From Halobacteriovorax marinus (GTDB lineage: Bacteria > Bdellovibrionota > Bacteriovoracia > Bacteriovoracales > Bacteriovoracaceae): a DNA stretch of 64,000 bases. Both the position numbers and the translations under genes were made by a program. Positions 1 through 64,000 of the stretch are shown here, piece after piece. The notes below the pieces were generated by a model that saw only the letters and a list, made by a program, of their open reading frames with translations, made no database searches and was not told the origin of the DNA. Numbering within the stretch: the stretch's first letter is position 1; each line of letters starts with the position of its first letter. Location: positions 496,001 to 560,000 of the forward strand of contig MAAO01000004.1 in the NCBI GenBank assembly GCA_002163155.1, given 5' to 3'.

Positions 1-1
1 T

Positions 2-1027
2 ATCGCCTTAATTGGAATTGGCCAAACAATGGGAATTCCAGAAGGAGCAGTCGCAGGAGCAGTAATCTCAGGTGCTTATTTTGGTGATAAAATGTCACCT
101 TTGTCTGATACAACAAACCTAGCTCCTGCAGTGGCGGGCAGTGAACTCTTTACTCATATTCGTCATATGGTCTACACATCTGGACCAGCAATCATTTTAT
201 CCATCATTGGTTTTACAATTCTCGGTTTCACGTATGACACTAAAGCGATAAATTCTGAAAGTATCGACCTCATGCTTGCGACGATTGATTCCAAATTTAA
301 TATTTCCCCTCTAATGTTTATTCCACCAATAGTTGTACTATTTATGGTGAGAAAGAAAGTTCCAGCTCTTCCGGCCATTGCTACAGGGGTTTTAGTAGGA
401 ATTATTACTGCTTTGATTTTCCAAAGAGAAATGATGGCCTCTCTTCTTGGAGGAAAGACTACAATAAAAGATTATTACACGCTAATTACTCAAGTTTCCT
501 ATCAAGGTTTTAACATTGAATCAGGAAATAAGTTAGTAGACTCTCTTTTAAGCCGAGGGGGAATGAGTGGCATGCTTTCAACTGTTTGGTTAATATTTTC
601 TGCTATGGTTTTTGGTGGGACACTTGATGCAACCGGTATGCTAGCTAAAATATCTAGTTCAATATTAAAATTAGTAACAGGAACTGGTTCACTCATCGGT
701 GCAACACTTGCAAGTTGTTTAGTTTTAAATGCAACTGCCTCTGATCAATATCTTGCTATCGTTGTTCCGGGAAAAATGTTTAGAAAAGCATACGAGAAGT
801 ATGGCCTAGACCCTAGAAACCTCTCTCGTGCACTTGAAGATGCAGGAACCGTGACTTCTGTACTCATTCCTTGGAATAGTGGAGGAGCCTATAACTCAGC
901 AGCTCTTGGTGTTCCAACGTTAACGTATTTGCCATATTGTTTCTTTAATATTCTATCGCCGATTATTTCGTTATTTTTAGCGGTCATGAATATAACAATT
1001 GTAAAAAGATTAGAAGAAGAGAAATAA
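2..1027 (+). CDS. nhaC: NhaC-family Na+/H+ antiporter (C-terminal part)
   Basis: Inner-membrane antiporter that exchanges sodium for protons. The frame is already open at the left edge, so the N-terminus lies outside the window and about 341 residues are visible. The family signature GDKMSPLSDTTNLAP sits near the start of the visible part, and LIPWNSGGAYNSAALG near the C-terminus matches the second conserved NhaC loop. Between them are several long hydrophobic segments separated by short charged loops. It ends just before a strong bidirectional hairpin terminator shared with the convergent nucleotidase gene. Family assignment is confident; ion preference cannot be read from the sequence. Confidence 0.9.
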   Translation: MALIGIGQTMGIPEGAVAGAVISGAYFGDKMSPLSDTTNLAPAVAGSELFTHIRHMVYTSGPAIILSIIGFTILGFTYDTKAINSESIDLMLATIDSKFNISPLMFIPPIVVLFMVRKKVPALPAIATGVLVGIITALIFQREMMASLLGGKTTIKDYYTLITQVSYQGFNIESGNKLVDSLLSRGGMSGMLSTVWLIFSAMVFGGTLDATGMLAKISSSILKLVTGTGSLIGATLASCLVLNATASDQYLAIVVPGKMFRKAYEKYGLDPRNLSRALEDAGTVTSVLIPWNSGGAYNSAALGVPTLTYLPYCFFNILSPIISLFLAVMNITIVKRLEEEK

Positions 1028-1028
1028 T

Positions 1029-1059
1029 AAAAAAGGCCAGTATCGAACTGGCCTTTTTT
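1029..1059. terminator. Bidirectional intrinsic terminator
   Basis: Stem AAGGCCAGT/ACTGGCCTT with a five-base loop, flanked by an A-run on the left and a T-run on the right. It can therefore stop transcription of the antiporter gene (+) and of the convergent 5'-nucleotidase gene (-). Confidence 0.85.
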
Positions 1060-1077
1060 ATTCTATTCAATTACAAA

Positions 1078-2661
1078 TTATTTTTTTATCGCTGAAGGAA
1101 TATACCCCCTATCAACCTTTTGAAATTTTCCTTTACGACCATAGTCATCCAAGTAAGTTTCATCCAAGATTTGCATTCTTCGAAATTTCTTCTCAATCGT
1201 TTCCCACATGGAAATTCTTTGATCCTTTCCACTTCTTAAAATTATTTTAGTATATTTACTTATTGAGTACCCACCTCTAATAATAGCTTCAGAGAAACTG
1301 ACATTGTAGAGCTTGAATGGATTAATTCTCTTACCTTTAAAACGCATGTTCTTTATTGCATAACCCTTCTTGGTAAATTTCTTAATATCAAAGGTTATTC
1401 CTGAAACATAGAGAGGTAAACCTGTGCGCATCACAATTCTAAAGAGAACTTTTATCAAAGCTCCTCTAATTTTAGCTGTGTATACGTTGTATCCAAATTT
1501 ATTTTGAAACTCAAAGGTTCTAGGATTTCCATTATAGAGATCTCTTCTAGTAACAACTTTATGAGTAGGGTAATTTAATCCAGACATGGGTTCCACGTGA
1601 ACAGAGAAGTCTGCTCCAGTTTCCTCTCTCATTGAGTCATTGATAAAGTGACCCCAAATATGCTTATTCCCCCCTTCAAAAGGAGAATCAAGTTCACTAA
1701 TTCCAACAGATGCTTCGAGCCATTCTTTTCCGTAATCATCATCTAAATTTTTATTTGCTTGCTCAATCGCATACAAAACTTCTTCATTCTGCTCAGCTAT
1801 AACGGGCATAAGTTCATAATCATCTATTTTTATTTCTCTTGTTTCTTCATTAAAATCAATGAGCAACTTCCCAAGCCATCTTGCATGATTACCGGCCTGA
1901 ACAATTGGAATTCTCTTATCTTTTTTCGTTTTCTCATAGTGAACTTTATGAAGTTCTGTATGAGAATGTCCGCCAACAATAATATCTACTTCAGGACATT
2001 TCTTAGCTATTTTCTTATCTTTATTAAATCCAACATGAGTTAGAGCAATAATAATATCGTTTCCTCTTTCTCTTAATTCTTTGGCATATTTCTTACAGGC
2101 ATCATATTCATTACTAATTCCGCCTTCATTTATTCTCCACTTATAAAGAATATCATTCGTTGTGATTCCTAATACTCCTACCTTGACTCCATCATATTCA
2201 AATTCAGTATAAGGCTTCAGTTGTTGATGAATATTTTGAAATCGATCTGCAGTAAATAGATTTGCTCCTAAGAATTTAAAATTAGGTTTTACTTCTCCTA
2301 GGATTGAATCAAGATCATCTGTCCCCATCAAGTAATCATGGTTTCCGATTGTCACAACATCAAAGCCAATCATGTCATGTATCTCAAAAACACTTTTTCC
2401 CTTATCTGCTAGATAATATATATTTCCTTCTAGAAAATCTCCAGCATCCATCGTTAGAGTGGGAATACCATTTTCCTCAGCTATTAATTTCTCTTGCTCT
2501 ATAAGAGTTTTAAGCCTGGCATAGCCACCTCTTCCCTTCATATGGTCCGCATGGTCCATGTGGGCATGAATGTCATTGGTGTGGAGTATTTGAATTTTCT
2601 TTGCTTCTAATTGAAACGATGTGAGCGCAACAAAGAGAATTAGAAGTAATTTATGATTCAT
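1078..2661 (-). CDS. Exported 5'-nucleotidase / metallophosphoesterase (UshA-like)
   Basis: Predicted periplasmic metal-dependent phosphoesterase of the UshA/5'-nucleotidase family, which hydrolyses nucleotides or related phosphoesters and salvages phosphate and nucleosides. A signal peptide covers about residues 1-20. The metallophosphatase motifs follow in order: NDIH (about 29-32), GD (74-75), GNHD (106-109), THVG (about 207) and GGHSH (about 230). A C-terminal 5'-nucleotidase substrate domain fills the rest; 527 residues is a normal length. The ATG at 2661 is preferred over an in-frame TTG at 2673 because GAGG lies six bases upstream of it and the signal peptide then starts cleanly. A predator would find such an enzyme useful on prey nucleotides (inference). 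Confidence 0.88.
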   Translation of the reverse strand: MNHKLLLILFVALTSFQLEAKKIQILHTNDIHAHMDHADHMKGRGGYARLKTLIEQEKLIAEENGIPTLTMDAGDFLEGNIYYLADKGKSVFEIHDMIGFDVVTIGNHDYLMGTDDLDSILGEVKPNFKFLGANLFTADRFQNIHQQLKPYTEFEYDGVKVGVLGITTNDILYKWRINEGGISNEYDACKKYAKELRERGNDIIIALTHVGFNKDKKIAKKCPEVDIIVGGHSHTELHKVHYEKTKKDKRIPIVQAGNHARWLGKLLIDFNEETREIKIDDYELMPVIAEQNEEVLYAIEQANKNLDDDYGKEWLEASVGISELDSPFEGGNKHIWGHFINDSMREETGADFSVHVEPMSGLNYPTHKVVTRRDLYNGNPRTFEFQNKFGYNVYTAKIRGALIKVLFRIVMRTGLPLYVSGITFDIKKFTKKGYAIKNMRFKGKRINPFKLYNVSFSEAIIRGGYSISKYTKIILRSGKDQRISMWETIEKKFRRMQILDETYLDDYGRKGKFQKVDRGYIPSAIKK

Positions 2662-2819
2662 ATTAAACCTCAAACTAAGTAGTTATTTATGACTAATTCG
2701 GATTTTTGAGGCTTCTTCTTCATTTAAATTAAGTTAAATTTATTTGACGGATAATTTTTCCTAGGAGTAGTTGAATAAAAGGCTGCAGTAAGCCGTATTT
2801 TCTATAAATACTTTTTCCT

Positions 2820-2847
2820 TTGACTGAATGTTGCTAAAAAAGATACT
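2820..2847 (+). promoter_or_regulatory. Candidate sigma70-type promoter
   Basis: TTGACT at 2820-2825 and GATACT at 2842-2847, separated by 16 bases. The expected transcription start falls only a few bases before the ATG at 2857, so the transcript would be nearly leaderless or the next in-frame ATG codons (2875, 2890) would be used. Seen by eye only. Confidence 0.35.
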
Positions 2848-2856
2848 TTTTGTGTA

Positions 2857-3498
2857 ATGTTTGACTCAAATGATATGAATTTATTTTCCATGAACTACGC
2901 GGTAACTCTTTCTAAGTTACTGAACAGTTTAGATCACGACAAAATTGCTGAAGCCGCCAAAGAAATTTTGCGTGCTAGAGATAATGGAAAGACTATTTTC
3001 ATTATTGGTAATGGTGGTAGTGCAGCAACTGCAAGTCACTTTGCCAATGATCTTCTCATTGGAACAAAATCTAAAAAGAAACCTTTTAAGGCCATTGCGT
3101 TAACAGATAATACTGCAAATATTACAGCCGTTGGAAATGATTTTGGTTTTGAATGTATCTTCTCCAAGCAACTTGAACCCCTCGCCAGTAAAGGTGATTT
3201 ACTCATTGCTTTTTCTGCATCTGGAAATTCTGAAAGTATTATTGAGGCCACCAAAGTTGCCAAGATGAAAGAATGTACTGTTATTGGAATTTGTGGTTTT
3301 AGTGGTGGCTTACTTAAGGCCATATCCGATACATGTATTCATATTGAAACTAATGACAAAGAATATGGCCCTGTAGAAGATATGCACATGTGCCTAGTTC
3401 ATATTTTTGGTAATTACTTTCGTGAATATTGCCAAAGTGAACTAGCTCATCCCAGCCTGACGAATAACAATCAATTAAACCTTCTAGAAATTCAATAA
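2857..3498 (+). CDS. SIS-domain sugar-phosphate isomerase, GmhA-like paralogue
   Basis: Single SIS-domain protein of the sedoheptulose-7-phosphate isomerase/DiaA group. The phosphate-binding loop IIGNGGSAATASHFA, the VGNDFGFECIFSKQL segment and the FSASGNSESII loop all match GmhA. The active-site stretch reads HFANDL where canonical GmhA has HFAEEL, so the catalytic Glu65 equivalent is Asp; the histidine of the C-terminal helix is kept (VEDMHM). A second, canonical GmhA lies at 40020-40601, so this copy probably serves another sugar or a capsule/O-antigen pathway (inference). No good Shine-Dalgarno sequence precedes ATG 2857; starts at 2875 or 2890 are possible. Confidence 0.8.
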   Translation: MFDSNDMNLFSMNYAVTLSKLLNSLDHDKIAEAAKEILRARDNGKTIFIIGNGGSAATASHFANDLLIGTKSKKKPFKAIALTDNTANITAVGNDFGFECIFSKQLEPLASKGDLLIAFSASGNSESIIEATKVAKMKECTVIGICGFSGGLLKAISDTCIHIETNDKEYGPVEDMHMCLVHIFGNYFREYCQSELAHPSLTNNNQLNLLEIQ

Positions 3499-3647
3499 CT
3501 TAAAGATTTCTCCTTGTATTTCATCCCACCGTGACAAGAAGCGTTTGACTCACTGAAAGAAAGATATTGTGCAAGTAGTAATTTTCCCATAAATCTAATT
3601 TCACAAAGTTTGCGAAGTTATGAGTTTAGTTTTTTGGGGAGAAGTTA

Positions 3648-4298
3648 ATGAAAACAAATTATTCAGAGTTAAAACAATTTAAACATGACATCAAGTCACC
3701 GATTGCAGCACTTAGAACGCTTACAAAATTACGAAGCACCTGGAATGCTTCTGAACAAACAGTGCTGAAGTTAGCATTTGAAAGAATAGAGAACCTTATT
3801 GTAAACCTCGAAAATGAAGAGACCTACAAAAGTTGTCGTCCATTCACATTGGCCAAAGATCTTTTGAAAGAGAAGAGAATTCTTATAAAAGGAAAATCAA
3901 TCTCACTAAAATTAAACTTTGAAAGAGAAGCAAGATACGCCATTTGTAATATTCAACCCTCAGAGTTTAAGAGGATCTTATCAAATCTCGTTAATAACTC
4001 CCTTGAATCAATAGACGATAGAGGGTTTGTCGTTTTAAAGGGCGTTTTAAAAAATGATAAACTCTTTATTTCAGTCCTAGATAATGGACATGGAATTCTA
4101 TCTGATGACTTGAGCAATGTGACAAAATTAGGCTGGACTCAAGGCAAGTCTAGTGGACAAGGACTTGGACTCTATCATGCGAAAGAAACTCTTTCGAAAT
4201 GGAGTGGTAAACTTCATATCAATTCAATATTTAATCTGGGAACAAAAATCACACTGGCGCTCCCTACTAAACCTACTCAATTGGCGATTGCAGTCTAA
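3648..4298 (+). CDS. Orphan sensorless histidine kinase
   Basis: Small soluble histidine-kinase core of 216 residues with no membrane segment and no recognisable sensor domain. It starts almost directly with the H-box FKHDIKSPIAALR (His13), followed by the N-box SNLVNNSLES (about 112-121), G1 box DNGHGI and G2 box GQGLGLYHAK of the HATPase domain. ATG 3648 follows a good ribosome site (GGGGAGAAG). No response regulator is adjacent, so its partner is elsewhere; it may be a subunit that is told what to do by another protein. A weak hairpin terminator follows. Confidence 0.85.
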   Translation: MKTNYSELKQFKHDIKSPIAALRTLTKLRSTWNASEQTVLKLAFERIENLIVNLENEETYKSCRPFTLAKDLLKEKRILIKGKSISLKLNFEREARYAICNIQPSEFKRILSNLVNNSLESIDDRGFVVLKGVLKNDKLFISVLDNGHGILSDDLSNVTKLGWTQGKSSGQGLGLYHAKETLSKWSGKLHINSIFNLGTKITLALPTKPTQLAIAV

Positions 4299-4324
4299 GA
4301 TCGCAACACCTAAATCAATATTCT

Positions 4325-4361
4325 AAACTCAGGTACAAACAATGTGTTTTACCTGAGTTTT
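4325..4361 (+). terminator. Probable terminator after the orphan kinase
   Basis: Inverted repeat AAACTCAGGTA/TACCTGAGTTT with a loop of about 14 bases and a short T-run. It lies between the kinase gene and metF. Confidence 0.55.
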
Positions 4362-4443
4362 ACAATCAAAATCCTGTTAAATTCGCGCATTCAAAGTTAG
4401 AATATTCCTTTAATACAAGCCATTATTAAGGACCGTTTTCACG

Positions 4444-5394
4444 ATGAAGATTATAGAACACCTAGATCGCGCCAAGAATAAAGAATTACTTTGTAGCTAT
4501 GAAATTGTTCCGCCTCCAAGAGGAAGATCAGTTCAAGATATTATTGATATTGTTGAAGCCATTCAACCATATAATCCCCCTTGGATTGATGTGACCAGTC
4601 ATGCAGCAGGTGCTTTTTATAATGAAAAAGCTGATGGCTCAATTGAAAGGAAGATCTTTAAGAAACGTCCTGGGACTATCGGGATCTGTGGAATTATTCA
4701 GAATAGATTTAATATTGATACTTGTGTACACCTTCTCTCTCTTGGATTTACAAAAGAAGAAACTGAAGATGCACTTATCGAACTTAACTTCTTAGGAATT
4801 CATAATGTTCTTGCCTTAAGAGGCGACGCTCCAAACTATAATAAGAAAATCGACAAAACGAGACACACAAATAAATACGCCATTGAACTTGTAGAACAAA
4901 TCTCTGAAATTAAAAGAGGAGAATTTTTACACGATATTTCTGGAGCAAGACCCCTAGACTTCTGTACAGGAGTTGCAGGTTATCCCGAAAAACATTTTGA
5001 AGCTCCTAATATGAGTTTTGATATTAAAATGCTTAAAGCAAAAGTTGATGCTGGAGCTGACTATATTACAACTCAAATGTTCTTTGATAATGAAAAGTAT
5101 TTCAGCTTTGTAAAAGATTGTCGTGATGCGGGAATCACTGTTCCTATAATTCCTGGAATAAAAATTATTAAGAACCTAAATCAATTGGCCTCTATTCCTA
5201 AACATTTCTACGTAGACTTTCCAAATGAGTTTGTCGATGAGGCCATGGAAAATCAAGAACACATAAAAGATATTGGTCTTGAATGGGCAATGAAGCAATG
5301 CCAGGGTCTTGTAGATGCCGGCGCACCTTGCTTACATTTTTATATTATGAATGACACTAAATCAGTGATCGAAGTCGTTAAGAAGTTTAGATAG
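4444..5394 (+). CDS. metF: 5,10-methylenetetrahydrofolate reductase
   Basis: Reduces 5,10-methylene-THF to 5-methyl-THF, the methyl donor for MetH. The FAD TIM-barrel motifs are visible: an N-terminal YEIVPPPRGRS with the catalytic Glu, NVLALRGDAP in the middle, DYITTQMFFDNEKY after it, and VPIIPGIKII. At 316 residues it is slightly longer than the E. coli enzyme. Ribosome site AAGGA lies about ten bases before the ATG. The stop codon TAG overlaps the ribosome site of metH, so the two are translated as one operon. Confidence 0.95.
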   Translation: MKIIEHLDRAKNKELLCSYEIVPPPRGRSVQDIIDIVEAIQPYNPPWIDVTSHAAGAFYNEKADGSIERKIFKKRPGTIGICGIIQNRFNIDTCVHLLSLGFTKEETEDALIELNFLGIHNVLALRGDAPNYNKKIDKTRHTNKYAIELVEQISEIKRGEFLHDISGARPLDFCTGVAGYPEKHFEAPNMSFDIKMLKAKVDAGADYITTQMFFDNEKYFSFVKDCRDAGITVPIIPGIKIIKNLNQLASIPKHFYVDFPNEFVDEAMENQEHIKDIGLEWAMKQCQGLVDAGAPCLHFYIMNDTKSVIEVVKKFR

Positions 5395-5403
5395 GAGTCT
5401 GAC

Positions 5404-8400
5404 TTGTCAGAACTAAGACCATATAAGAAATCAGGAAATGATCTTCTAAAACTATTAGAAGAAAGAATTGTTTTTATGGATGGAGCCATGGGCACCATGA
5501 TCCAAAGATATAAACTAGAAGAAGAAGATTTTAGAGCGGAGAGATTTAAAGCTCACGAATCTTCTCTAAAAGGAAATAACGACCTTCTCAGTTTAACCAG
5601 ACCAGATGTTATCGAGGCCATTCATATAGAATACCTTGAGGCCGGATCTGATATTATAGAAACAAATACATTTAGTGCGACAAAAATTGGTCAAGCAGAT
5701 TATCACCTTGAAAGTGTCGCTTATGAAATCAATGTTGAATCCGCAAAGATTGCAAAAACTGCTTGTGAAAAAGTCATGGCAAAAGATCCTAGTAGACAAT
5801 GCTTTGTTGCCGGAGCGCTAGGTCCTACAAATAAAACAGCTTCCATGTCGCCAGATGTGAACAACCCAGCATACAGGGCAGTTTCTTTTGATGATCTTGT
5901 TGATAATTATTACGAACAAGCAAAGGGATTAATAGAAGGAGGAGTAGATATTCTCCTACCTGAGACAACTTTTGATACCTTAAATATTAAGGCCGCAATT
6001 TTTGCTATAGAAAAACTCTTCGATGAATTAGATTACAGAGTTCCCGTTATGCTCTCTGTAACTATCACAGATGCATCAGGTAGAACTCTTTCAGGTCAAA
6101 CCATTGATGCTTTTTGGAACTCCGTTCGCCATGCTAAACCATTGAGCGTTGGAATCAATTGTGCTCTTGGTGCAGAAGAAATGCGTCCTTACATGGACAG
6201 ACTTTCTCAAATAGCAGATTGCTACACCAGTTGTTATCCAAATGCTGGACTTCCTAATCCTCTGAGTGACACTGGTTACGATGAGCTACCAAATGATACA
6301 GCAGGTTTTTTAGAAGATTACGCTGAATCAGGATTTTTAAATTTAGTTGGTGGATGTTGTGGAACAACTCCAGCTCACATCAATGCCATAAGAAAATTCT
6401 TAGAAGATAAAGAACCAAGAGTAAAACCTCACCTAAAAGAGGTCATGAGACTCTCTGGTCTAGAACCTCTCCTCATTGATAGAGAAGATGAAAACCGACC
6501 TTATTATATGGTCGGAGAAAGAACTAACGTTACGGGTTCTCCTCGCTTTGCCAAACTAATCAAAAATGGTGACTTTGATACCGCACTTGAAGTTGCCAGA
6601 CAACAAGTTGAAAACGGTGCAAATATAATTGATATAAATTTTGATGAGGGAATGCTCGACTCAAAAGCTTGTATGATCAAATTTATGAACCTAATCGCTT
6701 CCGAACCTGAAATATGTAAAGTTCCAATTATGATTGATAGTTCTAAATGGGAAGTTATTGAGGAAGGTTTAAAGTGCTTACAAGGAAAAGGAATTGTAAA
6801 TTCTATTTCCTTAAAAGAAGGTGAAGAAAAGTTCATAGAGCATGCTCAACTTATAAAGAGATATGGAGCTGCAACAGTAGTTATGGCCTTTGATGAAAAA
6901 GGACAAGCTGCAGACAAAGCAGATAAAGTTAGAATTTGTAAAAGGGCCTATGATATCCTCGTCGATAAAGTAGGATTTGACCCTAGAGACATAATTTTTG
7001 ATCCCAACATCCTAACCGTTGCTACAGGTATGGATGAACATAATAACTACGCCGTAGATTTTATTGAAGCCGTTAAAGAAATTAAAGAAAAATGCCCAGG
7101 TGTTCTTACCAGTGGTGGAGTTTCAAATGTTTCGTTCTCATTTAGAGGAAATAATGTTGTCAGGGAAGCTATCCATTCTTCATTTCTTTATCATGCCATT
7201 AAAGCTGGTCTTGATATGGGAATTGTAAATGCTGGAATGCTAACAGTATATGAAGATATCGAACCTACACTTTTAAAGTTAGTTGAAGATGTTCTCTTAA
7301 ATAGATCGACAGAAGCTACAGAAAAACTTGTAGAGCATGCTGAAAAAATTAAAGGAACAGGAAAGAAGAGAGACGTAAAAGACGATAAATGGAGACATGG
7401 TACGTTACAAGATCGTATGACCCATGCTCTAGTAAAAGGAATCTCGACTCACATTGAAGAAGATACAGAAGAAGCAAGATTAGAACTCGGAATCCCTTTA
7501 AATGTTATTGAAGGTCCTTTAATGGAAGGGATGAAAGTTGTAGGAAAGTTATTTGGTGAAGGAAAAATGTTTCTTCCTCAAGTTGTTAAGTCTGCCAGAG
7601 TTATGAAGCAGGCAGTAGCTTATCTTGATCCTTTTATGGAAGAAGAGAAGAAAAATAATAAAAATGCTAGAAAACAAGGAACCTTTGTCATTGCCACAGT
7701 AAAGGGTGATGTTCACGATATTGGAAAAAATATTGTGTCTGTTGTACTTGCCTGTAACGGGTATGAAGTTATAGACCTTGGAGTCATGGTAAGTTGCGAA
7801 GAAATCATAAAAAAGGCAAAAGAACATGATGCTAGTATCGTGGGAATGAGTGGACTCATTACCCCGTCTTTAGATGAAATCATTCACAACTCAAAAGAAT
7901 TTCAAAGACTAGGTTTCACTTGCCCAATTCTAGTTGGTGGAGCCACAACCAGTAAGGCCCACACCGCTATTAAAATAGCCCCTCACTATGAAGGTCCCAT
8001 TGTTCAAGTTGGCGACGCATCTCTAGTAGTTGAAGTTTGCTCGAAGTTATTAAACCCAGCAACTGTAGAACAATATACAAAAGAGTTAAAAGATAAGCAG
8101 CTCAAGGTAAAAGAAAACTGGGAAGCAGGTGACGGAGCAAAAACAAAGTTATTGGATTTCTCTAAAGCGAAAGATTGGAAAGCGCTAACCGACTGGAAGT
8201 CGATAGAAATTGCTAAGCCAGATTTCATTGGGACTAAAGTTTTCAATGACATTGCACTCGAAGAAATTCTTCCTTATATTGACTGGTCCCCCTTCTTTTG
8301 GACTTGGGAACTAAAAGGAACTTATCCAAAAATATTAAACAATGCAAAGTATGGAGAACAAGCAACCTCTCTTTTTGAAGATGCTCAAGTTCTACTCAAA

Positions 8401-9126
8401 AAAATATTAGACGAAAAACGATTTTCTCCAAAGGCAATTATTTCTATTCACACTGCGAATTCAGTTGGAGAGGATGTAGAGATTTATAATGAAGAAAATG
8501 AAGTCGTTGAAACTTTTCATTTCCTAAGACAACAAAAAGATAAGACAGAGCACAAACCCTATATGTCATTATCGGACTTCATTGCTCCAAAAGAAAGCAA
8601 CAGAACTGACTACTTAGGTAATTTTGTTGTGACGATGGGTTACGAAGTTGAAACATTTGCCAAGATTTATCAAGATCGTGGGGATGATTATAGCTCCATT
8701 CTAATCAAGGCATTAGGAGATCGTTTTGCTGAGGCCTTCGCCGAACTGATGCATAAGAAAGTTCGTGATATCTTTGGTTACGGTAAAGAAGAAAGTTTTT
8801 CTAACGAAGAATTAATTAAAGAGAAGTACAGAGGTATAAGACCAGCTCCTGGTTACCCATCTTGTCCTGATCACACAGAAAAACCTCTCATGTGGGACGT
8901 TTTAAATGTGGAAGAGGCAATTGGAGTATCACTAACAGAGAACTGTGCCATGAACCCTCCCTCTTCAGTCTCAGGACAATACTTTTCTCATCCAAAGTCT
9001 AAGTACTTTATTCTAGGACCCATTGGTAAGGATCAAGTCAGCGACTACGCCAAGAGAAAGGGCATGACTAAAAAAGAAGTTGAACGTTGGTTAGCACCAA
9101 ATCTTGGATATAATCCAGAGGCATAA
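5404..9126 (+). CDS. metH: Cobalamin-dependent methionine synthase
   Basis: Transfers the methyl group of 5-methyl-THF to homocysteine through methylcobalamin. All modules are present in 1240 residues. The homocysteine domain has zinc cysteines at about 253 (GINCALGA) and 318-319 (GGCCGTT). The pterin domain starts at [11 protein letters not shown] (about 370). The cap is followed by the B12-binding domain with DVHDIGKN (about 769-776; the His is the lower cobalt ligand). The reactivation domain has [15 protein letters not shown] (about 1146-1160), which binds AdoMet. The start is TTG 5404 with AGGAG upstream, overlapping the metF stop. It depends on cobalamin, which the btu operon at 24308-29201 would supply. 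Confidence 0.97.
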
Positions 9127-9576
9127 TTGAGCGATTTATTTAAATCTATTGCACATAACAAAAGTGACAAGAATGAACTTTGGTTAAAGTGTATCGCTAA
9201 TGCTCGCTCAATTATTCATGCGAGAGATATGTCTGACCAAGAGATTGAAAAGATTGCCAACGCAAGTAGTTCACCAGAAGATTTCAATGTTATCGTTCGC
9301 TGGATATATACCTTTACCAGAGAGAATCCTAACGGCCACCAAGGTATTCTAAGTCTTTTTAAAAATACAGATTCTTCTCGCTACGACCTAGTAGAATGGA
9401 TCGAGGCCATTAATCACTTTAACTCGTGGTTAGAGGAACATGAACGTAAGACTGATTGGATTAAACTTCTTGGATATCTACAGTGTTGTGGTGAGTCCCC
9501 AGAGAATGTGGATATAAAACACAACTTTGTTTCTCTTCTAAAGAATATGCTCGAGACTTACGGTTATGAAGGCTAG
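9127..9576 (+). CDS. Unknown protein in the metFH operon
   Basis: Predicted soluble, mostly helical protein of 149 residues with no signal peptide, no membrane segment and no motif I recognise. It starts at TTG 9127, directly after the metH stop codon with zero spacing, and overlaps the start of the next gene by 11 bases, so it is translationally coupled on both sides. Two adjacent cysteines (YLQCCGES) lie near the C-terminus. Position suggests a role linked to methionine synthesis, for example a partner of MetH or of the MetE-like protein that follows, but nothing in the sequence proves it. Confidence 0.75.
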   Translation: MSDLFKSIAHNKSDKNELWLKCIANARSIIHARDMSDQEIEKIANASSSPEDFNVIVRWIYTFTRENPNGHQGILSLFKNTDSSRYDLVEWIEAINHFNSWLEEHERKTDWIKLLGYLQCCGESPENVDIKHNFVSLLKNMLETYGYEG

Positions 9577-10246
9577 GCTACTTCCAACGACAGGAATTGG
9601 CAGTCTCCCCTTCACTAATATCGATCAGGCAATTGAGTTTTCAATGAAATTTGATATCCCCTTTCTTCCAGAACTTCCGAAGTTAGATGGTGATTTCATT
9701 ACCTCATATACTTTAGGTTCTTCCTCATGCTTAGAAGAATTTAGAAATATTACAAAAGAACTTCCTAGAGTCAAATACCAAATACCTTCCCCTGAGTTCA
9801 CTCAGATAACTCCAATCTCGCAATCAAACTCTCTTCTCTTTATAGATGCTCCAACAATTAAAGATTACAGCATACTAGAAAACTTCATTGTTTCATCGAA
9901 GAATGAAATTGGAATACATTGTTGTGGAACTTTTGATCTAGAAAAAATTGTTAAACTAAATATTAAGTTTTTTTCTTTTGATGCCAGACTCATAGAAAAT
10001 CCAAATGATCTCATGGTAACACTATTACAAAATGGCGTTACCCCTGTCATTGGTATTGTTAGCACTCATAATAAAAAGGCACAACGACCTGAGAATCTGA
10101 GTTCTTGGGTTAAAGTGATCCGAGAATATTCTATGCACTGTTGGCTATCTCCCGCTTGTGGACTAGCAGAATTCAACAACGCAGAATGTGAAAGAACGTT
10201 GAGTCTTCTTCAGGAAATCAGAAATGAAATTCTATTAACTCAGTAA
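9566..10246 (+). CDS. Short MetE-like (core methionine synthase type) zinc protein
   Basis: Small protein of 226 residues related to the C-terminal half of cobalamin-independent methionine synthase (COG0620/UROD-like barrel). It opens with TTGIGSLPFTNIDQAIEF, a typical N-terminal strand and loop of such barrels. The zinc-type ligands are in place: His118-x-Cys120 (GIHCCG) and Cys198 in LSPACGL, like the HxC and PDCGL motifs of MetE. The acidic ligand of MetE (Glu665) is not clearly kept. It is much shorter than usual core-MetE proteins (about 310-350 residues). It sits behind metF-metH, so it may assist methyl transfer to homocysteine or bind a methylated corrinoid (inference). The 3' end overlaps the convergent lhgO by 29 bases. 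Confidence 0.7.
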   Translation: MKARLLPTTGIGSLPFTNIDQAIEFSMKFDIPFLPELPKLDGDFITSYTLGSSSCLEEFRNITKELPRVKYQIPSPEFTQITPISQSNSLLFIDAPTIKDYSILENFIVSSKNEIGIHCCGTFDLEKIVKLNIKFFSFDARLIENPNDLMVTLLQNGVTPVIGIVSTHNKKAQRPENLSSWVKVIREYSMHCWLSPACGLAEFNNAECERTLSLLQEIRNEILLTQ

Positions 10247-11306
10247 GATATTTTGCAATAGCTGGAGCACTAGTTAAACCAGGGGACTCAATTCCACATA
10301 GCTCGAAGTAATTCTTAAGACCATAGTCCTCTCCACTTTTAATCCAAAAATCATTATAGATTTTACCTCTAAGCTTTATCTTGGGCCTAATTCCACAAAA
10401 ATCTCTTTCTAGGTCACCCTTAGAAATAGACTTAAATATTTTAGATATTTCTGGATACATTTGATCAATGAGATTTTCTCTTTGTGAGTAATCTACTCCT
10501 TGGACATCTTCAGTATTTGGACCAAATCTAATGAGACCATCTTCTCCAAAACTAGTGTGAACGCCGAGACCCTTAAGACCAGGTAGCGGCACGGGATAAA
10601 TCAATGACTTATTATAGTACTTCTTTTTAAGTTTAAGGTAATTCCCTTTAACATAATGATTTTCTAAATCCGAGAGTCCTAGCATTTTTCTAATTTCAAT
10701 AGCACCAAGACCTGCGGCATTTACCAAGTGATCACAAGTCACACTTTCCAAATCAGTTTCGAGATGAAAAATATTATTCTTATATGTAATCTTTTTTATT
10801 TTTTGATTTTTTAAAAGATAAAAACTTTCAGATTGGAGTTTTATTTCAAGATCTTTTAAATAAAGAGGTATATTTAAAATAGACGTTTTTTTAGAAAAAA
10901 AAGCTTTCCTAACATTTAGAAACTGCTGAAGGGGTTTTAAATCTTCATTTTCACACCATGAAATTTCTTTAACTCCATTATCCTTGGCCCTATCGTAAAG
11001 ACGTTCTAACTCAATTATTTCTTCTTGATTGGTGGCCACAAGATATTTTCCGCAGTTATTCACAAACGGACCATTTTCACTATGCCAAAGATCATTTCCT
11101 TTTATGCAGAGTAGATGCTTTAAACTATTTTTCTCATAGTAGAGTCCTGCGTGTAAGACTCCACTGTTTCGATGCGTGGAATGTTCCCCAAGGTAGAGTT
11201 CTTTTTCAAAGAGAGCTATCTCTAACTTAGGATATTTTCTTTGAATTTCTTGGGCGATAGAGAGTCCAATGACTCCTCCGCCAATAATAACAAGAGGTAT
11301 ATGCAT
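10218..11306 (-). CDS. lhgO: L-2-hydroxyglutarate oxidase family FAD enzyme
   Basis: FAD-dependent oxidase of the DAO fold that converts L-2-hydroxyglutarate to 2-oxoglutarate, a metabolite-repair reaction feeding electrons to the membrane quinone pool. The N-terminus carries the dinucleotide motif VIIGGGVIGLSIAQEI, then STHRNSGVLHAGLYY, the family hallmark loop. The C-terminus has FCGIRPKI and YFELCGIESPGLTSAPA, also typical of LhgO. ATG 11306 is chosen because it gives the usual short N-terminus (MHIPLVIIGGG) and lies seven bases after the stop of the preceding gene; upstream in-frame starts at 11330 and 11378 would overlap that gene. No clear ribosome site is visible, which suggests translational coupling. 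Confidence 0.87.
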   Translation of the reverse strand: MHIPLVIIGGGVIGLSIAQEIQRKYPKLEIALFEKELYLGEHSTHRNSGVLHAGLYYEKNSLKHLLCIKGNDLWHSENGPFVNNCGKYLVATNQEEIIELERLYDRAKDNGVKEISWCENEDLKPLQQFLNVRKAFFSKKTSILNIPLYLKDLEIKLQSESFYLLKNQKIKKITYKNNIFHLETDLESVTCDHLVNAAGLGAIEIRKMLGLSDLENHYVKGNYLKLKKKYYNKSLIYPVPLPGLKGLGVHTSFGEDGLIRFGPNTEDVQGVDYSQRENLIDQMYPEISKIFKSISKGDLERDFCGIRPKIKLRGKIYNDFWIKSGEDYGLKNYFELCGIESPGLTSAPAIAKYLTELIEFHF

Positions 11307-11313
11307 TTTGTAA

Positions 11314-11802
11314 TTATATGCAACTAACATCCGATTCGACAAGGTCAGAATATTTAGAACATCCCCAATAAACAACACGAAGGTCCTTCGTCTTATTTTT
11401 AGATTTAATTCGACTGTGTTCTACTCTAATATTTTCGATAAAAGTTTCAACTTTCTTCAATTCAATTTTTAATAGTTTCTCTTCGTAACCTGTAAGATAA
11501 ACCTTTTTCAATTTTAATGAATCCTTTTCTCCAAGTAATTCAATTGAAGCATTCAAAATATCCTTAATTTCTTTTTTCTTATTTGATAATTTATTTATTT
11601 CAAAAATCCATGACTCTTTATTTTCCATATTCAAATTATATATACCTTTCGTATAGATAAGAATATTTCTCATTAAGAGTTCGGGGACAATACTATTAAT
11701 CACTTCTAATTCAATTCCTGTATCTTCAGCAATTTTATCAATTGTTTTTTCCCCAAAGGAAAGAGATTCTAATATCATTCTTTCAGTAAGTAATAATTCC
11801 AT
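11314..11802 (-). CDS. Unknown protein with a winged-helix-like N-terminus
   Basis: Protein of 162 residues that I do not recognise. The first 60 residues (TERMILESLSFGEKTIDKIA, then a second helix and a strand pair ending in GIYNL) look like a winged-helix DNA-binding fold of the type that reads 'short helix - turn - recognition helix - wing'. Residues 65-140 form a charged, lysine- and glutamate-rich helical region, possibly a coiled coil. The C-terminus ends in a short tail with two cysteines. It is the middle gene of a three-gene operon between a small DNA-binding-type protein and lhgO, so a regulatory role for lhgO is plausible but unproven. Confidence 0.65.
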   Translation of the reverse strand: MELLLTERMILESLSFGEKTIDKIAEDTGIELEVINSIVPELLMRNILIYTKGIYNLNMENKESWIFEINKLSNKKKEIKDILNASIELLGEKDSLKLKKVYLTGYEEKLLKIELKKVETFIENIRVEHSRIKSKNKTKDLRVVYWGCSKYSDLVESDVSCI

Positions 11803-11811
11803 CTATTTCTC

Positions 11812-12150
11812 CTAAGCTGCCATCTTTTGCGCCACTACATTGGCCTTAAACTGAGCAATACGAACTCTTCTTTTCATATAATTACTTATTTCAGATACTC
11901 CTCTTGGAGATAAAATTTTGTCACATTCTTTTGCAAGATTTTCAATTTCACTTCGGCTATCAAGTAGAGTTGAAATCCGGTGTTTTAGAGTTAAATACTC
12001 AGATAATTTCATTTCATGACCGTTCATTATTCGGAAAAGCCTAGTTTTCTGGATTCCACAATCATTGGCCATATCCCTAATGGTATTTCGGCTTAAAAGC
12101 CCCATGTAATCATCAATTATCTTGTTTTGAACTTCTTGGTAAACACTCAT
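11812..12150 (-). CDS. Small helix-turn-helix-like protein
   Basis: Protein of 112 residues. The segment NTIRDMANDCGIQKTRLFRI (about 21-40) reads like a helix-turn-helix, followed by a conserved-looking helix KLSEYLTLKHRIS. No enzyme motif or membrane segment. ATG 12150 is chosen because a strong AGGAG lies five bases before it; an in-frame TTG further upstream lacks this. First gene of the operon with 11314-11802 and lhgO. A similar domain layout occurs in small regulators and in proteins that bind phage or plasmid DNA; the actual target is unknown. Confidence 0.7.
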   Translation of the reverse strand: MSVYQEVQNKIIDDYMGLLSRNTIRDMANDCGIQKTRLFRIMNGHEMKLSEYLTLKHRISTLLDSRSEIENLAKECDKILSPRGVSEISNYMKRRVRIAQFKANVVAQKMAA

Positions 12151-12278
12151 ATTTTCTCCTCTCTGACGTTCCCTACTCAAGATAAAGCAAAGCCTGTGCC
12201 ATTATTTGAGTTTGCTAAAGTGTTGATTTTTCAATAACCTTAAAGAAGAAGTTCTCTTTTCGAAACAATGGATCCAGA

Positions 12279-13049
12279 ATGTTAAAAATAGCTAGTGCAA
12301 ATATTCGTTTTGATAACCCACATGATGCTCCAAATGACTGGGCCGGAAGAAGAGAAGTTTTGGCAAACTCTCTTAAAACATTTTCACCACATATTTTTGG
12401 AACTCAAGAAGGTAGACAACCTCAACTCAAAGACTTTGAATCACTATTACCAAATCATAAATTAATTGATCTCAATCGAACTTGGATAACTGAAAGAATG
12501 TATCCCTGTATTTTTGTTGATTCCAAAAAGATTGATGTAATAGATAGTGGTGATATCTGGTTAAGCGAAACTCCATTTGAAGCTGGTTCAAAATCTTTTG
12601 AATCTGCCTTTCCAAGACTATGTACTTGGATAAAAGGTGAAGTCATTGAAAGTGGTTTTAAGTTCTTCTATGTGAATGTTCATCTTGATCACGTCTTAAG
12701 TGAAACTAGGGCACAACAAATTCAAGTCCTAATAAATGAAACAAAGAAAATCAATACAGACAATCTTCCAATGGTTATGACTGGTGATTTTAACGAATCT
12801 CCTTTTGAAGAGGTTCGTGAAAAAATTTCAAATCAATTGCCAGAACTCTATGATCCATGGATGAAACTTGGAAAAATAGAAGAAACAAGTTTTCATAAGT
12901 TTGATGGGACGAATGATGAAGGAAGTAGAATCGACTGGATTTTAGTTGATTCTACTTTAAAAACTGAAAATATTTACCTAATGAAAGATCATGTTAAAGA
13001 AATTTATCCTTCTGACCACTTTCTTGTATTTGGTGAATTTACAATTTAG
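12279..13049 (+). CDS. Endonuclease/exonuclease/phosphatase (EEP) family protein
   Basis: Soluble metal-dependent phosphoesterase of 256 residues. EEP motifs occur in order: N-terminal ASANIRFDN, then GTQEG with the metal-binding Glu (about residue 44), VNVHLDHV, TGDFNESP (Asp/Asn catalytic pair, about 168-175), SRIDWILV (about 217) and the terminal YPSDHFLVFGEF with the Asp-His pair. No signal peptide. Family members cleave DNA, sugar phosphates, inositol phosphates or sphingomyelin; the short N-terminus and NDWAGRRE segment resemble the uncharacterised bacterial group often called endonuclease/exonuclease/phosphatase family metal-dependent hydrolases. The 3' end overlaps the convergent psd gene by 11 bases. 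Confidence 0.88.
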   Translation: MLKIASANIRFDNPHDAPNDWAGRREVLANSLKTFSPHIFGTQEGRQPQLKDFESLLPNHKLIDLNRTWITERMYPCIFVDSKKIDVIDSGDIWLSETPFEAGSKSFESAFPRLCTWIKGEVIESGFKFFYVNVHLDHVLSETRAQQIQVLINETKKINTDNLPMVMTGDFNESPFEEVREKISNQLPELYDPWMKLGKIEETSFHKFDGTNDEGSRIDWILVDSTLKTENIYLMKDHVKEIYPSDHFLVFGEFTI

Positions 13050-13938
13050 TAGCGACTTCACTACCAAGTTGAATATAAGTCTCCATTCCTTTTTCAGTGT
13101 ATTCCAAGATGTCTTTACTTGGACTCCACTTACCTTTCTCGCCAATAACAATGACAGTCGATCCACCAAAGAGAAAGTAACCTTTCTCTTGTCCTCGACT
13201 AAAAGTTGTTAAGTCAGTGCTTTGAACAATTTTTCCAACACAAATAGCACCAACTTCTACATAGGCAAGTTTTCCGAAATTTTCAGTCTCTAAAATTGTA
13301 ACTTCACGAACATTAGTGGAGAAAATATCTTGTTTTTCCTTTAGTGCTATTGGATTTACTGAATGATAGAGCCCGCCAACTTTATAGTTATCAATGACTT
13401 TTCCAGTATCCGGAAAATGAAAGCGATGATAATCAACAGGACAAAGCCTTGCTAAGAGTAGTGGTCCATCATGAAAGGTTTCTAACCATTTTTCATTTGC
13501 AAGTAGTTCTTTTGCATTTAGAAACTTTCCTTTTACCGGAACAGCTTTATCATCGGTAATACTAGCGTAACCAAAGTATCTAGCTTCACAAAAAGCAGGC
13601 ATCTTGGAAAAATCACTTTCGATTTCCCTTGCTCCCTCCTTAAACTCTCTTATAAAGAAAGAATTGAAACTAGAGTAAGGGTCTAAATCATTGTGTCCAA
13701 GTTCTGGAACAAACTCATCCATTTGTATTTCAAAATTCTTTATAAATTCTGGTATTTTATTTCTACTTATGGGTAAACTTTGAAGATAACCATAAATGAC
13801 GCTAATTGGAGCTTTAACGAGGGCAGAAGACAGAAATTTCCCAAAGAAATTCTTGTATAACCACTTTACGCCGGCATCTCCGTAGACTTTTTCCACTTCA
13901 ACTGCGTTTTTTCCTCTATTAAAGTACTGAATTTGCAA
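13039..13938 (-). CDS. psd: Phosphatidylserine decarboxylase proenzyme
   Basis: Makes phosphatidylethanolamine from phosphatidylserine at the inner membrane. The self-cleavage motif is present near the C-terminus as FGGST (about residue 260), where the backbone is cut between Gly and Ser to make the pyruvoyl group. VDYHRFHFPDTG (His motif) and GGLYHSVNPIAL are also diagnostic. The GGST form and about 300-residue length match the clostridial/chlamydial-like type II group rather than the E. coli LGST form. Start TTG 13938 is chosen because AGGAG lies seven bases upstream; an earlier in-frame TTG at 13959 would place that ribosome site inside the gene. Divergent from the HtrA gene. Confidence 0.93.
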   Translation of the reverse strand: MQIQYFNRGKNAVEVEKVYGDAGVKWLYKNFFGKFLSSALVKAPISVIYGYLQSLPISRNKIPEFIKNFEIQMDEFVPELGHNDLDPYSSFNSFFIREFKEGAREIESDFSKMPAFCEARYFGYASITDDKAVPVKGKFLNAKELLANEKWLETFHDGPLLLARLCPVDYHRFHFPDTGKVIDNYKVGGLYHSVNPIALKEKQDIFSTNVREVTILETENFGKLAYVEVGAICVGKIVQSTDLTTFSRGQEKGYFLFGGSTVIVIGEKGKWSPSKDILEYTEKGMETYIQLGSEVATKL

Positions 13939-14034
13939 GGTTTGTCTCCTAGTTAACAAAAATTTTACGCAAAGTTACCTTGCGGTTAGAATTGAAAATC
14001 ATTATATCTATATAAAGAAAGTCGAGCAACTAAC

Positions 14035-15105
14035 ATGGAGTATGAATTGATAAAACCTAAGACCATTATACTTATTCTCTTACTATCAATTTCAAGCCTA
14101 ACACTGGCCAATTCAAGAAATTTACTTGAAGACGAAAAGAACACAGTTTCTATATTTGAAAATACTGTGAAAAGTGTTGTTAACGTAACAAATATTAGAA
14201 AGGTTCGCGGAGGACTCTTTGATTACGATGCAACAGAAGTTCCGGTTGGAGCTGGTACTGGATTCGTGTGGGACAAGAATGGTCATATCATCACTAATTT
14301 TCATGTAATAGAAGGAGGAGACAGCTTCCTAGTTGGTTTTCATGGAGACAAGAAACAGTACAAGGCAAGGCTTGTTGGAAAAGTGAGCAATAAAGACGTA
14401 GCCGTCTTAAAACTTCTAGATATGCCGAAGTCACTTCACCCTATCAAAGTTGGAAAATCAAAGACTCTCAAAGTTGGTCAAAAAGCGATGGCGCTGGGGA
14501 ATCCATTTGGACTAGATCATACAATTACCAGTGGAATCATCTCTGCCCTGGGTAGAAAAATTATGGGCGTAGGAAATGTAAAAATCTACGGAATGATTCA
14601 AACTGATGCCTCAATTAACCCAGGTAATTCAGGAGGTCCCCTTCTTAACTCCTCTGGCCAATTGATTGGTATGAATACAGTCATCTTTAGTAAGTCGGGC
14701 TCAAGTGCTGGAATAGGTTTTGCTGTTCCGGTTGATACAATTACCCGTGTTGTTCCCGACCTTATAAAAAATGGAAAAGTGACAAGACCGGGACTTGGAA
14801 TAGGGCCAGCCAGTGAGTATCAAAAAGAGAAACTTGGAATAAATCGCGGTATCGTTGTTTTCTATGTTGATCCAAAAGGTGGTGCCGGAAAAGCAGGCCT
14901 ACAAGGTTTCACTAGAGACCAGTATGGTAGACATTACCTAGGAGATATTATTCTCTCTATCGATAAGAAAGAAGTGAATTCGATTGATGAGATTTACCAC
15001 GTACTTGATCAATATAAAGTCGGTGATGTTGTGAATGCAGATATTTTAAGAAAAGGAAAAAGAAGTAATATAAAAATTAAGCTGATTCCTATAAAAGACA
15101 ACTAG
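14035..15105 (+). CDS. HtrA/DegP-family serine protease with PDZ domain
   Basis: Periplasmic trypsin-fold protease for protein quality control. A signal peptide covers about residues 1-25. The catalytic triad is complete: His90 (TNFHVIEG), Asp121 (KDVAVLKL) and Ser199 (NPGNSGGPLL). One PDZ domain follows, about residues 255-350, with the ligand-loop region RPGLGIGP. DegS-like proteases also have one PDZ domain but keep a membrane anchor; here the hydrophobic N-terminus could be either a cleaved signal or an anchor. The gene is divergent from psd across a 96-base gap. Confidence 0.92.
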   Translation: MEYELIKPKTIILILLLSISSLTLANSRNLLEDEKNTVSIFENTVKSVVNVTNIRKVRGGLFDYDATEVPVGAGTGFVWDKNGHIITNFHVIEGGDSFLVGFHGDKKQYKARLVGKVSNKDVAVLKLLDMPKSLHPIKVGKSKTLKVGQKAMALGNPFGLDHTITSGIISALGRKIMGVGNVKIYGMIQTDASINPGNSGGPLLNSSGQLIGMNTVIFSKSGSSAGIGFAVPVDTITRVVPDLIKNGKVTRPGLGIGPASEYQKEKLGINRGIVVFYVDPKGGAGKAGLQGFTRDQYGRHYLGDIILSIDKKEVNSIDEIYHVLDQYKVGDVVNADILRKGKRSNIKIKLIPIKDN

Positions 15106-15125
15106 ATATATTCTATCTAATTGTT

Positions 15126-17261
15126 CTAATACGTACCTGGGTTAAATAAATACATTGTGTCCCACATTGTTGGACTAGTGTAGTAACCCGGTACATAAGC
15201 CTGTCCAGGATAGCCGTAGTTGTACATGAATGGGTTATAGCTAGGTTGAATCTGTTGAGAAGTTCCATATTTAGCTTCGAAGTATTTAGGTACCAAGGCC
15301 GTAAAATTATCAGTTACCTCTTGGGCAAACTCATGGTCAAAACCTCTCTTACTCTTTTTACCTCTTTTTGATCTTCCACCAAACTCATTAAAGTCTTCTT
15401 CATCGTCGTCGTCACTCTTATCAAAGTGAAAATCTCTATTGTAAGCAACACATTGAACAGATCTTACTACTGCATCGTTACTTTTCAGAACTACTTTTAT
15501 ATTTCCTTTTAACTTTTTACGATTAAGTGAGCAGAAGATTTTCACATCAGCAGCAGTTTGTTCAACCTTGGAACAGTTTGCTAATTTAGAAGTCACAGTT
15601 ATATCGAAGAATTTTTCTGCGAATTGTGATTGTCCAACAGATGAAAATTTTCCATTTGTGTCTATTTTCATGAGTTTAAAACTACAGAAACGATTTCCTT
15701 TTTCAATATCAAAGAAGAAATTATCTCCTGCAATGTATTTAGAAATGTTTATTTTCTTTTTATCTTTTTCTACACCATTTAATTTTAATACTACAAGGAG
15801 GTCATAGTTTTTTTCACCTCGTTTTGAAGTTAACTCTCCAGCAACGCTATTCAAGGTTGATTTTATTCCCTCTGGTTTAATGATCTCAAGAGATATTTTA
15901 AGTTCGCCAAAAACAGAAGATGGAATAACTAATCCACTATTTTTAACGCGAACAAGATTTATCTGATCAACAGAAGTTATTTCAACTTCACTGAGTTCTA
16001 ATGAGAGATTATCAAGGTTTACCTTTTGAAAAATTTGAGAGTTTGCCTCTAGTTCATCACTCTTCGCGGTAATATTATAAGGTTCAGTCCCTCTAATACA
16101 TTGGTAGTTCTTAGTTGAATTTGCGATTGGTTTACATTTTCCTGAATCAGTAGCTAACTCAGTACCAAAAGTTAAATTCTCAGGACTCTCGACCAACTTT
16201 CCTCCTTTATATAGCTCAACTACAACGTAGGAGTATAAAGGATTTTTATCTTTGTCTTTTCTAAGCTCTATATAGTTTTCCGGCGTGATATTAACTTCTA
16301 AAATATTAGTTTGTTTTTCATTAGGATAAACTTTTAGAGTAAAGTTTCGATTTGTTATTTCACATGAGATCATTTTACTCTCAACAAAAGAACAATCATC
16401 TACCCCTTCAAATATTGTAACTTCTCCTGAAGAGAGCATTATTCCTTCAAGGTGATCAGGGTCTATTTTTAAAACATTGAATTTCCTTTCAACTTCAGCT
16501 GTTAAATCATCAACTACAGGCGCAAGCTTATACTGTGCTTCATTAGAAAACTTTAAATCGATAGAGTCTGACAAATCTCCCCATGAGACTTGAAGATTAA
16601 GATTTTTTAATTCTTTTAGATCACAAGTGATTTCCATCTTTCCTACATCAAGAGCACAATTGCTACTTCCTGCATTTGGAACTATCTGTAAATTCGTACT
16701 CGAGCTTCCTTCTGGATAGAGAGATATTTTTACGGTTTTATTACTATCTGAAGTATTCTGCTCAATTTCATTCAAAGTAACACTAGAAATTTTTGAATAG
16801 ACCTCATTGAGCTGTGCTGCCAATATGGATACTTGCTCCCCAGATAATGAAGAAAACTTTCTTAAACATTGTTTTGAGCCCTCTAAGAATAACGAGGAAT
16901 CCATACATGGAAAGTTTGAATCGTCGGGGTAAAAGAAATTTCCACCAAGAGCAGTCCCCTTTCTCTTGTTTTTATCAAAGAACCTATTTACTAATTCTTT
17001 AAATATTCCCATTTGTTTTGGATCGACTATTTTTTTCAATTCTTGCATTTTCAAATTTAAGATCAACTTTAAACCATCTTCTGTGGCTTCAGACTGAAGA
17101 CCAATAGATTTAAAAATTTCTTTATTTGAATTTTGCTCCAGCTCTTCATCTAAGAAAGATTGAAACTGTTTGTTATACTGCTCCAGAATAGTAGTCTGGC
17201 ACTGAGAACCCAGCACATATTGAGACAGAAGAAATGAAATAACCAACAAGAAGACTCTCAT
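15126..17261 (-). CDS. Large unknown secreted protein
   Basis: I do not recognise this 711-residue protein. It has a clear signal peptide (about 1-18, ending near LGS-QCQ), many evenly spread cysteines that could pair in the periplasm, and long stretches predicted to be beta-rich with alternating polar and hydrophobic residues, as in repeated immunoglobulin-like modules. Around residue 615 is a very acidic patch (DKSDDDDEEDFNEF) followed by a basic one (RSKRGKKSKRG). The last 50 residues are rich in Tyr, Pro and Gly, ending FNPGTY. It is a single gene between htrA (convergent) and the peptide-importer operon. Cell-surface or adhesive role is a guess. Confidence 0.75.
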   Translation of the reverse strand: MRVFLLVISFLLSQYVLGSQCQTTILEQYNKQFQSFLDEELEQNSNKEIFKSIGLQSEATEDGLKLILNLKMQELKKIVDPKQMGIFKELVNRFFDKNKRKGTALGGNFFYPDDSNFPCMDSSLFLEGSKQCLRKFSSLSGEQVSILAAQLNEVYSKISSVTLNEIEQNTSDSNKTVKISLYPEGSSSTNLQIVPNAGSSNCALDVGKMEITCDLKELKNLNLQVSWGDLSDSIDLKFSNEAQYKLAPVVDDLTAEVERKFNVLKIDPDHLEGIMLSSGEVTIFEGVDDCSFVESKMISCEITNRNFTLKVYPNEKQTNILEVNITPENYIELRKDKDKNPLYSYVVVELYKGGKLVESPENLTFGTELATDSGKCKPIANSTKNYQCIRGTEPYNITAKSDELEANSQIFQKVNLDNLSLELSEVEITSVDQINLVRVKNSGLVIPSSVFGELKISLEIIKPEGIKSTLNSVAGELTSKRGEKNYDLLVVLKLNGVEKDKKKINISKYIAGDNFFFDIEKGNRFCSFKLMKIDTNGKFSSVGQSQFAEKFFDITVTSKLANCSKVEQTAADVKIFCSLNRKKLKGNIKVVLKSNDAVVRSVQCVAYNRDFHFDKSDDDDEEDFNEFGGRSKRGKKSKRGFDHEFAQEVTDNFTALVPKYFEAKYGTSQQIQPSYNPFMYNYGYPGQAYVPGYYTSPTMWDTMYLFNPGTY

Positions 17262-17310
17262 AGGTATCTATTCGGTTTTATTCGGCTTTTTATTTAGAGG
17301 AATCTTGACA

Positions 17311-17340
17311 AAAAAAGGCCCTTAAAAAAGGGCCTCTAAA
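17311..17340 (-). terminator. Intrinsic terminator of the Yej-like operon
   Basis: On the - strand the stem AGGCCC/GGGCCT with a T-rich loop is followed by seven Ts. It lies 14 bases after the stop codon of the last permease gene. Confidence 0.85.
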
Positions 17341-17353
17341 GTATTGAAATTTC

Positions 17354-18379
17354 TTATTTTTCAGCAAGTTTTGGATCCATTGCATCTCTTACACCGTCAC
17401 CTACAAGAATAAGTAGGAAGAGTGTAATTGATAGTGCAAGACCAGGGAACACTGCTAACCACCATGCGATGGTAAAGTTTCTTTGCGCTTGTGCCAATAA
17501 CTCTCCCCAAGAAGGAGTTGGAACAGGTAATCCGAAACCGAGATAATCAAGAGATGCTAGACCTAAAATCCCACCAGAGATGGCAAAAGGAGAAAAGGTA
17601 ATTAGCGGAGAGAGCGAATTTGGTAAAATATGTTTAAAAATAATTCGTCCATTTCCGGCGCCCATTCCTTGAGCCGCTTCAACAAATTCTTTCTTTCTAT
17701 TTTTTAGAAACTCTCCACGTACGTAGTACATAATCGCGATCCATCCAAAAACACATGAGATAACTATCAGCATGAAAAGACTTGGGTGGAAAATATCAAT
17801 CAAAATAATCAGAATAAAGAACTGAGGCATTGTGCTTAATACTTCTGCGATTCTCTGACCTACTAAATCGACAAGCCCTCCAAAGAATCCACAAACCCCA
17901 CCATAAATAACACCCATGATGAAAGTAAGCACCCAAACAGAAAGAGCGTAAGCAATACTGTATTTAAATCCATAGAGAATTCTTGTAAGAACATCACGTC
18001 CCCTATCATCAGTTCCCATTAGGTTTTCTGTACTTGGAGGAGATGGATAAGTATCAACGTTGTCATTACTTTCGCTTGGACTCCACTTGATCATTGTCCA
18101 AAGAACACTATCGCTTTCTTGCAATTTAAGAGTTCTATAATCCATTACAAGAGTTGATTCATCACCAAACTCTGTAGGATGGTAGAACTTAAAAGCAGGA
18201 AAATAGCTTTTTCCATTATAGCTTAAATAGAGAGGATCACTATTTGCAATATACGGAGATGTAATTGTTAAAAACAAACTAAAAAGAAAAATGATTAAAG
18301 CAATAGCAGCTGGCTTATTCCTTTTAAATCTTCTCCATCTTTTGAGTGTAATTTCATTTTCAATAAAACGTTCTATCAT
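17354..18379 (-). CDS. Peptide ABC transporter permease, YejE-like
   Basis: Inner-membrane permease of the OppC/YejE family, second permease of a peptide importer. N-terminal cytoplasmic residues (RWRRFKRNKPAAIALI) lead into a first membrane segment. Then comes the long periplasmic insert typical of YejE, with the PSPPSTENLMGTDDRGRDVL motif. Five more membrane segments carry the EAA-type loop EAAQGMGAGNGRIIFKHILP (about 240-259) that docks on the ATPase. The start overlaps the stop of the upstream YejB-like gene by four bases. No ATPase gene follows; the operon ends at a terminator. Confidence 0.9.
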   Translation of the reverse strand: MIERFIENEITLKRWRRFKRNKPAAIALIIFLFSLFLTITSPYIANSDPLYLSYNGKSYFPAFKFYHPTEFGDESTLVMDYRTLKLQESDSVLWTMIKWSPSESNDNVDTYPSPPSTENLMGTDDRGRDVLTRILYGFKYSIAYALSVWVLTFIMGVIYGGVCGFFGGLVDLVGQRIAEVLSTMPQFFILIILIDIFHPSLFMLIVISCVFGWIAIMYYVRGEFLKNRKKEFVEAAQGMGAGNGRIIFKHILPNSLSPLITFSPFAISGGILGLASLDYLGFGLPVPTPSWGELLAQAQRNFTIAWWLAVFPGLALSITLFLLILVGDGVRDAMDPKLAEK

Positions 18380-19419
18380 GAGAAATCTATCCTTGGATCA
18401 ACAAGCACATAACATAAATCACTGATTAAGTTACCAACTAACATTATTAGTGACTGAATAAAGAGAAGCCCCATAAGAACATTGTAATCCCTAGAAAGTA
18501 GTGATTCAAATCCAAGAAGTCCCATTCCATCAAGCTGGAAAATTGTTTCAATCAATAGTGAACCTGCAAAGAATACAGAGAGAAAAGAGCCAATTCCAGT
18601 AACAATTGGAATGAGTGCATTTCTTAGAGCATGTTTAAGATAAACGATTTTTTCATTTAAGCCCTTTGCTCTTGCAGTTCGAATATAATCTTTCTTAACT
18701 TCTTCGAGTAGAGAGTTCTTCATCAAAAGAGTAAGAACTGTAAATGAAGAAATCATATAAGAGACTAGAGGTAGGATGAAGTGATGAACTCTATCTAGGA
18801 TTTGATCAAAGGTAGATAATTCATCATAGTTATCCGAGTATAATTCTCCCACAGGAAACCATTCCCAGAAAGATCCTCCCGAAAAGAAGATAATAAGGAT
18901 AATCCCTAACATAAACCCTGGAATTGAATACATGGCTGACAAGACAACACTTGAAGTGACATCAAAAGCAGATCCATTTTTCAAGGCCTTTAAAATTCCC
19001 AGAGGGATGCAAATCAAATACGATAAAATTAAGGAGATAACGCCGAACTGTATTGAAACGGGGAACCTACTGATAATCACATCTATCACTGGCTCTTCGT
19101 AAGTAAAACTCTCTCCAAAATCAAATCTTGCTAAATTCTTAAGCCAAATCCAATATCTAATATGAATCGGCTTATCAAAGCCATATTGTTTCTTTAAGGC
19201 GAGTAAAACTTCTTCACTAATAGCACTATCTTTACTACCAGAGTTTTCCATTCCCGCATCGGAACCACCGTCTACGCCGGCTCCACCAAAACGCATTTGC
19301 TGAATTTTCTGCTCAATCGGCGAACCGGGAGCAACATTTATGATCATAAATGTTAAAACAGTGATCCCCAAAAGTACGGGGATCATAAGAAATATTCTTC
19401 TAATTATATATGTTAACAA
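18376..19419 (-). CDS. Peptide ABC transporter permease, YejB-like
   Basis: First permease of the importer, with an N-terminal membrane segment (IIRRIFLMIPVLLGITVLTF) and five further hydrophobic segments. After the first segment is the YejB-type insert ending in KKQYGFDKPIHIRYW and RFDFGESF, which closely follows the E. coli YejB pattern. A glycine- and acid-rich stretch (GAGVDGGSDAGMENSG, about 46-61) sits inside that insert. The EAA-type loop TARAKGLNEKIVYLKHALRN (about 243-262) is present. It overlaps yejE-like by four bases and lies 39 bases after the binding-protein gene. Confidence 0.9.
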   Translation of the reverse strand: MLTYIIRRIFLMIPVLLGITVLTFMIINVAPGSPIEQKIQQMRFGGAGVDGGSDAGMENSGSKDSAISEEVLLALKKQYGFDKPIHIRYWIWLKNLARFDFGESFTYEEPVIDVIISRFPVSIQFGVISLILSYLICIPLGILKALKNGSAFDVTSSVVLSAMYSIPGFMLGIILIIFFSGGSFWEWFPVGELYSDNYDELSTFDQILDRVHHFILPLVSYMISSFTVLTLLMKNSLLEEVKKDYIRTARAKGLNEKIVYLKHALRNALIPIVTGIGSFLSVFFAGSLLIETIFQLDGMGLLGFESLLSRDYNVLMGLLFIQSLIMLVGNLISDLCYVLVDPRIDFS

Positions 19420-19458
19420 CTTTAACTCCTATCAACATCAACCAACACAAAGGAAAAA

Positions 19459-21093
19459 CTATTTTGTAATCCACCAGTAATTAAGACCGATCTCAAACTT
19501 ATAAGTTTCTTTTTCACGTTGCATTCTTTTAGAGTGTCCATAGAATCTATATTTTTCGTTAAAGAAGAAAGCGTAAGGAACATCATCAGCAATCATTTTG
19601 AAAACTTTCTTTAAAATTTTAATTCTCTTCTTTTGATCAAGTGTAATTCTTGCTTCATCAATTAGAACATCTACCTTAGGGTTCTTGTAAGATATGAAGT
19701 TTGAACCTGAAGCATTTGCTGAGTCAGAGTGCCAAACCTGCTTAGGATCCCAGTCAATTGATCCACCAGACCAACCAAGACGAACAGCCTCGAAAGATCT
19801 TTCATCAAGCTTCTTAATGAATGTACTCCACTCAACATACTTAACGTTAATATCAACACCAGATTTTCTTGCGTCTTCTTTATAGATAGTTAGGTATTTA
19901 AGGAATTCTTGATTTGGATCAAGGATAGTGAAAGACATTTTCACTCTTCTACCATCAATCATTTTATCTAAGATTCCGTCTTTATCAGTATCTGTCCAAC
20001 CCTGCTTTTTAAAGAGGGCAAGAGCTTTCTTAGGATTATACTGAATTGGCTTAATTTTTTCGTTAGCGTAAATACTCTGTCTATATAATGGACCAGTTGC
20101 CGGAAGAGACATTCCAAAACGAAATTTCTTAATCATCTTCTCTCTATCAAGTAAGTGGTAAAGAGCAAGTCTTACATCTTTTTCTTGAAAGAGTTTATTT
20201 GTTAAATTCCAACCAATGAAGCCGTAACCAGTAGGTGCTTTGTTTTTCGTTTTAATTTTAAAAACAGTTTTACCCCATTTTGGACCATTCGTTTTCTTCA
20301 TATATTCTTCAACATTGAGCCCGTTAAAATCGAGTTCACCTTTTTGAAGTCTTTGAATAGCTACTGTTCCATCTTTAACAAATCTCATGAGGATTTTTGC
20401 AAAGTTATGTTCACCAGCTCTCTTTGAATCTTTAGCTCCCCACCATCCTTTATATCTCTTTAGAACAATGTTCTTACCTCTTTTATACTTATCTAATTGG
20501 TAAGGACCAGAACCTATCAAAGTTTTATTAAGTTTTTTCTTTTGTTTTTTAGAAGGGTTTTCATAGATGTGCTTTGGAACAATCGCTAGTCCAGCAACAA
20601 CATCAAAGTTCTTAAAATATTTTTTCTTGGCTACAAATTTAATTTTATTTTTTCCAATAATATCTGCAGACTTAATATTTTCGTAATACGGCTTCTGATG
20701 AGCTGTCTTATATTTATTTTCTGGATCCATAATGGCGTCAAAAGAAAATTTAACATCTTCAATTGTTAATGGTTTCCCATCATGCCACTTAACTCCTTCA
20801 CGAAGAGTAAATGTATAAGTCATTCCATCTTTAGAAATTTCCCAACTAGTTGCAAGCACTGGTTGCCACTCATAAGTATCTGGGTTTCTGTCCGCCAATC
20901 CTTCAATAATATAAGACTGAACAGAAGAAGCGTATGCATCCGATGAGGAAAGAGGATTAAGTGTCGTTGGACCTTGTCCAAGATTGTACTTAAAAGTCCC
21001 ACCCGTAACGGCACTAGGGCTTCCTACAGCAAGTGTTGAAAGCGATAAAACTGCAAACATAAAAAGCGCAATAAATTTCTTTGTCGTAACCAT
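19459..21093 (-). CDS. Peptide-binding protein of an ABC importer (SBP family 5)
   Basis: Periplasmic solute-binding protein of the OppA/YejA type (544 residues). Signal peptide about residues 1-24 (hydrophobic FMFAVLSLSTLAV). Family landmarks: GPTTLNPLSSSDAYA near the N-terminus, NPDTYEWQPVLATSWEIS, FTLREGVKWHDGKPLTIEDV (about 95-114) and IGWNLTNKLFQEKDVRLAL in the middle. First gene of the operon with the two permeases. YejABEF imports small peptides, including microcins, in E. coli; in a predator prey-derived peptides are the likely cargo (inference). Confidence 0.9.
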   Translation of the reverse strand: MVTTKKFIALFMFAVLSLSTLAVGSPSAVTGGTFKYNLGQGPTTLNPLSSSDAYASSVQSYIIEGLADRNPDTYEWQPVLATSWEISKDGMTYTFTLREGVKWHDGKPLTIEDVKFSFDAIMDPENKYKTAHQKPYYENIKSADIIGKNKIKFVAKKKYFKNFDVVAGLAIVPKHIYENPSKKQKKKLNKTLIGSGPYQLDKYKRGKNIVLKRYKGWWGAKDSKRAGEHNFAKILMRFVKDGTVAIQRLQKGELDFNGLNVEEYMKKTNGPKWGKTVFKIKTKNKAPTGYGFIGWNLTNKLFQEKDVRLALYHLLDREKMIKKFRFGMSLPATGPLYRQSIYANEKIKPIQYNPKKALALFKKQGWTDTDKDGILDKMIDGRRVKMSFTILDPNQEFLKYLTIYKEDARKSGVDINVKYVEWSTFIKKLDERSFEAVRLGWSGGSIDWDPKQVWHSDSANASGSNFISYKNPKVDVLIDEARITLDQKKRIKILKKVFKMIADDVPYAFFFNEKYRFYGHSKRMQREKETYKFEIGLNYWWITK

Positions 21094-21213
21094 TACATGT
21101 CCTTTGCTAGAATTGGCCTACGGAGCATATAAAATCTTGAGTGAAATGTTAAGGAACAAGTGCGTAAAATCGCCTAACAGTGCAATTTTTATGGTATTTA
21201 TTTTTTCACAAGG

Positions 21214-21903
21214 TTATTTTTTGTAGAATAATCGAGGATCAAGCGACCATCGGTCCAGGGTCAGATTTTCATCAGAAATGCGATATTTCTCTAACTTAAA
21301 TTCAATTTCGTTAATTCTTATCTCCAAGCCTTTGTAATTTCTCAGAGCGTTGAGGCGATCTTCCTCTAGAGCAGATAGTTCGTCTCGCCATTGACTCTCT
21401 AACTTGTCGCGTAAAACCGCAAAACGCTGACTCACAGCATCGCTTTTTTCCACATGACTGTCCAACTGCCTTCTACGCTGCATCATTTTGCTAGAAATCG
21501 CCAACTTCTTCTTTAATAGTATTTCAATTAGCTCTTTTCCCATTTTTAAATTATTTTCTAGATCTTTACTGAAGAACTGTAAATACATCCCGTAAGAAAG
21601 CGTCACCTTCTTTACACACTCACTAACATCGGGAACCTTAAGCAATAGATACTCACTACTCTTACCGGCTACATAACCCTTACAGTGATACTCTGGATTA
21701 TGTTGATCCCAGAACTCAACCCTATCTTTCTTATTAACATATTTTACGTTGTCAAAGTCTACTCGAATGCGGACTAGGTTAGCCTCTTCTTTCACACGGG
21801 AAACACGTCCAGAGAAAAGACCCTTCTCACTCATTAAGCGAGTTCCACCAGCACATTGGTATGAAATCAGGACTAATAATATAAAAGAGATTAGGATCTT
21901 CAT
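21214..21903 (-). CDS. Unknown exported protein with coiled-coil region
   Basis: Unrecognised protein of 229 residues. The start is placed at ATG 21903 because a signal peptide (MKILISFILLVLISYQCAGG) begins there; the longer frame from 21990 overlaps the neighbouring gene and adds an unlikely leader. The Cys in YQCAGG could be a lipobox, though the residues before it are not ideal. After a small beta-rich domain of about 90 residues (SGRVSRVKEEANLVRIRV) comes a long charged helical stretch (about 120-215), rich in Arg, Glu and Leu, probably a coiled coil. Possible periplasmic or envelope-spanning role; function unknown. Confidence 0.7.
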   Translation of the reverse strand: MKILISFILLVLISYQCAGGTRLMSEKGLFSGRVSRVKEEANLVRIRVDFDNVKYVNKKDRVEFWDQHNPEYHCKGYVAGKSSEYLLLKVPDVSECVKKVTLSYGMYLQFFSKDLENNLKMGKELIEILLKKKLAISSKMMQRRRQLDSHVEKSDAVSQRFAVLRDKLESQWRDELSALEEDRLNALRNYKGLEIRINEIEFKLEKYRISDENLTLDRWSLDPRLFYKK

Positions 21904-21946
21904 AAGCCTATTATGACCCGAGAAGATATTTGCAGATAGAGGGAAA

Positions 21947-22621
21947 TTATCTCGGAGGCTTCTGTAAAATGATACTACTAGTATATTCACCTAAGTGTAG
22001 AGGCTCTTCATACTTCAAAACTCGCAGACCTGGAAACATGCCTAATAGTTCACGTTCTTTAAGCAGATATTTATCTTCATACTTTTCATTTCCGGGGACT
22101 TTCTTCTGTCTCTTCGTATGAGATTCATAAATAAGAAGGCCACCTGGCTTTAACCATTGAATCAACTTTCTATTTAACTTCCTATCTACATAATAGAAAA
22201 CCAAAATAGCATCATAACTTGCTCTCTTGGCCTTAAAATCTTCCATGGAAGAGACTACTGTATTGATTCTTATTCCATACTCAGCTGCCAATCTTCTAGA
22301 CTTCCTAACAGCTACAGCTGAAATATCAACACCCGTTATATTGTAACCTTTTCGCGCGAGGAAAACGGCATTTCTCCCCTCTCCCATACCAACATCTAAA
22401 ACTTTTGCAGCAAGAGGAATATAAGAATAGTTTTCTGATAGAAACTTGGCAGGAGCTTTCCCGTAGAGGTACTCGTCGCCTGAAAACTTCTTATCCCAAA
22501 AGGTCTGACTTTCCTTATCCTTTCTAACACCGGATAGAAGTTGATAGCGGTTTCCAGAAATTGCTTGTCTGGCAAATGAATTGAGTGAAAACAAAAATAA
22601 GATGGCTATAATTTTATACAT
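21947..22621 (-). CDS. SAM-dependent methyltransferase with an N-terminal export signal
   Basis: Class I methyltransferase of 224 residues. Motif I is VLDVGMGEGRNAVFLA (about 75-90), followed by TGVDIS (about 97-102), the acidic end of strand 2, and WLKPGGLLIYESH. The closest general type is TehB/UbiE-like small-molecule methyltransferase. The N-terminus MYKIIAILFLFSLNSFARQA looks like a signal peptide with a possible cut after SFA. There is no Met, Val or Leu start codon that would remove it and keep the fold, so the export signal is probably real. SAM is not expected in the periplasm, so this is odd. Adjacent genes upstream are unknown. Confidence 0.8.
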   Translation of the reverse strand: MYKIIAILFLFSLNSFARQAISGNRYQLLSGVRKDKESQTFWDKKFSGDEYLYGKAPAKFLSENYSYIPLAAKVLDVGMGEGRNAVFLARKGYNITGVDISAVAVRKSRRLAAEYGIRINTVVSSMEDFKAKRASYDAILVFYYVDRKLNRKLIQWLKPGGLLIYESHTKRQKKVPGNEKYEDKYLLKERELLGMFPGLRVLKYEEPLHLGEYTSSIILQKPPR

Positions 22622-22630
22622 ACAATTATA

Positions 22631-23131
22631 TTAACTTGAAGTGAGGTCATTTAAAACCTCATCAGAAATTTCCTCAAAAGATTCTTCTAAAGGCTCTTCA
22701 AGTACAAATTCTTCAAGACTAGTCTCTGAAGCCGATTCTTCTAATTCGACAGCTGCTTCATTTTCACCTTCAAGATAGAGCGCTAAAAGGTCGTACTTCT
22801 TATTTAAATCTTTTATAAAAAAATGAACTCTATCATCAACAGTCTGAGGCATGTCTTCAGTCGAAGAAAGATACCACTGCATTTTATCAACACTTTCATA
22901 GAAATCATCTAGAGCGACAATTAGCTCAGGACTTAAAAATTTTAAGTCACTAATATTCACATTTTTAAATCTAGATCTAAATACTGCTGGAAAGTGAGCT
23001 CGACTTCTTTTTAATGAATAAATTGTTAGATATTCAACTTCTCGATCACGAATTCGCTCAAAGAGGTTTTTAGCATCAAGTCTGATTAGTATTATTAATC
23101 TAGATACAAGCTGTTCTTGATTAATTTTCAA
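22631..23131 (-). CDS. Unknown acidic protein (second of a coupled pair)
   Basis: Unrecognised 166-residue protein without a signal peptide. The first 120 residues are mixed helix with many charged residues (VSRLIILIRLDAKNLFERIR). The last 40 are highly acidic, Glu/Ser-rich (ASETSLEEFVLEEPLEES) and probably disordered. Its ATG overlaps the stop of the preceding gene by four bases, so the two proteins are likely made together and may act as a pair. Confidence 0.7.
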   Translation of the reverse strand: MKINQEQLVSRLIILIRLDAKNLFERIRDREVEYLTIYSLKRSRAHFPAVFRSRFKNVNISDLKFLSPELIVALDDFYESVDKMQWYLSSTEDMPQTVDDRVHFFIKDLNKKYDLLALYLEGENEAAVELEESASETSLEEFVLEEPLEESFEEISDEVLNDLTSS

Positions 23132-23601
23132 GATGAACTCCCTACGTCTGAAGGTAACTTAGAACGAACTCCTCCAGGCCAAGTAAGTTTTGTTCTTCTA
23201 TCCTCATAAATTGCAATTGCAATATTTTTAACAGTCTCTTCTAGATTAACAGGTAATTGAAAAAAATGATAAGACTTACTTCTAAAACCTTTAGAGGCCA
23301 TATCTGGAATTTCGAAACTAGAAATATCAAAGAGACAAAACTTCCGCGACAGAACCATATAATCTAAATAGTTTTTCCTAGCTTGAAGATGATTTCTATA
23401 CTTTGTAAAATCACTTGTTAGAGAAATAATATATTCCCTATTGTTGTGTCTGATTTCTTTTAATTGACTAAGAGTTACAGGAACAAGAGAAATCCCAAAG
23501 GCCTTAAACTGCTCAGACATATAGAAGTAATAACTAGGCAACTGATTGCTAAGTTTTAGGAAGAAAATGAATATCTCTCGGTTTGAGTTTATCATATTCA
23601 T
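23128..23601 (-). CDS. Unknown protein (first of a coupled pair)
   Basis: Unrecognised 157-residue protein, probably cytoplasmic. It has a patterned strand/helix content reminiscent of a small alpha/beta domain of the receiver or vWA size (FAISLVPV-type strand as AFGISLVPVTLSQ, then SSFEIPDMASKG), but no catalytic motif can be named. Two starts are possible (ATG 23601 and ATG 23595), neither with a good ribosome site. Upstream lies the gene-poor region 23602-24307. Confidence 0.65.
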   Translation of the reverse strand: MNMINSNREIFIFFLKLSNQLPSYYFYMSEQFKAFGISLVPVTLSQLKEIRHNNREYIISLTSDFTKYRNHLQARKNYLDYMVLSRKFCLFDISSFEIPDMASKGFRSKSYHFFQLPVNLEETVKNIAIAIYEDRRTKLTWPGGVRSKLPSDVGSSS

Positions 23602-23710
23602 CTATTCGGTAATTTAATGATTTTTTTTAAAATGAAGGTAAGGCGTAAACATATCTAGAAGATTATGCCTATTTATAGATGATTGTGAGGGAGGAGAGAA
23701 AAGAAGAAAA

Positions 23711-23764
23711 GGTACCCGATAGACTATTTTTATAAACTCTTCTATCACACGGTCTACGGGTACC
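23711..23764 (-). terminator. Large hairpin, probable terminator of the decayed gene
   Basis: GGTACCCGTAGAC pairs with GTCTATCGGGTACC (one bulged base) across a loop of 27 bases. On the - strand the stem is followed by TTTTCTTCTTTTC. It begins about 30 bases after the last stop codon of the decayed gene. Confidence 0.6.
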
Positions 23765-23794
23765 TATTACTTTTTTTGAGTTGATTTTTCCTAG

Positions 23795-24213
23795 CTAGAG
23801 AGAGGGAAAGTCAGGATTGTCGAACTCGTTTTTTTGTTTGGATTTACTTCCTGTAAATCTTTTACTTGACCTTTTTACTACTATGTCTCCATCCGTAGAA
23901 ACTTCATAAATCGGTTTTTAATCTTCCATGATTTCTTTAGAGTCATCTTCCTTGATGATTCGTACTTTACTATAAGCAAGCGCGGTGCCAACTTTTGGTA
24001 GTCCATTTCGGTCACTTGACGCGGCGAAGTGACACTTTGCCCCTACGTAGTATAGGGGCATCATTAACTTGGCAATAATTTCGGGGAATTAGTTAGCGGC
24101 AAATTGCCACTGTCCCACTAATCCATTGAAAATTGAAAAACTTACTTTTTCTGGCCAAACCTATTACTAGAAACTTGCGGCCAAGACATTAAGGTTAAAT
24201 CGATAAAACTCAT
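23795..24213 (-). pseudogene. Decayed gene of about 140 codons, unknown family
   Basis: Reading the - strand from ATG 24213 gives MSFIDLTLMSWPQVSS and then a stop just after an A-run. A one-base shift in that A-run (about 24146-24150) leads into a frame that runs to 23795, broken only by two TAA codons at 24089-24091 and 23918-23920. Fragments read like ordinary protein: FPEIIAKLMMPLYYVGAK, HFAASSDRNGLPKVGTA, KPIYEVSTDGDIVVKRS and a tail ending NEFDNPDFPSL. The shift, two stops and the intact terminator behind it point to a dead gene rather than chance. The intact 48-codon piece from ATG 24064 could still be made but lacks a ribosome site. I do not recognise the family. Confidence 0.45.
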
Positions 24214-24307
24214 TTAAATAGCCTAAATAACAGAGAAAAGGGAGGTGTCAAAAACGACCTAGTTAAGACAAATTTTTGACTCTTTCGACTTTCTTACACT
24301 ACTTTAG

Positions 24308-25267
24308 TCAAGATTTAGCTTCACTCAAAAGTAGATATAAGAAGAAGGGTCCACCAAGTAGCGCCGTCATAATTCCCACTGGAAGCTGGGTTTCTTGTAA
24401 GATATTTCTGGCCAGGAGATCACAAATAACAAGTAAACAACCTCCAAGCATGAAAGTAGCTGGAATCAATTCCTGATGTTTATGGGCAAATAACTTCTTG
24501 GCCATATGGGGTGCGATTAATCCGACGAAACCAATTGGTCCACACTCGGCCACCACTGCAGCCACCATAAAAGAGTTTAGGAGGTAGAGAACCTTTCTAA
24601 ACTTAATAACATCTACTCCTCGTGACGTTGCTAAATCATCACCGAGATAGAGAATATTTAATTCACGGTACTTATAAATTGAAAAGAATAAACCAATAAC
24701 GGCAAATGGAAGAAGCCTTAGAGGAGCGTCCATTCCAACAATATCTAACCCACCCATTAACCAGCGAACGACCAGCAGAGCATCTCTCTCGTGCCCTAGG
24801 AATTGTATAAAGAGAATTAGGCTTGAACATACCATTGAAATAACAACACCGCTTAGAAGTAAAGTATGTGTTTCAATTCGTCCGCTTCTATTAGCAAGTC
24901 CATAGACAAATAGGACACAAATGAGAGCTCCAATAAAGCTAAATACACTTACAACATTAAAAAATGGAATGGTAATTGAAACGCCTAAAAGAAAATAAAG
25001 TGCCGCACCTAGAGAGGCACCACTGGCAACACCTAGAGTATAGGGAGTTGCAAGTGAATTTCGAAACATGGCTTGAAAGAGAAGACCACTTAAGGCCAAA
25101 AGACCACCCACCATGAAAGCGGTAAGAACACGAGGCAGACGTATGTTTAAAATGACATCATTAAACAAATGACTTCCAAAACTAATTTCTCCTGGACCAA
25201 TGGAAATAGCTAGAACAAAGGCCAAGATGCATAAGAAAAAAAGTATAGTAAATTTGAGATTTTTCAC
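24308..25267 (-). CDS. btuC: Cobalamin-type ABC importer permease (FecCD family)
   Basis: Inner-membrane permease of 319 residues with about nine to ten hydrophobic segments. FecCD/BtuC hallmarks: LNIRLPRVLTAFMVGGLLALSG near the N-terminus, SGASLGAALYF, the conserved AVVAECGPIGFVGLIAPHMA (about 238-257) and the C-terminal ETQLPVGIMTALLGGPFFLYLL. It starts with GTG overlapping the ATPase stop by four bases. Last gene of the B12 operon. FecCD permeases also carry iron-siderophores; the riboswitch and the BtuF/BtuB-like neighbours favour cobalamin. Confidence 0.9.
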   Translation of the reverse strand: MKNLKFTILFFLCILAFVLAISIGPGEISFGSHLFNDVILNIRLPRVLTAFMVGGLLALSGLLFQAMFRNSLATPYTLGVASGASLGAALYFLLGVSITIPFFNVVSVFSFIGALICVLFVYGLANRSGRIETHTLLLSGVVISMVCSSLILFIQFLGHERDALLVVRWLMGGLDIVGMDAPLRLLPFAVIGLFFSIYKYRELNILYLGDDLATSRGVDVIKFRKVLYLLNSFMVAAVVAECGPIGFVGLIAPHMAKKLFAHKHQELIPATFMLGGCLLVICDLLARNILQETQLPVGIMTALLGGPFFLYLLLSEAKS

Positions 25268-26034
25268 GAATAAACCTCAGGTACAATAATGTCGATATTT
25301 TTGTTTGGATGTTTGATTAAATTAAATTTCTTATCAAACAAATCATTAAGATGATTTTTCTCTAAGACTTCACTAGGAGAACCATCAAAAAATATAGAAC
25401 CATTTTTTAAGCCTATTACTCTTTCACTATTAATGAGAGAAGAGTTTATGTCATGAGAAACCAAAACAATATTCATCTTGCTCTTTAGATTAAAAATTAA
25501 TTGATTAACTTCATCTTGATGCTTTGGATCTAAGTAAGAAGTTGGTTCATCTAGAAGCAGTATTTTAGGATTCTGAAAAACAGAAGAAGCAATAAATACT
25601 TTTTGTCTCTCTCCTCCACTTAAAGTCATCATGGAACGGTTTCTTAAATCAATGAGATGAAAAGATTCTAAAATTTCCTCACCTCTTTCTCTTTCTTCTA
25701 AACTTAAACTTCTAAAGTTATCTAAATGAGGAAAGTAACTCATTTCAAAGAAGTCCCAAACTGTAAAATCAGCATGGACCTCTAGAAATTGAGGAACATA
25801 GGAAATGACTTTGGATAAATCCCTCTGGGACTGCTCTTTGACATTCTTTCCCTGAATAAATAACTCTCCTGTCCAAGACTTATTTATTCCACATATGGAT
25901 TTAATGAGAGTCGATTTCCCTGATCCATTCGGGCCCAGTATAGTCAACTGACACTTATCAGCCAGTTCGATATTGATGTTATCTAGAATTTTTTTTCCAT
26001 TTATTTCAAATGAAAAGTTACTGAGCTTTAACAT
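25264..26034 (-). CDS. btuD: ABC importer ATPase, BtuD/FepC-like
   Basis: Cytoplasmic ATPase that powers the permease. Walker A is GPNGSGKST (about 35-43), then the Q-loop VPQFLEV, signature LSGGERQK (about 139-146), Walker B ILLLDEP and the switch His in VLVSHD. ATG 26034 is chosen; a GTG nine bases upstream is also possible. Both starts lie inside the end of the binding-protein gene, so translation is coupled. Length (256) is normal. Confidence 0.9.
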   Translation of the reverse strand: MLKLSNFSFEINGKKILDNINIELADKCQLTILGPNGSGKSTLIKSICGINKSWTGELFIQGKNVKEQSQRDLSKVISYVPQFLEVHADFTVWDFFEMSYFPHLDNFRSLSLEERERGEEILESFHLIDLRNRSMMTLSGGERQKVFIASSVFQNPKILLLDEPTSYLDPKHQDEVNQLIFNLKSKMNIVLVSHDINSSLINSERVIGLKNGSIFFDGSPSEVLEKNHLNDLFDKKFNLIKHPNKNIDIIVPEVYS

Positions 26035-26854
26035 ACGCCTCACTCACCTTCTTACTTATTTCACTGGCGATTTCCCCCACGCGAGGACCAGGTAGAAAGA
26101 GAAAATCACCATAGAGAGGAATATACTTCACTTTTCTATTGAGATGCGAAAATAATTCATGCCAAGATTTTCTTTTTTGTTCTATTTTATCTTTATTAAA
26201 ACTTCCAAAGATTTCAAAAATAATATCCGCCTTACTCATGAGAAGTCTTTCTCTACCAAGTTGAGGATATGCTGTAGTAGAATCTGATTGAATGTTTTGA
26301 AGATTAAGCTCATTGAGAATATCATTGTAGAATGTATGGCTTCCAGCGACGTGGGCGTTAGAGATTTTGCTATCCTTTATGATAGATCCTATTACAAATA
26401 ATACTTTCTTATTCTTAATGATTTTTTTCGCGTTTTTAAATTGGGAATTTATTTTCTTGATAAGGATTTTTGCTTCTTTTTCTTTTGAAAAGATTCTTCC
26501 CATATCTTTAATCGAGGTCATAACATCATAAAGACTGTTATGCCGAAAGGGAATTACAGGAATTTTCAATTTCTCTAAATTCTTAATAGAACTCTTACTT
26601 GTACCTGCACTTAATACAATTGCATCTGCTTTTAAAGAGACTATCTTTTCATATTCAAGATCGATTGCTGTTCCCACTTTAGTTTTATTACAAAAACTTT
26701 TTGAGAAAGAACAAAAACGGCTGACTCCTACCACTTTTTTTTCAAGTCCTAGAACAAAGAGAATTTCAGAGAGACTGGGAACAGTACTAACTATCCTCTC
26801 ATAAGATAGAGCGGAACTAGAAAAGAGGAATAAAAGAAGTATGGTTTTTTTCAT
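26018..26854 (-). CDS. btuF: Periplasmic cobalamin-binding protein, BtuF-like
   Basis: Class III solute-binding protein of 278 residues with signal peptide (about 1-18, cut after LSY or ALS). The N-terminal lobe begins RIVSTVPSLSEILFVLGLEKKVVGVSRFC, typical of BtuF/FhuD-type proteins (shown in part: VPSLSEILFVLG). A helix of about residues 125-145 links the two lobes. Cysteines at about 47 and 54 could form a disulphide. It lies between tonB and the ATPase gene in the operon, overlapping the latter. Confidence 0.85.
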   Translation of the reverse strand: MKKTILLLFLFSSSALSYERIVSTVPSLSEILFVLGLEKKVVGVSRFCSFSKSFCNKTKVGTAIDLEYEKIVSLKADAIVLSAGTSKSSIKNLEKLKIPVIPFRHNSLYDVMTSIKDMGRIFSKEKEAKILIKKINSQFKNAKKIIKNKKVLFVIGSIIKDSKISNAHVAGSHTFYNDILNELNLQNIQSDSTTAYPQLGRERLLMSKADIIFEIFGSFNKDKIEQKRKSWHELFSHLNRKVKYIPLYGDFLFLPGPRVGEIASEISKKVSEAYVKAQ

Positions 26855-26871
26855 AGTATTATTATATCTAT

Positions 26872-27411
26872 TTAGTCATTCAATTCAAATTTAAAGTCTA
26901 GAATATGAACACTAGCAACATTTTCCCCAAACCTTTTCGCGGACTGAAAGACGCTCTTGCGCGAAGCCTCAAGAGCGGCATGGTCCAGTCTCTCGTAACT
27001 ACTACTTTGCAAGACTTTGACACTTAGAACTTTTCCAAAAGGATTCAGTTGCACCTCGACTTGCACAATTCCCTCTTCTACAAATATACGTGATTTATAG
27101 GGATAGTTTGGAACCACTCGATTTAGAATTTTTGAAGAGGTTATTGCTCCCTTATCTCTTTTAAGACTTGGAGCTGAAGACTTACTTTTCCTTTTAACTT
27201 TAGCTTTAGAGGCCTTCAACTTGTTTTTTTTCTTCGCCTGAAAAGTATTCTTTTTTACTTTAAACTGATTTATTTGAACTCTAAACCCGCTCTTACCAGA
27301 GCTCACTTCAACTTTAGGAACCTTTGAAATTAAACTCCAAGGTGCCACGAAGAGAACTCCATGGCACAGTACTGATATGATTAAAGAAATGGTAAAAGTT
27401 CTATAATTCAA
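26872..27411 (-). CDS. tonB: TonB-like energy transducer
   Basis: Short TonB-like protein (179 residues). One N-terminal membrane segment (about 7-25), then a lysine-rich linker (KAKVKRKSKSS) in place of the usual Pro-rich stretch, and a TonB C-terminal domain from about 95: NRVVPNYPYKSRIFVEEGIV and VEVQLNPFGKVLSVKVLQSS. It should couple inner-membrane energy to the receptor encoded just upstream. The stop/start overlap with the receptor gene is four bases (ATGA). No exbB/exbD genes are in this operon, so it must use motor proteins coded elsewhere. Confidence 0.88.
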   Translation of the reverse strand: MNYRTFTISLIISVLCHGVLFVAPWSLISKVPKVEVSSGKSGFRVQINQFKVKKNTFQAKKKNKLKASKAKVKRKSKSSAPSLKRDKGAITSSKILNRVVPNYPYKSRIFVEEGIVQVEVQLNPFGKVLSVKVLQSSSYERLDHAALEASRKSVFQSAKRFGENVASVHILDFKFELND

Positions 27412-29201
27412 ATTTCAAATTTCCAAGTGAGTAGATAATTTCGACCAGGAGTTCCAAATCCATTTACTTGCTCGTAAGACTTATCTAGTAAATTACCTAG
27501 TTTTAAAGAGAGAGAATCCCCACTTGTAAAATCATAGCGCGCACGGATATCAAAGAGAGTATAAGAAGAAAGAACGATGGTATCAAAGTCACTATTTTCT
27601 CTTTCTCCAACGTATTGCATATCAATAGAAGTTTTAAATTGATCATTAAATCTCCAACCAGTAGTGGCACTAAGTTTCTCTCTTGGTCTTCTCGCAAGAT
27701 AATTCCCACTTTGATTTGGAGACTTGTTAATGGCCCTAAGTAAAGTCCCACTTAGCTTCCAATCAAGTTGAGAAAACTCACCTTCCCAATTTGCTTCAAC
27801 TCCAGTTGATCTCGCTTTAAATGTATTTACGTACTTACTAGATGCGGAATCAAAATCAATAACATTATTGTATTCATCTCTAAAGACGGTTATTTCAACA
27901 ATTGAGGAGAAAATGATTTGGGAAATAGATAAGTCATAACTCTTGCTCTCAGTAGGTTTGAGCTTCTCATTTCCAAAAGTACTATAGAGTTGATAAAGAC
28001 TAGGGCTTTTAAATCCAGTTGCGATATTTGCTTTTAAAGTCGTTTTCTTAAAAATCTTTAAAGATCCTCCTACTTTATAAACAAATTGATCTTCGTAATC
28101 CTTCTCTTTAGTCCAACGAACTCCTGCTTGAAAACTTATTTTACTTAGTCTGAAGTGAGTATTTACAAAAGCAGCGCTCGATTCAAACCTTTTTTTATTT
28201 GTAATGGTTTCAATAGTTGCGAGAGTGTTCTCATATTCTAAACCATTTAGAATCGTTAGTTTTTCATTTATATATAATGGATTCTCTAATTCAATCTTCT
28301 TCGTTTTAGAAACAAGTCTGGAAAGTGCAAAAGAGTTAGATAAACGATCAGATTTGCTATAAGTAGTTTTTAACTTTGGAATCCAAGTATCATTAACTTT
28401 CTTTTCATAACTTACGAGAGCAGTTACTTGAGAGTCTCTTCCAACATAATCAGTTTTATCACTTGTTGCCGCATCGAAATCACTCTCTGCCTTTACTCCA
28501 CGAATAGAAAGCTCCAACTTATCTGTTTTGAAAACTTTCTTCTCAGCTTTAAAAGATGCCGTTAGATTATTCATCCCATCTTTATCTGCCATGATCGTTC
28601 GGCTTTCATTATAAGAAGAAATTCCCTCTACATCATGAAAACTTAAACCCATTGAATATTTTAATTTCTTTCCACTATTTGTAGAAGTAAAACTTGCACG
28701 CTTATTCTTGTAACTTCCATATGCCAATGACCCTCTTGCAGAAGGAGAAGTATTTGGACTCTTAGTGGTGATTTTTATAACTCCGGCCATGGCGTCAGAA
28801 CCATAGAGAACGCTTTGAGAACCTTTTAAGATTTCAACTTTTTCAACATTCACTAAATCAATATGATCTAAAATTGCTGCGCCACCCACTGAGCTTCTAT
28901 CATTATATTCAACACCATCAATAATAATAAGAGTGTAGCTAGAATCAGCTCCTCGTAAAAAAAGTGACGTTGATTTTCCATAAGCACCATTAGAGTTAAT
29001 AAACAGACCTGATTTTTTTTCAATAAGTTCTGTTAGGTTAGTAGACTGAGACTGAGAAATTTCTTCATGATCGATAACGACTACACTACTGGTGGTCTGA
29101 TCTTTAGACATGATCACTCTTTCTGCGGTCACTAAAATGGGCTGATTTGCCAAAATGGCGGGACTAAAACTTAGGCACAGGAGTGCTAACTTCTTTTTCA
29201 T
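27408..29201 (-). CDS. btuB: TonB-dependent outer-membrane receptor, BtuB-like
   Basis: Outer-membrane barrel for vitamin B12 import (597 residues). Signal peptide about 1-18. A TonB box is likely at about 20-28 (QPILVTAERV, compare DTLVVTA). The plug domain has SLFLRGADSSYTLIIIDGVE and DAMAGVIKITTK. About 440 residues of barrel follow, and the C-terminus (YEQVNGFGTPGRNYLLTWKF) closely follows the terminal strand of BtuB and ends in Ile after an aromatic. Size matches BtuB, which is smaller than siderophore receptors. The leader carries a probable cobalamin riboswitch. Confidence 0.88.
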   Translation of the reverse strand: MKKKLALLCLSFSPAILANQPILVTAERVIMSKDQTTSSVVVIDHEEISQSQSTNLTELIEKKSGLFINSNGAYGKSTSLFLRGADSSYTLIIIDGVEYNDRSSVGGAAILDHIDLVNVEKVEILKGSQSVLYGSDAMAGVIKITTKSPNTSPSARGSLAYGSYKNKRASFTSTNSGKKLKYSMGLSFHDVEGISSYNESRTIMADKDGMNNLTASFKAEKKVFKTDKLELSIRGVKAESDFDAATSDKTDYVGRDSQVTALVSYEKKVNDTWIPKLKTTYSKSDRLSNSFALSRLVSKTKKIELENPLYINEKLTILNGLEYENTLATIETITNKKRFESSAAFVNTHFRLSKISFQAGVRWTKEKDYEDQFVYKVGGSLKIFKKTTLKANIATGFKSPSLYQLYSTFGNEKLKPTESKSYDLSISQIIFSSIVEITVFRDEYNNVIDFDSASSKYVNTFKARSTGVEANWEGEFSQLDWKLSGTLLRAINKSPNQSGNYLARRPREKLSATTGWRFNDQFKTSIDMQYVGERENSDFDTIVLSSYTLFDIRARYDFTSGDSLSLKLGNLLDKSYEQVNGFGTPGRNYLLTWKFEI

Positions 29202-29221
29202 ACTTCCTCCGAGGGAATTGG

Positions 29222-29342
29222 TTTTATCAAGAAAGCGGATCGGACTTATGAATTACTTCAATTACCGTTGCCGGACAGCACTAGAATCTCACTAGTTTCA
29301 CAATTTCTTGAATGTTCTACTCTTAAGTTAGGCAGTCTTAAG
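29222..29342 (-). promoter_or_regulatory. Probable cobalamin riboswitch
   Basis: In the leader of btuB, on the - strand, the core reads in order: AAGAAATTGTGAAA (compare GGGAAGCCGGTGAAA), a short CTAG/CTAG stem, TGCTGTCCGGCAACGGTAA (the B12-box-like core, compare GCTGTCCCGCAACTGTAA), and then AAGTCCGATCC (compare AAGCCAGGATACC). A ribosome site GGAGGAAG follows just before the ATG, so B12 could block translation. The match is by eye and some positions differ from the consensus; the B12 uptake operon downstream supports it. Confidence 0.65.
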
Positions 29343-29448
29343 TTAATATTCAAGAAAATTCTTCTTTTAAAGATAAGTCTTACTATTTACCGCATGGAGC
29401 GTCACGAATTACCTTTCCACATTGAAAAAATTTATCTATATAGATCAA

Positions 29449-29742
29449 ATGAATGAATTAACTAAAGAATACTTTGTCATGGCCCAGGCGCAATTTTTTA
29501 TGTACTCGTCTAGAGCTGGCTTAAACCCCAATGAAATGCTGGAAAAGCTTCGTATGACCCATGATGACCTCTATGAGGAGCTTGGTGGTTACGCCTTAGA
29601 AAGAAAGCAATACAAGGCCCTACTTTATAAAGCTGGTATAAGAAAAACTGAAACTTATTTAGAAAAAGATAAGGAGGATCTACTAAAGAGTATTGATACC
29701 TCCGAACTCATTGCTGAGCTCGAAAGTCGTACGAGAAACTAG
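29449..29742 (+). CDS. Unknown small protein
   Basis: Unrecognised soluble helical protein of 97 residues, charged (TYLEKDKEDLLKS), with QAQFFMYSSRAGLNPNEMLEKL near the N-terminus. ATG 29449 is chosen over a TTG at 29422; neither has a ribosome site. It is divergent from btuB and its last four bases overlap the convergent lepB gene. Function unknown. Confidence 0.6.
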   Translation: MNELTKEYFVMAQAQFFMYSSRAGLNPNEMLEKLRMTHDDLYEELGGYALERKQYKALLYKAGIRKTETYLEKDKEDLLKSIDTSELIAELESRTRN

Positions 29743-30491
29743 AGAGCTGTTCCAATTCTCCATGGTCTAAAGTGGAATTCTTCTCGTGACCATGGATAAA
29801 CCATACTAAACCATACAAACATGGCCCTTCCTCTGATATTTCCAAAAGGAACATAACCCCAAACTCTGGAATCACTAGAGTAGTCTCTATTGTCCCCCAT
29901 TACGAAGAACTTGCCCTTTTCAACTTTAATTTTTGGAATATTTAGATGGTACGGCATACTATTATTAACAGCAGTTACAAACTTCTTACCGTTTAAATTT
30001 ACCTCTTCAAAGCTGATATTCTTGCGATCAAATTTTTCATCAAAGAGATCAATATATTTACTCTTTTCAACTGGCTTCGTTTCAATTAATTTTCCGTTGA
30101 GGTAAACTTTATTATTATAAACTTCAATCTCATCACCAGGAATACCAATGACTCTCTTTACGTAGAGAATATTCCTGTCTTTTGGATATCTAAAAACAAT
30201 GATATCCCCGCGCTCAGGGTGAGATGAATCCGTTAAGTATATTGGATCACCGAAGAGATCTGAGTAAGGTAGCTTAAACCCATAAGACATTTTATTAACT
30301 AAAATAAAATCACCGATGGCATTTGTTGGAAGTAAAGATCCAGAAGGTATGTGATTGGGCTCAAAGAATGAAGACTTAAAGGCAAAAACACTAACAATAA
30401 TGTAAATCCACGACAGTATTTCTTTTTTGATTTTAGTTAACTTTTCTACTGATGGATCAATAGGCTCTAGGGGCTGGTTATTTTCGTTCAT
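29739..30491 (-). CDS. lepB: Signal peptidase I
   Basis: Removes signal peptides from exported proteins at the inner membrane. One N-terminal membrane segment (about 25-41), then the catalytic Ser52 in IPSGSLLPT and Lys112 in YVKRVIGIPGDE, and GDNRDYSSDSRVWG (about 197-210). The active-site motif has Leu where most enzymes have Met (SGSM), a mild variant. Length 250 is normal. ATG 30491 follows AGGTGAG. Confidence 0.95.
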   Translation of the reverse strand: MNENNQPLEPIDPSVEKLTKIKKEILSWIYIIVSVFAFKSSFFEPNHIPSGSLLPTNAIGDFILVNKMSYGFKLPYSDLFGDPIYLTDSSHPERGDIIVFRYPKDRNILYVKRVIGIPGDEIEVYNNKVYLNGKLIETKPVEKSKYIDLFDEKFDRKNISFEEVNLNGKKFVTAVNNSMPYHLNIPKIKVEKGKFFVMGDNRDYSSDSRVWGYVPFGNIRGRAMFVWFSMVYPWSREEFHFRPWRIGTAL

Positions 30492-30605
30492 TTATCTCAC
30501 CTTTCAATTAGTACTCTGCCTATTCTAGTTGATTTAATAACATTCGTCATCTCTCAGATATTACCTAGTTTCAATAAGTTGAGTTAATAAATGGGCTATT
30601 GTAAA

Positions 30606-32375
30606 TTACTCGTTTTCGTCTAATACAAGTTCATCAAATTCTTGATCAGCTTTAGAAGTGTCATTCAATTCATAACCAAATTTCTTAACAATATCCTGGG
30701 CCGTAATAACTCCCACAACTTTCTTGTCATCGAGTCTACTTACTACAGGTAATCTAGAAATTTGGAATCTCTTTAATCTATGAAATGCAACCAAGAGTGA
30801 TTGATCAGGATAAATCTTTATGACTTTCTTTTCACAGAGATGTTCTAACTTCTTACTTCCCTCTTTTCTTCCGATGGCGGCACTCATATTAGATTTAGCT
30901 AGCATTCCTAGTAACCTTCCATTGTTTAAAATGGGGAAACCAGAAATTGTCGTGCCTTTAAGACTCTTGTAGGCTTCAGCTAAAGTAAGTGTAGAACTAA
31001 AACTTAGAACGTCGGTAATCATAGCATCTTCAACATTTAGCGATTCAAGAATTTCATTATCTTCATGACTTGGAAGATGAATTCCATCCTGCTCAGAAAT
31101 TAATTCATATACAGACTTATTTCCAAACTTACTAGAAATTGCGTAAGACGTAATATTAGCAATCATTAAAGGAAGAATAATATTGTAATCTCTAGTCAAT
31201 TCGAAAACCATAAGAATTGAAGTAAACGGCGCTCGAATCACGGCGGCAAAGAAAGCCCCCATTCCCACAAGGGCGTAAGCACCACTTACCGAGGTAATTT
31301 CAGGAAAGAAATTGGCACAAACAACACCAATGAAACTCCCCATTGTTGCGCCCATAAAAAGAGTTGGCATAAAGAGTCCACCACTCATACCACTTGAGTA
31401 ACAAATAGAAGTGGAAAGAAATTTCAAGACAAAGAGAGTGATCAAAATCTTGGGATCGAGAATTAAGGACAAGAGGGTATTTTCAAGAGTTCCCGTTCCA
31501 CTGCCAATAACTCCGGGGTGAATTTGACTTAAAAGACCAACACAAATAAACGCCATAAAGATAAAACTCAACCTATGATTATTCATGTAATTTCTATTAA
31601 AAAATCTCAGTTTTAATACTGTATTCATCCACAGAGGGCCTAGTACGGAGGCAGCCAAACCAATAATAAGATAGAAAATCAACTCTCTATTATCTATTAA
31701 TTGGTAGTGAAGTTGACTAAAAATTTCAGTGGTTCCTGTTATCATTTGGGAGGTGATTACAGCGATGACACTTGAGATAATTATAGATCCTAAAATTTTA
31801 GCATTTAGATCTCCTACAACTTCTTCCAGAGTAAAAACAACCGCAGAGATTGGTGTATGGAAAGCAGCAGCAATACCACTAGCACTCCCTACGGCAACAA
31901 GGGCCTGAACTCTTTTCTTTGAAAGTGAAAAGTAAGTTCCAAGAAATGAGCCTACACCGGACGCAATCGCCACAGTTGGACCCTCAAGTCCTAGAGAAAC
32001 TCCAGAGCCTAGAGAGAGAAGAGTCGTAAAAAATTTTCCAATCGTATCTTTAAGTGAAATTTTCCCATGAAAAACAGCCAGCGCAATTCTAACATTAGGA
32101 ACACCAGAGCCAGCTGTCCATGGAAGCTTTCTAGTTGTGAGCCAACCTGAAATTAAAATAGCAATCCCACCAAAGAGGAAACTCTCCCAGGTGAATGTAG
32201 TATTTGTTTTAAATATTTCTTTAAAAAAGACAACTCCAGAATGGAGAGCAATACCAACTAAGGCCGAAGAAAGTCCAACAATTAAGGTGAGAGCGAAGTA
32301 AGTCTTCTCTTCACTGGCAGAGTCTTTTAGTAACTTTCCTAGAAGGAGATATCTAACTTTTAAAAATGATTTCAT
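30606..32375 (-). CDS. ClC-type chloride channel/antiporter with CBS domains
   Basis: Inner-membrane ClC protein (589 residues). The anion filter motifs are GSGVP (89-93), GLEGPT with gating Glu131, and GGLFMPTLFMGA (about 335-346). Two C-terminal CBS domains (about 445-565; VEDAMITDVLSF and VVGVITAQDIV) should sense nucleotides or ionic state. Whether it is a channel or a Cl-/H+ exchanger cannot be told, as the internal proton-glutamate cannot be placed by eye. Single gene; follows groEL with a terminator between them. Confidence 0.93.
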   Translation of the reverse strand: MKSFLKVRYLLLGKLLKDSASEEKTYFALTLIVGLSSALVGIALHSGVVFFKEIFKTNTTFTWESFLFGGIAILISGWLTTRKLPWTAGSGVPNVRIALAVFHGKISLKDTIGKFFTTLLSLGSGVSLGLEGPTVAIASGVGSFLGTYFSLSKKRVQALVAVGSASGIAAAFHTPISAVVFTLEEVVGDLNAKILGSIIISSVIAVITSQMITGTTEIFSQLHYQLIDNRELIFYLIIGLAASVLGPLWMNTVLKLRFFNRNYMNNHRLSFIFMAFICVGLLSQIHPGVIGSGTGTLENTLLSLILDPKILITLFVLKFLSTSICYSSGMSGGLFMPTLFMGATMGSFIGVVCANFFPEITSVSGAYALVGMGAFFAAVIRAPFTSILMVFELTRDYNIILPLMIANITSYAISSKFGNKSVYELISEQDGIHLPSHEDNEILESLNVEDAMITDVLSFSSTLTLAEAYKSLKGTTISGFPILNNGRLLGMLAKSNMSAAIGRKEGSKKLEHLCEKKVIKIYPDQSLLVAFHRLKRFQISRLPVVSRLDDKKVVGVITAQDIVKKFGYELNDTSKADQEFDELVLDENE

Positions 32376-32473
32376 TACTTGTTACTTTTAATCCAATGAG
32401 TATAAAAAGACGTGATTTTGTTCATTCTAGGTAAAAGTTACTAACAAGGCTATAGGGAAAATTGGTCATTTGA

Positions 32474-32506
32474 ATAAAAAAAGGCCTGTAATTCTACAGG
32501 CCTTAA
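32474..32506 (-). terminator. Intrinsic terminator of groSL
   Basis: Stem AAGGCCTGT/ACAGGCCTT with a six-base loop, followed on the - strand by a run of seven Ts. It lies about 30 bases after the groEL stop codon. Confidence 0.88.
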
Positions 32507-32533
32507 TTATCTTTAAATTTTATTTAATAAGAA

Positions 32534-34210
<1,677 letters not shown>

Positions 34211-34238
34211 TTAATTTCTTCTACAACTAACTTCAATA

Positions 34239-34526
34239 TTACTGAAGTACTCCTAGAAGATCGTCTTCTTTCATAATTAAAAAATCTGTTCCTTCAACCT
34301 TAACTTCTGTTCCAGCATATTTACCGAAAAGAACCTTATCTCCAGACTTAACTTCTAAAGCTCTAAGAGATCCATCTTGGTTTCTATAACCTGGTCCAAC
34401 AGAAACAATTTCTCCCTGAACCGGTTTTTCTGCGTGATTATCAGGAATAATTATTCCACCAGCAGTTTTAGTTTCTTCTTCTATTCTTTTTACAAGAACT
34501 CTGTCTTGAAGTGGTCTTACCTGCAT
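34239..34526 (-). CDS. groS: Co-chaperonin GroES
   Basis: Ten-kDa lid of GroEL; 95 residues. The mobile loop [20 protein letters not shown] and the C-terminal [14 protein letters not shown] are canonical. A very strong ribosome site (AAGGAGG) precedes the ATG by four bases. No CIRCE inverted repeat (TTAGCACTC-type) is seen upstream. The leader holds TTGACA (34606-34611, - strand) and TATTAT (34587-34592), but the 13-base gap is too short for a standard sigma70 promoter. Confidence 0.97.
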
Positions 34527-35052
34527 GAGGCCTCCTTAAGGATTATGCATTCAATTATTTGTTATTACTTAGTTTCTTTGACAAAAATAATAGCGATTGA
34601 ACCACTGTCAAGGGTTGCCCGTCAAAAAAAATGCAAGATTTTTCAGGTGAACAAAACCCCCATCTCTAACCATCTGTAATTTAACACAAGGAAGATGCGT
34701 TAAAATTTTAACAAGCTGCTAGATGCCCTGCGGCTACTAGCATCTCAGCTTTAGAATAAATTATAGTTGATGAATTTATTGGCCTAAGTATTCCTTAAAA
34801 TTCAAATCCAAAAAATAACACCATTACAAAAATGGTCAATTTTTTTTTGTCAGTAGTCATCGAGACTCAAAGAAACCTCTTAATTCCACACAGAATTTTG
34901 CGCCCATAGTCTTCATTTTGCGTGAAGATTCTACAGGTTTTATTTATATTAAATTAAGTTATAAATCTGTGTGACTTCTATACACTAACTCTGTTTGCTT
35001 CAGTCATGGAACGACTAATTCACTACAACGATTGTAATTGAGAGTACTGCTA
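34527..35052. other. Divergent intergenic region between groES and the kinase gene
   Basis: About 520 bases without a gene. It contains the groES leader; a stem-loop AGCTG-CTA-GATGC/GCATC-T-CAGCT at 34714-34750; a smaller one TCTTCA/TGAAGA at 34910-34928; and a candidate + strand promoter, TTGCGT at 34918-34923 with TATTTA at 34941-34946 (17-base gap). No protein-like reading frame was seen. Confidence 0.5.
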
Positions 35053-36210
35053 ATGGAAAAAATTAAAGGAATAATTCACGACATCGCCAACAAGCTTACG
35101 ATTTCTAAATCAGTAAATAGAAAGCTTGAGAACCTTCTTGGAAAAGATCACAAGGAAGTTAAGCGACTTAAAAAGTCTCTTGAAGACAGTATCTTACTGC
35201 TAGACGACTTAAGAAAAAGCTCTAGCGATGAAAAGAAAAATCTCCCTCTAGAAAATATTCAAACATTGAAAGAGACAGAATATTTAAAAGTTCAATCTCT
35301 CATGTCTCTCTACGACATTGAAATCGAATATAGAAATGAAATTGACAATGATATTTGGATAAATCTAAACAGCTACTCAAGTGATAGAATCCTTTCTAAT
35401 TGTATTGATAATGCTAAACATGCAGGGGCCAAGAAAATTGTTATCGAATATCTTTTAAAAGGTAATCACATTCAATTAAAAATTAAAGATAATGGTATAG
35501 GAATGAGCCAAGATGTCCTTGAAAAAGTAGGTTTTGGGTACAGTTCTCAAACAGGCGACAATCACGGCATAGGAACACAAGTCATTCGCAATATGGTTCA
35601 AGAAGTTGGAGGTTCCGTTCAATGGCACTCTATTGAAGACCTAGGAACCTGCTGTAATATTAAGTTTAATATTGTTAAAGATGAGCAACAAATTGATATG
35701 AGAAAAGAAACATTGGTAAAAAGAATCAATCTTATATCTACACCTAATCTCATTGAAGAAAAGAAAATTCTTGTCGTCTCTCACTCTCCTACAGAGCTTG
35801 GAATTTGGGAGAACTTTCTCTCAAATATTGGAGCGCAAGTGGCTACAACCGAGTATGCGGAAGTGGCCATGAATCATATGTATAAGTATAAACCTGATTG
35901 TTTACTATTTAACAAGTCTCTCAAAGATATGAGCGCCAAAGCTTGGTTAAAAATTATCATGTCAGACCCCTCATTAATTGGAATTCCAAAAGTTCTCTAC
36001 GTTGAAGAAGATGAAAACTTAGACTTCCTAAAGAATATTCCCTTTGATGAGCTGGTTAACTTTACTCAATTTAATGAAAAGAACATTTATATGAAGTTAA
36101 AAACACTTTTTCAAAATCAAGAATTACAGAAACTAAAAAATACTGGTGACCAGATAGCTAGAGAGGGGGAGCATTTTTCAGTGAGTAATTCACAGAAAAA
36201 AGTTCTATAA
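35053..36210 (+). CDS. Hybrid histidine kinase with a degenerate receiver domain
   Basis: Soluble protein of 385 residues without a sensor domain. The H-box is at the very start (IIHDIANKLTISKS, His9), the HATPase domain follows with SNCIDNAKHAG (about 115-125), DNGIGM (about 145) and DNHGIGTQVI. A receiver-like domain occupies about 240-350. It lacks the receiver Asp residues: the acidic pair reads VVSHSP and the phosphoacceptor position reads LLFNKSL. A short polar tail follows. ATG 35053 gives the better N-terminus; an in-frame TTG at 35038 is also possible. The receiver may serve as a protein-binding platform. Convergent with polA across a shared terminator. Confidence 0.85.
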   Translation: MEKIKGIIHDIANKLTISKSVNRKLENLLGKDHKEVKRLKKSLEDSILLLDDLRKSSSDEKKNLPLENIQTLKETEYLKVQSLMSLYDIEIEYRNEIDNDIWINLNSYSSDRILSNCIDNAKHAGAKKIVIEYLLKGNHIQLKIKDNGIGMSQDVLEKVGFGYSSQTGDNHGIGTQVIRNMVQEVGGSVQWHSIEDLGTCCNIKFNIVKDEQQIDMRKETLVKRINLISTPNLIEEKKILVVSHSPTELGIWENFLSNIGAQVATTEYAEVAMNHMYKYKPDCLLFNKSLKDMSAKAWLKIIMSDPSLIGIPKVLYVEEDENLDFLKNIPFDELVNFTQFNEKNIYMKLKTLFQNQELQKLKNTGDQIAREGEHFSVSNSQKKVL

Positions 36211-36218
36211 TTGGGTAT

Positions 36219-36261
36219 TTTTTGGTCATGACATCTTTAACTAGGATGTCATGACCAAAAT
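36219..36261. terminator. Bidirectional terminator with a perfect 16-bp stem
   Basis: TTTTGGTCATGACATC pairs perfectly with GATGTCATGACCAAAA. A- and T-runs at both ends allow it to stop the kinase gene (+) and polA (-). Confidence 0.85.
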
Positions 36262-36262
36262 A

Positions 36263-38911
36263 CTATTTGAGATCGAACCAGTTAACACCAATTCCCATAT
36301 CAACATCTAAAGGAACATCAAGAGTCACAACTCCTTCCATTCCATCTTTCAAAATGATTTTCATTTGATCAAGTTCATCTTCTGGAACTTCAAAAATCAG
36401 TTCATCGTGAACTTGTAGAATCATTTGTGTTTTCAATTGGTTTTTATCCATTTCATTTTGAATATTGATCATTGCTCTTTTAATTATATCTGCGGCTGTT
36501 CCTTGTATAGGACTATTGACTGCCACTCTTTCAGCATTTGCTTTTACTGTTCTATTTGTTGAGTGAATATCAGGCAAGAAACGCTTTCTTCCCATCATAG
36601 TTACTGAGTATCCACTTTTTTCACATTCTTCTTTTAACTCATCTAAGTAAGACTTTACTCTAGAAAATCTTTCAAAGTAATTTGTTATATATTCCTTTGC
36701 TTCTTTTCTAGATATCTTAAGAGCAGCTGCTAAACCAAACGAAGACTGTCCATACATAAGACCAAAGTTTACAGCTTTTGCTTTAGATCTATCACTCGAC
36801 TCCACGTTCTCAACGGGAACGTTCATAATTTCAGAAGCTGTTCTTCTATGAATATCAATGCCGTCATTAAAAGCACTTATCATTGTCTGATCTTTTGAAA
36901 AGTGAGCAAGAAGCCTAAGCTCAACTTGAGAATAATCTGCAGAAAGAAGAATATTTCCAGGTCCCGCAATGAAGCCTTTTCTAATTCGTCTCCCGTTTTC
37001 AGTTCGAATTGGAATGTTTTGCAGATTAGGATTCGTTGAAGAAAGCCTTCCTGTTGCTGCGATATTTTGATTCAAGTGAGTATGAACCCGCTTAGTTGTT
37101 CCATTAATCAATTGTGGAATGGCCTTCACGTAAGTTGAGAGTAACTTTCCTAATTCTCTATACTCTAAAATAAGTGCCGGAACTTCACTTATATTTTTTG
37201 CTGCCAGATCTTCTAAAACTGATGAATCTGTTGAGTAACCCGTTTTTGTTTTCTTTCCTACAGGAAGACCAAGTTCATCAAATAAGAATGCCCCAACTTG
37301 TTTAGGTGAGTTCAAATTAATAGGTTCTAAACTATGTTTGTCTATTTTCTCTTGAAGGGAGTCCAGCTTCTTTTGTAACTCTAATTCATATTCTTTAAAG
37401 AAGGCTTCATTAACAAAAACTCCATTGTATTCCATTTTTGCAAGCACTGGCGTCAAAGTATTATCCACTTCTTCGTATAGAGTAAGAAGTTCTTTCTCTT
37501 TTAACTCGTCAAAAAGCATTTCTTTTAAGCGATAGTTAGCATGTGCCCTAGCAGTCGAAACATTAGTTACAATGCTTAATTCATTTTCAAAGGCAAATGG
37601 TGTCTTCTTATCAAATACGGCTAATCCACTTCCTAAATACTTTTCGCTGAGAGAAGCTAAGTTATTTCTTTCTCCGGCATTAGCTACAAACTGAGCCTGA
37701 GTAATATCAAAAATATTTGCATTCAAATCCTGCTCATTTGAGAATGAAAAATGAAGTAATGATTTGTAATCACTTGTGGCAATCGTAAGCTTTTCGTTTC
37801 CTAATATTTCAAAAAGAAAGTTCTTAGCAATTGATTCATCCAAGAAGTAAGACTTGTTATTCTCTATTGATACTGAGAGGGCAGATAACTCAAATGTTCT
37901 TATATCTGTACTTGTAAACTGAGGATCAATTCCAATACAACTCGCATTAAGAATATGCCCTTTTGCTTCTTCATTAAATTCTAAAACTTCAATATTAGAA
38001 CTAGGAGCATTGGCTTCTAAATCTCCACCCTGTTCTGCTTGGTGATGAGCAAACTTCATGTCTTCTAATTTTACTACTGCTGATTTAAACCCTAAATCTT
38101 TTAGGAAGTTTAATAAAGAGTCTTCAGGGTAGAATGAAAATTTCGATTCAACATCAGTTAAGCCTAAATCCACATCTGTTTTTATTTCAATAAGACTTTT
38201 TGAAAGAAGGCCATCATTTAAATATTCACCAAAAGCTGTAGTTAATTTCTTACCTTTTAGAGTGTCTTTAATTTCAATACATTTCTCAAGAGTTCCATGC
38301 TCCGCTAGAAGCTTGGCAGCTCCCTTTGCTCCAATTCCTTTCATTCCGGGAATATTATCTGAAGCGTCCCCTACCATTGAGAGATAATCTACCATTTGAT
38401 TGGGATAAACTCCCATTTTCTCAAAGACACCTTCGCGGTCATAGATCTTATCTTTCATGGTATCTAACATTCTGATATTATCACCAATAAATTGCATTAA
38501 ATCCTTATCACCAGAAGCGATGAGAATTTCATCAAAAGAATCCTTCCATTGAACGCATGCAGAACCTATTAAATCATCAGCTTCAAAACCTGCCATCGTA
38601 CTACTAGGAAGACCCATGTGATCAATTAATTGTTTAATTAAATCGAATTGAGGAATGAGCTCTTCTGGAGGAGCACTTCTATTGGCCTTATACTCTGGAT
38701 ACAATTCATTTCTAAAAGATCCACCTTTAGTATCTCGCGCAAGCAGGATATGAGTTGGCTGATACTTAGAAAGAAGTTTTAAAAGCATTGAGAGGACACC
38801 ATGAACAGCATTTACAGGAACACCTGCTGGTGAATGTAAAACGCGAATAGCATAGAATGCTCTAAAGATGAAACTACTAATATCTACAATAATTAAACGA
38901 TTTTTCGACAT
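36263..38911 (-). CDS. polA: DNA polymerase I
   Basis: Replication and repair polymerase; 882 residues. The 5'-nuclease domain fills about 1-290 (DISSFIFRAFYAI, EADDLIG, GIGAKGAAKLL). The middle 3'-5' exonuclease fold (about 310-500) is degenerate: where active enzymes have Asp-x-Glu, it reads GIDPQF, and other acidic residues are missing, so proofreading is probably lost. The polymerase domain has motif A ADYSQVELRLLAHF, the O-helix RSKAKAVNFGLMYGQ and motif C QVHDELIFEV. ATG 38911 is chosen because GGGAG lies upstream; an in-frame TTG at 38926 adds five residues. Confidence 0.96.
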   Translation of the reverse strand: MSKNRLIIVDISSFIFRAFYAIRVLHSPAGVPVNAVHGVLSMLLKLLSKYQPTHILLARDTKGGSFRNELYPEYKANRSAPPEELIPQFDLIKQLIDHMGLPSSTMAGFEADDLIGSACVQWKDSFDEILIASGDKDLMQFIGDNIRMLDTMKDKIYDREGVFEKMGVYPNQMVDYLSMVGDASDNIPGMKGIGAKGAAKLLAEHGTLEKCIEIKDTLKGKKLTTAFGEYLNDGLLSKSLIEIKTDVDLGLTDVESKFSFYPEDSLLNFLKDLGFKSAVVKLEDMKFAHHQAEQGGDLEANAPSSNIEVLEFNEEAKGHILNASCIGIDPQFTSTDIRTFELSALSVSIENNKSYFLDESIAKNFLFEILGNEKLTIATSDYKSLLHFSFSNEQDLNANIFDITQAQFVANAGERNNLASLSEKYLGSGLAVFDKKTPFAFENELSIVTNVSTARAHANYRLKEMLFDELKEKELLTLYEEVDNTLTPVLAKMEYNGVFVNEAFFKEYELELQKKLDSLQEKIDKHSLEPINLNSPKQVGAFLFDELGLPVGKKTKTGYSTDSSVLEDLAAKNISEVPALILEYRELGKLLSTYVKAIPQLINGTTKRVHTHLNQNIAATGRLSSTNPNLQNIPIRTENGRRIRKGFIAGPGNILLSADYSQVELRLLAHFSKDQTMISAFNDGIDIHRRTASEIMNVPVENVESSDRSKAKAVNFGLMYGQSSFGLAAALKISRKEAKEYITNYFERFSRVKSYLDELKEECEKSGYSVTMMGRKRFLPDIHSTNRTVKANAERVAVNSPIQGTAADIIKRAMINIQNEMDKNQLKTQMILQVHDELIFEVPEDELDQMKIILKDGMEGVVTLDVPLDVDMGIGVNWFDLK

Positions 38912-38971
38912 ATTCTTTACTCCCAAATTTGAGAGTAAATGTACCTAGATTTTTCAGAGATGAAAAGCGGA

Positions 38972-39469
38972 CTAGGTCATTTGGCTATCAGGGTCAAACC
39001 AACTGTCTTTTCTCTTCTTGATTTGTTCAGCCGTTCCATCATTGGCCATAACGGAAGTATCCGCCATAACATCACCTAATCTATGACCAGAATCGAGCTT
39101 ATGAAGCAGATAAATTTCTAATATTAGAAGTGGTACACCTAAGAGCAGTGCAAAGATCCATCCCCAAAAAGGAATAATGGCAAAAAATATGGGTATAAGG
39201 AATGGTAAGTTTCTTATAATTGATTGTTTCAAGCTACAAGGTTTTCCATCCTCAAGAGAGATCACAGCGAAGCCCATGAATTTCTTTCCAACACTTTGTC
39301 CATTTTGAAGACTATCGGCTACTGCCATATATATCAATGCGAAGATTATCCCAACTGGATAAAGAAAAATGGATAAAATAAGAGCTATAAATAAATCTAT
39401 ACCTTTTGCGATCATGCGCGAAATTCGGGCGACTTTAAAGGGAGATTTAAGTAAATATTTTCTGTCCAT
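38972..39469 (-). CDS. RDD-family membrane protein
   Basis: Inner-membrane protein of 165 residues with about three hydrophobic segments. The RDD-type landmarks are RISRMIAKGIDLFIALI near the N-terminus (Arg and Asp of the family), GQSVGKKFMGFAVIS in the middle and SGHRLGDVMADT (terminal Asp) at about 126-137. Some RDD proteins are linked to sodium/proton exchange, others are unknown. Single gene. Confidence 0.85.
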   Translation of the reverse strand: MDRKYLLKSPFKVARISRMIAKGIDLFIALILSIFLYPVGIIFALIYMAVADSLQNGQSVGKKFMGFAVISLEDGKPCSLKQSIIRNLPFLIPIFFAIIPFWGWIFALLLGVPLLILEIYLLHKLDSGHRLGDVMADTSVMANDGTAEQIKKRKDSWFDPDSQMT

Positions 39470-39523
39470 ACACTTATTCTATCCTATTGATTTCCTATGA
39501 AATACGAGGAATTATTTGCATTT

Positions 39524-39537
39524 GTCTAAGTTTAGAC
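39524..39537. promoter_or_regulatory. Palindrome upstream of trxA
   Basis: GTCTAAGTTTAGAC, a perfect 14-base palindrome about 90 bases before the trxA start. It could be an operator. No partner copy was seen nearby. Confidence 0.3.
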
Positions 39538-39626
39538 CCGACACGTCATTGTAACATAGCTATACAACCTTACCCTAATAAGATAAAAATATAAGCTTAA
39601 ATTGATAAAAATGATTAGGAGAAAAT

Positions 39627-39950
39627 ATGAGTAACGTAGGAAAAACAGATCAAGCAAGCTTTGATGCTGACGTAATCAATTCAGACAAACCAGTTCTTGT
39701 TGATTTTTGGGCAGAATGGTGTGGACCTTGTAGAACACTCGGGCCTCTTCTTGATGAAGTTGCTGGAGAAATTGGTGAGAGTGCAAAAATTTTAAAAGTT
39801 AATGTTGATGAAAATGGAGACCTAGCTCAAAAGTACGGTATCCGTGGAATTCCAACAATGATTTTCTTTAAAAATGGTGAGCCTGCTAAGACTCTTGTTG
39901 GTCTTCAAGGTAAAGAAGAGATTAAAAAATCTCTTGAAGAACTAGCGTAG
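39627..39950 (+). CDS. trxA: Thioredoxin
   Basis: Cytoplasmic thiol reductant of 107 residues. Active site WAEWCGPCRTL (about 28-38), cis-Pro loop RGIPTMIFF and the usual C-terminal GLQGKEEIKKSLEEL. ATG follows AGGAG. An intrinsic terminator comes right after the gene. Confidence 0.97.
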   Translation: MSNVGKTDQASFDADVINSDKPVLVDFWAEWCGPCRTLGPLLDEVAGEIGESAKILKVNVDENGDLAQKYGIRGIPTMIFFKNGEPAKTLVGLQGKEEIKKSLEELA

Positions 39951-39980
39951 TTAATTAGAATCACATATTGTATAATGTTC

Positions 39981-40009
39981 AAGCGGAAGAGTTACTTCCG
40001 CTTTTTTTT
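39981..40009 (+). terminator. Intrinsic terminator of trxA
   Basis: Stem AAGCGGAAG/CTTCCGCTT with a five-base loop, followed by a run of eight Ts. It lies between trxA and gmhA, which argues against any gmhA start upstream of it. Confidence 0.9.
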
Positions 40010-40019
40010 GGAGATCACC

Positions 40020-40601
40020 TTGTCTAATTTTATAAAAGAATCACTAATTGAAGCAAAAGAAGTTCTAGAAACTTTCATCAATAATGATCAAAATATTGTA
40101 GCAATGGAATCTGCTATTGAATCTTTTATAAATACTCTTAATAGTGGTGGTCGAATTTACAGCTGTGGGAATGGAGGATCAATGTGCGACTCCATGCACT
40201 TCGCAGAAGAACTAACTGGAAGATATAGAAAAGATAGAAGAGCTCTTGCGGCCATATCTTTTAGTGATCCAAGTCATATGAGTTGTGTAGGAAATGACTT
40301 TGGTTACGATGCCATTTTTTCAAAAATGGTTGAAGCTTTTGGTCAGCCAGGAGATTCACTACTTGCTATTTCCACGAGTGGAAATTCTGCTAACGTAATC
40401 AATGCAGTAAATGAAGCAAAGAAGCTCGGAGTCACTACTATTGGTCTTCTTGGTAAAGATGGCGGTGAATTAAAAGCCTTAGTAGATATCCCTATTATTG
40501 TAGAATCTAAACTCACAGACCGAATTCAAGAAGTTCACATAAAAATCATTCATAACTTTATTCAAGGTATCGAAAGAAAGCTCTTTCCTGAGCATTATTA
40601 G
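40020..40601 (+). CDS. gmhA: Sedoheptulose-7-phosphate isomerase
   Basis: First enzyme of ADP-heptose synthesis for the LPS inner core; 193 residues from TTG 40020. The sequence follows E. coli GmhA along its whole length: CGNGGSMCDSMHFAEELTGR (with catalytic Glu65 equivalent), SCVGNDFGYDAIFSKMVEAF, ISTSGNSANVINAV and DRIQEVHIKIIH (catalytic His). The TTG is chosen because GGAG lies six bases upstream and because longer frames would translate the trxA terminator hairpin. The paralogue at 2857-3498 differs at the active-site Glu. Confidence 0.95.
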   Translation: MSNFIKESLIEAKEVLETFINNDQNIVAMESAIESFINTLNSGGRIYSCGNGGSMCDSMHFAEELTGRYRKDRRALAAISFSDPSHMSCVGNDFGYDAIFSKMVEAFGQPGDSLLAISTSGNSANVINAVNEAKKLGVTTIGLLGKDGGELKALVDIPIIVESKLTDRIQEVHIKIIHNFIQGIERKLFPEHY

Positions 40602-40708
40602 TAACATATCGGCAGCATTTGCCCAAAAAAATCAAAATCAATCCTTGGTTCATTTTTCAACTACAATGTAATTATAACGAGTTGGAATAAACAAGGAGTC
40701 TTGTTTCT

Positions 40709-41368
40709 ATGGAAGCAACAGCTGTAACAACATCAATGAATGGAATTGCTCAATTTATCCAAGATGGTGGAGTCTTTATGTGGGTCATCCTACTTATATG
40801 GTCCATTGGTCTGGCAATCGCAATTGAAAGATTCTCGAAACTGTCATTTAAATTAGATGTAGATGGTCCATCATTTATGAATGAACTACAAAGATACATC
40901 CTATCAAATGATATCCAAGGTGCAATAAGGGTTTGTTCAGGATCCGTCGCTGCATTACCCAGGGTTTTAAAGAGTGGTCTAAAAAGATCAAGTCAAAATC
41001 CAGCACAAGTACAAAATGCAATAGACGCCACAGCATTGGAAATCATTCCAAAAGTTGAGCTAAGACTTAATTATCTTCAACTTATTGCTAACGTCTCTAC
41101 TCTTCTTGGTCTACTTGGTACAATCCAAGGTCTAATCCAATCTTTTGCTGCTGTAGCATCTGCTGACCCATCTCAAAAACAAGAGTTGTTAGCGCTTGGA
41201 ATTGCAAAGGCCATGAACACTACGTTCCTAGGACTGCTTTCAGCAATCTCTATTATGTTACTCCACGGATTTCTTTCTGCTAAGTCCGAAAAGATCATTA
41301 ATGAAATTGATGAATTTTCAGTAAAGCTAATGGACTTACTAGGAACTAAGCAGGAAAAAGAGAGCTAG
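40709..41368 (+). CDS. aglR: MotA/TolQ/ExbB-type proton channel, AglR-like
   Basis: Inner-membrane protein of 219 residues with three membrane segments (about 18-38, 133-155 and 174-197), as in TolQ/ExbB. The conserved channel stretch LIANVSTLLGLLGTIQGLIQ and GIAKAMNTTFLGLLSAI are clear. It is followed by two ExbD/TolR-type genes and faces a Glt-type operon, so it fits AglR of the Myxococcus gliding motor rather than TolQ; no tolA/tolB/pal is near. ATG 40709 has AGGAG upstream. Confidence 0.85.
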   Translation: MEATAVTTSMNGIAQFIQDGGVFMWVILLIWSIGLAIAIERFSKLSFKLDVDGPSFMNELQRYILSNDIQGAIRVCSGSVAALPRVLKSGLKRSSQNPAQVQNAIDATALEIIPKVELRLNYLQLIANVSTLLGLLGTIQGLIQSFAAVASADPSQKQELLALGIAKAMNTTFLGLLSAISIMLLHGFLSAKSEKIINEIDEFSVKLMDLLGTKQEKES

Positions 41369-41397
41369 TCTCTTTTTCCACTCTTTAGAGGTCAATT

Positions 41398-41928
41398 GTG
41401 TATAGATCACCAAGTAGAAGAACACAGAAAAGTAAAACTATAAAACCAAATCTAATTCCTATATTAGATGCGGTTTTTATATTTATCTTCTTTCTGTTAA
41501 TGTCTTCCCGCTTTTTAAATATTTATGAAATTCAAAGTGATGTACCAATTATATCAACGAAAGTGCCACCCAAGAGCAAGAAGCCACCTTTGGCATTAAC
41601 TCTTCGCATACTATCCTCTCGTATTCAAATACTCACTGGAGTCCCTGGAAAAGTGAGAAGAAGTATTGGTAAGAATAGTGATGGAGATTATGATCTCGAG
41701 GCGCTTAGAACATATTTAATCAGGCTTAAGAAAAAACATACTAATGAAAAATCAATAGTTCTCGAACCCGTTGTCGACTTAAACTACGAAGATATTATTA
41801 AAATAATGGACTCTGTTAGAACGCTTAAAAAGACTGATCCGGATATCTGGACCAAATCAAAAGACGGACTAGATGAGAGAATTAAAGAATTATTTAGTAA
41901 TATTGTATTTGGAAATATCCAGAGTTAA
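41398..41928 (+). CDS. aglQ: ExbD/TolR-type motor subunit, AglQ-like
   Basis: Single-membrane-span protein of 176 residues with a short basic cytoplasmic tail and a periplasmic domain. The span reads NLIPILDAVFIFIFFLLMSS; the Asp in LDAV (about residue 25) is the proton-binding residue of the ExbD/TolR/AglQ family. The periplasmic part (about 60-176) is longer than in TolR. GTG start at 41398 with AGAGG upstream. Second gene of the aglRQS operon. Confidence 0.82.
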   Translation: MYRSPSRRTQKSKTIKPNLIPILDAVFIFIFFLLMSSRFLNIYEIQSDVPIISTKVPPKSKKPPLALTLRILSSRIQILTGVPGKVRRSIGKNSDGDYDLEALRTYLIRLKKKHTNEKSIVLEPVVDLNYEDIIKIMDSVRTLKKTDPDIWTKSKDGLDERIKELFSNIVFGNIQS

Positions 41929-41931
41929 TTT

Positions 41932-42444
41932 ATGAGAAGATCAAGATCTATTTCAAGTAGAGGAAGAGCCAGAAAAAAGAAAGGTATGATGGAATTAGAT
42001 ATCACCTCTCTTCTGGATATCCTCGTTATCTTACTAGTATTTTTATTAAAGAATTATAATTCTTCAGGAGTCGTTTTAAATGTTCCAAAAGGAATTACAT
42101 TACCAAACTCTCAGTCTAGCTCAGTAAATACTTCCGGAATCATAGTTCAAGTATCCCCTACTACTATCTGGGTTGACGACAAAGTGGTGCTAGAGTCTAG
42201 TAATGACAACCTTTCTAAAGATAGAACCGGGAGAAGAATTATTCCTCTCTTCAACGAACTTGTTAAAAAGAAAGAAATTATTAAACAAGTCGAAAAGACT
42301 TCTCCAAATGCAAAGAAGTTTTCAGGAGTTGTAAATCTAGTGATAGATAAGTCTATTAAGTATAGTTACATAAAGAAACTAATGTACACTAGTGCATCTG
42401 CTGGTTTTGGAAAGTATAAATTTGTTGTGATGGGTGAAGAATAA
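41932..42444 (+). CDS. aglS: ExbD/TolR-type motor subunit, AglS-like
   Basis: Second ExbD/TolR-type protein of the operon (170 residues). Basic N-terminus (RRSRSISSRGRARKKKGM), then span LDITSLLDILVILLVFLL, with the channel Asp in LLDIL (about residue 28). The periplasmic domain ends FGKYKFVVMGEE. Only three bases separate it from the aglQ-like gene. Two different ExbD-like subunits with one MotA-like protein is the AglRQS arrangement. Confidence 0.82.
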   Translation: MRRSRSISSRGRARKKKGMMELDITSLLDILVILLVFLLKNYNSSGVVLNVPKGITLPNSQSSSVNTSGIIVQVSPTTIWVDDKVVLESSNDNLSKDRTGRRIIPLFNELVKKKEIIKQVEKTSPNAKKFSGVVNLVIDKSIKYSYIKKLMYTSASAGFGKYKFVVMGEE

Positions 42445-42455
42445 ATAGCGCCCAA

Positions 42456-42983
42456 TTAGTTTAATAAGAAAATAAAACTCATAATAAGACAGAAAGCCAC
42501 TTGAGTTAAAAAGATATTATAATAACTAAACGCCTTCTTTAATTCCTTAATAGAAAAAATAAAGAACGCTGCTCCCCAAATAACCATAAAGACAGAAACT
42601 ACTTGATCATTAAATCCATTCGTAAAAATATTTAAATCCAGAATTAGAGCTACGAAGAAGAGAATAAAAACAATAATATTGAAAATAAACCTTCCCAATA
42701 ACTTTTTATCAATCATCTTAACCCATTCTACAATACCTATATTTCCACGATCAAAAATACTTAATTGAGTTGAGTCATCACTATATCTTACAGTTTGAGT
42801 CCCTTTACTTCCCATGTATGTATAGAAGAGTTCACAAAAAACGATAAAGAGAAGTGCGGGTATTGTGAAATCAGAAACATCAGTAATTCCGTCTAACGAC
42901 TCCAAGAAGAGCAGCACGCCAAACAATATTGCGAGGAGCATCTTGAACCGAAAATCTGTAAACTTCTTTATCTTCTGAATCAT
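42456..42983 (-). CDS. Unknown inner-membrane protein between the agl and glt genes
   Basis: Unrecognised protein of 175 residues with about five hydrophobic segments (near 15-30, 40-57, 95-114, 125-144 and 155-174) and a polar loop at about 58-93. No family motif seen. Its 3' end is 11 bases from the end of the convergent aglS-like gene, with no clear terminator between. It lies on the same strand as the glt genes but downstream of them. Whether it belongs to the gliding machine is unknown. Confidence 0.65.
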   Translation of the reverse strand: MIQKIKKFTDFRFKMLLAILFGVLLFLESLDGITDVSDFTIPALLFIVFCELFYTYMGSKGTQTVRYSDDSTQLSIFDRGNIGIVEWVKMIDKKLLGRFIFNIIVFILFFVALILDLNIFTNGFNDQVVSVFMVIWGAAFFIFSIKELKKAFSYYNIFLTQVAFCLIMSFIFLLN

Positions 42984-43104
42984 GGAACTATTATATGAAT
43001 ATTTATGCTCTATACCAAAATCAATAGCTTAGAGGTGGAAAGAGGGCCTATTTGTGCCACAAATACAGGTATTAATCATGAATTATTAATAAGTTAGTAT
43101 GATC

Positions 43105-43127
43105 GGGACTAGCAAGAGACTAGTCCC
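43105..43127 (-). terminator. Hairpin after the gltG-like gene
   Basis: Stem GGGACTAG/CTAGTCCC with a seven-base loop just behind the gltG-like stop codon. A T-run is lacking, so it may be a weak terminator or a transcript-stabilising hairpin. Confidence 0.4.
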
Positions 43128-43136
43128 AAGATTTGA

Positions 43137-45107
43137 TTATTTTCTTTTAGGATAGAAGTTAAATGGTTGATTAACCTCTACGACGCCACCACCAAGTGGC
43201 TCAGGAAACTGAATCCCCTTGAGAACATTAACTACACAACCCTTCACTTTTCTTTTTAGACCTTTAGAAGCTACTTCAACACTTGCATTTGTAACATGCC
43301 CAGAAGCTCCAATAATAAAGTCTAAGCGAACCACACCGGTAAAGGATGATTTAGCTCTATCTAGCTCTTTCTGATAGCAGTACCTAAATTGTGGTATGTG
43401 ATCAATTAAGATTCTACGAATAATATCAGGATCCATTCCACCAAGAACAACTTCTTCAAAAGGTACTCCTGCAGTGTAAATGCTCTTTTTATTCACTAAT
43501 CCACTTACACCTTTAGATGAATCCAGTTTTCCAGATGTAGCACCTGTAAGACTTCCGACATTTTTGGAGACTTTCGCTTTTTTCAGAGTAGCTGAAGAAG
43601 AGCCTCCTAAGCTTGCCTCAGTTCCAGTACTAGAACTAAGAGTATTCACAGCTTGAGCAGATTTAACTCCTCCGCCTTTTGCCATTAGAGAACTTAATGA
43701 ACTTGAGAAATCAGCTGATCTAAAAGTATCAACTGCACCTCTTGATTTTCTATTTGCAAGTCTCTTTCTAGATGTTGCTTTACTACTAGAGGCCTTTCCT
43801 CCAGTTCTTCTCTTTGGCGAAACTTTATCTATTCTCTTATTAACTCTTCCTTTATTTGCAGTAGCTTTCTTAGCAGGAGCTTTTGACTTCGCTCTCTTAG
43901 ATCCAGTTTTAGCGACCTGCTTTTTATTCTTTAAACTTTTCTTCTTACTAATTTTCTTAACTGGTTTAGTTTTCTTCTTAGTAGGAGATTTTTGAATAAT
44001 TTTCTTTGATTTCTTCTTTGTCTTATCAACAGCTGCTGTTTTAGAAACCGTTAATTTTTTTCTCTTATAAAGAATGGTTGCAATCCTTTCTGGCGCTTTT
44101 TCTTTTTCTAGTTCTTTGTCTACAGCGTAAAAGCTAAAAAAACCAAGAAATAAGAAACACATTAAGAAAACGAGCATAAGACATTTTATAAACTCTTTAT
44201 CTCTTCTAAAAATTGGAGCATGAGCGACCTTAGGTGGTGCATCTGTTCCTCTTACGAAGATTTGTAAGTCACCATTTACATATCTTACGATATCGTCAGA
44301 TTTCAGAAGATATTGTCCTCCTGAAAACTTTCGCTCATCATCGCCAAGACAAGTTTCTTCATATCCATGTAACGAGTGGAGATAAATATCTGATCCCTTA
44401 ACTTCAACAAAGGGGATTTTTTCATTCTTACCTAAATAGGCGTACTCAACTTCTTTCTTCCCTGCATTGGCTCCAACAAAGTTAAAAGCCCCATCTTTAC
44501 ATGGAAGGTAATCAACACTATAAACTCTATCCTTATGTAAGATAATAATCTCGACAGAGCTTTTCGCTGGTGAGTAATCAAATATTGGATATAGAGTTTC
44601 AGTATCTTCAAAAATATATTCAGTGAAATCTGCTTTTGGATCTGCCCCTAATGGATATTCTACTCGTGGAAATTCTTCGTCTTGAACTTTAGCCTTTGAA
44701 GGAACCATTTTCGGTAATTTAGGGCCCTCAACTAATGGAGGAATCTCTGCCGTTAACATATCGAGCGATGGCGGTAAATCATCAACAGAGTAATCTTTGA
44801 AGTCAAATTCAATTGATCCAAACTTTAAAGAATCATTTAAACTAAATTCAGATGAAATGACTTTCTGCCCATTTACGTAAGAACCGATAGAACTATCCAT
44901 ATCGAAAATTTTAAATTTCCCGTTAGATATTTCTATCACTGCATGGATTTGATTAACCGTAGGATGGTTAATTTGCACATCACATGCATTCGACTGTCCT
45001 ATAAGGACTCTTTTCTTCTTTATGATTTTAGCTGCCTGGCCTTTAGAAGCGCCTACAGGTAATAATTCATAAAATGTATTTTTTTCTGTTTGAACATTTA
45101 TGTTCAC
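43137..45107 (-). CDS. gltG: GltG-like protein: FHA domain, membrane span, TonB-C/AgmX-type domain
   Basis: Central transducer of a Glt-type gliding complex; 656 residues. An N-terminal FHA domain (about 20-105; VLIGQSNACDVQINHPTVNQ and SIGSYVNGQKV) binds phosphothreonine proteins in the cytoplasm. One membrane span at about 308-330 (LMLVFLMCFLFLGFFSFY). A long Lys/Ser/Ala-rich linker (about 345-550) spans the periplasm. The C-terminal domain (about 555-652) has FRYCYQKELDRAKSSFTGVV, an internal Cys in GCVVN and FPEPLGGGVVEV, the AgmX/PglI-type TonB-C fold. GTG start with AGGGGA upstream. Compared with Myxococcus the layout matches GltG (PglI). Confidence 0.85.
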   Translation of the reverse strand: MNINVQTEKNTFYELLPVGASKGQAAKIIKKKRVLIGQSNACDVQINHPTVNQIHAVIEISNGKFKIFDMDSSIGSYVNGQKVISSEFSLNDSLKFGSIEFDFKDYSVDDLPPSLDMLTAEIPPLVEGPKLPKMVPSKAKVQDEEFPRVEYPLGADPKADFTEYIFEDTETLYPIFDYSPAKSSVEIIILHKDRVYSVDYLPCKDGAFNFVGANAGKKEVEYAYLGKNEKIPFVEVKGSDIYLHSLHGYEETCLGDDERKFSGGQYLLKSDDIVRYVNGDLQIFVRGTDAPPKVAHAPIFRRDKEFIKCLMLVFLMCFLFLGFFSFYAVDKELEKEKAPERIATILYKRKKLTVSKTAAVDKTKKKSKKIIQKSPTKKKTKPVKKISKKKSLKNKKQVAKTGSKRAKSKAPAKKATANKGRVNKRIDKVSPKRRTGGKASSSKATSRKRLANRKSRGAVDTFRSADFSSSLSSLMAKGGGVKSAQAVNTLSSSTGTEASLGGSSSATLKKAKVSKNVGSLTGATSGKLDSSKGVSGLVNKKSIYTAGVPFEEVVLGGMDPDIIRRILIDHIPQFRYCYQKELDRAKSSFTGVVRLDFIIGASGHVTNASVEVASKGLKRKVKGCVVNVLKGIQFPEPLGGGVVEVNQPFNFYPKRK

Positions 45108-45118
45108 GATGATCCCCT

Positions 45119-45373
45119 TTACCGAACCCTTTCAACACCTTTTCGAATTTCAACATTGAAGTTCTTTCTATAAGGTAATTTATTTTTAAATTTTCTTTGA
45201 TATCTAGGTGCAATAGATAAATCTCCAGGACTGCCTGTTTCACCTTCAATAACTAAATCCTCAAAATCGAATTTTTCATATTTCTTATAACGATAAATAA
45301 TCTTTTTCTTTTCAGCTCCGTGAATAATTGAGCTAGCTATAAAGAGGACTAAGATAGGTAGTAGAACTTTCAT
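45119..45373 (-). CDS. cglF: CglF-like small exported protein
   Basis: Small protein of 84 residues with a signal peptide (about 1-20, ending HGA-EKKK). The core KYEKFDFEDLVIEGETGSPG and the tail RKNFNVEIRKGVERVR follow the pattern of Myxococcus CglF (an acidic 'FDF-E-L-IEG' strand, then basic segment, then a helix ending in Val). CglF is a periplasmic/outer-membrane partner in the Glt complex. Its ATG overlaps the gltE-like stop by one base (TAATG). Position between gltE and gltG supports the call. Too short to be certain from sequence alone. Confidence 0.7.
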   Translation of the reverse strand: MKVLLPILVLFIASSIIHGAEKKKIIYRYKKYEKFDFEDLVIEGETGSPGDLSIAPRYQRKFKNKLPYRKNFNVEIRKGVERVR

Positions 45374-46293
45374 TATTTAACTCCTCCAATTTTCTGAAAA
45401 ACTGAATTGTAATAACTTGAATATTGCCGTAGGCTATCATTTTTCACAGAAGCAAGAACAAGTTTTGCATCTTTCTGTCTCCCAGTATTGAACAGAGCAA
45501 GAGAAAAAGTAATTCCAACATTTGGTTTTTCAATTGCGCTACTTGGGAGTCCTGAATATAGGCTTACGGCCATTTGAGAGTTACCTTCTTTTAAATAACT
45601 CGTTGCTAAACCATTGGTTGCATCAACATCACTAGATTTTATATTAACCAACCTTTGAAAAATTCTCTTTGCATCAGAGATCAAATTATATTTCAAATAC
45701 AACTGTCCCAAATTAAACATTGGAGTCATACTAAATGATCCAACCTCAGATGCTTTTTTAAATGCTGCTAATGCCTTTTGTTCTAGGCCCTGGTATTGAT
45801 AGATCACCCCAATATTATTAATAGGTGGGGCATAATTCTTTTTAAGATCCCTAGATTTGTTATAGAAAAGTAATGCTTTACGAGTCTCACCTTGAAGGTA
45901 ATAACATGTCCCGAGTAGATTCCAGTAACCTGGGTGAGACTTATATTTCTTGTAATTATCCTTAAATATTTTTAATCCATTAGTAAAATCTCTCTTATAA
46001 CAATAAGTAATTCCTGCTGCCAGAATATCTTTTGGTCCAGTGATAACTTGTAACTTAGGTGCCGGGACTCTTGCTAGAGATTCTGTAGACAAGGAATCAG
46101 TTGTAGAGATTTCGCCACTAAAAACATCTTGCCTTTGATTGAAGGGTATTTCGGGAGTTTTATTAAAGTCTGTATTTTCAATCCAAGAAAATTCTTCAAT
46201 AGATCCACTACTAGGACTTGCAACATCTTTATTAGTTGAGCTACTAGAGCATCCAACTAACTGAAGTAAGGTGATCAAAATTAAAATTCTCAT
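45373..46293 (-). CDS. gltE: TPR lipoprotein, GltE-like
   Basis: Lipoprotein of 306 residues. Lipobox LQLVGC (Cys15), a Ser/Thr-rich linker, then at least five tetratricopeptide repeats from about residue 90 (for example YWNLLGTCYYLQGETRKALL and PPINNIGVIYQYQGLEQKAL). TPR proteins act as periplasmic scaffolds. The start overlaps the end of the large TPR gene by four bases (ATGA). In Myxococcus GltE is a TPR lipoprotein between GltD and CglF, which matches the order here. Confidence 0.8.
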   Translation of the reverse strand: MRILILITLLQLVGCSSSSTNKDVASPSSGSIEEFSWIENTDFNKTPEIPFNQRQDVFSGEISTTDSLSTESLARVPAPKLQVITGPKDILAAGITYCYKRDFTNGLKIFKDNYKKYKSHPGYWNLLGTCYYLQGETRKALLFYNKSRDLKKNYAPPINNIGVIYQYQGLEQKALAAFKKASEVGSFSMTPMFNLGQLYLKYNLISDAKRIFQRLVNIKSSDVDATNGLATSYLKEGNSQMAVSLYSGLPSSAIEKPNVGITFSLALFNTGRQKDAKLVLASVKNDSLRQYSSYYNSVFQKIGGVK

Positions 46294-49157
46294 CTTCGAC
46301 CTCCTCTATCCATTAAAACCCCATTATTGTTTAAAATATATTTTGCAACAAACTTATCACCAAAAAGGATAGACTTATTATCTTTTGATAAAATCTTATT
46401 CATTTTCATTTGTTTTAGGGCCTCTTTCCTAAAGTCTCTAACTTTTGCCTGTAGAGGTTTTACTAAATTTCCCATACTCTTTTTGAAAGAGTTTATATAT
46501 TCAGGTGATTTCCCGGGAGGTGTAAAATTACTTACTTCCTTAATTAGATGTTCATATGAAAAGATGAGTCTGGAATAAGACCTCATCATTCCTTTACCAG
46601 ATCCAACTTTCATTAACCCAATGGCTGCAGTTGTAATTGAATCAAGCTTAGTAAATTTCTTCTTTAATAAAACATTGAATTTCTTATCAGGAAAAGCTAA
46701 TTCAAACTTTGTTAATGAATCAATCTTTCTCTCTAGTCTATTTAAGTTAACTGATGCGACGACATCGAGTGCTTCAAGTTGCATCTTCCTCTTATTCTTA
46801 ACTTTCTTATAGAAGTTTAATATTTGAGATTCAATAGATTTTGCTTTACTGCTACGTCCAGAAGCGAGGAAAGCTCTGCGAATTTTACCTAATGGGTATA
46901 TAAGATCCTTGTATGACCTTTTAGATTTACTAAGCTTCGCGACCTGCTGGTTAGCACCAGACCAATTCTTATTTTCTACGTAGAATTTTAAGAGCTCTAA
47001 CTCCATTGAGTCCAACACTCTGGTGGAGATATTACATCTATAGGCACTATTTAAGATCTGCCGAGCGTCTTCAATCTTATTCTGTGCCAAAGACACAATT
47101 ACAGCATTTTTCAGGAAGACAGTTTTATTACTACTTCGTTGTTTACATAACTTTTCTAAAGTCAGACTGTAAAGTTTAGAACTCTCATTAAACTTTTGGT
47201 TGTTAAATAACTCATTCGCAATAACTAGGAATGAAGCTTGAAAACGTTTAACATTCTTCCCATTCATATGGCTTAAAGCTCTTTCTGACCAACCATAACT
47301 CCTATAAGTGTCACCTAGTTCATGAAAAAGAGTGGCAATATTATAAGCAGCATTTTTCTTTGCCTCTAATGATGAAGTTGGATCCTTGTAAATTTCGACA
47401 TAGAGAGCAAGAGCTTCTTTCTTCTGACCTTTTGACGTGGCTTTTTCAACATTTTCAAATTGCATAGTAAGTAGAGTTAATTTTACTTTCTTAGCGTACT
47501 TCTTAGAAACTTTAAACTCTCCACTCTTTATTCTATCTACCCACTTTCTTAAACTAACATGATCACCTTTTTTCTTATAGTGATCCATAATTCTTGCGAG
47601 CATCGCCTCTTGGATTAAAAAACTTTTTGGAAAATTGTTCTTATAAGAAACCAAAGTTCTTTCACATGAAGCAATATCTTTTTTAGCGAAATATATCGAG
47701 AATAGCCTTTGATAAATCTTATTCGATTTTTTTGATTTAGGATTTTGTTTAAGATAATTCAAATAGACAACTTCTACGTACTTATCTTTAGTTTTCTTGG
47801 TTATGCCCTTTCCAGCTAATGAAGCCATCATTCCTTCATTCGACAGTTTGATATACTTTTCATTACTTGCTTTCTGAGCGTAAGATAGAGATTTAGAGTA
47901 CTGTCCCATTGCTGTATTAAACATACCCGCAGCATAGTAAGTTTCTCCCCCTAAGAAAGAATATTTATAATCATTCAAGGGATCAAACTGAGCCAACAAA
48001 TTAAAGAACCCTACTGCCGTTTTCGCTTTACTGTATATTTTCTTTCTCTGTGACTTATATTGTTTTCCGCTAACTTGTTTTTGAACTATCGCGCTAACTC
48101 GTCGCAATTGATAATCAAGAACCTTCACTTGCTCAGGGTTTAATTTCTTTTGTTTATGATAATTTACCAGGATCTTTGAGACCCTAAAGTGACTTTTATA
48201 TTTACCAAACCGTTCATAGAGGCTTAAAAGTTTTATGTTTACCGCAATATCTTCAACTTCTGATACTTTATATCTTAAGGCTTGTTTTAACGTCTTCTCA
48301 GCTTGCGAAAATTTCCCTCTATTAATAAGGTAGTTTGAAACCTTTAAAAGGTTTGTAGCAATATTTTTACCAATACTCTTATAGAATTGTACAGCCTGAC
48401 TTACTTTTCCAGAATCAGTATAGAAATAAGCAAGATCTCTTTCAATACTAATAGTCATGTCTACATATTTTCTATTCTTACTCAATCTATATGAATTTTT
48501 CATGACCTTAATGGCCTTAGTCTTTCGACCTACTCTGAAATAACTCCACGCCAAGTTGTAACTATCTTTAGTGAACCACTTATCTCGATGAGTTTTCTTT
48601 TTAAAAGCTCTTTCATAAAGAGAGATAGCTTGTTTGTAATCTCCTCGATTAAAGTAAATTTCTGCAAGTGCTATTTGTGATCTGGTACTAGTGAAACTCG
48701 ATTTCTTTGAAGTTTTAACTGATTTCGTAAAATAAACTTTTGCTTTCTTATCTTGTTGAAACTCTTTAGCATTGTAAGCCAGAATATAATAAACCTCTGA
48801 CCTATTCTTATACTTTGGAAATTTCCTTAGGATCAGCCTACATGTTTTTTGCGCTTGAATGAAGTAAGCATTAGATTTTCTGAAAAATTTCTTCTTACTA
48901 GTTCCTTGTCTTTTCTTTGCAGACAAACTTATATAACTAGCATTTTCAAGCTCTTTTAGTAGCCTAGCTTTCTCAAGCATCAGCTCTGCCATACGTAGTA
49001 AAAGATCCGGCTTAGAGGTTCTTGTTTGCTTATTAAGCCTTGTGACTTCTCTCAGTTCTTGATCGATAACGCCAATGAGTTCATTACGTCGACTTGTAGA
49101 ATCTGCACTTAATTGAACTGAGCCGAGCAAAAGGACAAATAAGAGAAGTAATTTCAT
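46290..49157 (-). CDS. gltD: Large TPR-type exported protein, GltD-like
   Basis: Protein of 955 residues, signal peptide about 1-20 (LLLLFVLLLGSVQLSA), followed by tandem helical TPR-like repeats through most of the length (for example RSEVYYILAYNAKEFQQDKK and DSYNLAWSYFRVGRKTKAIK). It is unusually rich in Lys and Ser. ATG 49157 is chosen because the signal peptide starts there; an in-frame GTG at 49184 would overlap the preceding gene. Ten bases after the gltC-like stop. By size, TPR content and order it matches GltD (AgmU); sequence identity cannot be measured here. Confidence 0.7.
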   Translation of the reverse strand: MKLLLLFVLLLGSVQLSADSTSRRNELIGVIDQELREVTRLNKQTRTSKPDLLLRMAELMLEKARLLKELENASYISLSAKKRQGTSKKKFFRKSNAYFIQAQKTCRLILRKFPKYKNRSEVYYILAYNAKEFQQDKKAKVYFTKSVKTSKKSSFTSTRSQIALAEIYFNRGDYKQAISLYERAFKKKTHRDKWFTKDSYNLAWSYFRVGRKTKAIKVMKNSYRLSKNRKYVDMTISIERDLAYFYTDSGKVSQAVQFYKSIGKNIATNLLKVSNYLINRGKFSQAEKTLKQALRYKVSEVEDIAVNIKLLSLYERFGKYKSHFRVSKILVNYHKQKKLNPEQVKVLDYQLRRVSAIVQKQVSGKQYKSQRKKIYSKAKTAVGFFNLLAQFDPLNDYKYSFLGGETYYAAGMFNTAMGQYSKSLSYAQKASNEKYIKLSNEGMMASLAGKGITKKTKDKYVEVVYLNYLKQNPKSKKSNKIYQRLFSIYFAKKDIASCERTLVSYKNNFPKSFLIQEAMLARIMDHYKKKGDHVSLRKWVDRIKSGEFKVSKKYAKKVKLTLLTMQFENVEKATSKGQKKEALALYVEIYKDPTSSLEAKKNAAYNIATLFHELGDTYRSYGWSERALSHMNGKNVKRFQASFLVIANELFNNQKFNESSKLYSLTLEKLCKQRSSNKTVFLKNAVIVSLAQNKIEDARQILNSAYRCNISTRVLDSMELELLKFYVENKNWSGANQQVAKLSKSKRSYKDLIYPLGKIRRAFLASGRSSKAKSIESQILNFYKKVKNKRKMQLEALDVVASVNLNRLERKIDSLTKFELAFPDKKFNVLLKKKFTKLDSITTAAIGLMKVGSGKGMMRSYSRLIFSYEHLIKEVSNFTPPGKSPEYINSFKKSMGNLVKPLQAKVRDFRKEALKQMKMNKILSKDNKSILFGDKFVAKYILNNNGVLMDRGGRR

Positions 49158-49167
49158 AATTTTGTTT

Positions 49168-50604
49168 CTAAAGAGCATTTCCACTACACTCCGACTTTAA
49201 TGAGAATACATAATCACCAAGTTCATCGGCCCAAAATTCTCCATTAAATGTCCAAAAATATTGTTTGTCTGTACGTTTAAGATTCCTAATATCTCCACGA
49301 CCTCTATTCATAGATTTCTCTGGAGAATATAAACTTTCTTTTCTTCTAGATAAGACTTCAAGTTTGATATAACTCATATCTGCAAATGTTTTTCTTACTT
49401 GATGCCATGAGAGGTGAAGCTTTTTTCTTACATAGGCTCCTACTAAGTTTCTTTGAAGTATTAAAGCATCTTTCAAATTAAGTTTAAGTATTCTTTTCAT
49501 TCTACTTTTAGGAAGTCTATTGATGATCTCTAATTCATCTTTTCCAGTTTGAAAATAATCAAACATTTCTCTAAAAGTAGCGTCTCTTGTGATTGAGCTT
49601 AACATTCTATTAAGAAGCTTATTCCCTCTCACTTTTCCATTCAATCGAGACTTCGCTAAGAGATAATAATACTTATAGTCTTTCCCATGTTTACGTAGAA
49701 ATTTCTTAATTTTGTCATGATTACTTTCATTTTCGTCATAGAAATCATCTACAACCTTAAGGGTATCTTTCCAAAGGCATAATTCCATATAGGTTAATGA
49801 TCGCAACACATCAATTTCGGGATTAAAGATAAATGATATAAACGGTGCTTTATAAGTTACAAGCTTCCCTAATGTTCTATTGTAATCTCTCATATAGAAA
49901 CTATTCCATGCTTCTTCGAAAAGAATCTCTGGCCAAATATGAGACGATTTAGAAAGATCTAAATAATCTAAGTTAGCTTGCTCAAATTTTCCCGCAGCAA
50001 AGTTCGATCTAGCTTTTCCTACAATGCAATAATCTCTATTAATACTTAGCTGTCTCTTTCTATTAAAATTCACAGAAGAGTTTGAAGAGTTAGACGATCG
50101 AATACATTCATCATAAGCACTAAGGGATGACTTATACTTCTTAGTAATTGAGAAGATTGATCCTTCTAAGAATAATGCAAAAGGCTTAGCAGGATGATTC
50201 TTTGGAATCGTGCCATTTAAAGCATTGAGAGACTTTTGATATTTTCCTTGTCTAAAATATTTCTTTGCTAGTATATATTTTAATACAGGAGCTTTGGACT
50301 TTTTCAAAAATCTTGTCGGCAGAACTTCAAATTGCTTTACACCAACATTAGTTACAACTTTATCAATTAGAAAATCTAATTCCTTACTACTTTTGCTCTT
50401 CCCTCTTGTTAATAATTCCTTAATATAAGGAATAGATGCGAAATAAAGATCTTCCTTAACAAGATTCTTAATAACATTTGGGTAGTATTTTACTGTGCCC
50501 TTACTTTTTACAAGGTATTTCCAAGCAACATCAGTGTTGGCAAGAGCTCCTTGCATAAACAAGCACGACAGAGTAATTAAAATAGTTTTCTTTATGAAGA
50601 ACAT
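49168..50604 (-). CDS. gltC: TPR-like exported protein, GltC-like
   Basis: Protein of 478 residues with a signal peptide (about 1-23, hydrophobic ILITLSCLFMQGALA). Helical repeats of TPR type in the first 300 residues (for example KQYKSSLSAYDECIRS-type segments around 145-165). The C-terminal third is basic and not recognised. The second in-frame ATG (50604) is chosen: AAGG lies directly against the first ATG (50613), which is too close, but is nine bases from the second. Between the beta-barrel gene and the gltD-like gene, it fits GltC, a periplasmic TPR subunit. Confidence 0.6.
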   Translation of the reverse strand: MFFIKKTILITLSCLFMQGALANTDVAWKYLVKSKGTVKYYPNVIKNLVKEDLYFASIPYIKELLTRGKSKSSKELDFLIDKVVTNVGVKQFEVLPTRFLKKSKAPVLKYILAKKYFRQGKYQKSLNALNGTIPKNHPAKPFALFLEGSIFSITKKYKSSLSAYDECIRSSNSSNSSVNFNRKRQLSINRDYCIVGKARSNFAAGKFEQANLDYLDLSKSSHIWPEILFEEAWNSFYMRDYNRTLGKLVTYKAPFISFIFNPEIDVLRSLTYMELCLWKDTLKVVDDFYDENESNHDKIKKFLRKHGKDYKYYYLLAKSRLNGKVRGNKLLNRMLSSITRDATFREMFDYFQTGKDELEIINRLPKSRMKRILKLNLKDALILQRNLVGAYVRKKLHLSWHQVRKTFADMSYIKLEVLSRRKESLYSPEKSMNRGRGDIRNLKRTDKQYFWTFNGEFWADELGDYVFSLKSECSGNAL

Positions 50605-50619
50605 CCTGTTCATCCTTAA

Positions 50620-51330
50620 TTAGAAATTTAAGCCAACGGCTAAAGTTAAATCATAATTGCTATACCACTTTTCCTGAGCTCCAGGATCTTTAGCCTCTAG
50701 TGCTTGATAATTGACGACAGTAACATCAAATTTCACGCTCCATCTTTCAGATACATAAAACTTTGCACCTATGTCCCACATGATCCCCGTATGAGTTTCT
50801 TGCGTTAATGTTTTATCACCATTAAGTATGATTTCATTTCTATTATTTGTTTCAGTAAGTTTTGCGAACCCAATACCTAAAATCCAATCCATGTAGACGA
50901 CTTTATTGAAGGTATTAATTTTTGTATAAAAAGGAGACCATAAGAACATAGCTCCCATATAATTATCTACGATTCTTCTAAATGGGAAAGAACCACTTCC
51001 TCCCACAACCCCTCGAACCGAAGATGCGGTGTCATTCTCTGAACCACTGTTTAGTGAGTATACTAATTCAAATCCGTACTCCTCTTTAAAGAAGTAACCT
51101 ACTCTTGCTTGAAAAGCTTTAGCGTCAACAAAGGCACCAGACGTAGTAATCCCGCCTCCAGCATTTATATGAACCCTTCCGGATTTTCTAAACTTCCTAT
51201 TTTGTAAAACAAAAACTTCTTTATCTGGATCTAGCCAAGAAAAGTCATAACCATCACCTTCTGAGGCGAAAGTTTTAACTGACGAAAAAAGACTGAGTAT
51301 TAAAAATGAAAGAACTATGAAATTATTCAT
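50620..51330 (-). CDS. Outer-membrane beta-barrel protein, GltA/GltB-like
   Basis: Protein of 236 residues with a signal peptide (about 1-22, cut after FAS or TFA). The mature part alternates polar and hydrophobic residues and ends in a Phe-terminal strand (LTLAVGLNF), the usual outer-membrane targeting signal. It begins with a segment YDFSWLDPDKEVFVLQNRKF typical of the barrel family found in deltaproteobacteria-type gliding clusters. First gene of the six-gene operon. GltA and GltB are barrels of this size; which of the two this is cannot be decided, and no second barrel is in the window. Confidence 0.7.
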   Translation of the reverse strand: MNNFIVLSFLILSLFSSVKTFASEGDGYDFSWLDPDKEVFVLQNRKFRKSGRVHINAGGGITTSGAFVDAKAFQARVGYFFKEEYGFELVYSLNSGSENDTASSVRGVVGGSGSFPFRRIVDNYMGAMFLWSPFYTKINTFNKVVYMDWILGIGFAKLTETNNRNEIILNGDKTLTQETHTGIMWDIGAKFYVSERWSVKFDVTVVNYQALEAKDPGAQEKWYSNYDLTLAVGLNF

Positions 51331-51341
51331 AATATAAGCAT

Positions 51342-51405
51342 CCTGCTAGCAAAGAAAAGGGGGTCCTCCCCTCCTATATTCATATAGTTATTCTATCATA
51401 GCAGG
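51342..51405 (-). promoter_or_regulatory. Leader structure of the glt operon
   Basis: CCTGCTA (51342-51348) can pair with TAGCAGG (51399-51405), enclosing the GC-rich hairpin that ends addA. If transcription starts upstream of 51405 the glt leader could fold this way. Weak evidence. Confidence 0.25.
51351..51374 (-). terminator. Intrinsic terminator of addBA
   Basis: On the - strand the sequence reads GGAGGGGAGGACCCCCTTTTC: a short GC stem followed by a T-rich stretch. It separates addA from the glt operon on the same strand. Confidence 0.6.
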
Positions 51406-51427
51406 GCTTACCTAAAAACCAACTTGA

Positions 51428-54400
51428 CTAAAAGTGGCATAAATTTCCAAAGGTACACTTTTCGCAATGTTCTTGATTTGTTAGATCAGGCTTTGATGTT
51501 AATTTCCAAGAATCCCCTAGCTCATTGATCAAGTTTTCATGACTGAAAGTTTTAATCACGTTTTCTTTCATATCTACAAACGAGAGAATAAGTTTTACAT
51601 CAAAGTTTTGATACTCTGGATAGAGTACCTGATAAGCATATGCGTAGGCTTTTAACTGGAACCAATATGGTACCTCTTTCGATTCTTCTCGTTGACCGGT
51701 TTTATAGTCCCAAATTTCTAATGCTCCACCAACTTTTGGAACTAACACCAAATCAGGAGTACCTGAGATCATTTGTCCGAAAAAGGGAAACTTTACCATC
51801 TCCTCAGAAATGAACTCATGTGAGGCTTGATATTTTTTCAACTCTTCAATAGTCCAATCAAATGCCTCAAGATCTTTTTTCTTAGCAGAGTCTAAGAATT
51901 TAGCGGGAGCAACCCAATTTCTCTTTATGGCAAAACTTAAGGCCTCGTGAATATCTGTTCCTCTTTGTGCAGAAGAAACTATCTTCACATTTTCTTCTTC
52001 GATAATTTCAGTTTTCTTTACTCCGTTCGATAGAGGAGCAACTCCAGTTAAGTCTTCCACATCCTCATCAGTAAATTTACAGACATTTAAGAGATAAAAT
52101 TTTCTCGGGCATTGTGAAATTGAAGCAAGCCTAGTCACAGAAAGTTCTGAGATAATTCCCATTTCTCTCTCGCCTTCTAGAGAGGAAGCTATTCCTAAAC
52201 TATCTGTATGAAAAAGTGGTGATTTAAGTTTTACAAACTCAACATCAATATCTGAAATGACATCTTGTTCTTTCTTAATTTCTTCCATGAAGTCTACCTT
52301 TGAAAGTAGATCATTTTCTTGCCACTTTCTAAGACCACAAATCCAACTATTTTTTGAACTACTAAGAGGTTTCGTATCAAAACTTAAATCAATCCATTGA
52401 AGATTCTTCTTAGCACGGGTACAGGCTACATAAAATAGCCTCTTTGATTCTGCAAAATCCTTCTTTCTAGAAAGTAGACCTTCGTAAATAAACATGGGAG
52501 TTGTAAACGGACTCTTTTGCCAAGAGTCTTTTTTCCATTTAAAACTCCATGGTAGTTTTCCAAACATATTCATCTCAGGCATGATGAACCCATTATTATG
52601 AATTCCCCCAAGAAAAACATTATCAAACTCAAGCCCTTTAGAAGCATGGGTAGTCATAATTTGAATTCTCTTTGTGTCTCGACCATATTCAAAATCAATT
52701 GAATACTTAACATCAGAATACCCATTTAATTTAATATAAATTGTTTCAATATCGTCCCCACACATTTCGCAGAGCTCTTTAACTATTTGACCATTATTTT
52801 TATGATTTGAGTTTAACAGACCTCTAGAGAAGAGAAACTTTAAAAACGAATTATGAACACCTAGGTTCAAAATATCTTTTTCATATTGCACAATGCTTAT
52901 TTCTAAAGAAGAACTCGAGTTAACATTTAATAAATTAAAATATCCTTCTAAATGAAAAATCAGATTACTAAGTTCTCTTTCACTTTTACTCGACAACAGG
53001 TACTCAACTAGCGAGTTAAAGATACCAAGTATAGGATCTTCTGCTAAAGGGACTTTAACTTGTGCAGTAAATCCTATATTTCTTTTTATCAATTCATTAA
53101 TGAGGTATTTAGACGGCCCTAGATTTTTATAGAGAATACAAATATCTTCATCTGGAGCAGAAGATAGTATTTTTTCAATTTGATAAATAATGGCACTAGA
53201 TTCAAAGAAAGAGAAGTCATCAGTTTTAGGCTTTGCTCCCTCTTCCATAAGACTAGTAATATCAAAGTTTGAGATTTTTATGGCACCTGCATTGTCGCTC
53301 GATCTTTCAAAAGGAAATGTTTGGTAATCAACAGGAACTCGGTGATGATCAATTCCTTCAAAGTTTGATCCTAACTTAAAGAGATAATCAAATACATAAT
53401 TATTGAAATCAATGACGTTATAATTAGATCGGTAATTGTTATTTAACTTTAGTGTAGTTGGTGTCTTCACCATACACTCTTTAAAAACTCCAAGCTCTCC
53501 ACCTCTAAATCCATAAATGGCCTGCTTCATATCTCCAACCGTAAAGAGTTTGTTAAAGTCACCACTAATGATTCTTTCAAGCATTTCAAATTGAATTTCT
53601 GAAGTGTCTTGAAATTCATCAACAATAAAGTAGTGATAGTTACTAGCAATAGCGTCACGGGCATCATCGTTCTTCAGAGCGCCAAGAACATAGTATTCAA
53701 GGTCTGAGAAAGTAAATCCTGTTATATCTCTATAGTGTTCTTCAATATACTCAAAAATCATATAAGTCGATTCCCACCAACCCTTAACTTCTTTGTCTAA
53801 TCCCTTATAGGTTTCAACAATATCTTCACTATATTTCTTTAAAAAAGTTCTTAGTTCTTTTATGGCAGCAAAATGTTCAAAAAGAGCAGTGTCTTCAATC
53901 TTCTTACTAGGCCCTGTTAATCTAGAAATCCCATCGAATGCAGAACTAAGAGCATTAAAAGTTTCTTCATTCCAAGAAGTCTCACTACTACAATTTTTTT
54001 GGATTCGATCTATTATCTGGTACCAAGGTTTATCACTAAACTCACGATGAGGAGCGAGATTGACTGGCGTTTTCCAAAGAAAATCCACATCTAAGAGCGC
54101 CCAAATCTTATCCCAGGTGGAATTCAATTCATTCTTCATCCCTTCAAAGTTCATCGTCTTCCACTGCAGACGTATTTCAGGTGAACCAAAGATATTCATC
54201 ATGGACTTAATAATTTGTTTACTATTTAGTGAAATAATTTTTGCAAACTCTTCACTTGGGAGTTCGTGTAGATGATTCTCAAACCACCTCTCATAGAGTT
54301 TAGTGATTCTCTCGCGGGACTCACTCTCCGATATAATCGCAACAGTTGAAGAAACTCCAGGAATCAGTCCCTGACCTATCAGTTTATAACAGAATCCATG

Positions 54401-54751
54401 AATCGTACTTATAGTCATATAGTCGATAGCTTCTTTAACAATGACCCATTTAGGTAAATCATGAACTTCAGCCATATCAATTTGCGCTTCAATTCTGGCA
54501 ACAAGTCTTTCATAAATTTCTCCCGCTGCTTTCTTTGTGAAAGTCATTAGAACAATCTTAGTAAAATAAGACTGGATCTGACTTTCAAATGCGAGAAGAT
54601 TTAGATCACGATTTTTTTCAATAAATTTATTAGATAGATATAGAACGTGTTCAACAAGTACAAAAGTTTTTCCTGAACCTGCTCCAGCGCTCAAAAGAAC
54701 ACCACCTGTATGTTCTATCGCTAGTTTCTGTTCGGGGTTTGGAGCTCTCAT
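51428..54751 (-). CDS. addA: AddA-like helicase-nuclease
   Basis: UvrD/RecB-type helicase with a C-terminal nuclease, for double-strand break processing; 1107 residues. Q-motif and Walker A: NPEQKLAIEHTGG and GAGSGKTF (about 18-27). Walker B-type VDEFQDTSEIQ, motif III GDMKQAIYGFRGGE, motif V THASKGLEFDNVFLGG. The nuclease domain has GTPDLVL and IWDYKTG (catalytic Asp and Asp-x-Lys). Cysteines in SQCPRKF and at 1096, 1099 and 1105 (C-x2-C-x5-C) form a Cas4/AddB-type iron-sulphur motif, which is unusual for the AddA subunit. The start overlaps the addB stop by four bases. Confidence 0.88.
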   Translation of the reverse strand: MRAPNPEQKLAIEHTGGVLLSAGAGSGKTFVLVEHVLYLSNKFIEKNRDLNLLAFESQIQSYFTKIVLMTFTKKAAGEIYERLVARIEAQIDMAEVHDLPKWVIVKEAIDYMTISTIHGFCYKLIGQGLIPGVSSTVAIISESESRERITKLYERWFENHLHELPSEEFAKIISLNSKQIIKSMMNIFGSPEIRLQWKTMNFEGMKNELNSTWDKIWALLDVDFLWKTPVNLAPHREFSDKPWYQIIDRIQKNCSSETSWNEETFNALSSAFDGISRLTGPSKKIEDTALFEHFAAIKELRTFLKKYSEDIVETYKGLDKEVKGWWESTYMIFEYIEEHYRDITGFTFSDLEYYVLGALKNDDARDAIASNYHYFIVDEFQDTSEIQFEMLERIISGDFNKLFTVGDMKQAIYGFRGGELGVFKECMVKTPTTLKLNNNYRSNYNVIDFNNYVFDYLFKLGSNFEGIDHHRVPVDYQTFPFERSSDNAGAIKISNFDITSLMEEGAKPKTDDFSFFESSAIIYQIEKILSSAPDEDICILYKNLGPSKYLINELIKRNIGFTAQVKVPLAEDPILGIFNSLVEYLLSSKSERELSNLIFHLEGYFNLLNVNSSSSLEISIVQYEKDILNLGVHNSFLKFLFSRGLLNSNHKNNGQIVKELCEMCGDDIETIYIKLNGYSDVKYSIDFEYGRDTKRIQIMTTHASKGLEFDNVFLGGIHNNGFIMPEMNMFGKLPWSFKWKKDSWQKSPFTTPMFIYEGLLSRKKDFAESKRLFYVACTRAKKNLQWIDLSFDTKPLSSSKNSWICGLRKWQENDLLSKVDFMEEIKKEQDVISDIDVEFVKLKSPLFHTDSLGIASSLEGEREMGIISELSVTRLASISQCPRKFYLLNVCKFTDEDVEDLTGVAPLSNGVKKTEIIEEENVKIVSSAQRGTDIHEALSFAIKRNWVAPAKFLDSAKKKDLEAFDWTIEELKKYQASHEFISEEMVKFPFFGQMISGTPDLVLVPKVGGALEIWDYKTGQREESKEVPYWFQLKAYAYAYQVLYPEYQNFDVKLILSFVDMKENVIKTFSHENLINELGDSWKLTSKPDLTNQEHCEKCTFGNLCHF

Positions 54752-57114
54752 TGATTTGATCCTCTAGTACATAAGTTTGAAACACTACAAAAGGTACAGA
54801 CATCATCCTTTCTAGGATTTGCTTTCCATTCGCTTTCTTTGAAGAGATTACCAATGGCTTCTTTTTCAAAATCTGAATAGTCCTCAAACCAATCTGAGAT
54901 TTGATCAAAGCCAGACTTTCTAGAACTAGAGCTCAGACCCACATTGCTCATTAATTCTTTAGAGAGGTCATGTCCCCCATTAATAACAAGCGAAGCTTCT
55001 GGTTCCGATAGATTTACAAATCCCCAGAATATGACACTTGATAAATCTCCACCAAAGTAATTTAAATAAAAAGGTAACTGGATCTTATTGAACTTTTCAA
55101 TATCTGATTTAGTTGGAATACTAAATCCAGATCGCTTAAAATCTAGAATAACGAATTTATCTTCATATTTTATAAGACAATCAATTCGACCAGAAACATC
55201 TGAACCCTCGGCTAGACTTGTTTCAAACTCAACCGTACTACCTGGAAGATTATCTAAGATATTTAGAACAAATTTAATTCCACTTTCACTATAATTATAA
55301 ATTTCATAAAGAGAGAGTTTCTCTTTCATGTCATTTAAGTGTTTTCTATTTTCCTTAATAAATTCAGCATAAGTATTCTCAACGACTTCTTTAAAAATAG
55401 GTTCATCCCAAATCTTTGATTTCTTAAAGTATGCCTCAATAACCTCATGCTCTAAGCTTCCAATTTCGTTTGGCCTAATTTCCTTAGAGTTGCTCACTTC
55501 AATTTCTTTTCGATCAATAAATGAGTAATAAAATTTTCTTGGGCAATCTAGATAGGACTGTAACTTACTCGCGGAGACTTTCCCCGTGAAGCTAGAAAAC
55601 TTCTGATTTAGAAAATCTTTCTTCACAATTTCTTTCGGTGAAGACAATTCAATTTCTGAGAATTCGATTCCTTTTAAGAAATCATTCCAATTTCTATCGG
55701 AATCCATTAATCCTTCTTGTAAGCAGAAACGAAAACCACTCTCATTTATAAGTTCTCTAAATTTCTCGCGTACAATGAGAAATTCTAGCTCTGGTCTTTG
55801 AATAGGTCCTAGGGCAGACAAGAATTTAATAACATCTTCTTGATAGCGACTTCCCCCTTTTTTTACACCTTGATAATCTTCACTCACAACAAAGATAGGT
55901 GACTTTGTTGTTCCACAATTTTCCAATTCATTAAGTCCAAAAATAGGACACTTGGTTTGATCAGATCCGATGGGTATAAAGTAATCTCTTGGAAAATTTA
56001 ATTGAATAATTTCGCGAATAACCTGTATATCGTAGAATTTTATGACTTCGTTATCACTGGATAATGCTACGTAATCTGATAAGACATCTTTTAAAAGTTT
56101 ATACACTTTTATCAGGCGAAAATCTTTTCTTTCAAATTCTCTTTTTAAACAAGTGTTCAAAGATTCGTCAATAAAAGCTAATAGCTCTTCACTAGAGACT
56201 TCTTCTCCAACAAACTTTTCCACCTTATCAAAGATTCTCTTATTATAAGAACTAAAGAGATCAGCATTAGTTCTAAAGTTTGATGAAATGACACTGGCTT
56301 CAAGGCATGAATCTAAGCTCACCTTTTTCTCGCCGAGAAGAATTTCGCTTATTTTATTATCTTGCTCAATTTCTAAAAGTTTACTTGCAAGTCTTTTCTT
56401 GGGAAAGAAATAAGATTCAACACTCTTCTTAAACTCCACTACTTCTTCATCTAATTCATCTGCCCTAAACCAACGAATCCAATCAAAGCCTCTACTTTGC
56501 TTAAAGACTTCTTTTGAAAAGGGAATATAAACTTTGTTTCTAATTCCTAGCGCATTGATAAAATCTATTTGTCCGGAGTTAATATGATTGAACCCCCAGA
56601 AGATATAAGTCTTTTCTTTTTTTTCAACATCTCCCTCTTTAAGGTGGTGAGTTAAAATTTCATTTGCCTTATGCTCATCCACAAGCTCTAACTGCTCAAG
56701 GTACATCCAATAAACAGGAAGACTTTTTTGAATGGCTTCATCATAGAAAGGCAATACTTCCTTAACCATTTCAAAGTCAAGAGTGTAACCCCTAAGTTCT
56801 GTAAATAAATTAAAGCTATCAAAGAATGAGTCCGCAGAGAAAGAGCTTAATTTCTTCTTCCATATTGTAGCCAACTGCCCGAGAAGGTCTGCTTTTCTCT
56901 TGGCCACAAGTTCGGGATCTATCTCACCTAAAAGATCACTTGAGAATTTTGAGATGGTGATCACTTCAACCCGAGAAGGGTCACTCATCTTGGAGCGAAT
57001 AGCATCTGCGGCCATAGGGTGAGGGCAGATAATTGTCGCATTCTCAGACTCATTGTCTAAGAGCTCTAAGTTATGAACTTCATTTGAATTTGAATATAAA
57101 TATACGCTCAGCAC
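54748..57114 (-). CDS. addB: AddB-like nuclease subunit
   Basis: Partner of AddA; 788 residues. I see no Walker A lysine loop in the N-terminal half, so this subunit is probably not an active helicase, as in several AddB proteins. The C-terminal nuclease domain is intact: CPRKFYYSF (about 530), LEHEVIEAYF, GRIDCLIKYEDKFVILDFKR (Asp and Asp-x-Lys) and Cys773, Cys776 and Cys782 (C-x2-C-x5-C) for a 4Fe-4S cluster. GTG start at 57114 with GGGGA upstream. First gene of addBA; divergent from hslO. Confidence 0.82.
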   Translation of the reverse strand: MLSVYLYSNSNEVHNLELLDNESENATIICPHPMAADAIRSKMSDPSRVEVITISKFSSDLLGEIDPELVAKRKADLLGQLATIWKKKLSSFSADSFFDSFNLFTELRGYTLDFEMVKEVLPFYDEAIQKSLPVYWMYLEQLELVDEHKANEILTHHLKEGDVEKKEKTYIFWGFNHINSGQIDFINALGIRNKVYIPFSKEVFKQSRGFDWIRWFRADELDEEVVEFKKSVESYFFPKKRLASKLLEIEQDNKISEILLGEKKVSLDSCLEASVISSNFRTNADLFSSYNKRIFDKVEKFVGEEVSSEELLAFIDESLNTCLKREFERKDFRLIKVYKLLKDVLSDYVALSSDNEVIKFYDIQVIREIIQLNFPRDYFIPIGSDQTKCPIFGLNELENCGTTKSPIFVVSEDYQGVKKGGSRYQEDVIKFLSALGPIQRPELEFLIVREKFRELINESGFRFCLQEGLMDSDRNWNDFLKGIEFSEIELSSPKEIVKKDFLNQKFSSFTGKVSASKLQSYLDCPRKFYYSFIDRKEIEVSNSKEIRPNEIGSLEHEVIEAYFKKSKIWDEPIFKEVVENTYAEFIKENRKHLNDMKEKLSLYEIYNYSESGIKFVLNILDNLPGSTVEFETSLAEGSDVSGRIDCLIKYEDKFVILDFKRSGFSIPTKSDIEKFNKIQLPFYLNYFGGDLSSVIFWGFVNLSEPEASLVINGGHDLSKELMSNVGLSSSSRKSGFDQISDWFEDYSDFEKEAIGNLFKESEWKANPRKDDVCTFCSVSNLCTRGSNQ

Positions 57115-57198
57115 AAGTTTTTCCCCATGACACTCAAAGTCTTAATGTGTTACTCATTCTACATAACAACCATAACAAATAAAAAGGTTAAAGATAGA

Positions 57199-58050
57199 AT
57201 GTTAGCAGAGAGTAGATTATATAGTTTTTTAGATAGAGAGAACAATTTTACTATTCATTTTCTTGAGGGTCAAAAACTCATCCACGACTTGGCCATTATT
57301 CATAACGTCAAAGCGCAAGGATTTGCTTATTTTCGCGACTCAATTCTAACATCTCAATGCCTTATTTCTTTATTAAAACCAGGTGAAGGAATGGGAGTCT
57401 TTATTGACTCAAATGAGCCATATTTTCGCTTAAAAGTTGAAATGAATCATGCAGGACGAATGAGAACTCTTCTCATGCCAGAAGACTTCAATGATTTTCC
57501 AGAAAAAATTACTGGTGTTTGTCGATTATCAAAACTTTTTCCAAACAACCCTATTCCCTATACTTCTATCATTGATTTAAATCAAACCAGTTTTCATCAA
57601 GTCATTAATTCAATTCTCAAAGATTCGTATCAAATGAAATCTGCTGTCCATGTTAGTAGCTCATCTGATCAAAGTCTTATGATTGTTCAGCTTCCATCTT
57701 CAAATGTTGATAAAGAAGAAATTGTTGCACCAATGACCGTTAATGAATATTGGATTAAAATTCAAGCAACAATGAATGAGTTATTTGATAAAGCTATTAC
57801 TGACCAAGCTGAAATTCAAAAGACTTTTGAAAGTCTTGGCCTAACGACCTTAGGAAGCAAATCAGTTGAATTTAAGTGTAATTGTTCAAGAGAGAGAATG
57901 ATTGGATCAATAGGCTCGCTCTGTCGTTCTACCTCACTAGATGATATTTTTGAGGGCAAGAACGAAATTGAAACAAAGTGTGATTATTGTAAATCATTTT
58001 ACCTTATTACAAGAGATGAAATCATCAATGACAGCCTCAAAACTCACTGA
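57199..58050 (+). CDS. hslO: Redox-regulated chaperone Hsp33
   Basis: Cytoplasmic holdase chaperone switched on by oxidation; 283 residues. The zinc centre is near the C-terminus: FKCNCSRERM (CxC) and CDYCKSFY (CxxC). EPYFRLKVEMNHAGRMR and the FNDFPEKITGVCRL region fit the substrate domain. ATG 57199 aligns with the usual family N-terminus (MLAESRLYSFLDRENNF). An in-frame ATG at 57127 would leave only 12 bases to the divergent addB start and add 24 odd residues. The 3' end overlaps the convergent lipoprotein gene by seven bases. Confidence 0.92.
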   Translation: MLAESRLYSFLDRENNFTIHFLEGQKLIHDLAIIHNVKAQGFAYFRDSILTSQCLISLLKPGEGMGVFIDSNEPYFRLKVEMNHAGRMRTLLMPEDFNDFPEKITGVCRLSKLFPNNPIPYTSIIDLNQTSFHQVINSILKDSYQMKSAVHVSSSSDQSLMIVQLPSSNVDKEEIVAPMTVNEYWIKIQATMNELFDKAITDQAEIQKTFESLGLTTLGSKSVEFKCNCSRERMIGSIGSLCRSTSLDDIFEGKNEIETKCDYCKSFYLITRDEIINDSLKTH

Positions 58051-59075
58051 AGTCCTAACAAATCAAGCGGAGAATTACTATCTTTAGAGGACCAAAGAAA
58101 TCTTTTAAAGATACTACTCTCCTCATATAAGCCGCAAAAGTTTTCAGACCTTGGACCTCTTGCAAAGACGGGGGACATTAGAGAGTTTTTCTTATAAAGA
58201 ACAAAACGTCCCTTCTTATCAAATTCTTCCCACTGTCTTCCACCACTTGGTAGTTCGATATTCCTAGTTCCAGAACCTGACATAACAACTAATAAATTTG
58301 GATCTCGCTTAGACTCAGCAACAAAGTAGTTATAAGTTTTTTCAATTTCTCGTAATTGATTTTGTAGAGATTCAATATCTTTTCTATCGACAGCTTCTTC
58401 AAGGTTAAAGTCTCTAATCACCAACATACTTCTTATTGCTGAAGACTTAGTATTTTCATAAATCTTTGTCGCGTTATTAAATAAGCTTGCGTAACAGATT
58501 CCACCTTTACAACTTTTATCATAATAAATGTTTCCCTCTACAAAAGGAATTTTCTCTTGAAAATGAAATCTCTTTGCATTTTTATTAGATGAATCACTCA
58601 TTTTCCACAGTGTAGTAATTTTATCTAATTGAGTATTATCATCAGCGCACTTCCACGCCTTAACAATGGACTGATTATCCTTGGCTCCACTTTCTAGAAC
58701 CCCTACTTTATAACCTAATTTTTTAAAGAAAGACCACATAGGCACATTTTCATAATCCCTACATTGGTCGGTGATATTCTTAGTTCCATAAATTTGAGAC
58801 AGAAAACCTCTAGATGAGTCTGGCCTTAAATCATATAAATTAAAATTCCACATTTTTCCAAAACAATGGGATTCTTCAAATGCTGAACCCAACTCAACAG
58901 CAGGTCTTGAAAACCTTAACAAGGCTAAATGCTCTTCAGAAAGTCCTGCTATTTGCATCCAGACAATACGCCCAGGGTTTTGATTATATTTATGCTTCTT
59001 CAAATTAATCGTCTCAACTTTAGAGCAAGAGCTAATTAATAATATAATGCAAAGATTAAGAAATTTTATCTTCAT
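58044..59075 (-). CDS. Unknown lipoprotein
   Basis: Unrecognised lipoprotein of 343 residues (lipobox LISSC, Cys16). Several Cys pairs follow. Segments such as IVWMQIAGLSEEHLALLRFS (early) and VVMSGSGTRN (late) are loosely like the alkaline-phosphatase/sulfatase fold, where a strand opens the domain and 'SGSGTR' lies near a late metal site, but the catalytic residues are not evident. The start overlaps the membrane-protein gene by 20 bases, so the two are co-expressed. Confidence 0.65.
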   Translation of the reverse strand: MKIKFLNLCIILLISSCSKVETINLKKHKYNQNPGRIVWMQIAGLSEEHLALLRFSRPAVELGSAFEESHCFGKMWNFNLYDLRPDSSRGFLSQIYGTKNITDQCRDYENVPMWSFFKKLGYKVGVLESGAKDNQSIVKAWKCADDNTQLDKITTLWKMSDSSNKNAKRFHFQEKIPFVEGNIYYDKSCKGGICYASLFNNATKIYENTKSSAIRSMLVIRDFNLEEAVDRKDIESLQNQLREIEKTYNYFVAESKRDPNLLVVMSGSGTRNIELPSGGRQWEEFDKKGRFVLYKKNSLMSPVFARGPRSENFCGLYEESSIFKRFLWSSKDSNSPLDLLGLQ

Positions 59076-59598
59076 TTCTATCCTTTAATAGATAAATGCC
59101 TAAAAACTGTGAGCTTATTACAAGTACTTCAATTATAGCCGATTTCTCTAAGAAACCAGCCAGCAGAAATGGCCAGGTAAAAAAGGCTACCTTTATATTT
59201 CTATGAAGAAGTATTAACCCAATACCAATCATCAAATAACTCCATGAGGCATCAACGCTATTGGAAAGAGTATAAAAAACTATAACGACTAAAAAGGGAA
59301 CCTTCTTCAAGGCCCTGGCTTTTTGTTTTATAGCTTCATCTATCATGGGTTTTAAATTTAGGTAAAATCCAGTTGCCAAGAGAACTCCTAGCGCCACAAT
59401 TGATAAATTTAATTTAATGGGGTTACTAATCGGAAGCCATCCAATAACCGAGTAAAAACCTATAGCTACAAGGTTTGCTCTATGACAAAACTCATCCTCT
59501 CTAGGGTTCTTAAACGATAAATAAGCTAAATAGCTTATTAGTACTAAAAGAATACTTAAAAATTTAGAATGTAAAAATATGTTAATCAAATTGGTCAC
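59056..59598 (-). CDS. Unknown membrane protein paired with a lipoprotein
   Basis: Unrecognised protein of 180 residues with about six hydrophobic segments spread over its length and short loops; no family motif. It is upstream of, and overlaps, the lipoprotein gene (58044-59075). The C-terminus is charged (KDRNEDKIS). ATG 59598 has no good ribosome site. Confidence 0.65.
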   Translation of the reverse strand: MTNLINIFLHSKFLSILLVLISYLAYLSFKNPREDEFCHRANLVAIGFYSVIGWLPISNPIKLNLSIVALGVLLATGFYLNLKPMIDEAIKQKARALKKVPFLVVIVFYTLSNSVDASWSYLMIGIGLILLHRNIKVAFFTWPFLLAGFLEKSAIIEVLVISSQFLGIYLLKDRNEDKIS

Positions 59599-59662
59599 CC
59601 TTTTCTTAGAAAAATCTTCGTAATATTACTTATGTAGCCAAAATTTCTCATTCATTTATTAC

Positions 59663-59686
59663 CCTAAATCAACTATTCTATTTAGG
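59663..59686. promoter_or_regulatory. Inverted repeat upstream of the iron-sulphur oxidoreductase
   Basis: CCTAAAT and ATTTAGG separated by 10 bases, about 60 bases before ATG 59745. Possible operator or weak terminator. Confidence 0.25.
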
Positions 59687-59744
59687 AAACTGAAAAACAA
59701 TTCAAAATTTAGCACATTTAACATACTACTCTAGGAGAAGAGTT

Positions 59745-61760
59745 ATGGACGCAACAATGGCAACCCGCGAAATAATGTGGAACATACCATCATCATTCAA
59801 GATTTTGATGTATGTTCTCTTTTTCGCAAGTCTCGCCTATATGATCAAAGGATTTCATGGAAAACTCATGTTTATCACTTCTGGTGAAGGTATTAAGGGA
59901 CTCAAAAAATTACTTCCTGAAAAATTAAACTGGTCAGCATTTTTCAAGACACTAATCCTAACTGGTAAAGTTCCACGAGCTAAAGACGTGAAAATTTTCC
60001 ATGGTCTGATTTTCTGGGGATTCTTTATTCTGTGGATTGCGACAGACCTTGTAGCTGTTCACTATGATACACCCTTCAAAGTGTTCCAAGGAACTACCTA
60101 TATAGTCGTCTCTTTCGCAGCTGATATTGCAGGTCTCATGGTTCTTATAGGGATTGCACTGGCCTTTAAAAGAAGATACATAACAAAACCCTCATACCTC
60201 TCTTCAACAAAACCAAAACAAGAATTATTCATGTATGCCATGCTTTCTTCTCTAGTTATTGTTGGTTATTTAACAGAAGGTGTAAGAATACTCGGAACAG
60301 GTATGCCTGAGGGGGAACAGATGTGGGCGCCAATTGGTTGGTGTTTAGCGAGTCTTTTTCAGACATTCAATCTCTCAGATGAAGTTCTTTCTTTAACTTA
60401 TAGAGTTCTTTGGTTTTTCCATATGGCCAACACGATGGTGTTTGTTGCCAGTTTAGGACACTCTAAATTTTCACATATAGCCTTCCTACCATTTCAAGCT
60501 CTCATAACTCCACTGCGTAGAGGAGCTATTCTAGAGCCAATGGACTTTGAAGATGAAAATGCTGAAACTTTTGGTCTAGGTAAACTTTCAGAACTAACAA
60601 TGAAAAATAAGATTGACCTACTCTCATGTGTGGAGTGCGGTCGATGTACAAATGTCTGTCCGGCTAATAACGCAGGTAAAAATCTAGATCCTAAAACGAT
60701 TATAACTAAGGCGAGAGATTTCGCATTAGCAGTTCACGCTAAAGGCGAAAAAGATGCAGATCTTTGGGAAAATCCTATCTATCAAGCCAATGAGCTTGAT
60801 GCATGTACGACTTGTGGTGCCTGTATGGAAGAATGTCCTGCCAATATTGAGCACGTAAATATTATTATGGAAGCCAAGAGATATAAAACTCTAACTCTTG
60901 GAGAAATACCTCCTGCAGCAGCTGATGCCGTTAACAAGATTCGAGTTAATGGAAACCCATGGGGAATTACACAAGAAGACAGATTCAAGTGGGCCGAAGG
61001 AATGGATGTTCCAGTTATTGAAGTTGGAAAGAAAGTTGACTACCTCTACTACGTAGGCTGTGCTGGATCATACGATGGAAATAACCAAAAGGTCGTGCAA
61101 GATACCGTAAAACTCCTTACTAAAGCGGGTGTAAGCTTCGCTGTAATGGGGAAAATGGAAAAATGTAATGGTGACCCGATTAGAAGATTTGGTGATGAAT
61201 ACACATTTTATGAGATTGCCATTGAAAATATTGCCAATATGAACCAATACGACTTTGGTAAAGTTGTGACTCATTGTCCTCACTGCTTACATACAATTGG
61301 TAAAGAATACGGAAAATTTGATGATGGTGATTTTGAAACAGTTCATCACACTGAATTACTGGCGGAATTGTTAAAGAGTGGTAAGCTAGTACCTGAGAAA
61401 AAGCTCAATGAAGAGCTTACATTTCACGATCCTTGTTACTTAGGAAGACATCATGGAGAATATAATGCTCCAAGAGAAATTCTAAAAGCATCTGGCGCCA
61501 AAATTACAGAAATGGAAGCCAATAAGGACAAGGCCATGTGCTGTGGAATGGGTGGTGGAAACATGTGGTATGAACTTCCTGAAGGAGTTCACCTCGCAGA
61601 GAAGAGACTTGAGCAAATTGGTGAAACAAAAGCACCAAAACTTGCTACGGCCTGTTCTTTCTGTATGATAAATTTCCACTCATCAAAGAATGAAAAGACT
61701 AATACTGATGCAACTGAGATCGAAGACGTTGCCACTATTTTGGCAAAAACTATTCTCTAA
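59745..61760 (+). CDS. Membrane iron-sulphur oxidoreductase (HdrD/Emo-like)
   Basis: Inner-membrane electron-transfer protein of 671 residues. The N-terminal 250 residues hold about five to six membrane segments of the nitrate-reductase-gamma type (heme b likely). Two 4Fe-4S ferredoxin motifs follow: CVECGRCTNVCP (from about 295) and CTTCGACMEECP (from about 354). The C-terminus has two CCG-type domains: CNGDPIRRFGDEY with CPHCLHTIGKEYG, and CYLGRHHGEYN with CCGMGGGNMW (about 599) and CSFC. This layout is known for electron-transfer-flavoprotein:menaquinone oxidoreductases and HdrD-like enzymes. Likely role: passing electrons from ETF to menaquinone during fatty-acid or amino-acid oxidation (inference). 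AGGAG precedes the ATG. Confidence 0.9.
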   Translation: MDATMATREIMWNIPSSFKILMYVLFFASLAYMIKGFHGKLMFITSGEGIKGLKKLLPEKLNWSAFFKTLILTGKVPRAKDVKIFHGLIFWGFFILWIATDLVAVHYDTPFKVFQGTTYIVVSFAADIAGLMVLIGIALAFKRRYITKPSYLSSTKPKQELFMYAMLSSLVIVGYLTEGVRILGTGMPEGEQMWAPIGWCLASLFQTFNLSDEVLSLTYRVLWFFHMANTMVFVASLGHSKFSHIAFLPFQALITPLRRGAILEPMDFEDENAETFGLGKLSELTMKNKIDLLSCVECGRCTNVCPANNAGKNLDPKTIITKARDFALAVHAKGEKDADLWENPIYQANELDACTTCGACMEECPANIEHVNIIMEAKRYKTLTLGEIPPAAADAVNKIRVNGNPWGITQEDRFKWAEGMDVPVIEVGKKVDYLYYVGCAGSYDGNNQKVVQDTVKLLTKAGVSFAVMGKMEKCNGDPIRRFGDEYTFYEIAIENIANMNQYDFGKVVTHCPHCLHTIGKEYGKFDDGDFETVHHTELLAELLKSGKLVPEKKLNEELTFHDPCYLGRHHGEYNAPREILKASGAKITEMEANKDKAMCCGMGGGNMWYELPEGVHLAEKRLEQIGETKAPKLATACSFCMINFHSSKNEKTNTDATEIEDVATILAKTIL

Positions 61761-63696
61761 GAAAATAATTAGCCTGGGGCTCTTGTCCTGGGCATTTATT
61801 TTTTCAAGTTATGCACAAACTAACCTAAATTCCAAAATCCAAACAACTCCAGGAGTGATTGAATCACTTCTTCAAATTATTGAAATTGAAAAGAACCAAT
61901 ACACTAATCTAATTAAAGAATCCGAAAAAAAGAGTTTATTAATTACCAGTGCAGATCAAATAAAAGATTTAAAGCTAGATCCATTCTTTGTTAAATCATT
62001 ACTTTTAAATAGCGATAATAAATATCTACAATTTTTAAAAGATGGTCGTGATGAGTGTCAATTAATCTCACTATTCCAAAATAATCTCCTAAAAACATCT
62101 AGAGGCCTTATAAATACAGTTATCATTAATTATCTAGATAAAGATGGCTCAAGAAAAAGAGGACTGTTAACCAAGAATAATTTTTTAGAAATTTATTTCA
62201 AAAAGAAATGTATTAATAATAAGGAACTTGGAGATCTCTTTAATATAAAAAATATAAAGAGGACAGTCAAAGGCATTTCTCTTCTAACGCCTAAGAATCA
62301 AAAGGAATGTTCACAAATATTAAATGATTGGCTTGATAATCCTAATACTCCATTTTTATGTGGGATTAATGAAACGATGGTGCGAGGCGAGAAGGCTGCT
62401 CGAGTTCTGCCTTTAACTGACAAAGTCCAGCGAAGATCAAGGGCCGAGTTACAAAGAAGAATTAGAGAATCGAAAAAAGTTTCATCTCAAATACCTTACT
62501 TTCAAAGAACATATTTAAAAAATCTCTGCGGAAATATTGATAATAAAAAGCTCTTTTGTGATAAATATTTAGCAAAAGATATTTGGTCAAAAATAGTCAC
62601 GGGAGAAAAACCTGATTATCTCTTAAAATATAAATGTAAGAATGTTCTGAGAAAGGAAAAGCTCACTAAAACTGAAATAAAGAAATGTGCTTTAAAATTT
62701 AAATCAGAACCTAACTATTGCATCACAAATGGAAATAATAAACACCTCTCACTCTTTCCTCTAGAAAACTGTCATAATATTTCTAAAGCTCTAAATCACT
62801 CCAGACTTATCACCAAGTATCACGACTGTCCTGGAGGAATCGACAACGAAGGAATTATTAATATCCATAGGATCATGTCTCATTTTAATCCGACAGAATT
62901 ACCTTCAACTGAAATTACTTGTGCATCAGAACCAAATCTTACTTTTGCAAAATTAAATATTCAGTCGAATAATTCCAGAGGATGGCCACTAAAAATATGT
63001 TTCAAAAATTTAGCGACAGAAAATAAAGAATGTTATCCCTACGTACCTGGGGCCTCTACTTCTGACAAACTATCTGAAGATAAAGTTATTTCAAAAATAT
63101 TAAAGAAAGTTGAAAGAACTCCCTTTGAAGTAAAGTGTAAACTCACAAATTCAAGAGTCTATAATCCAAATAGGCTAGGTTATAAAGCAGGTTGCTTCAT
63201 TGTATATGATCCAGGAAATTGTACAACTATGCACTGCCCTAAAGAAGTCTATTATGAAACGAAGCTTATTGATTACTTAATTTACGAGGGTAAAATTCTA
63301 TACGATTACTTTCCTACTTCTTTTTCAAATGAAAAGTATGCGACATCGAATTTAATGAAAGAAACTCTTAAAAGAGATTCAAAGTTAATAAGAAATTTGA
63401 CAGCGCTTAAATTCTTCTTTGAAAACTCTAAAACAGGAATTGTTCATGGGTTAGGTTGTGCTGAGGATATACAGCCACAAGTTTTCCATAGAAGACTATT
63501 GAATCAATGTACTCCGCTACCTTTTATTATTGATGGTATCTCTAAAGAAGAAGGAAGAACAAAACTGGTATTTAGATCATCTATCTCAGATATCCACACT
63601 CCTAAATTAATGGAGTGGAATATCTTATTTAACGCTGTGGCAAATTACAAAGAACTACATCCTCTCTCAACTTGGACTTTATATGGGATTAAGTAA
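61729..63696 (+). CDS. Large unknown exported protein, Cys-rich
   Basis: Unrecognised protein of about 655 residues with a signal peptide (hydrophobic IISLGLLSWAFIFSSYA, then QTN). It has roughly 20 cysteines over its length, suggesting a disulphide-rich periplasmic or secreted fold, and many Lys residues. The start is uncertain: ATG 61690, ATG 61708 and TTG 61729 are all in frame and all lie inside the end of the oxidoreductase gene; TTG 61729 gives the best signal-peptide length. It is followed by another exported protein gene that overlaps it by 14 bases. Function unknown. Confidence 0.65.
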   Translation: MPLFWQKLFSKKIISLGLLSWAFIFSSYAQTNLNSKIQTTPGVIESLLQIIEIEKNQYTNLIKESEKKSLLITSADQIKDLKLDPFFVKSLLLNSDNKYLQFLKDGRDECQLISLFQNNLLKTSRGLINTVIINYLDKDGSRKRGLLTKNNFLEIYFKKKCINNKELGDLFNIKNIKRTVKGISLLTPKNQKECSQILNDWLDNPNTPFLCGINETMVRGEKAARVLPLTDKVQRRSRAELQRRIRESKKVSSQIPYFQRTYLKNLCGNIDNKKLFCDKYLAKDIWSKIVTGEKPDYLLKYKCKNVLRKEKLTKTEIKKCALKFKSEPNYCITNGNNKHLSLFPLENCHNISKALNHSRLITKYHDCPGGIDNEGIINIHRIMSHFNPTELPSTEITCASEPNLTFAKLNIQSNNSRGWPLKICFKNLATENKECYPYVPGASTSDKLSEDKVISKILKKVERTPFEVKCKLTNSRVYNPNRLGYKAGCFIVYDPGNCTTMHCPKEVYYETKLIDYLIYEGKILYDYFPTSFSNEKYATSNLMKETLKRDSKLIRNLTALKFFFENSKTGIVHGLGCAEDIQPQVFHRRLLNQCTPLPFIIDGISKEEGRTKLVFRSSISDIHTPKLMEWNILFNAVANYKELHPLSTWTLYGIK

Positions 63697-64000
63697 TTTC
63701 TTCAGATATATTTTCCCTATACTACTATCAGCTTCTATAAGTGCAGAGATAAAACTGCCAGAAATTTCAACTAAACAATCAATTAATAACTTACGCTTCA
63801 TTTCATCTAATGGTCGCTTTACATTTTATCAAAGAAGATCTGGTTCTCTACTTCTTTCTACAAACTATAAAGTTGAAGAGGTTTTAAAAGGAAGTATCGG
63901 AACTCACTATACAGTAAGTGGTTCAAAAGAAAGAAAATACCATATTATTGAACAAAGCCTCAATTACCATACCTATTTAAGTGTAAGAAAGTTAAAAAAA
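63683..64000 (+). CDS. Unknown exported protein (N-terminal part)
   Basis: Starts at ATG 63683 inside the last codons of the preceding gene and stays open to the right edge (106 codons visible). A signal peptide is clear (about 1-21: SNFFRYIFPILLSASISA, then EIK). The rest reads NLRFISSNGRFTFYQRRSGS and LLSTNYKVEEVLKGSIGT, a beta-strand-rich pattern as in WD40- or propeller-like repeats. It is cut by the window edge. Confidence 0.65.
   Translation, partial: MGLSNFFRYIFPILLSASISAEIKLPEISTKQSINNLRFISSNGRFTFYQRRSGSLLLSTNYKVEEVLKGSIGTHYTVSGSKERKYHIIEQSLNYHTYLSVRKLKK

What the first reader, a model, noticed from the sequence alone, without database searches (positions are those of the whole stretch)
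9566..10246. Minimal MetE-like zinc protein coupled to metF-metH
A 226-residue protein keeps the HxC and PxCGL zinc motifs of core MetE but is about 100 residues shorter than known core-MetE (Mes) proteins and sits in an operon that already has MetH. It may be a new, very small homocysteine methyltransferase, a partner of MetH, or a decaying enzyme.
Basis: partly seen in the sequence, partly recalled or inferred. Interest (0 to 1): 0.6.

Follow-up and report, generated by a model that had tools for sequence, protein, structure and literature searches.

The report
Shrunken MetE-like zinc barrel beside metH
Next to the B12-dependent methionine synthase gene of a Bacteriovoracaceae-like bacterium sits a real, conserved but unusually small (226-residue) relative of the catalytic half of B12-independent methionine synthase that keeps the zinc and homocysteine residues and a complete barrel; what methyl reaction it performs, if any, is unproven.

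Summary
Window 9566-10246 encodes a 226-residue MetE-like protein, fourth gene of a metF-metH-ORF149-X operon. It scores above the Pfam cut-off for the MetE catalytic domain. It is not decaying debris: all four congeners keep it in place, synonymous changes far outnumber amino-acid changes, and the zinc set His118/Cys120/Asp139/Cys198 plus Asp94 is unchanged in 41 of 41 relatives. AlphaFold2 gives a complete eight-strand barrel (pLDDT 64, pTM 0.68; weak in the first half). The best solved-structure match is MesD 3RPD (Z 13.6, 204 residues aligned). The protein is small because loops between fixed core strands shrank stepwise from relatives of 300-386 residues. Those relatives lie next to metH in 27 other genomes, beside split MetE in another family, and beside iscS or lipB elsewhere. 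It is not MesB: CoFeSP is absent from the genome. I infer a zinc-thiolate methyltransferase of the methionine cycle, possibly fed by MetH, the genome's only detected corrinoid methyl carrier; donor and acceptor are untested. Single-domain MetE-like proteins of unclear function are already known (MesB-like, Rv3015c), so this is a small new variant. ORF149 is an unannotated MetH-linked family (39 of 41).

The parts
4444..5394 (+). metF, 316 aa, methylenetetrahydrofolate reductase; first gene of the operon
   Evidence: PF02219 1.1e-66; TIGR00676 289.7 bits, just under its cut-off of 293.7
5404..9126 (+). metH, 1240 aa, cobalamin-dependent methionine synthase with homocysteine, pterin, two B12 and activation domains; zinc cysteines NC and GGCC intact
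   Evidence: PF02574, PF00809, PF02607, PF02310, PF02965; NF007024 1993 bits; motif check
9127..9576 (+). ORF149, 149 aa helical protein of unknown function, a MetH-linked family
   Evidence: no Pfam, PHROGs or PDB relative; 51 genomes carry it, 39 of 41 checked lie just downstream of metH on the same strand
9566..10246 (+). The finding: 226 aa minimal MetE-like zinc barrel (P0001); its ATG overlaps the end of ORF149 by 11 bases, so translation is probably coupled (inferred)
9599..9610 (+). GSLP, residues 12-15; Ser13 matches MetE Ser433, which binds the carboxylate of homocysteine
   Evidence: alignment: Ser in 39 of 41, Asn in one, missing in one truncated ORF; residue roles from PMC7857596
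9845..9847 (+). Asp94, matches MetE Asp599 (binds the amino group of homocysteine); 41 of 41
   Evidence: PMC7857596
9917..9925 (+). His118-Cys119-Cys120; His118 and Cys120 are predicted zinc ligands; 41 of 41
   Evidence: core-MetE His215/Cys217
9980..9982 (+). Asp139, predicted fourth zinc ligand, 21 residues after His118 exactly as Asp236 after His215 in D. mccartyi core-MetE; 41 of 41
10151..10165 (+). PACGL, residues 196-200; Cys198 is a predicted zinc ligand; 41 of 41

Best explanation
P0001 is a working, miniaturised member of the single-domain MetE-like group. A bare (beta/alpha)8 barrel holds zinc by His118, Cys120, Asp139 and Cys198 at the C-terminal ends of its strands. It binds a small thiol, most likely homocysteine, with Ser13, Asp94 and perhaps Glu36, activates it as a zinc thiolate and takes part in a methyl transfer to (or from) that sulfur inside the methionine cycle run by the co-transcribed metF and metH. 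SHOWN by computation: homology, fold topology, ligand conservation, gene order, purifying selection. INFERRED: zinc binding, homocysteine as ligand, catalysis. GUESSED: the methyl donor. The only protein of the B12-binding_2 family (the helical cap of methyl-corrinoid carriers) found in this genome is MetH, so if the donor is a methylcorrinoid it should be MetH's own cofactor or free methylcobalamin.
For: PF01717 above cut-off. Profile match to MetE and MesD chains at about 1e-7. AF2 model with eight ordered strands; VIA-align Z 13.6 to 3RPD over residues 1-226, ahead of unrelated barrels at about Z 10 and below. Zinc and Asp94 residues in 41 of 41 relatives, Ser13 in 39 of 41. His-to-Asp spacing of 21, identical to active core-MetE. 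His-Cys-Cys zinc spheres mark S-methyltransferases in this superfamily (PMC10418091). metF-metH-ORF149-X order in 9 genomes; full-length relatives adjacent to metH or a MetH piece in 27 more, to a stand-alone homocysteine-methyltransferase domain in one, and to split MetE in 3. dN 0.33-0.66, dS over 1.5. One PF02607 hit in the genome, inside MetH.
Against: MetH here is complete, with intact homocysteine-zinc cysteines, so a second homocysteine barrel looks redundant. Family f4 has a relative and split MetE but no MetH or PF02607 protein, so a methylcorrinoid cannot be the donor for the whole group. Relatives sit beside iscS or lipB in 18 genomes. The gene is patchy and fast-evolving: MetH is 82-84% identical between congeners, P0001 42-49%. 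Glu of the usual DEP motif is Ala or Asp in this genus. Model confidence in residues 1-90 is low.
Confidence: 0.5

Rival explanations
1. It is a zinc-thiol protein of general sulfur metabolism, as may be the case for the actinobacterial relatives of the Rv3015c type; its acceptor is not homocysteine and the position behind metH is one of several sulfur-related addresses.
For: Ten relatives form one iscS-linked clade and an eleventh (L065, long branch) is also beside iscS, in the same bacterial family; residue 36 in that clade is Thr, Ser or Asn instead of Gln/Glu. A Tsukamurella relative follows cysteine desulfurase and mnmA. Seven relatives follow lipB.
Against: The P0001 clade and its best-scoring full-length relatives are metH-linked, not iscS-linked, and residue 36 is Glu or Gln in them, compatible with a homocysteine amino-group ligand (inferred).
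Confidence: 0.22
2. It is a non-catalytic partner of MetH, for example binding homocysteine or helping MetH loading or reactivation, together with ORF149.
For: Tight and repeated metH linkage; ORF149, itself MetH-linked, lies between them.
Against: Complete conservation of all four zinc ligands and Asp94 argues for chemistry; many MetH operons with ORF149 lack the small protein; relatives exist in genomes without MetH.
Confidence: 0.14
3. It is a decaying core methionine synthase that has lost half of its N-terminal region.
For: About 120 residues shorter than characterised core-MetE; patchy presence in the family; low identity.
Against: Frames intact in all five species of the genus, active-site residues invariant, dN below dS, all eight strands still present; only loops shrank.
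Confidence: 0.08

Closest known systems
MesB / bacterial core-MetE (D. mccartyi cbdbA481; PMC7005905, PMC7857596)
   Same: Single MetE-like barrel; zinc set His-Cys-Asp-Cys with Asp instead of Glu; His-to-Asp spacing 21; Ser and Asp of the homocysteine site.
   Different: 226 instead of 343 residues; no CoFeSP in the genome; MetF and MetH present; 13.6 bits to the Wood-Ljungdahl-linked relative of G028.
MesB-like single-domain proteins in bacteria with other methionine synthases, and actinobacterial Rv3015c-type proteins
   Same: MetE C-terminal-like single domain in a genome with another methionine synthase; function stated as possibly different (PMC7857596) or unclear (PMC4428469).
   Different: About 100 residues shorter; inside a metF-metH operon instead of an iscS-mnmA cluster.
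MesD (3RPD, Shewanella)
   Same: Best structural match, Z 13.6, rmsd 4.1, 204 aligned; same ligand positions by alignment.
   Different: MesD is larger, has Glu as zinc ligand and needs MesX, which was not found here (control silent).
Canonical MetE, catalytic half (PF01717)
   Same: Above the Pfam cut-off; catalytic residues align.
   Different: No folate-binding half; loops between strands cut down.
MtaA/UROD-type methyltransferases
   Same: Same superfamily fold, Z 11-12 to 4AY7/4AY8.
   Different: Lower than MetE/MesD; the NCBIfam MtaA match is far below its cut-off.

Membership tests
MetE-type catalytic barrel (PF01717 superfamily) | Profile score above the curated cut-off | tested here: met
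   29.6 bits against 21
MetE-type catalytic barrel (PF01717 superfamily) | Four zinc ligands H, C, E/D, C in order | tested here: met
   H118, C120, D139, C198; 41 of 41 relatives
MetE-type catalytic barrel (PF01717 superfamily) | (beta/alpha)8 fold like MetE | tested here: met
   Eight strands in order, Z 13.6 to 3RPD; caveat: mean pLDDT 64, low before residue 90
MetE-type catalytic barrel (PF01717 superfamily) | Homocysteine methylation | not testable with these tools
   needs enzyme assay
MesB (bacterial core-MetE) | Genome encodes the Wood-Ljungdahl corrinoid protein CoFeSP (AcsC/AcsD) | tested here: not met
   PF03599 absent from G000 and its four congeners, present in G028 on the contig of its relative
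MesB (bacterial core-MetE) | phmmer score of about 130 bits or more to DET0516 | tested here: inconclusive
   DET0516 not at hand; 13.6 bits to the Wood-Ljungdahl-linked stand-in L089
MesB (bacterial core-MetE) | Zinc set HCDC | tested here: met
MesB (bacterial core-MetE) | Length about 340 residues | tested here: not met
   226 residues
MesD | Partner MesX (PF08908) | tested here: inconclusive
   No hit in eight genomes, but no control genome rang
Canonical or split MetE | Folate-binding N-terminal domain fused or adjacent | tested here: not met
   Not in the operon; P0001 is the only PF01717 hit in the genome

The most novel reading that the evidence does not exclude
A stand-alone minimal MetE-type barrel that takes methyl groups from the cobalamin of its operon partner MetH and passes them to a thiol, i.e. 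a MetH with an external second acceptor module, and the smallest methionine-synthase-type methyltransferase known.
Probability: 0.15. Interest if true: 0.7.

Novelty: new variant of a known kind. Interest (0 to 1): 0.42.

Why it matters
Single-domain MetE-like proteins in organisms that already have another methionine synthase are an admitted gap (PMC7857596, PMC4428469). This series, from 386 down to 215 residues around an unchanged zinc site and repeatedly tied to metH or split MetE, shows which parts of the barrel are needed and gives small, testable representatives. If it is active it would be an unusually small thiol methyltransferase; if it works on MetH it would reveal an unknown branch of B12-dependent methionine synthesis.

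Tried and rejected
MesB or MesD membership: the CoFeSP family is absent and MesX was not found. A dead homocysteine domain in the neighbouring MetH that P0001 would replace: rejected, the zinc cysteines are intact in the MetH proteins that could be read. A truncated fragment missing barrel strands: rejected, spacing analysis and model show loop loss only. phmmer of the single sequence against the PDB gave only chance hits; the family profile was needed. NCBIfam gave no family for P0001. The genome-contig scan returned only two loci, so distribution rests on the genome search. Viral structure library: no match under 1e-3. Rfam: no riboswitch at gathering scores in 3500-12500. Promoter and terminator scans were at chance level. 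The ORF149 model was poor (pLDDT 59.5) and was not searched.

Full report
WHAT IS THERE. The ORF at 9566-10246 on the + strand encodes 226 residues. It is the fourth gene of a tight cluster: metF 4444-5394, metH 5404-9126, ORF149 9127-9576, P0001 9566-10246, with a convergent FAD-dependent oxidoreductase gene behind it. ORF149 starts directly after the metH stop and overlaps the start of P0001 by 11 bases, so one transcript and coupled translation are likely (inferred). No convincing promoter, terminator or riboswitch was found inside. The organism is a Bacteriovoracaceae relative: the contig of congener G004 (172,882 bases) corresponds to 'Bacteriovoracaceae bacterium UBA3083'.

WHAT FAMILY. 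Pfam places residues 103-215 in the catalytic domain of cobalamin-independent methionine synthase at 29.6 bits (cut-off 21). A profile from eleven relatives finds MetE and MesD (3RPD) in the PDB at about 1e-7. It is the only PF01717 protein in the genome, so MetH is the only recognised methionine synthase there.

IS IT FUNCTIONAL. Relatives exist in 63 of 369 genomes of the phylum. In 41 aligned relatives His118, Cys120, Asp139, Cys198 and Asp94 never change, and Ser13 is kept in 39. By alignment these are the zinc ligands and the homocysteine-site residues Asp599 and Ser433 of MetE as listed in PMC7857596. Asp in place of Glu as the fourth ligand is the MesB pattern, and the His-to-Asp distance of 21 equals that of the active core-MetE of D. 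mccartyi (His215, Asp236). In the genus, dN is 0.33-0.66 against dS of 1.5 or more (saturated), so the protein is under purifying selection, while it evolves much faster than MetH (42-49% against 82-84% identity).

HOW IT BECAME SMALL. Distances between landmark residues show what was lost. Ser13 to residue 36 (23) and His118 to Asp139 (21) are nearly constant. Residue 36 to 70 fell from 85-93 in most metH-adjacent full-length relatives to 34, 70 to 94 from 58 to 24, and 94 to 118 from 38 to 24, with intermediate sizes in other lineages. AlphaFold2 with a three-row alignment nevertheless gives eight strands in order (8-10, about 34, 69-71, 88-94, 115-119, 135-139, 159-166, 193-196), pTM 0.68, mean pLDDT 64 with weak confidence before residue 90. 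The best VIA-align match is MesD 3RPD, Z 13.6, rmsd 4.1, 204 residues over 1-226, followed by MetE, MtaA-like and UROD structures, and other barrels at about Z 10 or less. All predicted ligands lie at or just after the C-terminal ends of strands. Distances were not measurable.

NEIGHBOURHOODS. Of the 63 genomes, 28 carry the gene directly beside, on the same strand, a MetH gene, a MetH piece or, in G028, a stand-alone homocysteine-methyltransferase domain. Nine more have it one gene (ORF149) away, and G068 3.4 kb away. The full-length versions mostly accompany a second, more divergent type of MetH that scores 1128-1192 bits instead of about 1630-1790, but at least 18 genomes with such a MetH lack the protein. 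In family f4 it precedes split MetE. In other Bacteriovoracaceae-type genera it follows iscR-iscS, and in f3 it follows lipB in a pyruvate dehydrogenase operon (gene names of these neighbours are my reading of the translations). A Tsukamurella relative follows cysteine desulfurase and mnmA. In G028 the relative stands with CooC-like and CODH/ACS-like genes and CoFeSP lies on the same contig, the true MesB setting. The tree groups the lipB and split-MetE sets as single clades; metH-linked members are spread over several branches.

MECHANISM. The most economical reading is a zinc-thiolate methyltransferase of the methionine cycle. His-Cys-Cys zinc spheres are typical of S-methyltransferases of this superfamily (PMC10418091). 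The donor is open. In the window genome the only PF02607 (B12-binding_2) protein found is MetH itself, which makes MetH-bound methylcobalamin the candidate if a corrinoid is used; but f4 has the protein without MetH or any PF02607 match, so this cannot hold for the whole group. The iscS and lipB settings leave a wider sulfur role possible.

COMPARISON. It works like a core methionine synthase on paper, but it is not MesB: that family is defined by the Wood-Ljungdahl corrinoid protein, which is absent, and the similarity to a real MesB setting is weak (13.6 bits). It is best filed as a small variant of the MesB-like / Rv3015c-like single-domain MetE relatives whose function the literature calls possibly different or unclear.

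VERDICT. Observation confirmed, decay unlikely, function plausible but unproven; unusually small among characterised relatives rather than a new kind of system. The more unexpected by-product is ORF149, an unannotated family found immediately downstream of metH in 39 of 41 genomes checked.

Noticed in passing
window 9127-9576 (ORF149); relatives in L093-L104 and L107-L118: An all-helical (predicted) 149-aa family with no Pfam, PHROGs or PDB match, found in 51 of 369 genomes of the phylum and immediately downstream of metH on the same strand in 39 of 41 checked; a candidate unknown MetH partner.
   Followed up: partly
L061-L069 (iscR-iscS-X), L091 3670-6978 (iscS-mnmA-X, Tsukamurella): Single-domain MetE-like genes follow cysteine desulfurase in two distant phyla, which suggests a sulfur-transfer role for that branch; residue 36 (Gln/Glu elsewhere) is Thr/Ser/Asn in most of the Bacteriovoracaceae-family members of that branch.
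   Followed up: partly
L070, L072-L075, L078, L082: In family f3 the relative follows lipB, mostly before a ferredoxin-like gene, in the pyruvate dehydrogenase operon; reason unknown.
   Followed up: no
L071, L076, L077: A genome family without MetH carries split MetE (separate folate-binding and catalytic proteins), reported as mostly archaeal, next to the MetE-like gene.
   Followed up: partly
L089 (G028 C66): A genome of the same family as the window with CooC-like, CODH/ACS-like and CoFeSP genes beside a MesB-like gene and a stand-alone homocysteine methyltransferase domain; a Wood-Ljungdahl cluster is unexpected in this group.
   Followed up: partly
G046, G326, G355 and others: Two MetH types coexist in the phylum, about 1630-1790 and about 1130-1190 bits to TIGR02082; ORF149 goes mostly with the first, the full-length MetE-like protein mostly with the second.
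   Followed up: partly
window 9848-9850 (residue 95): The Glu of the usual Asp-Glu-Pro motif is Ala here and Ala or Asp in all congeners; it may alter substrate or activity.
   Followed up: no
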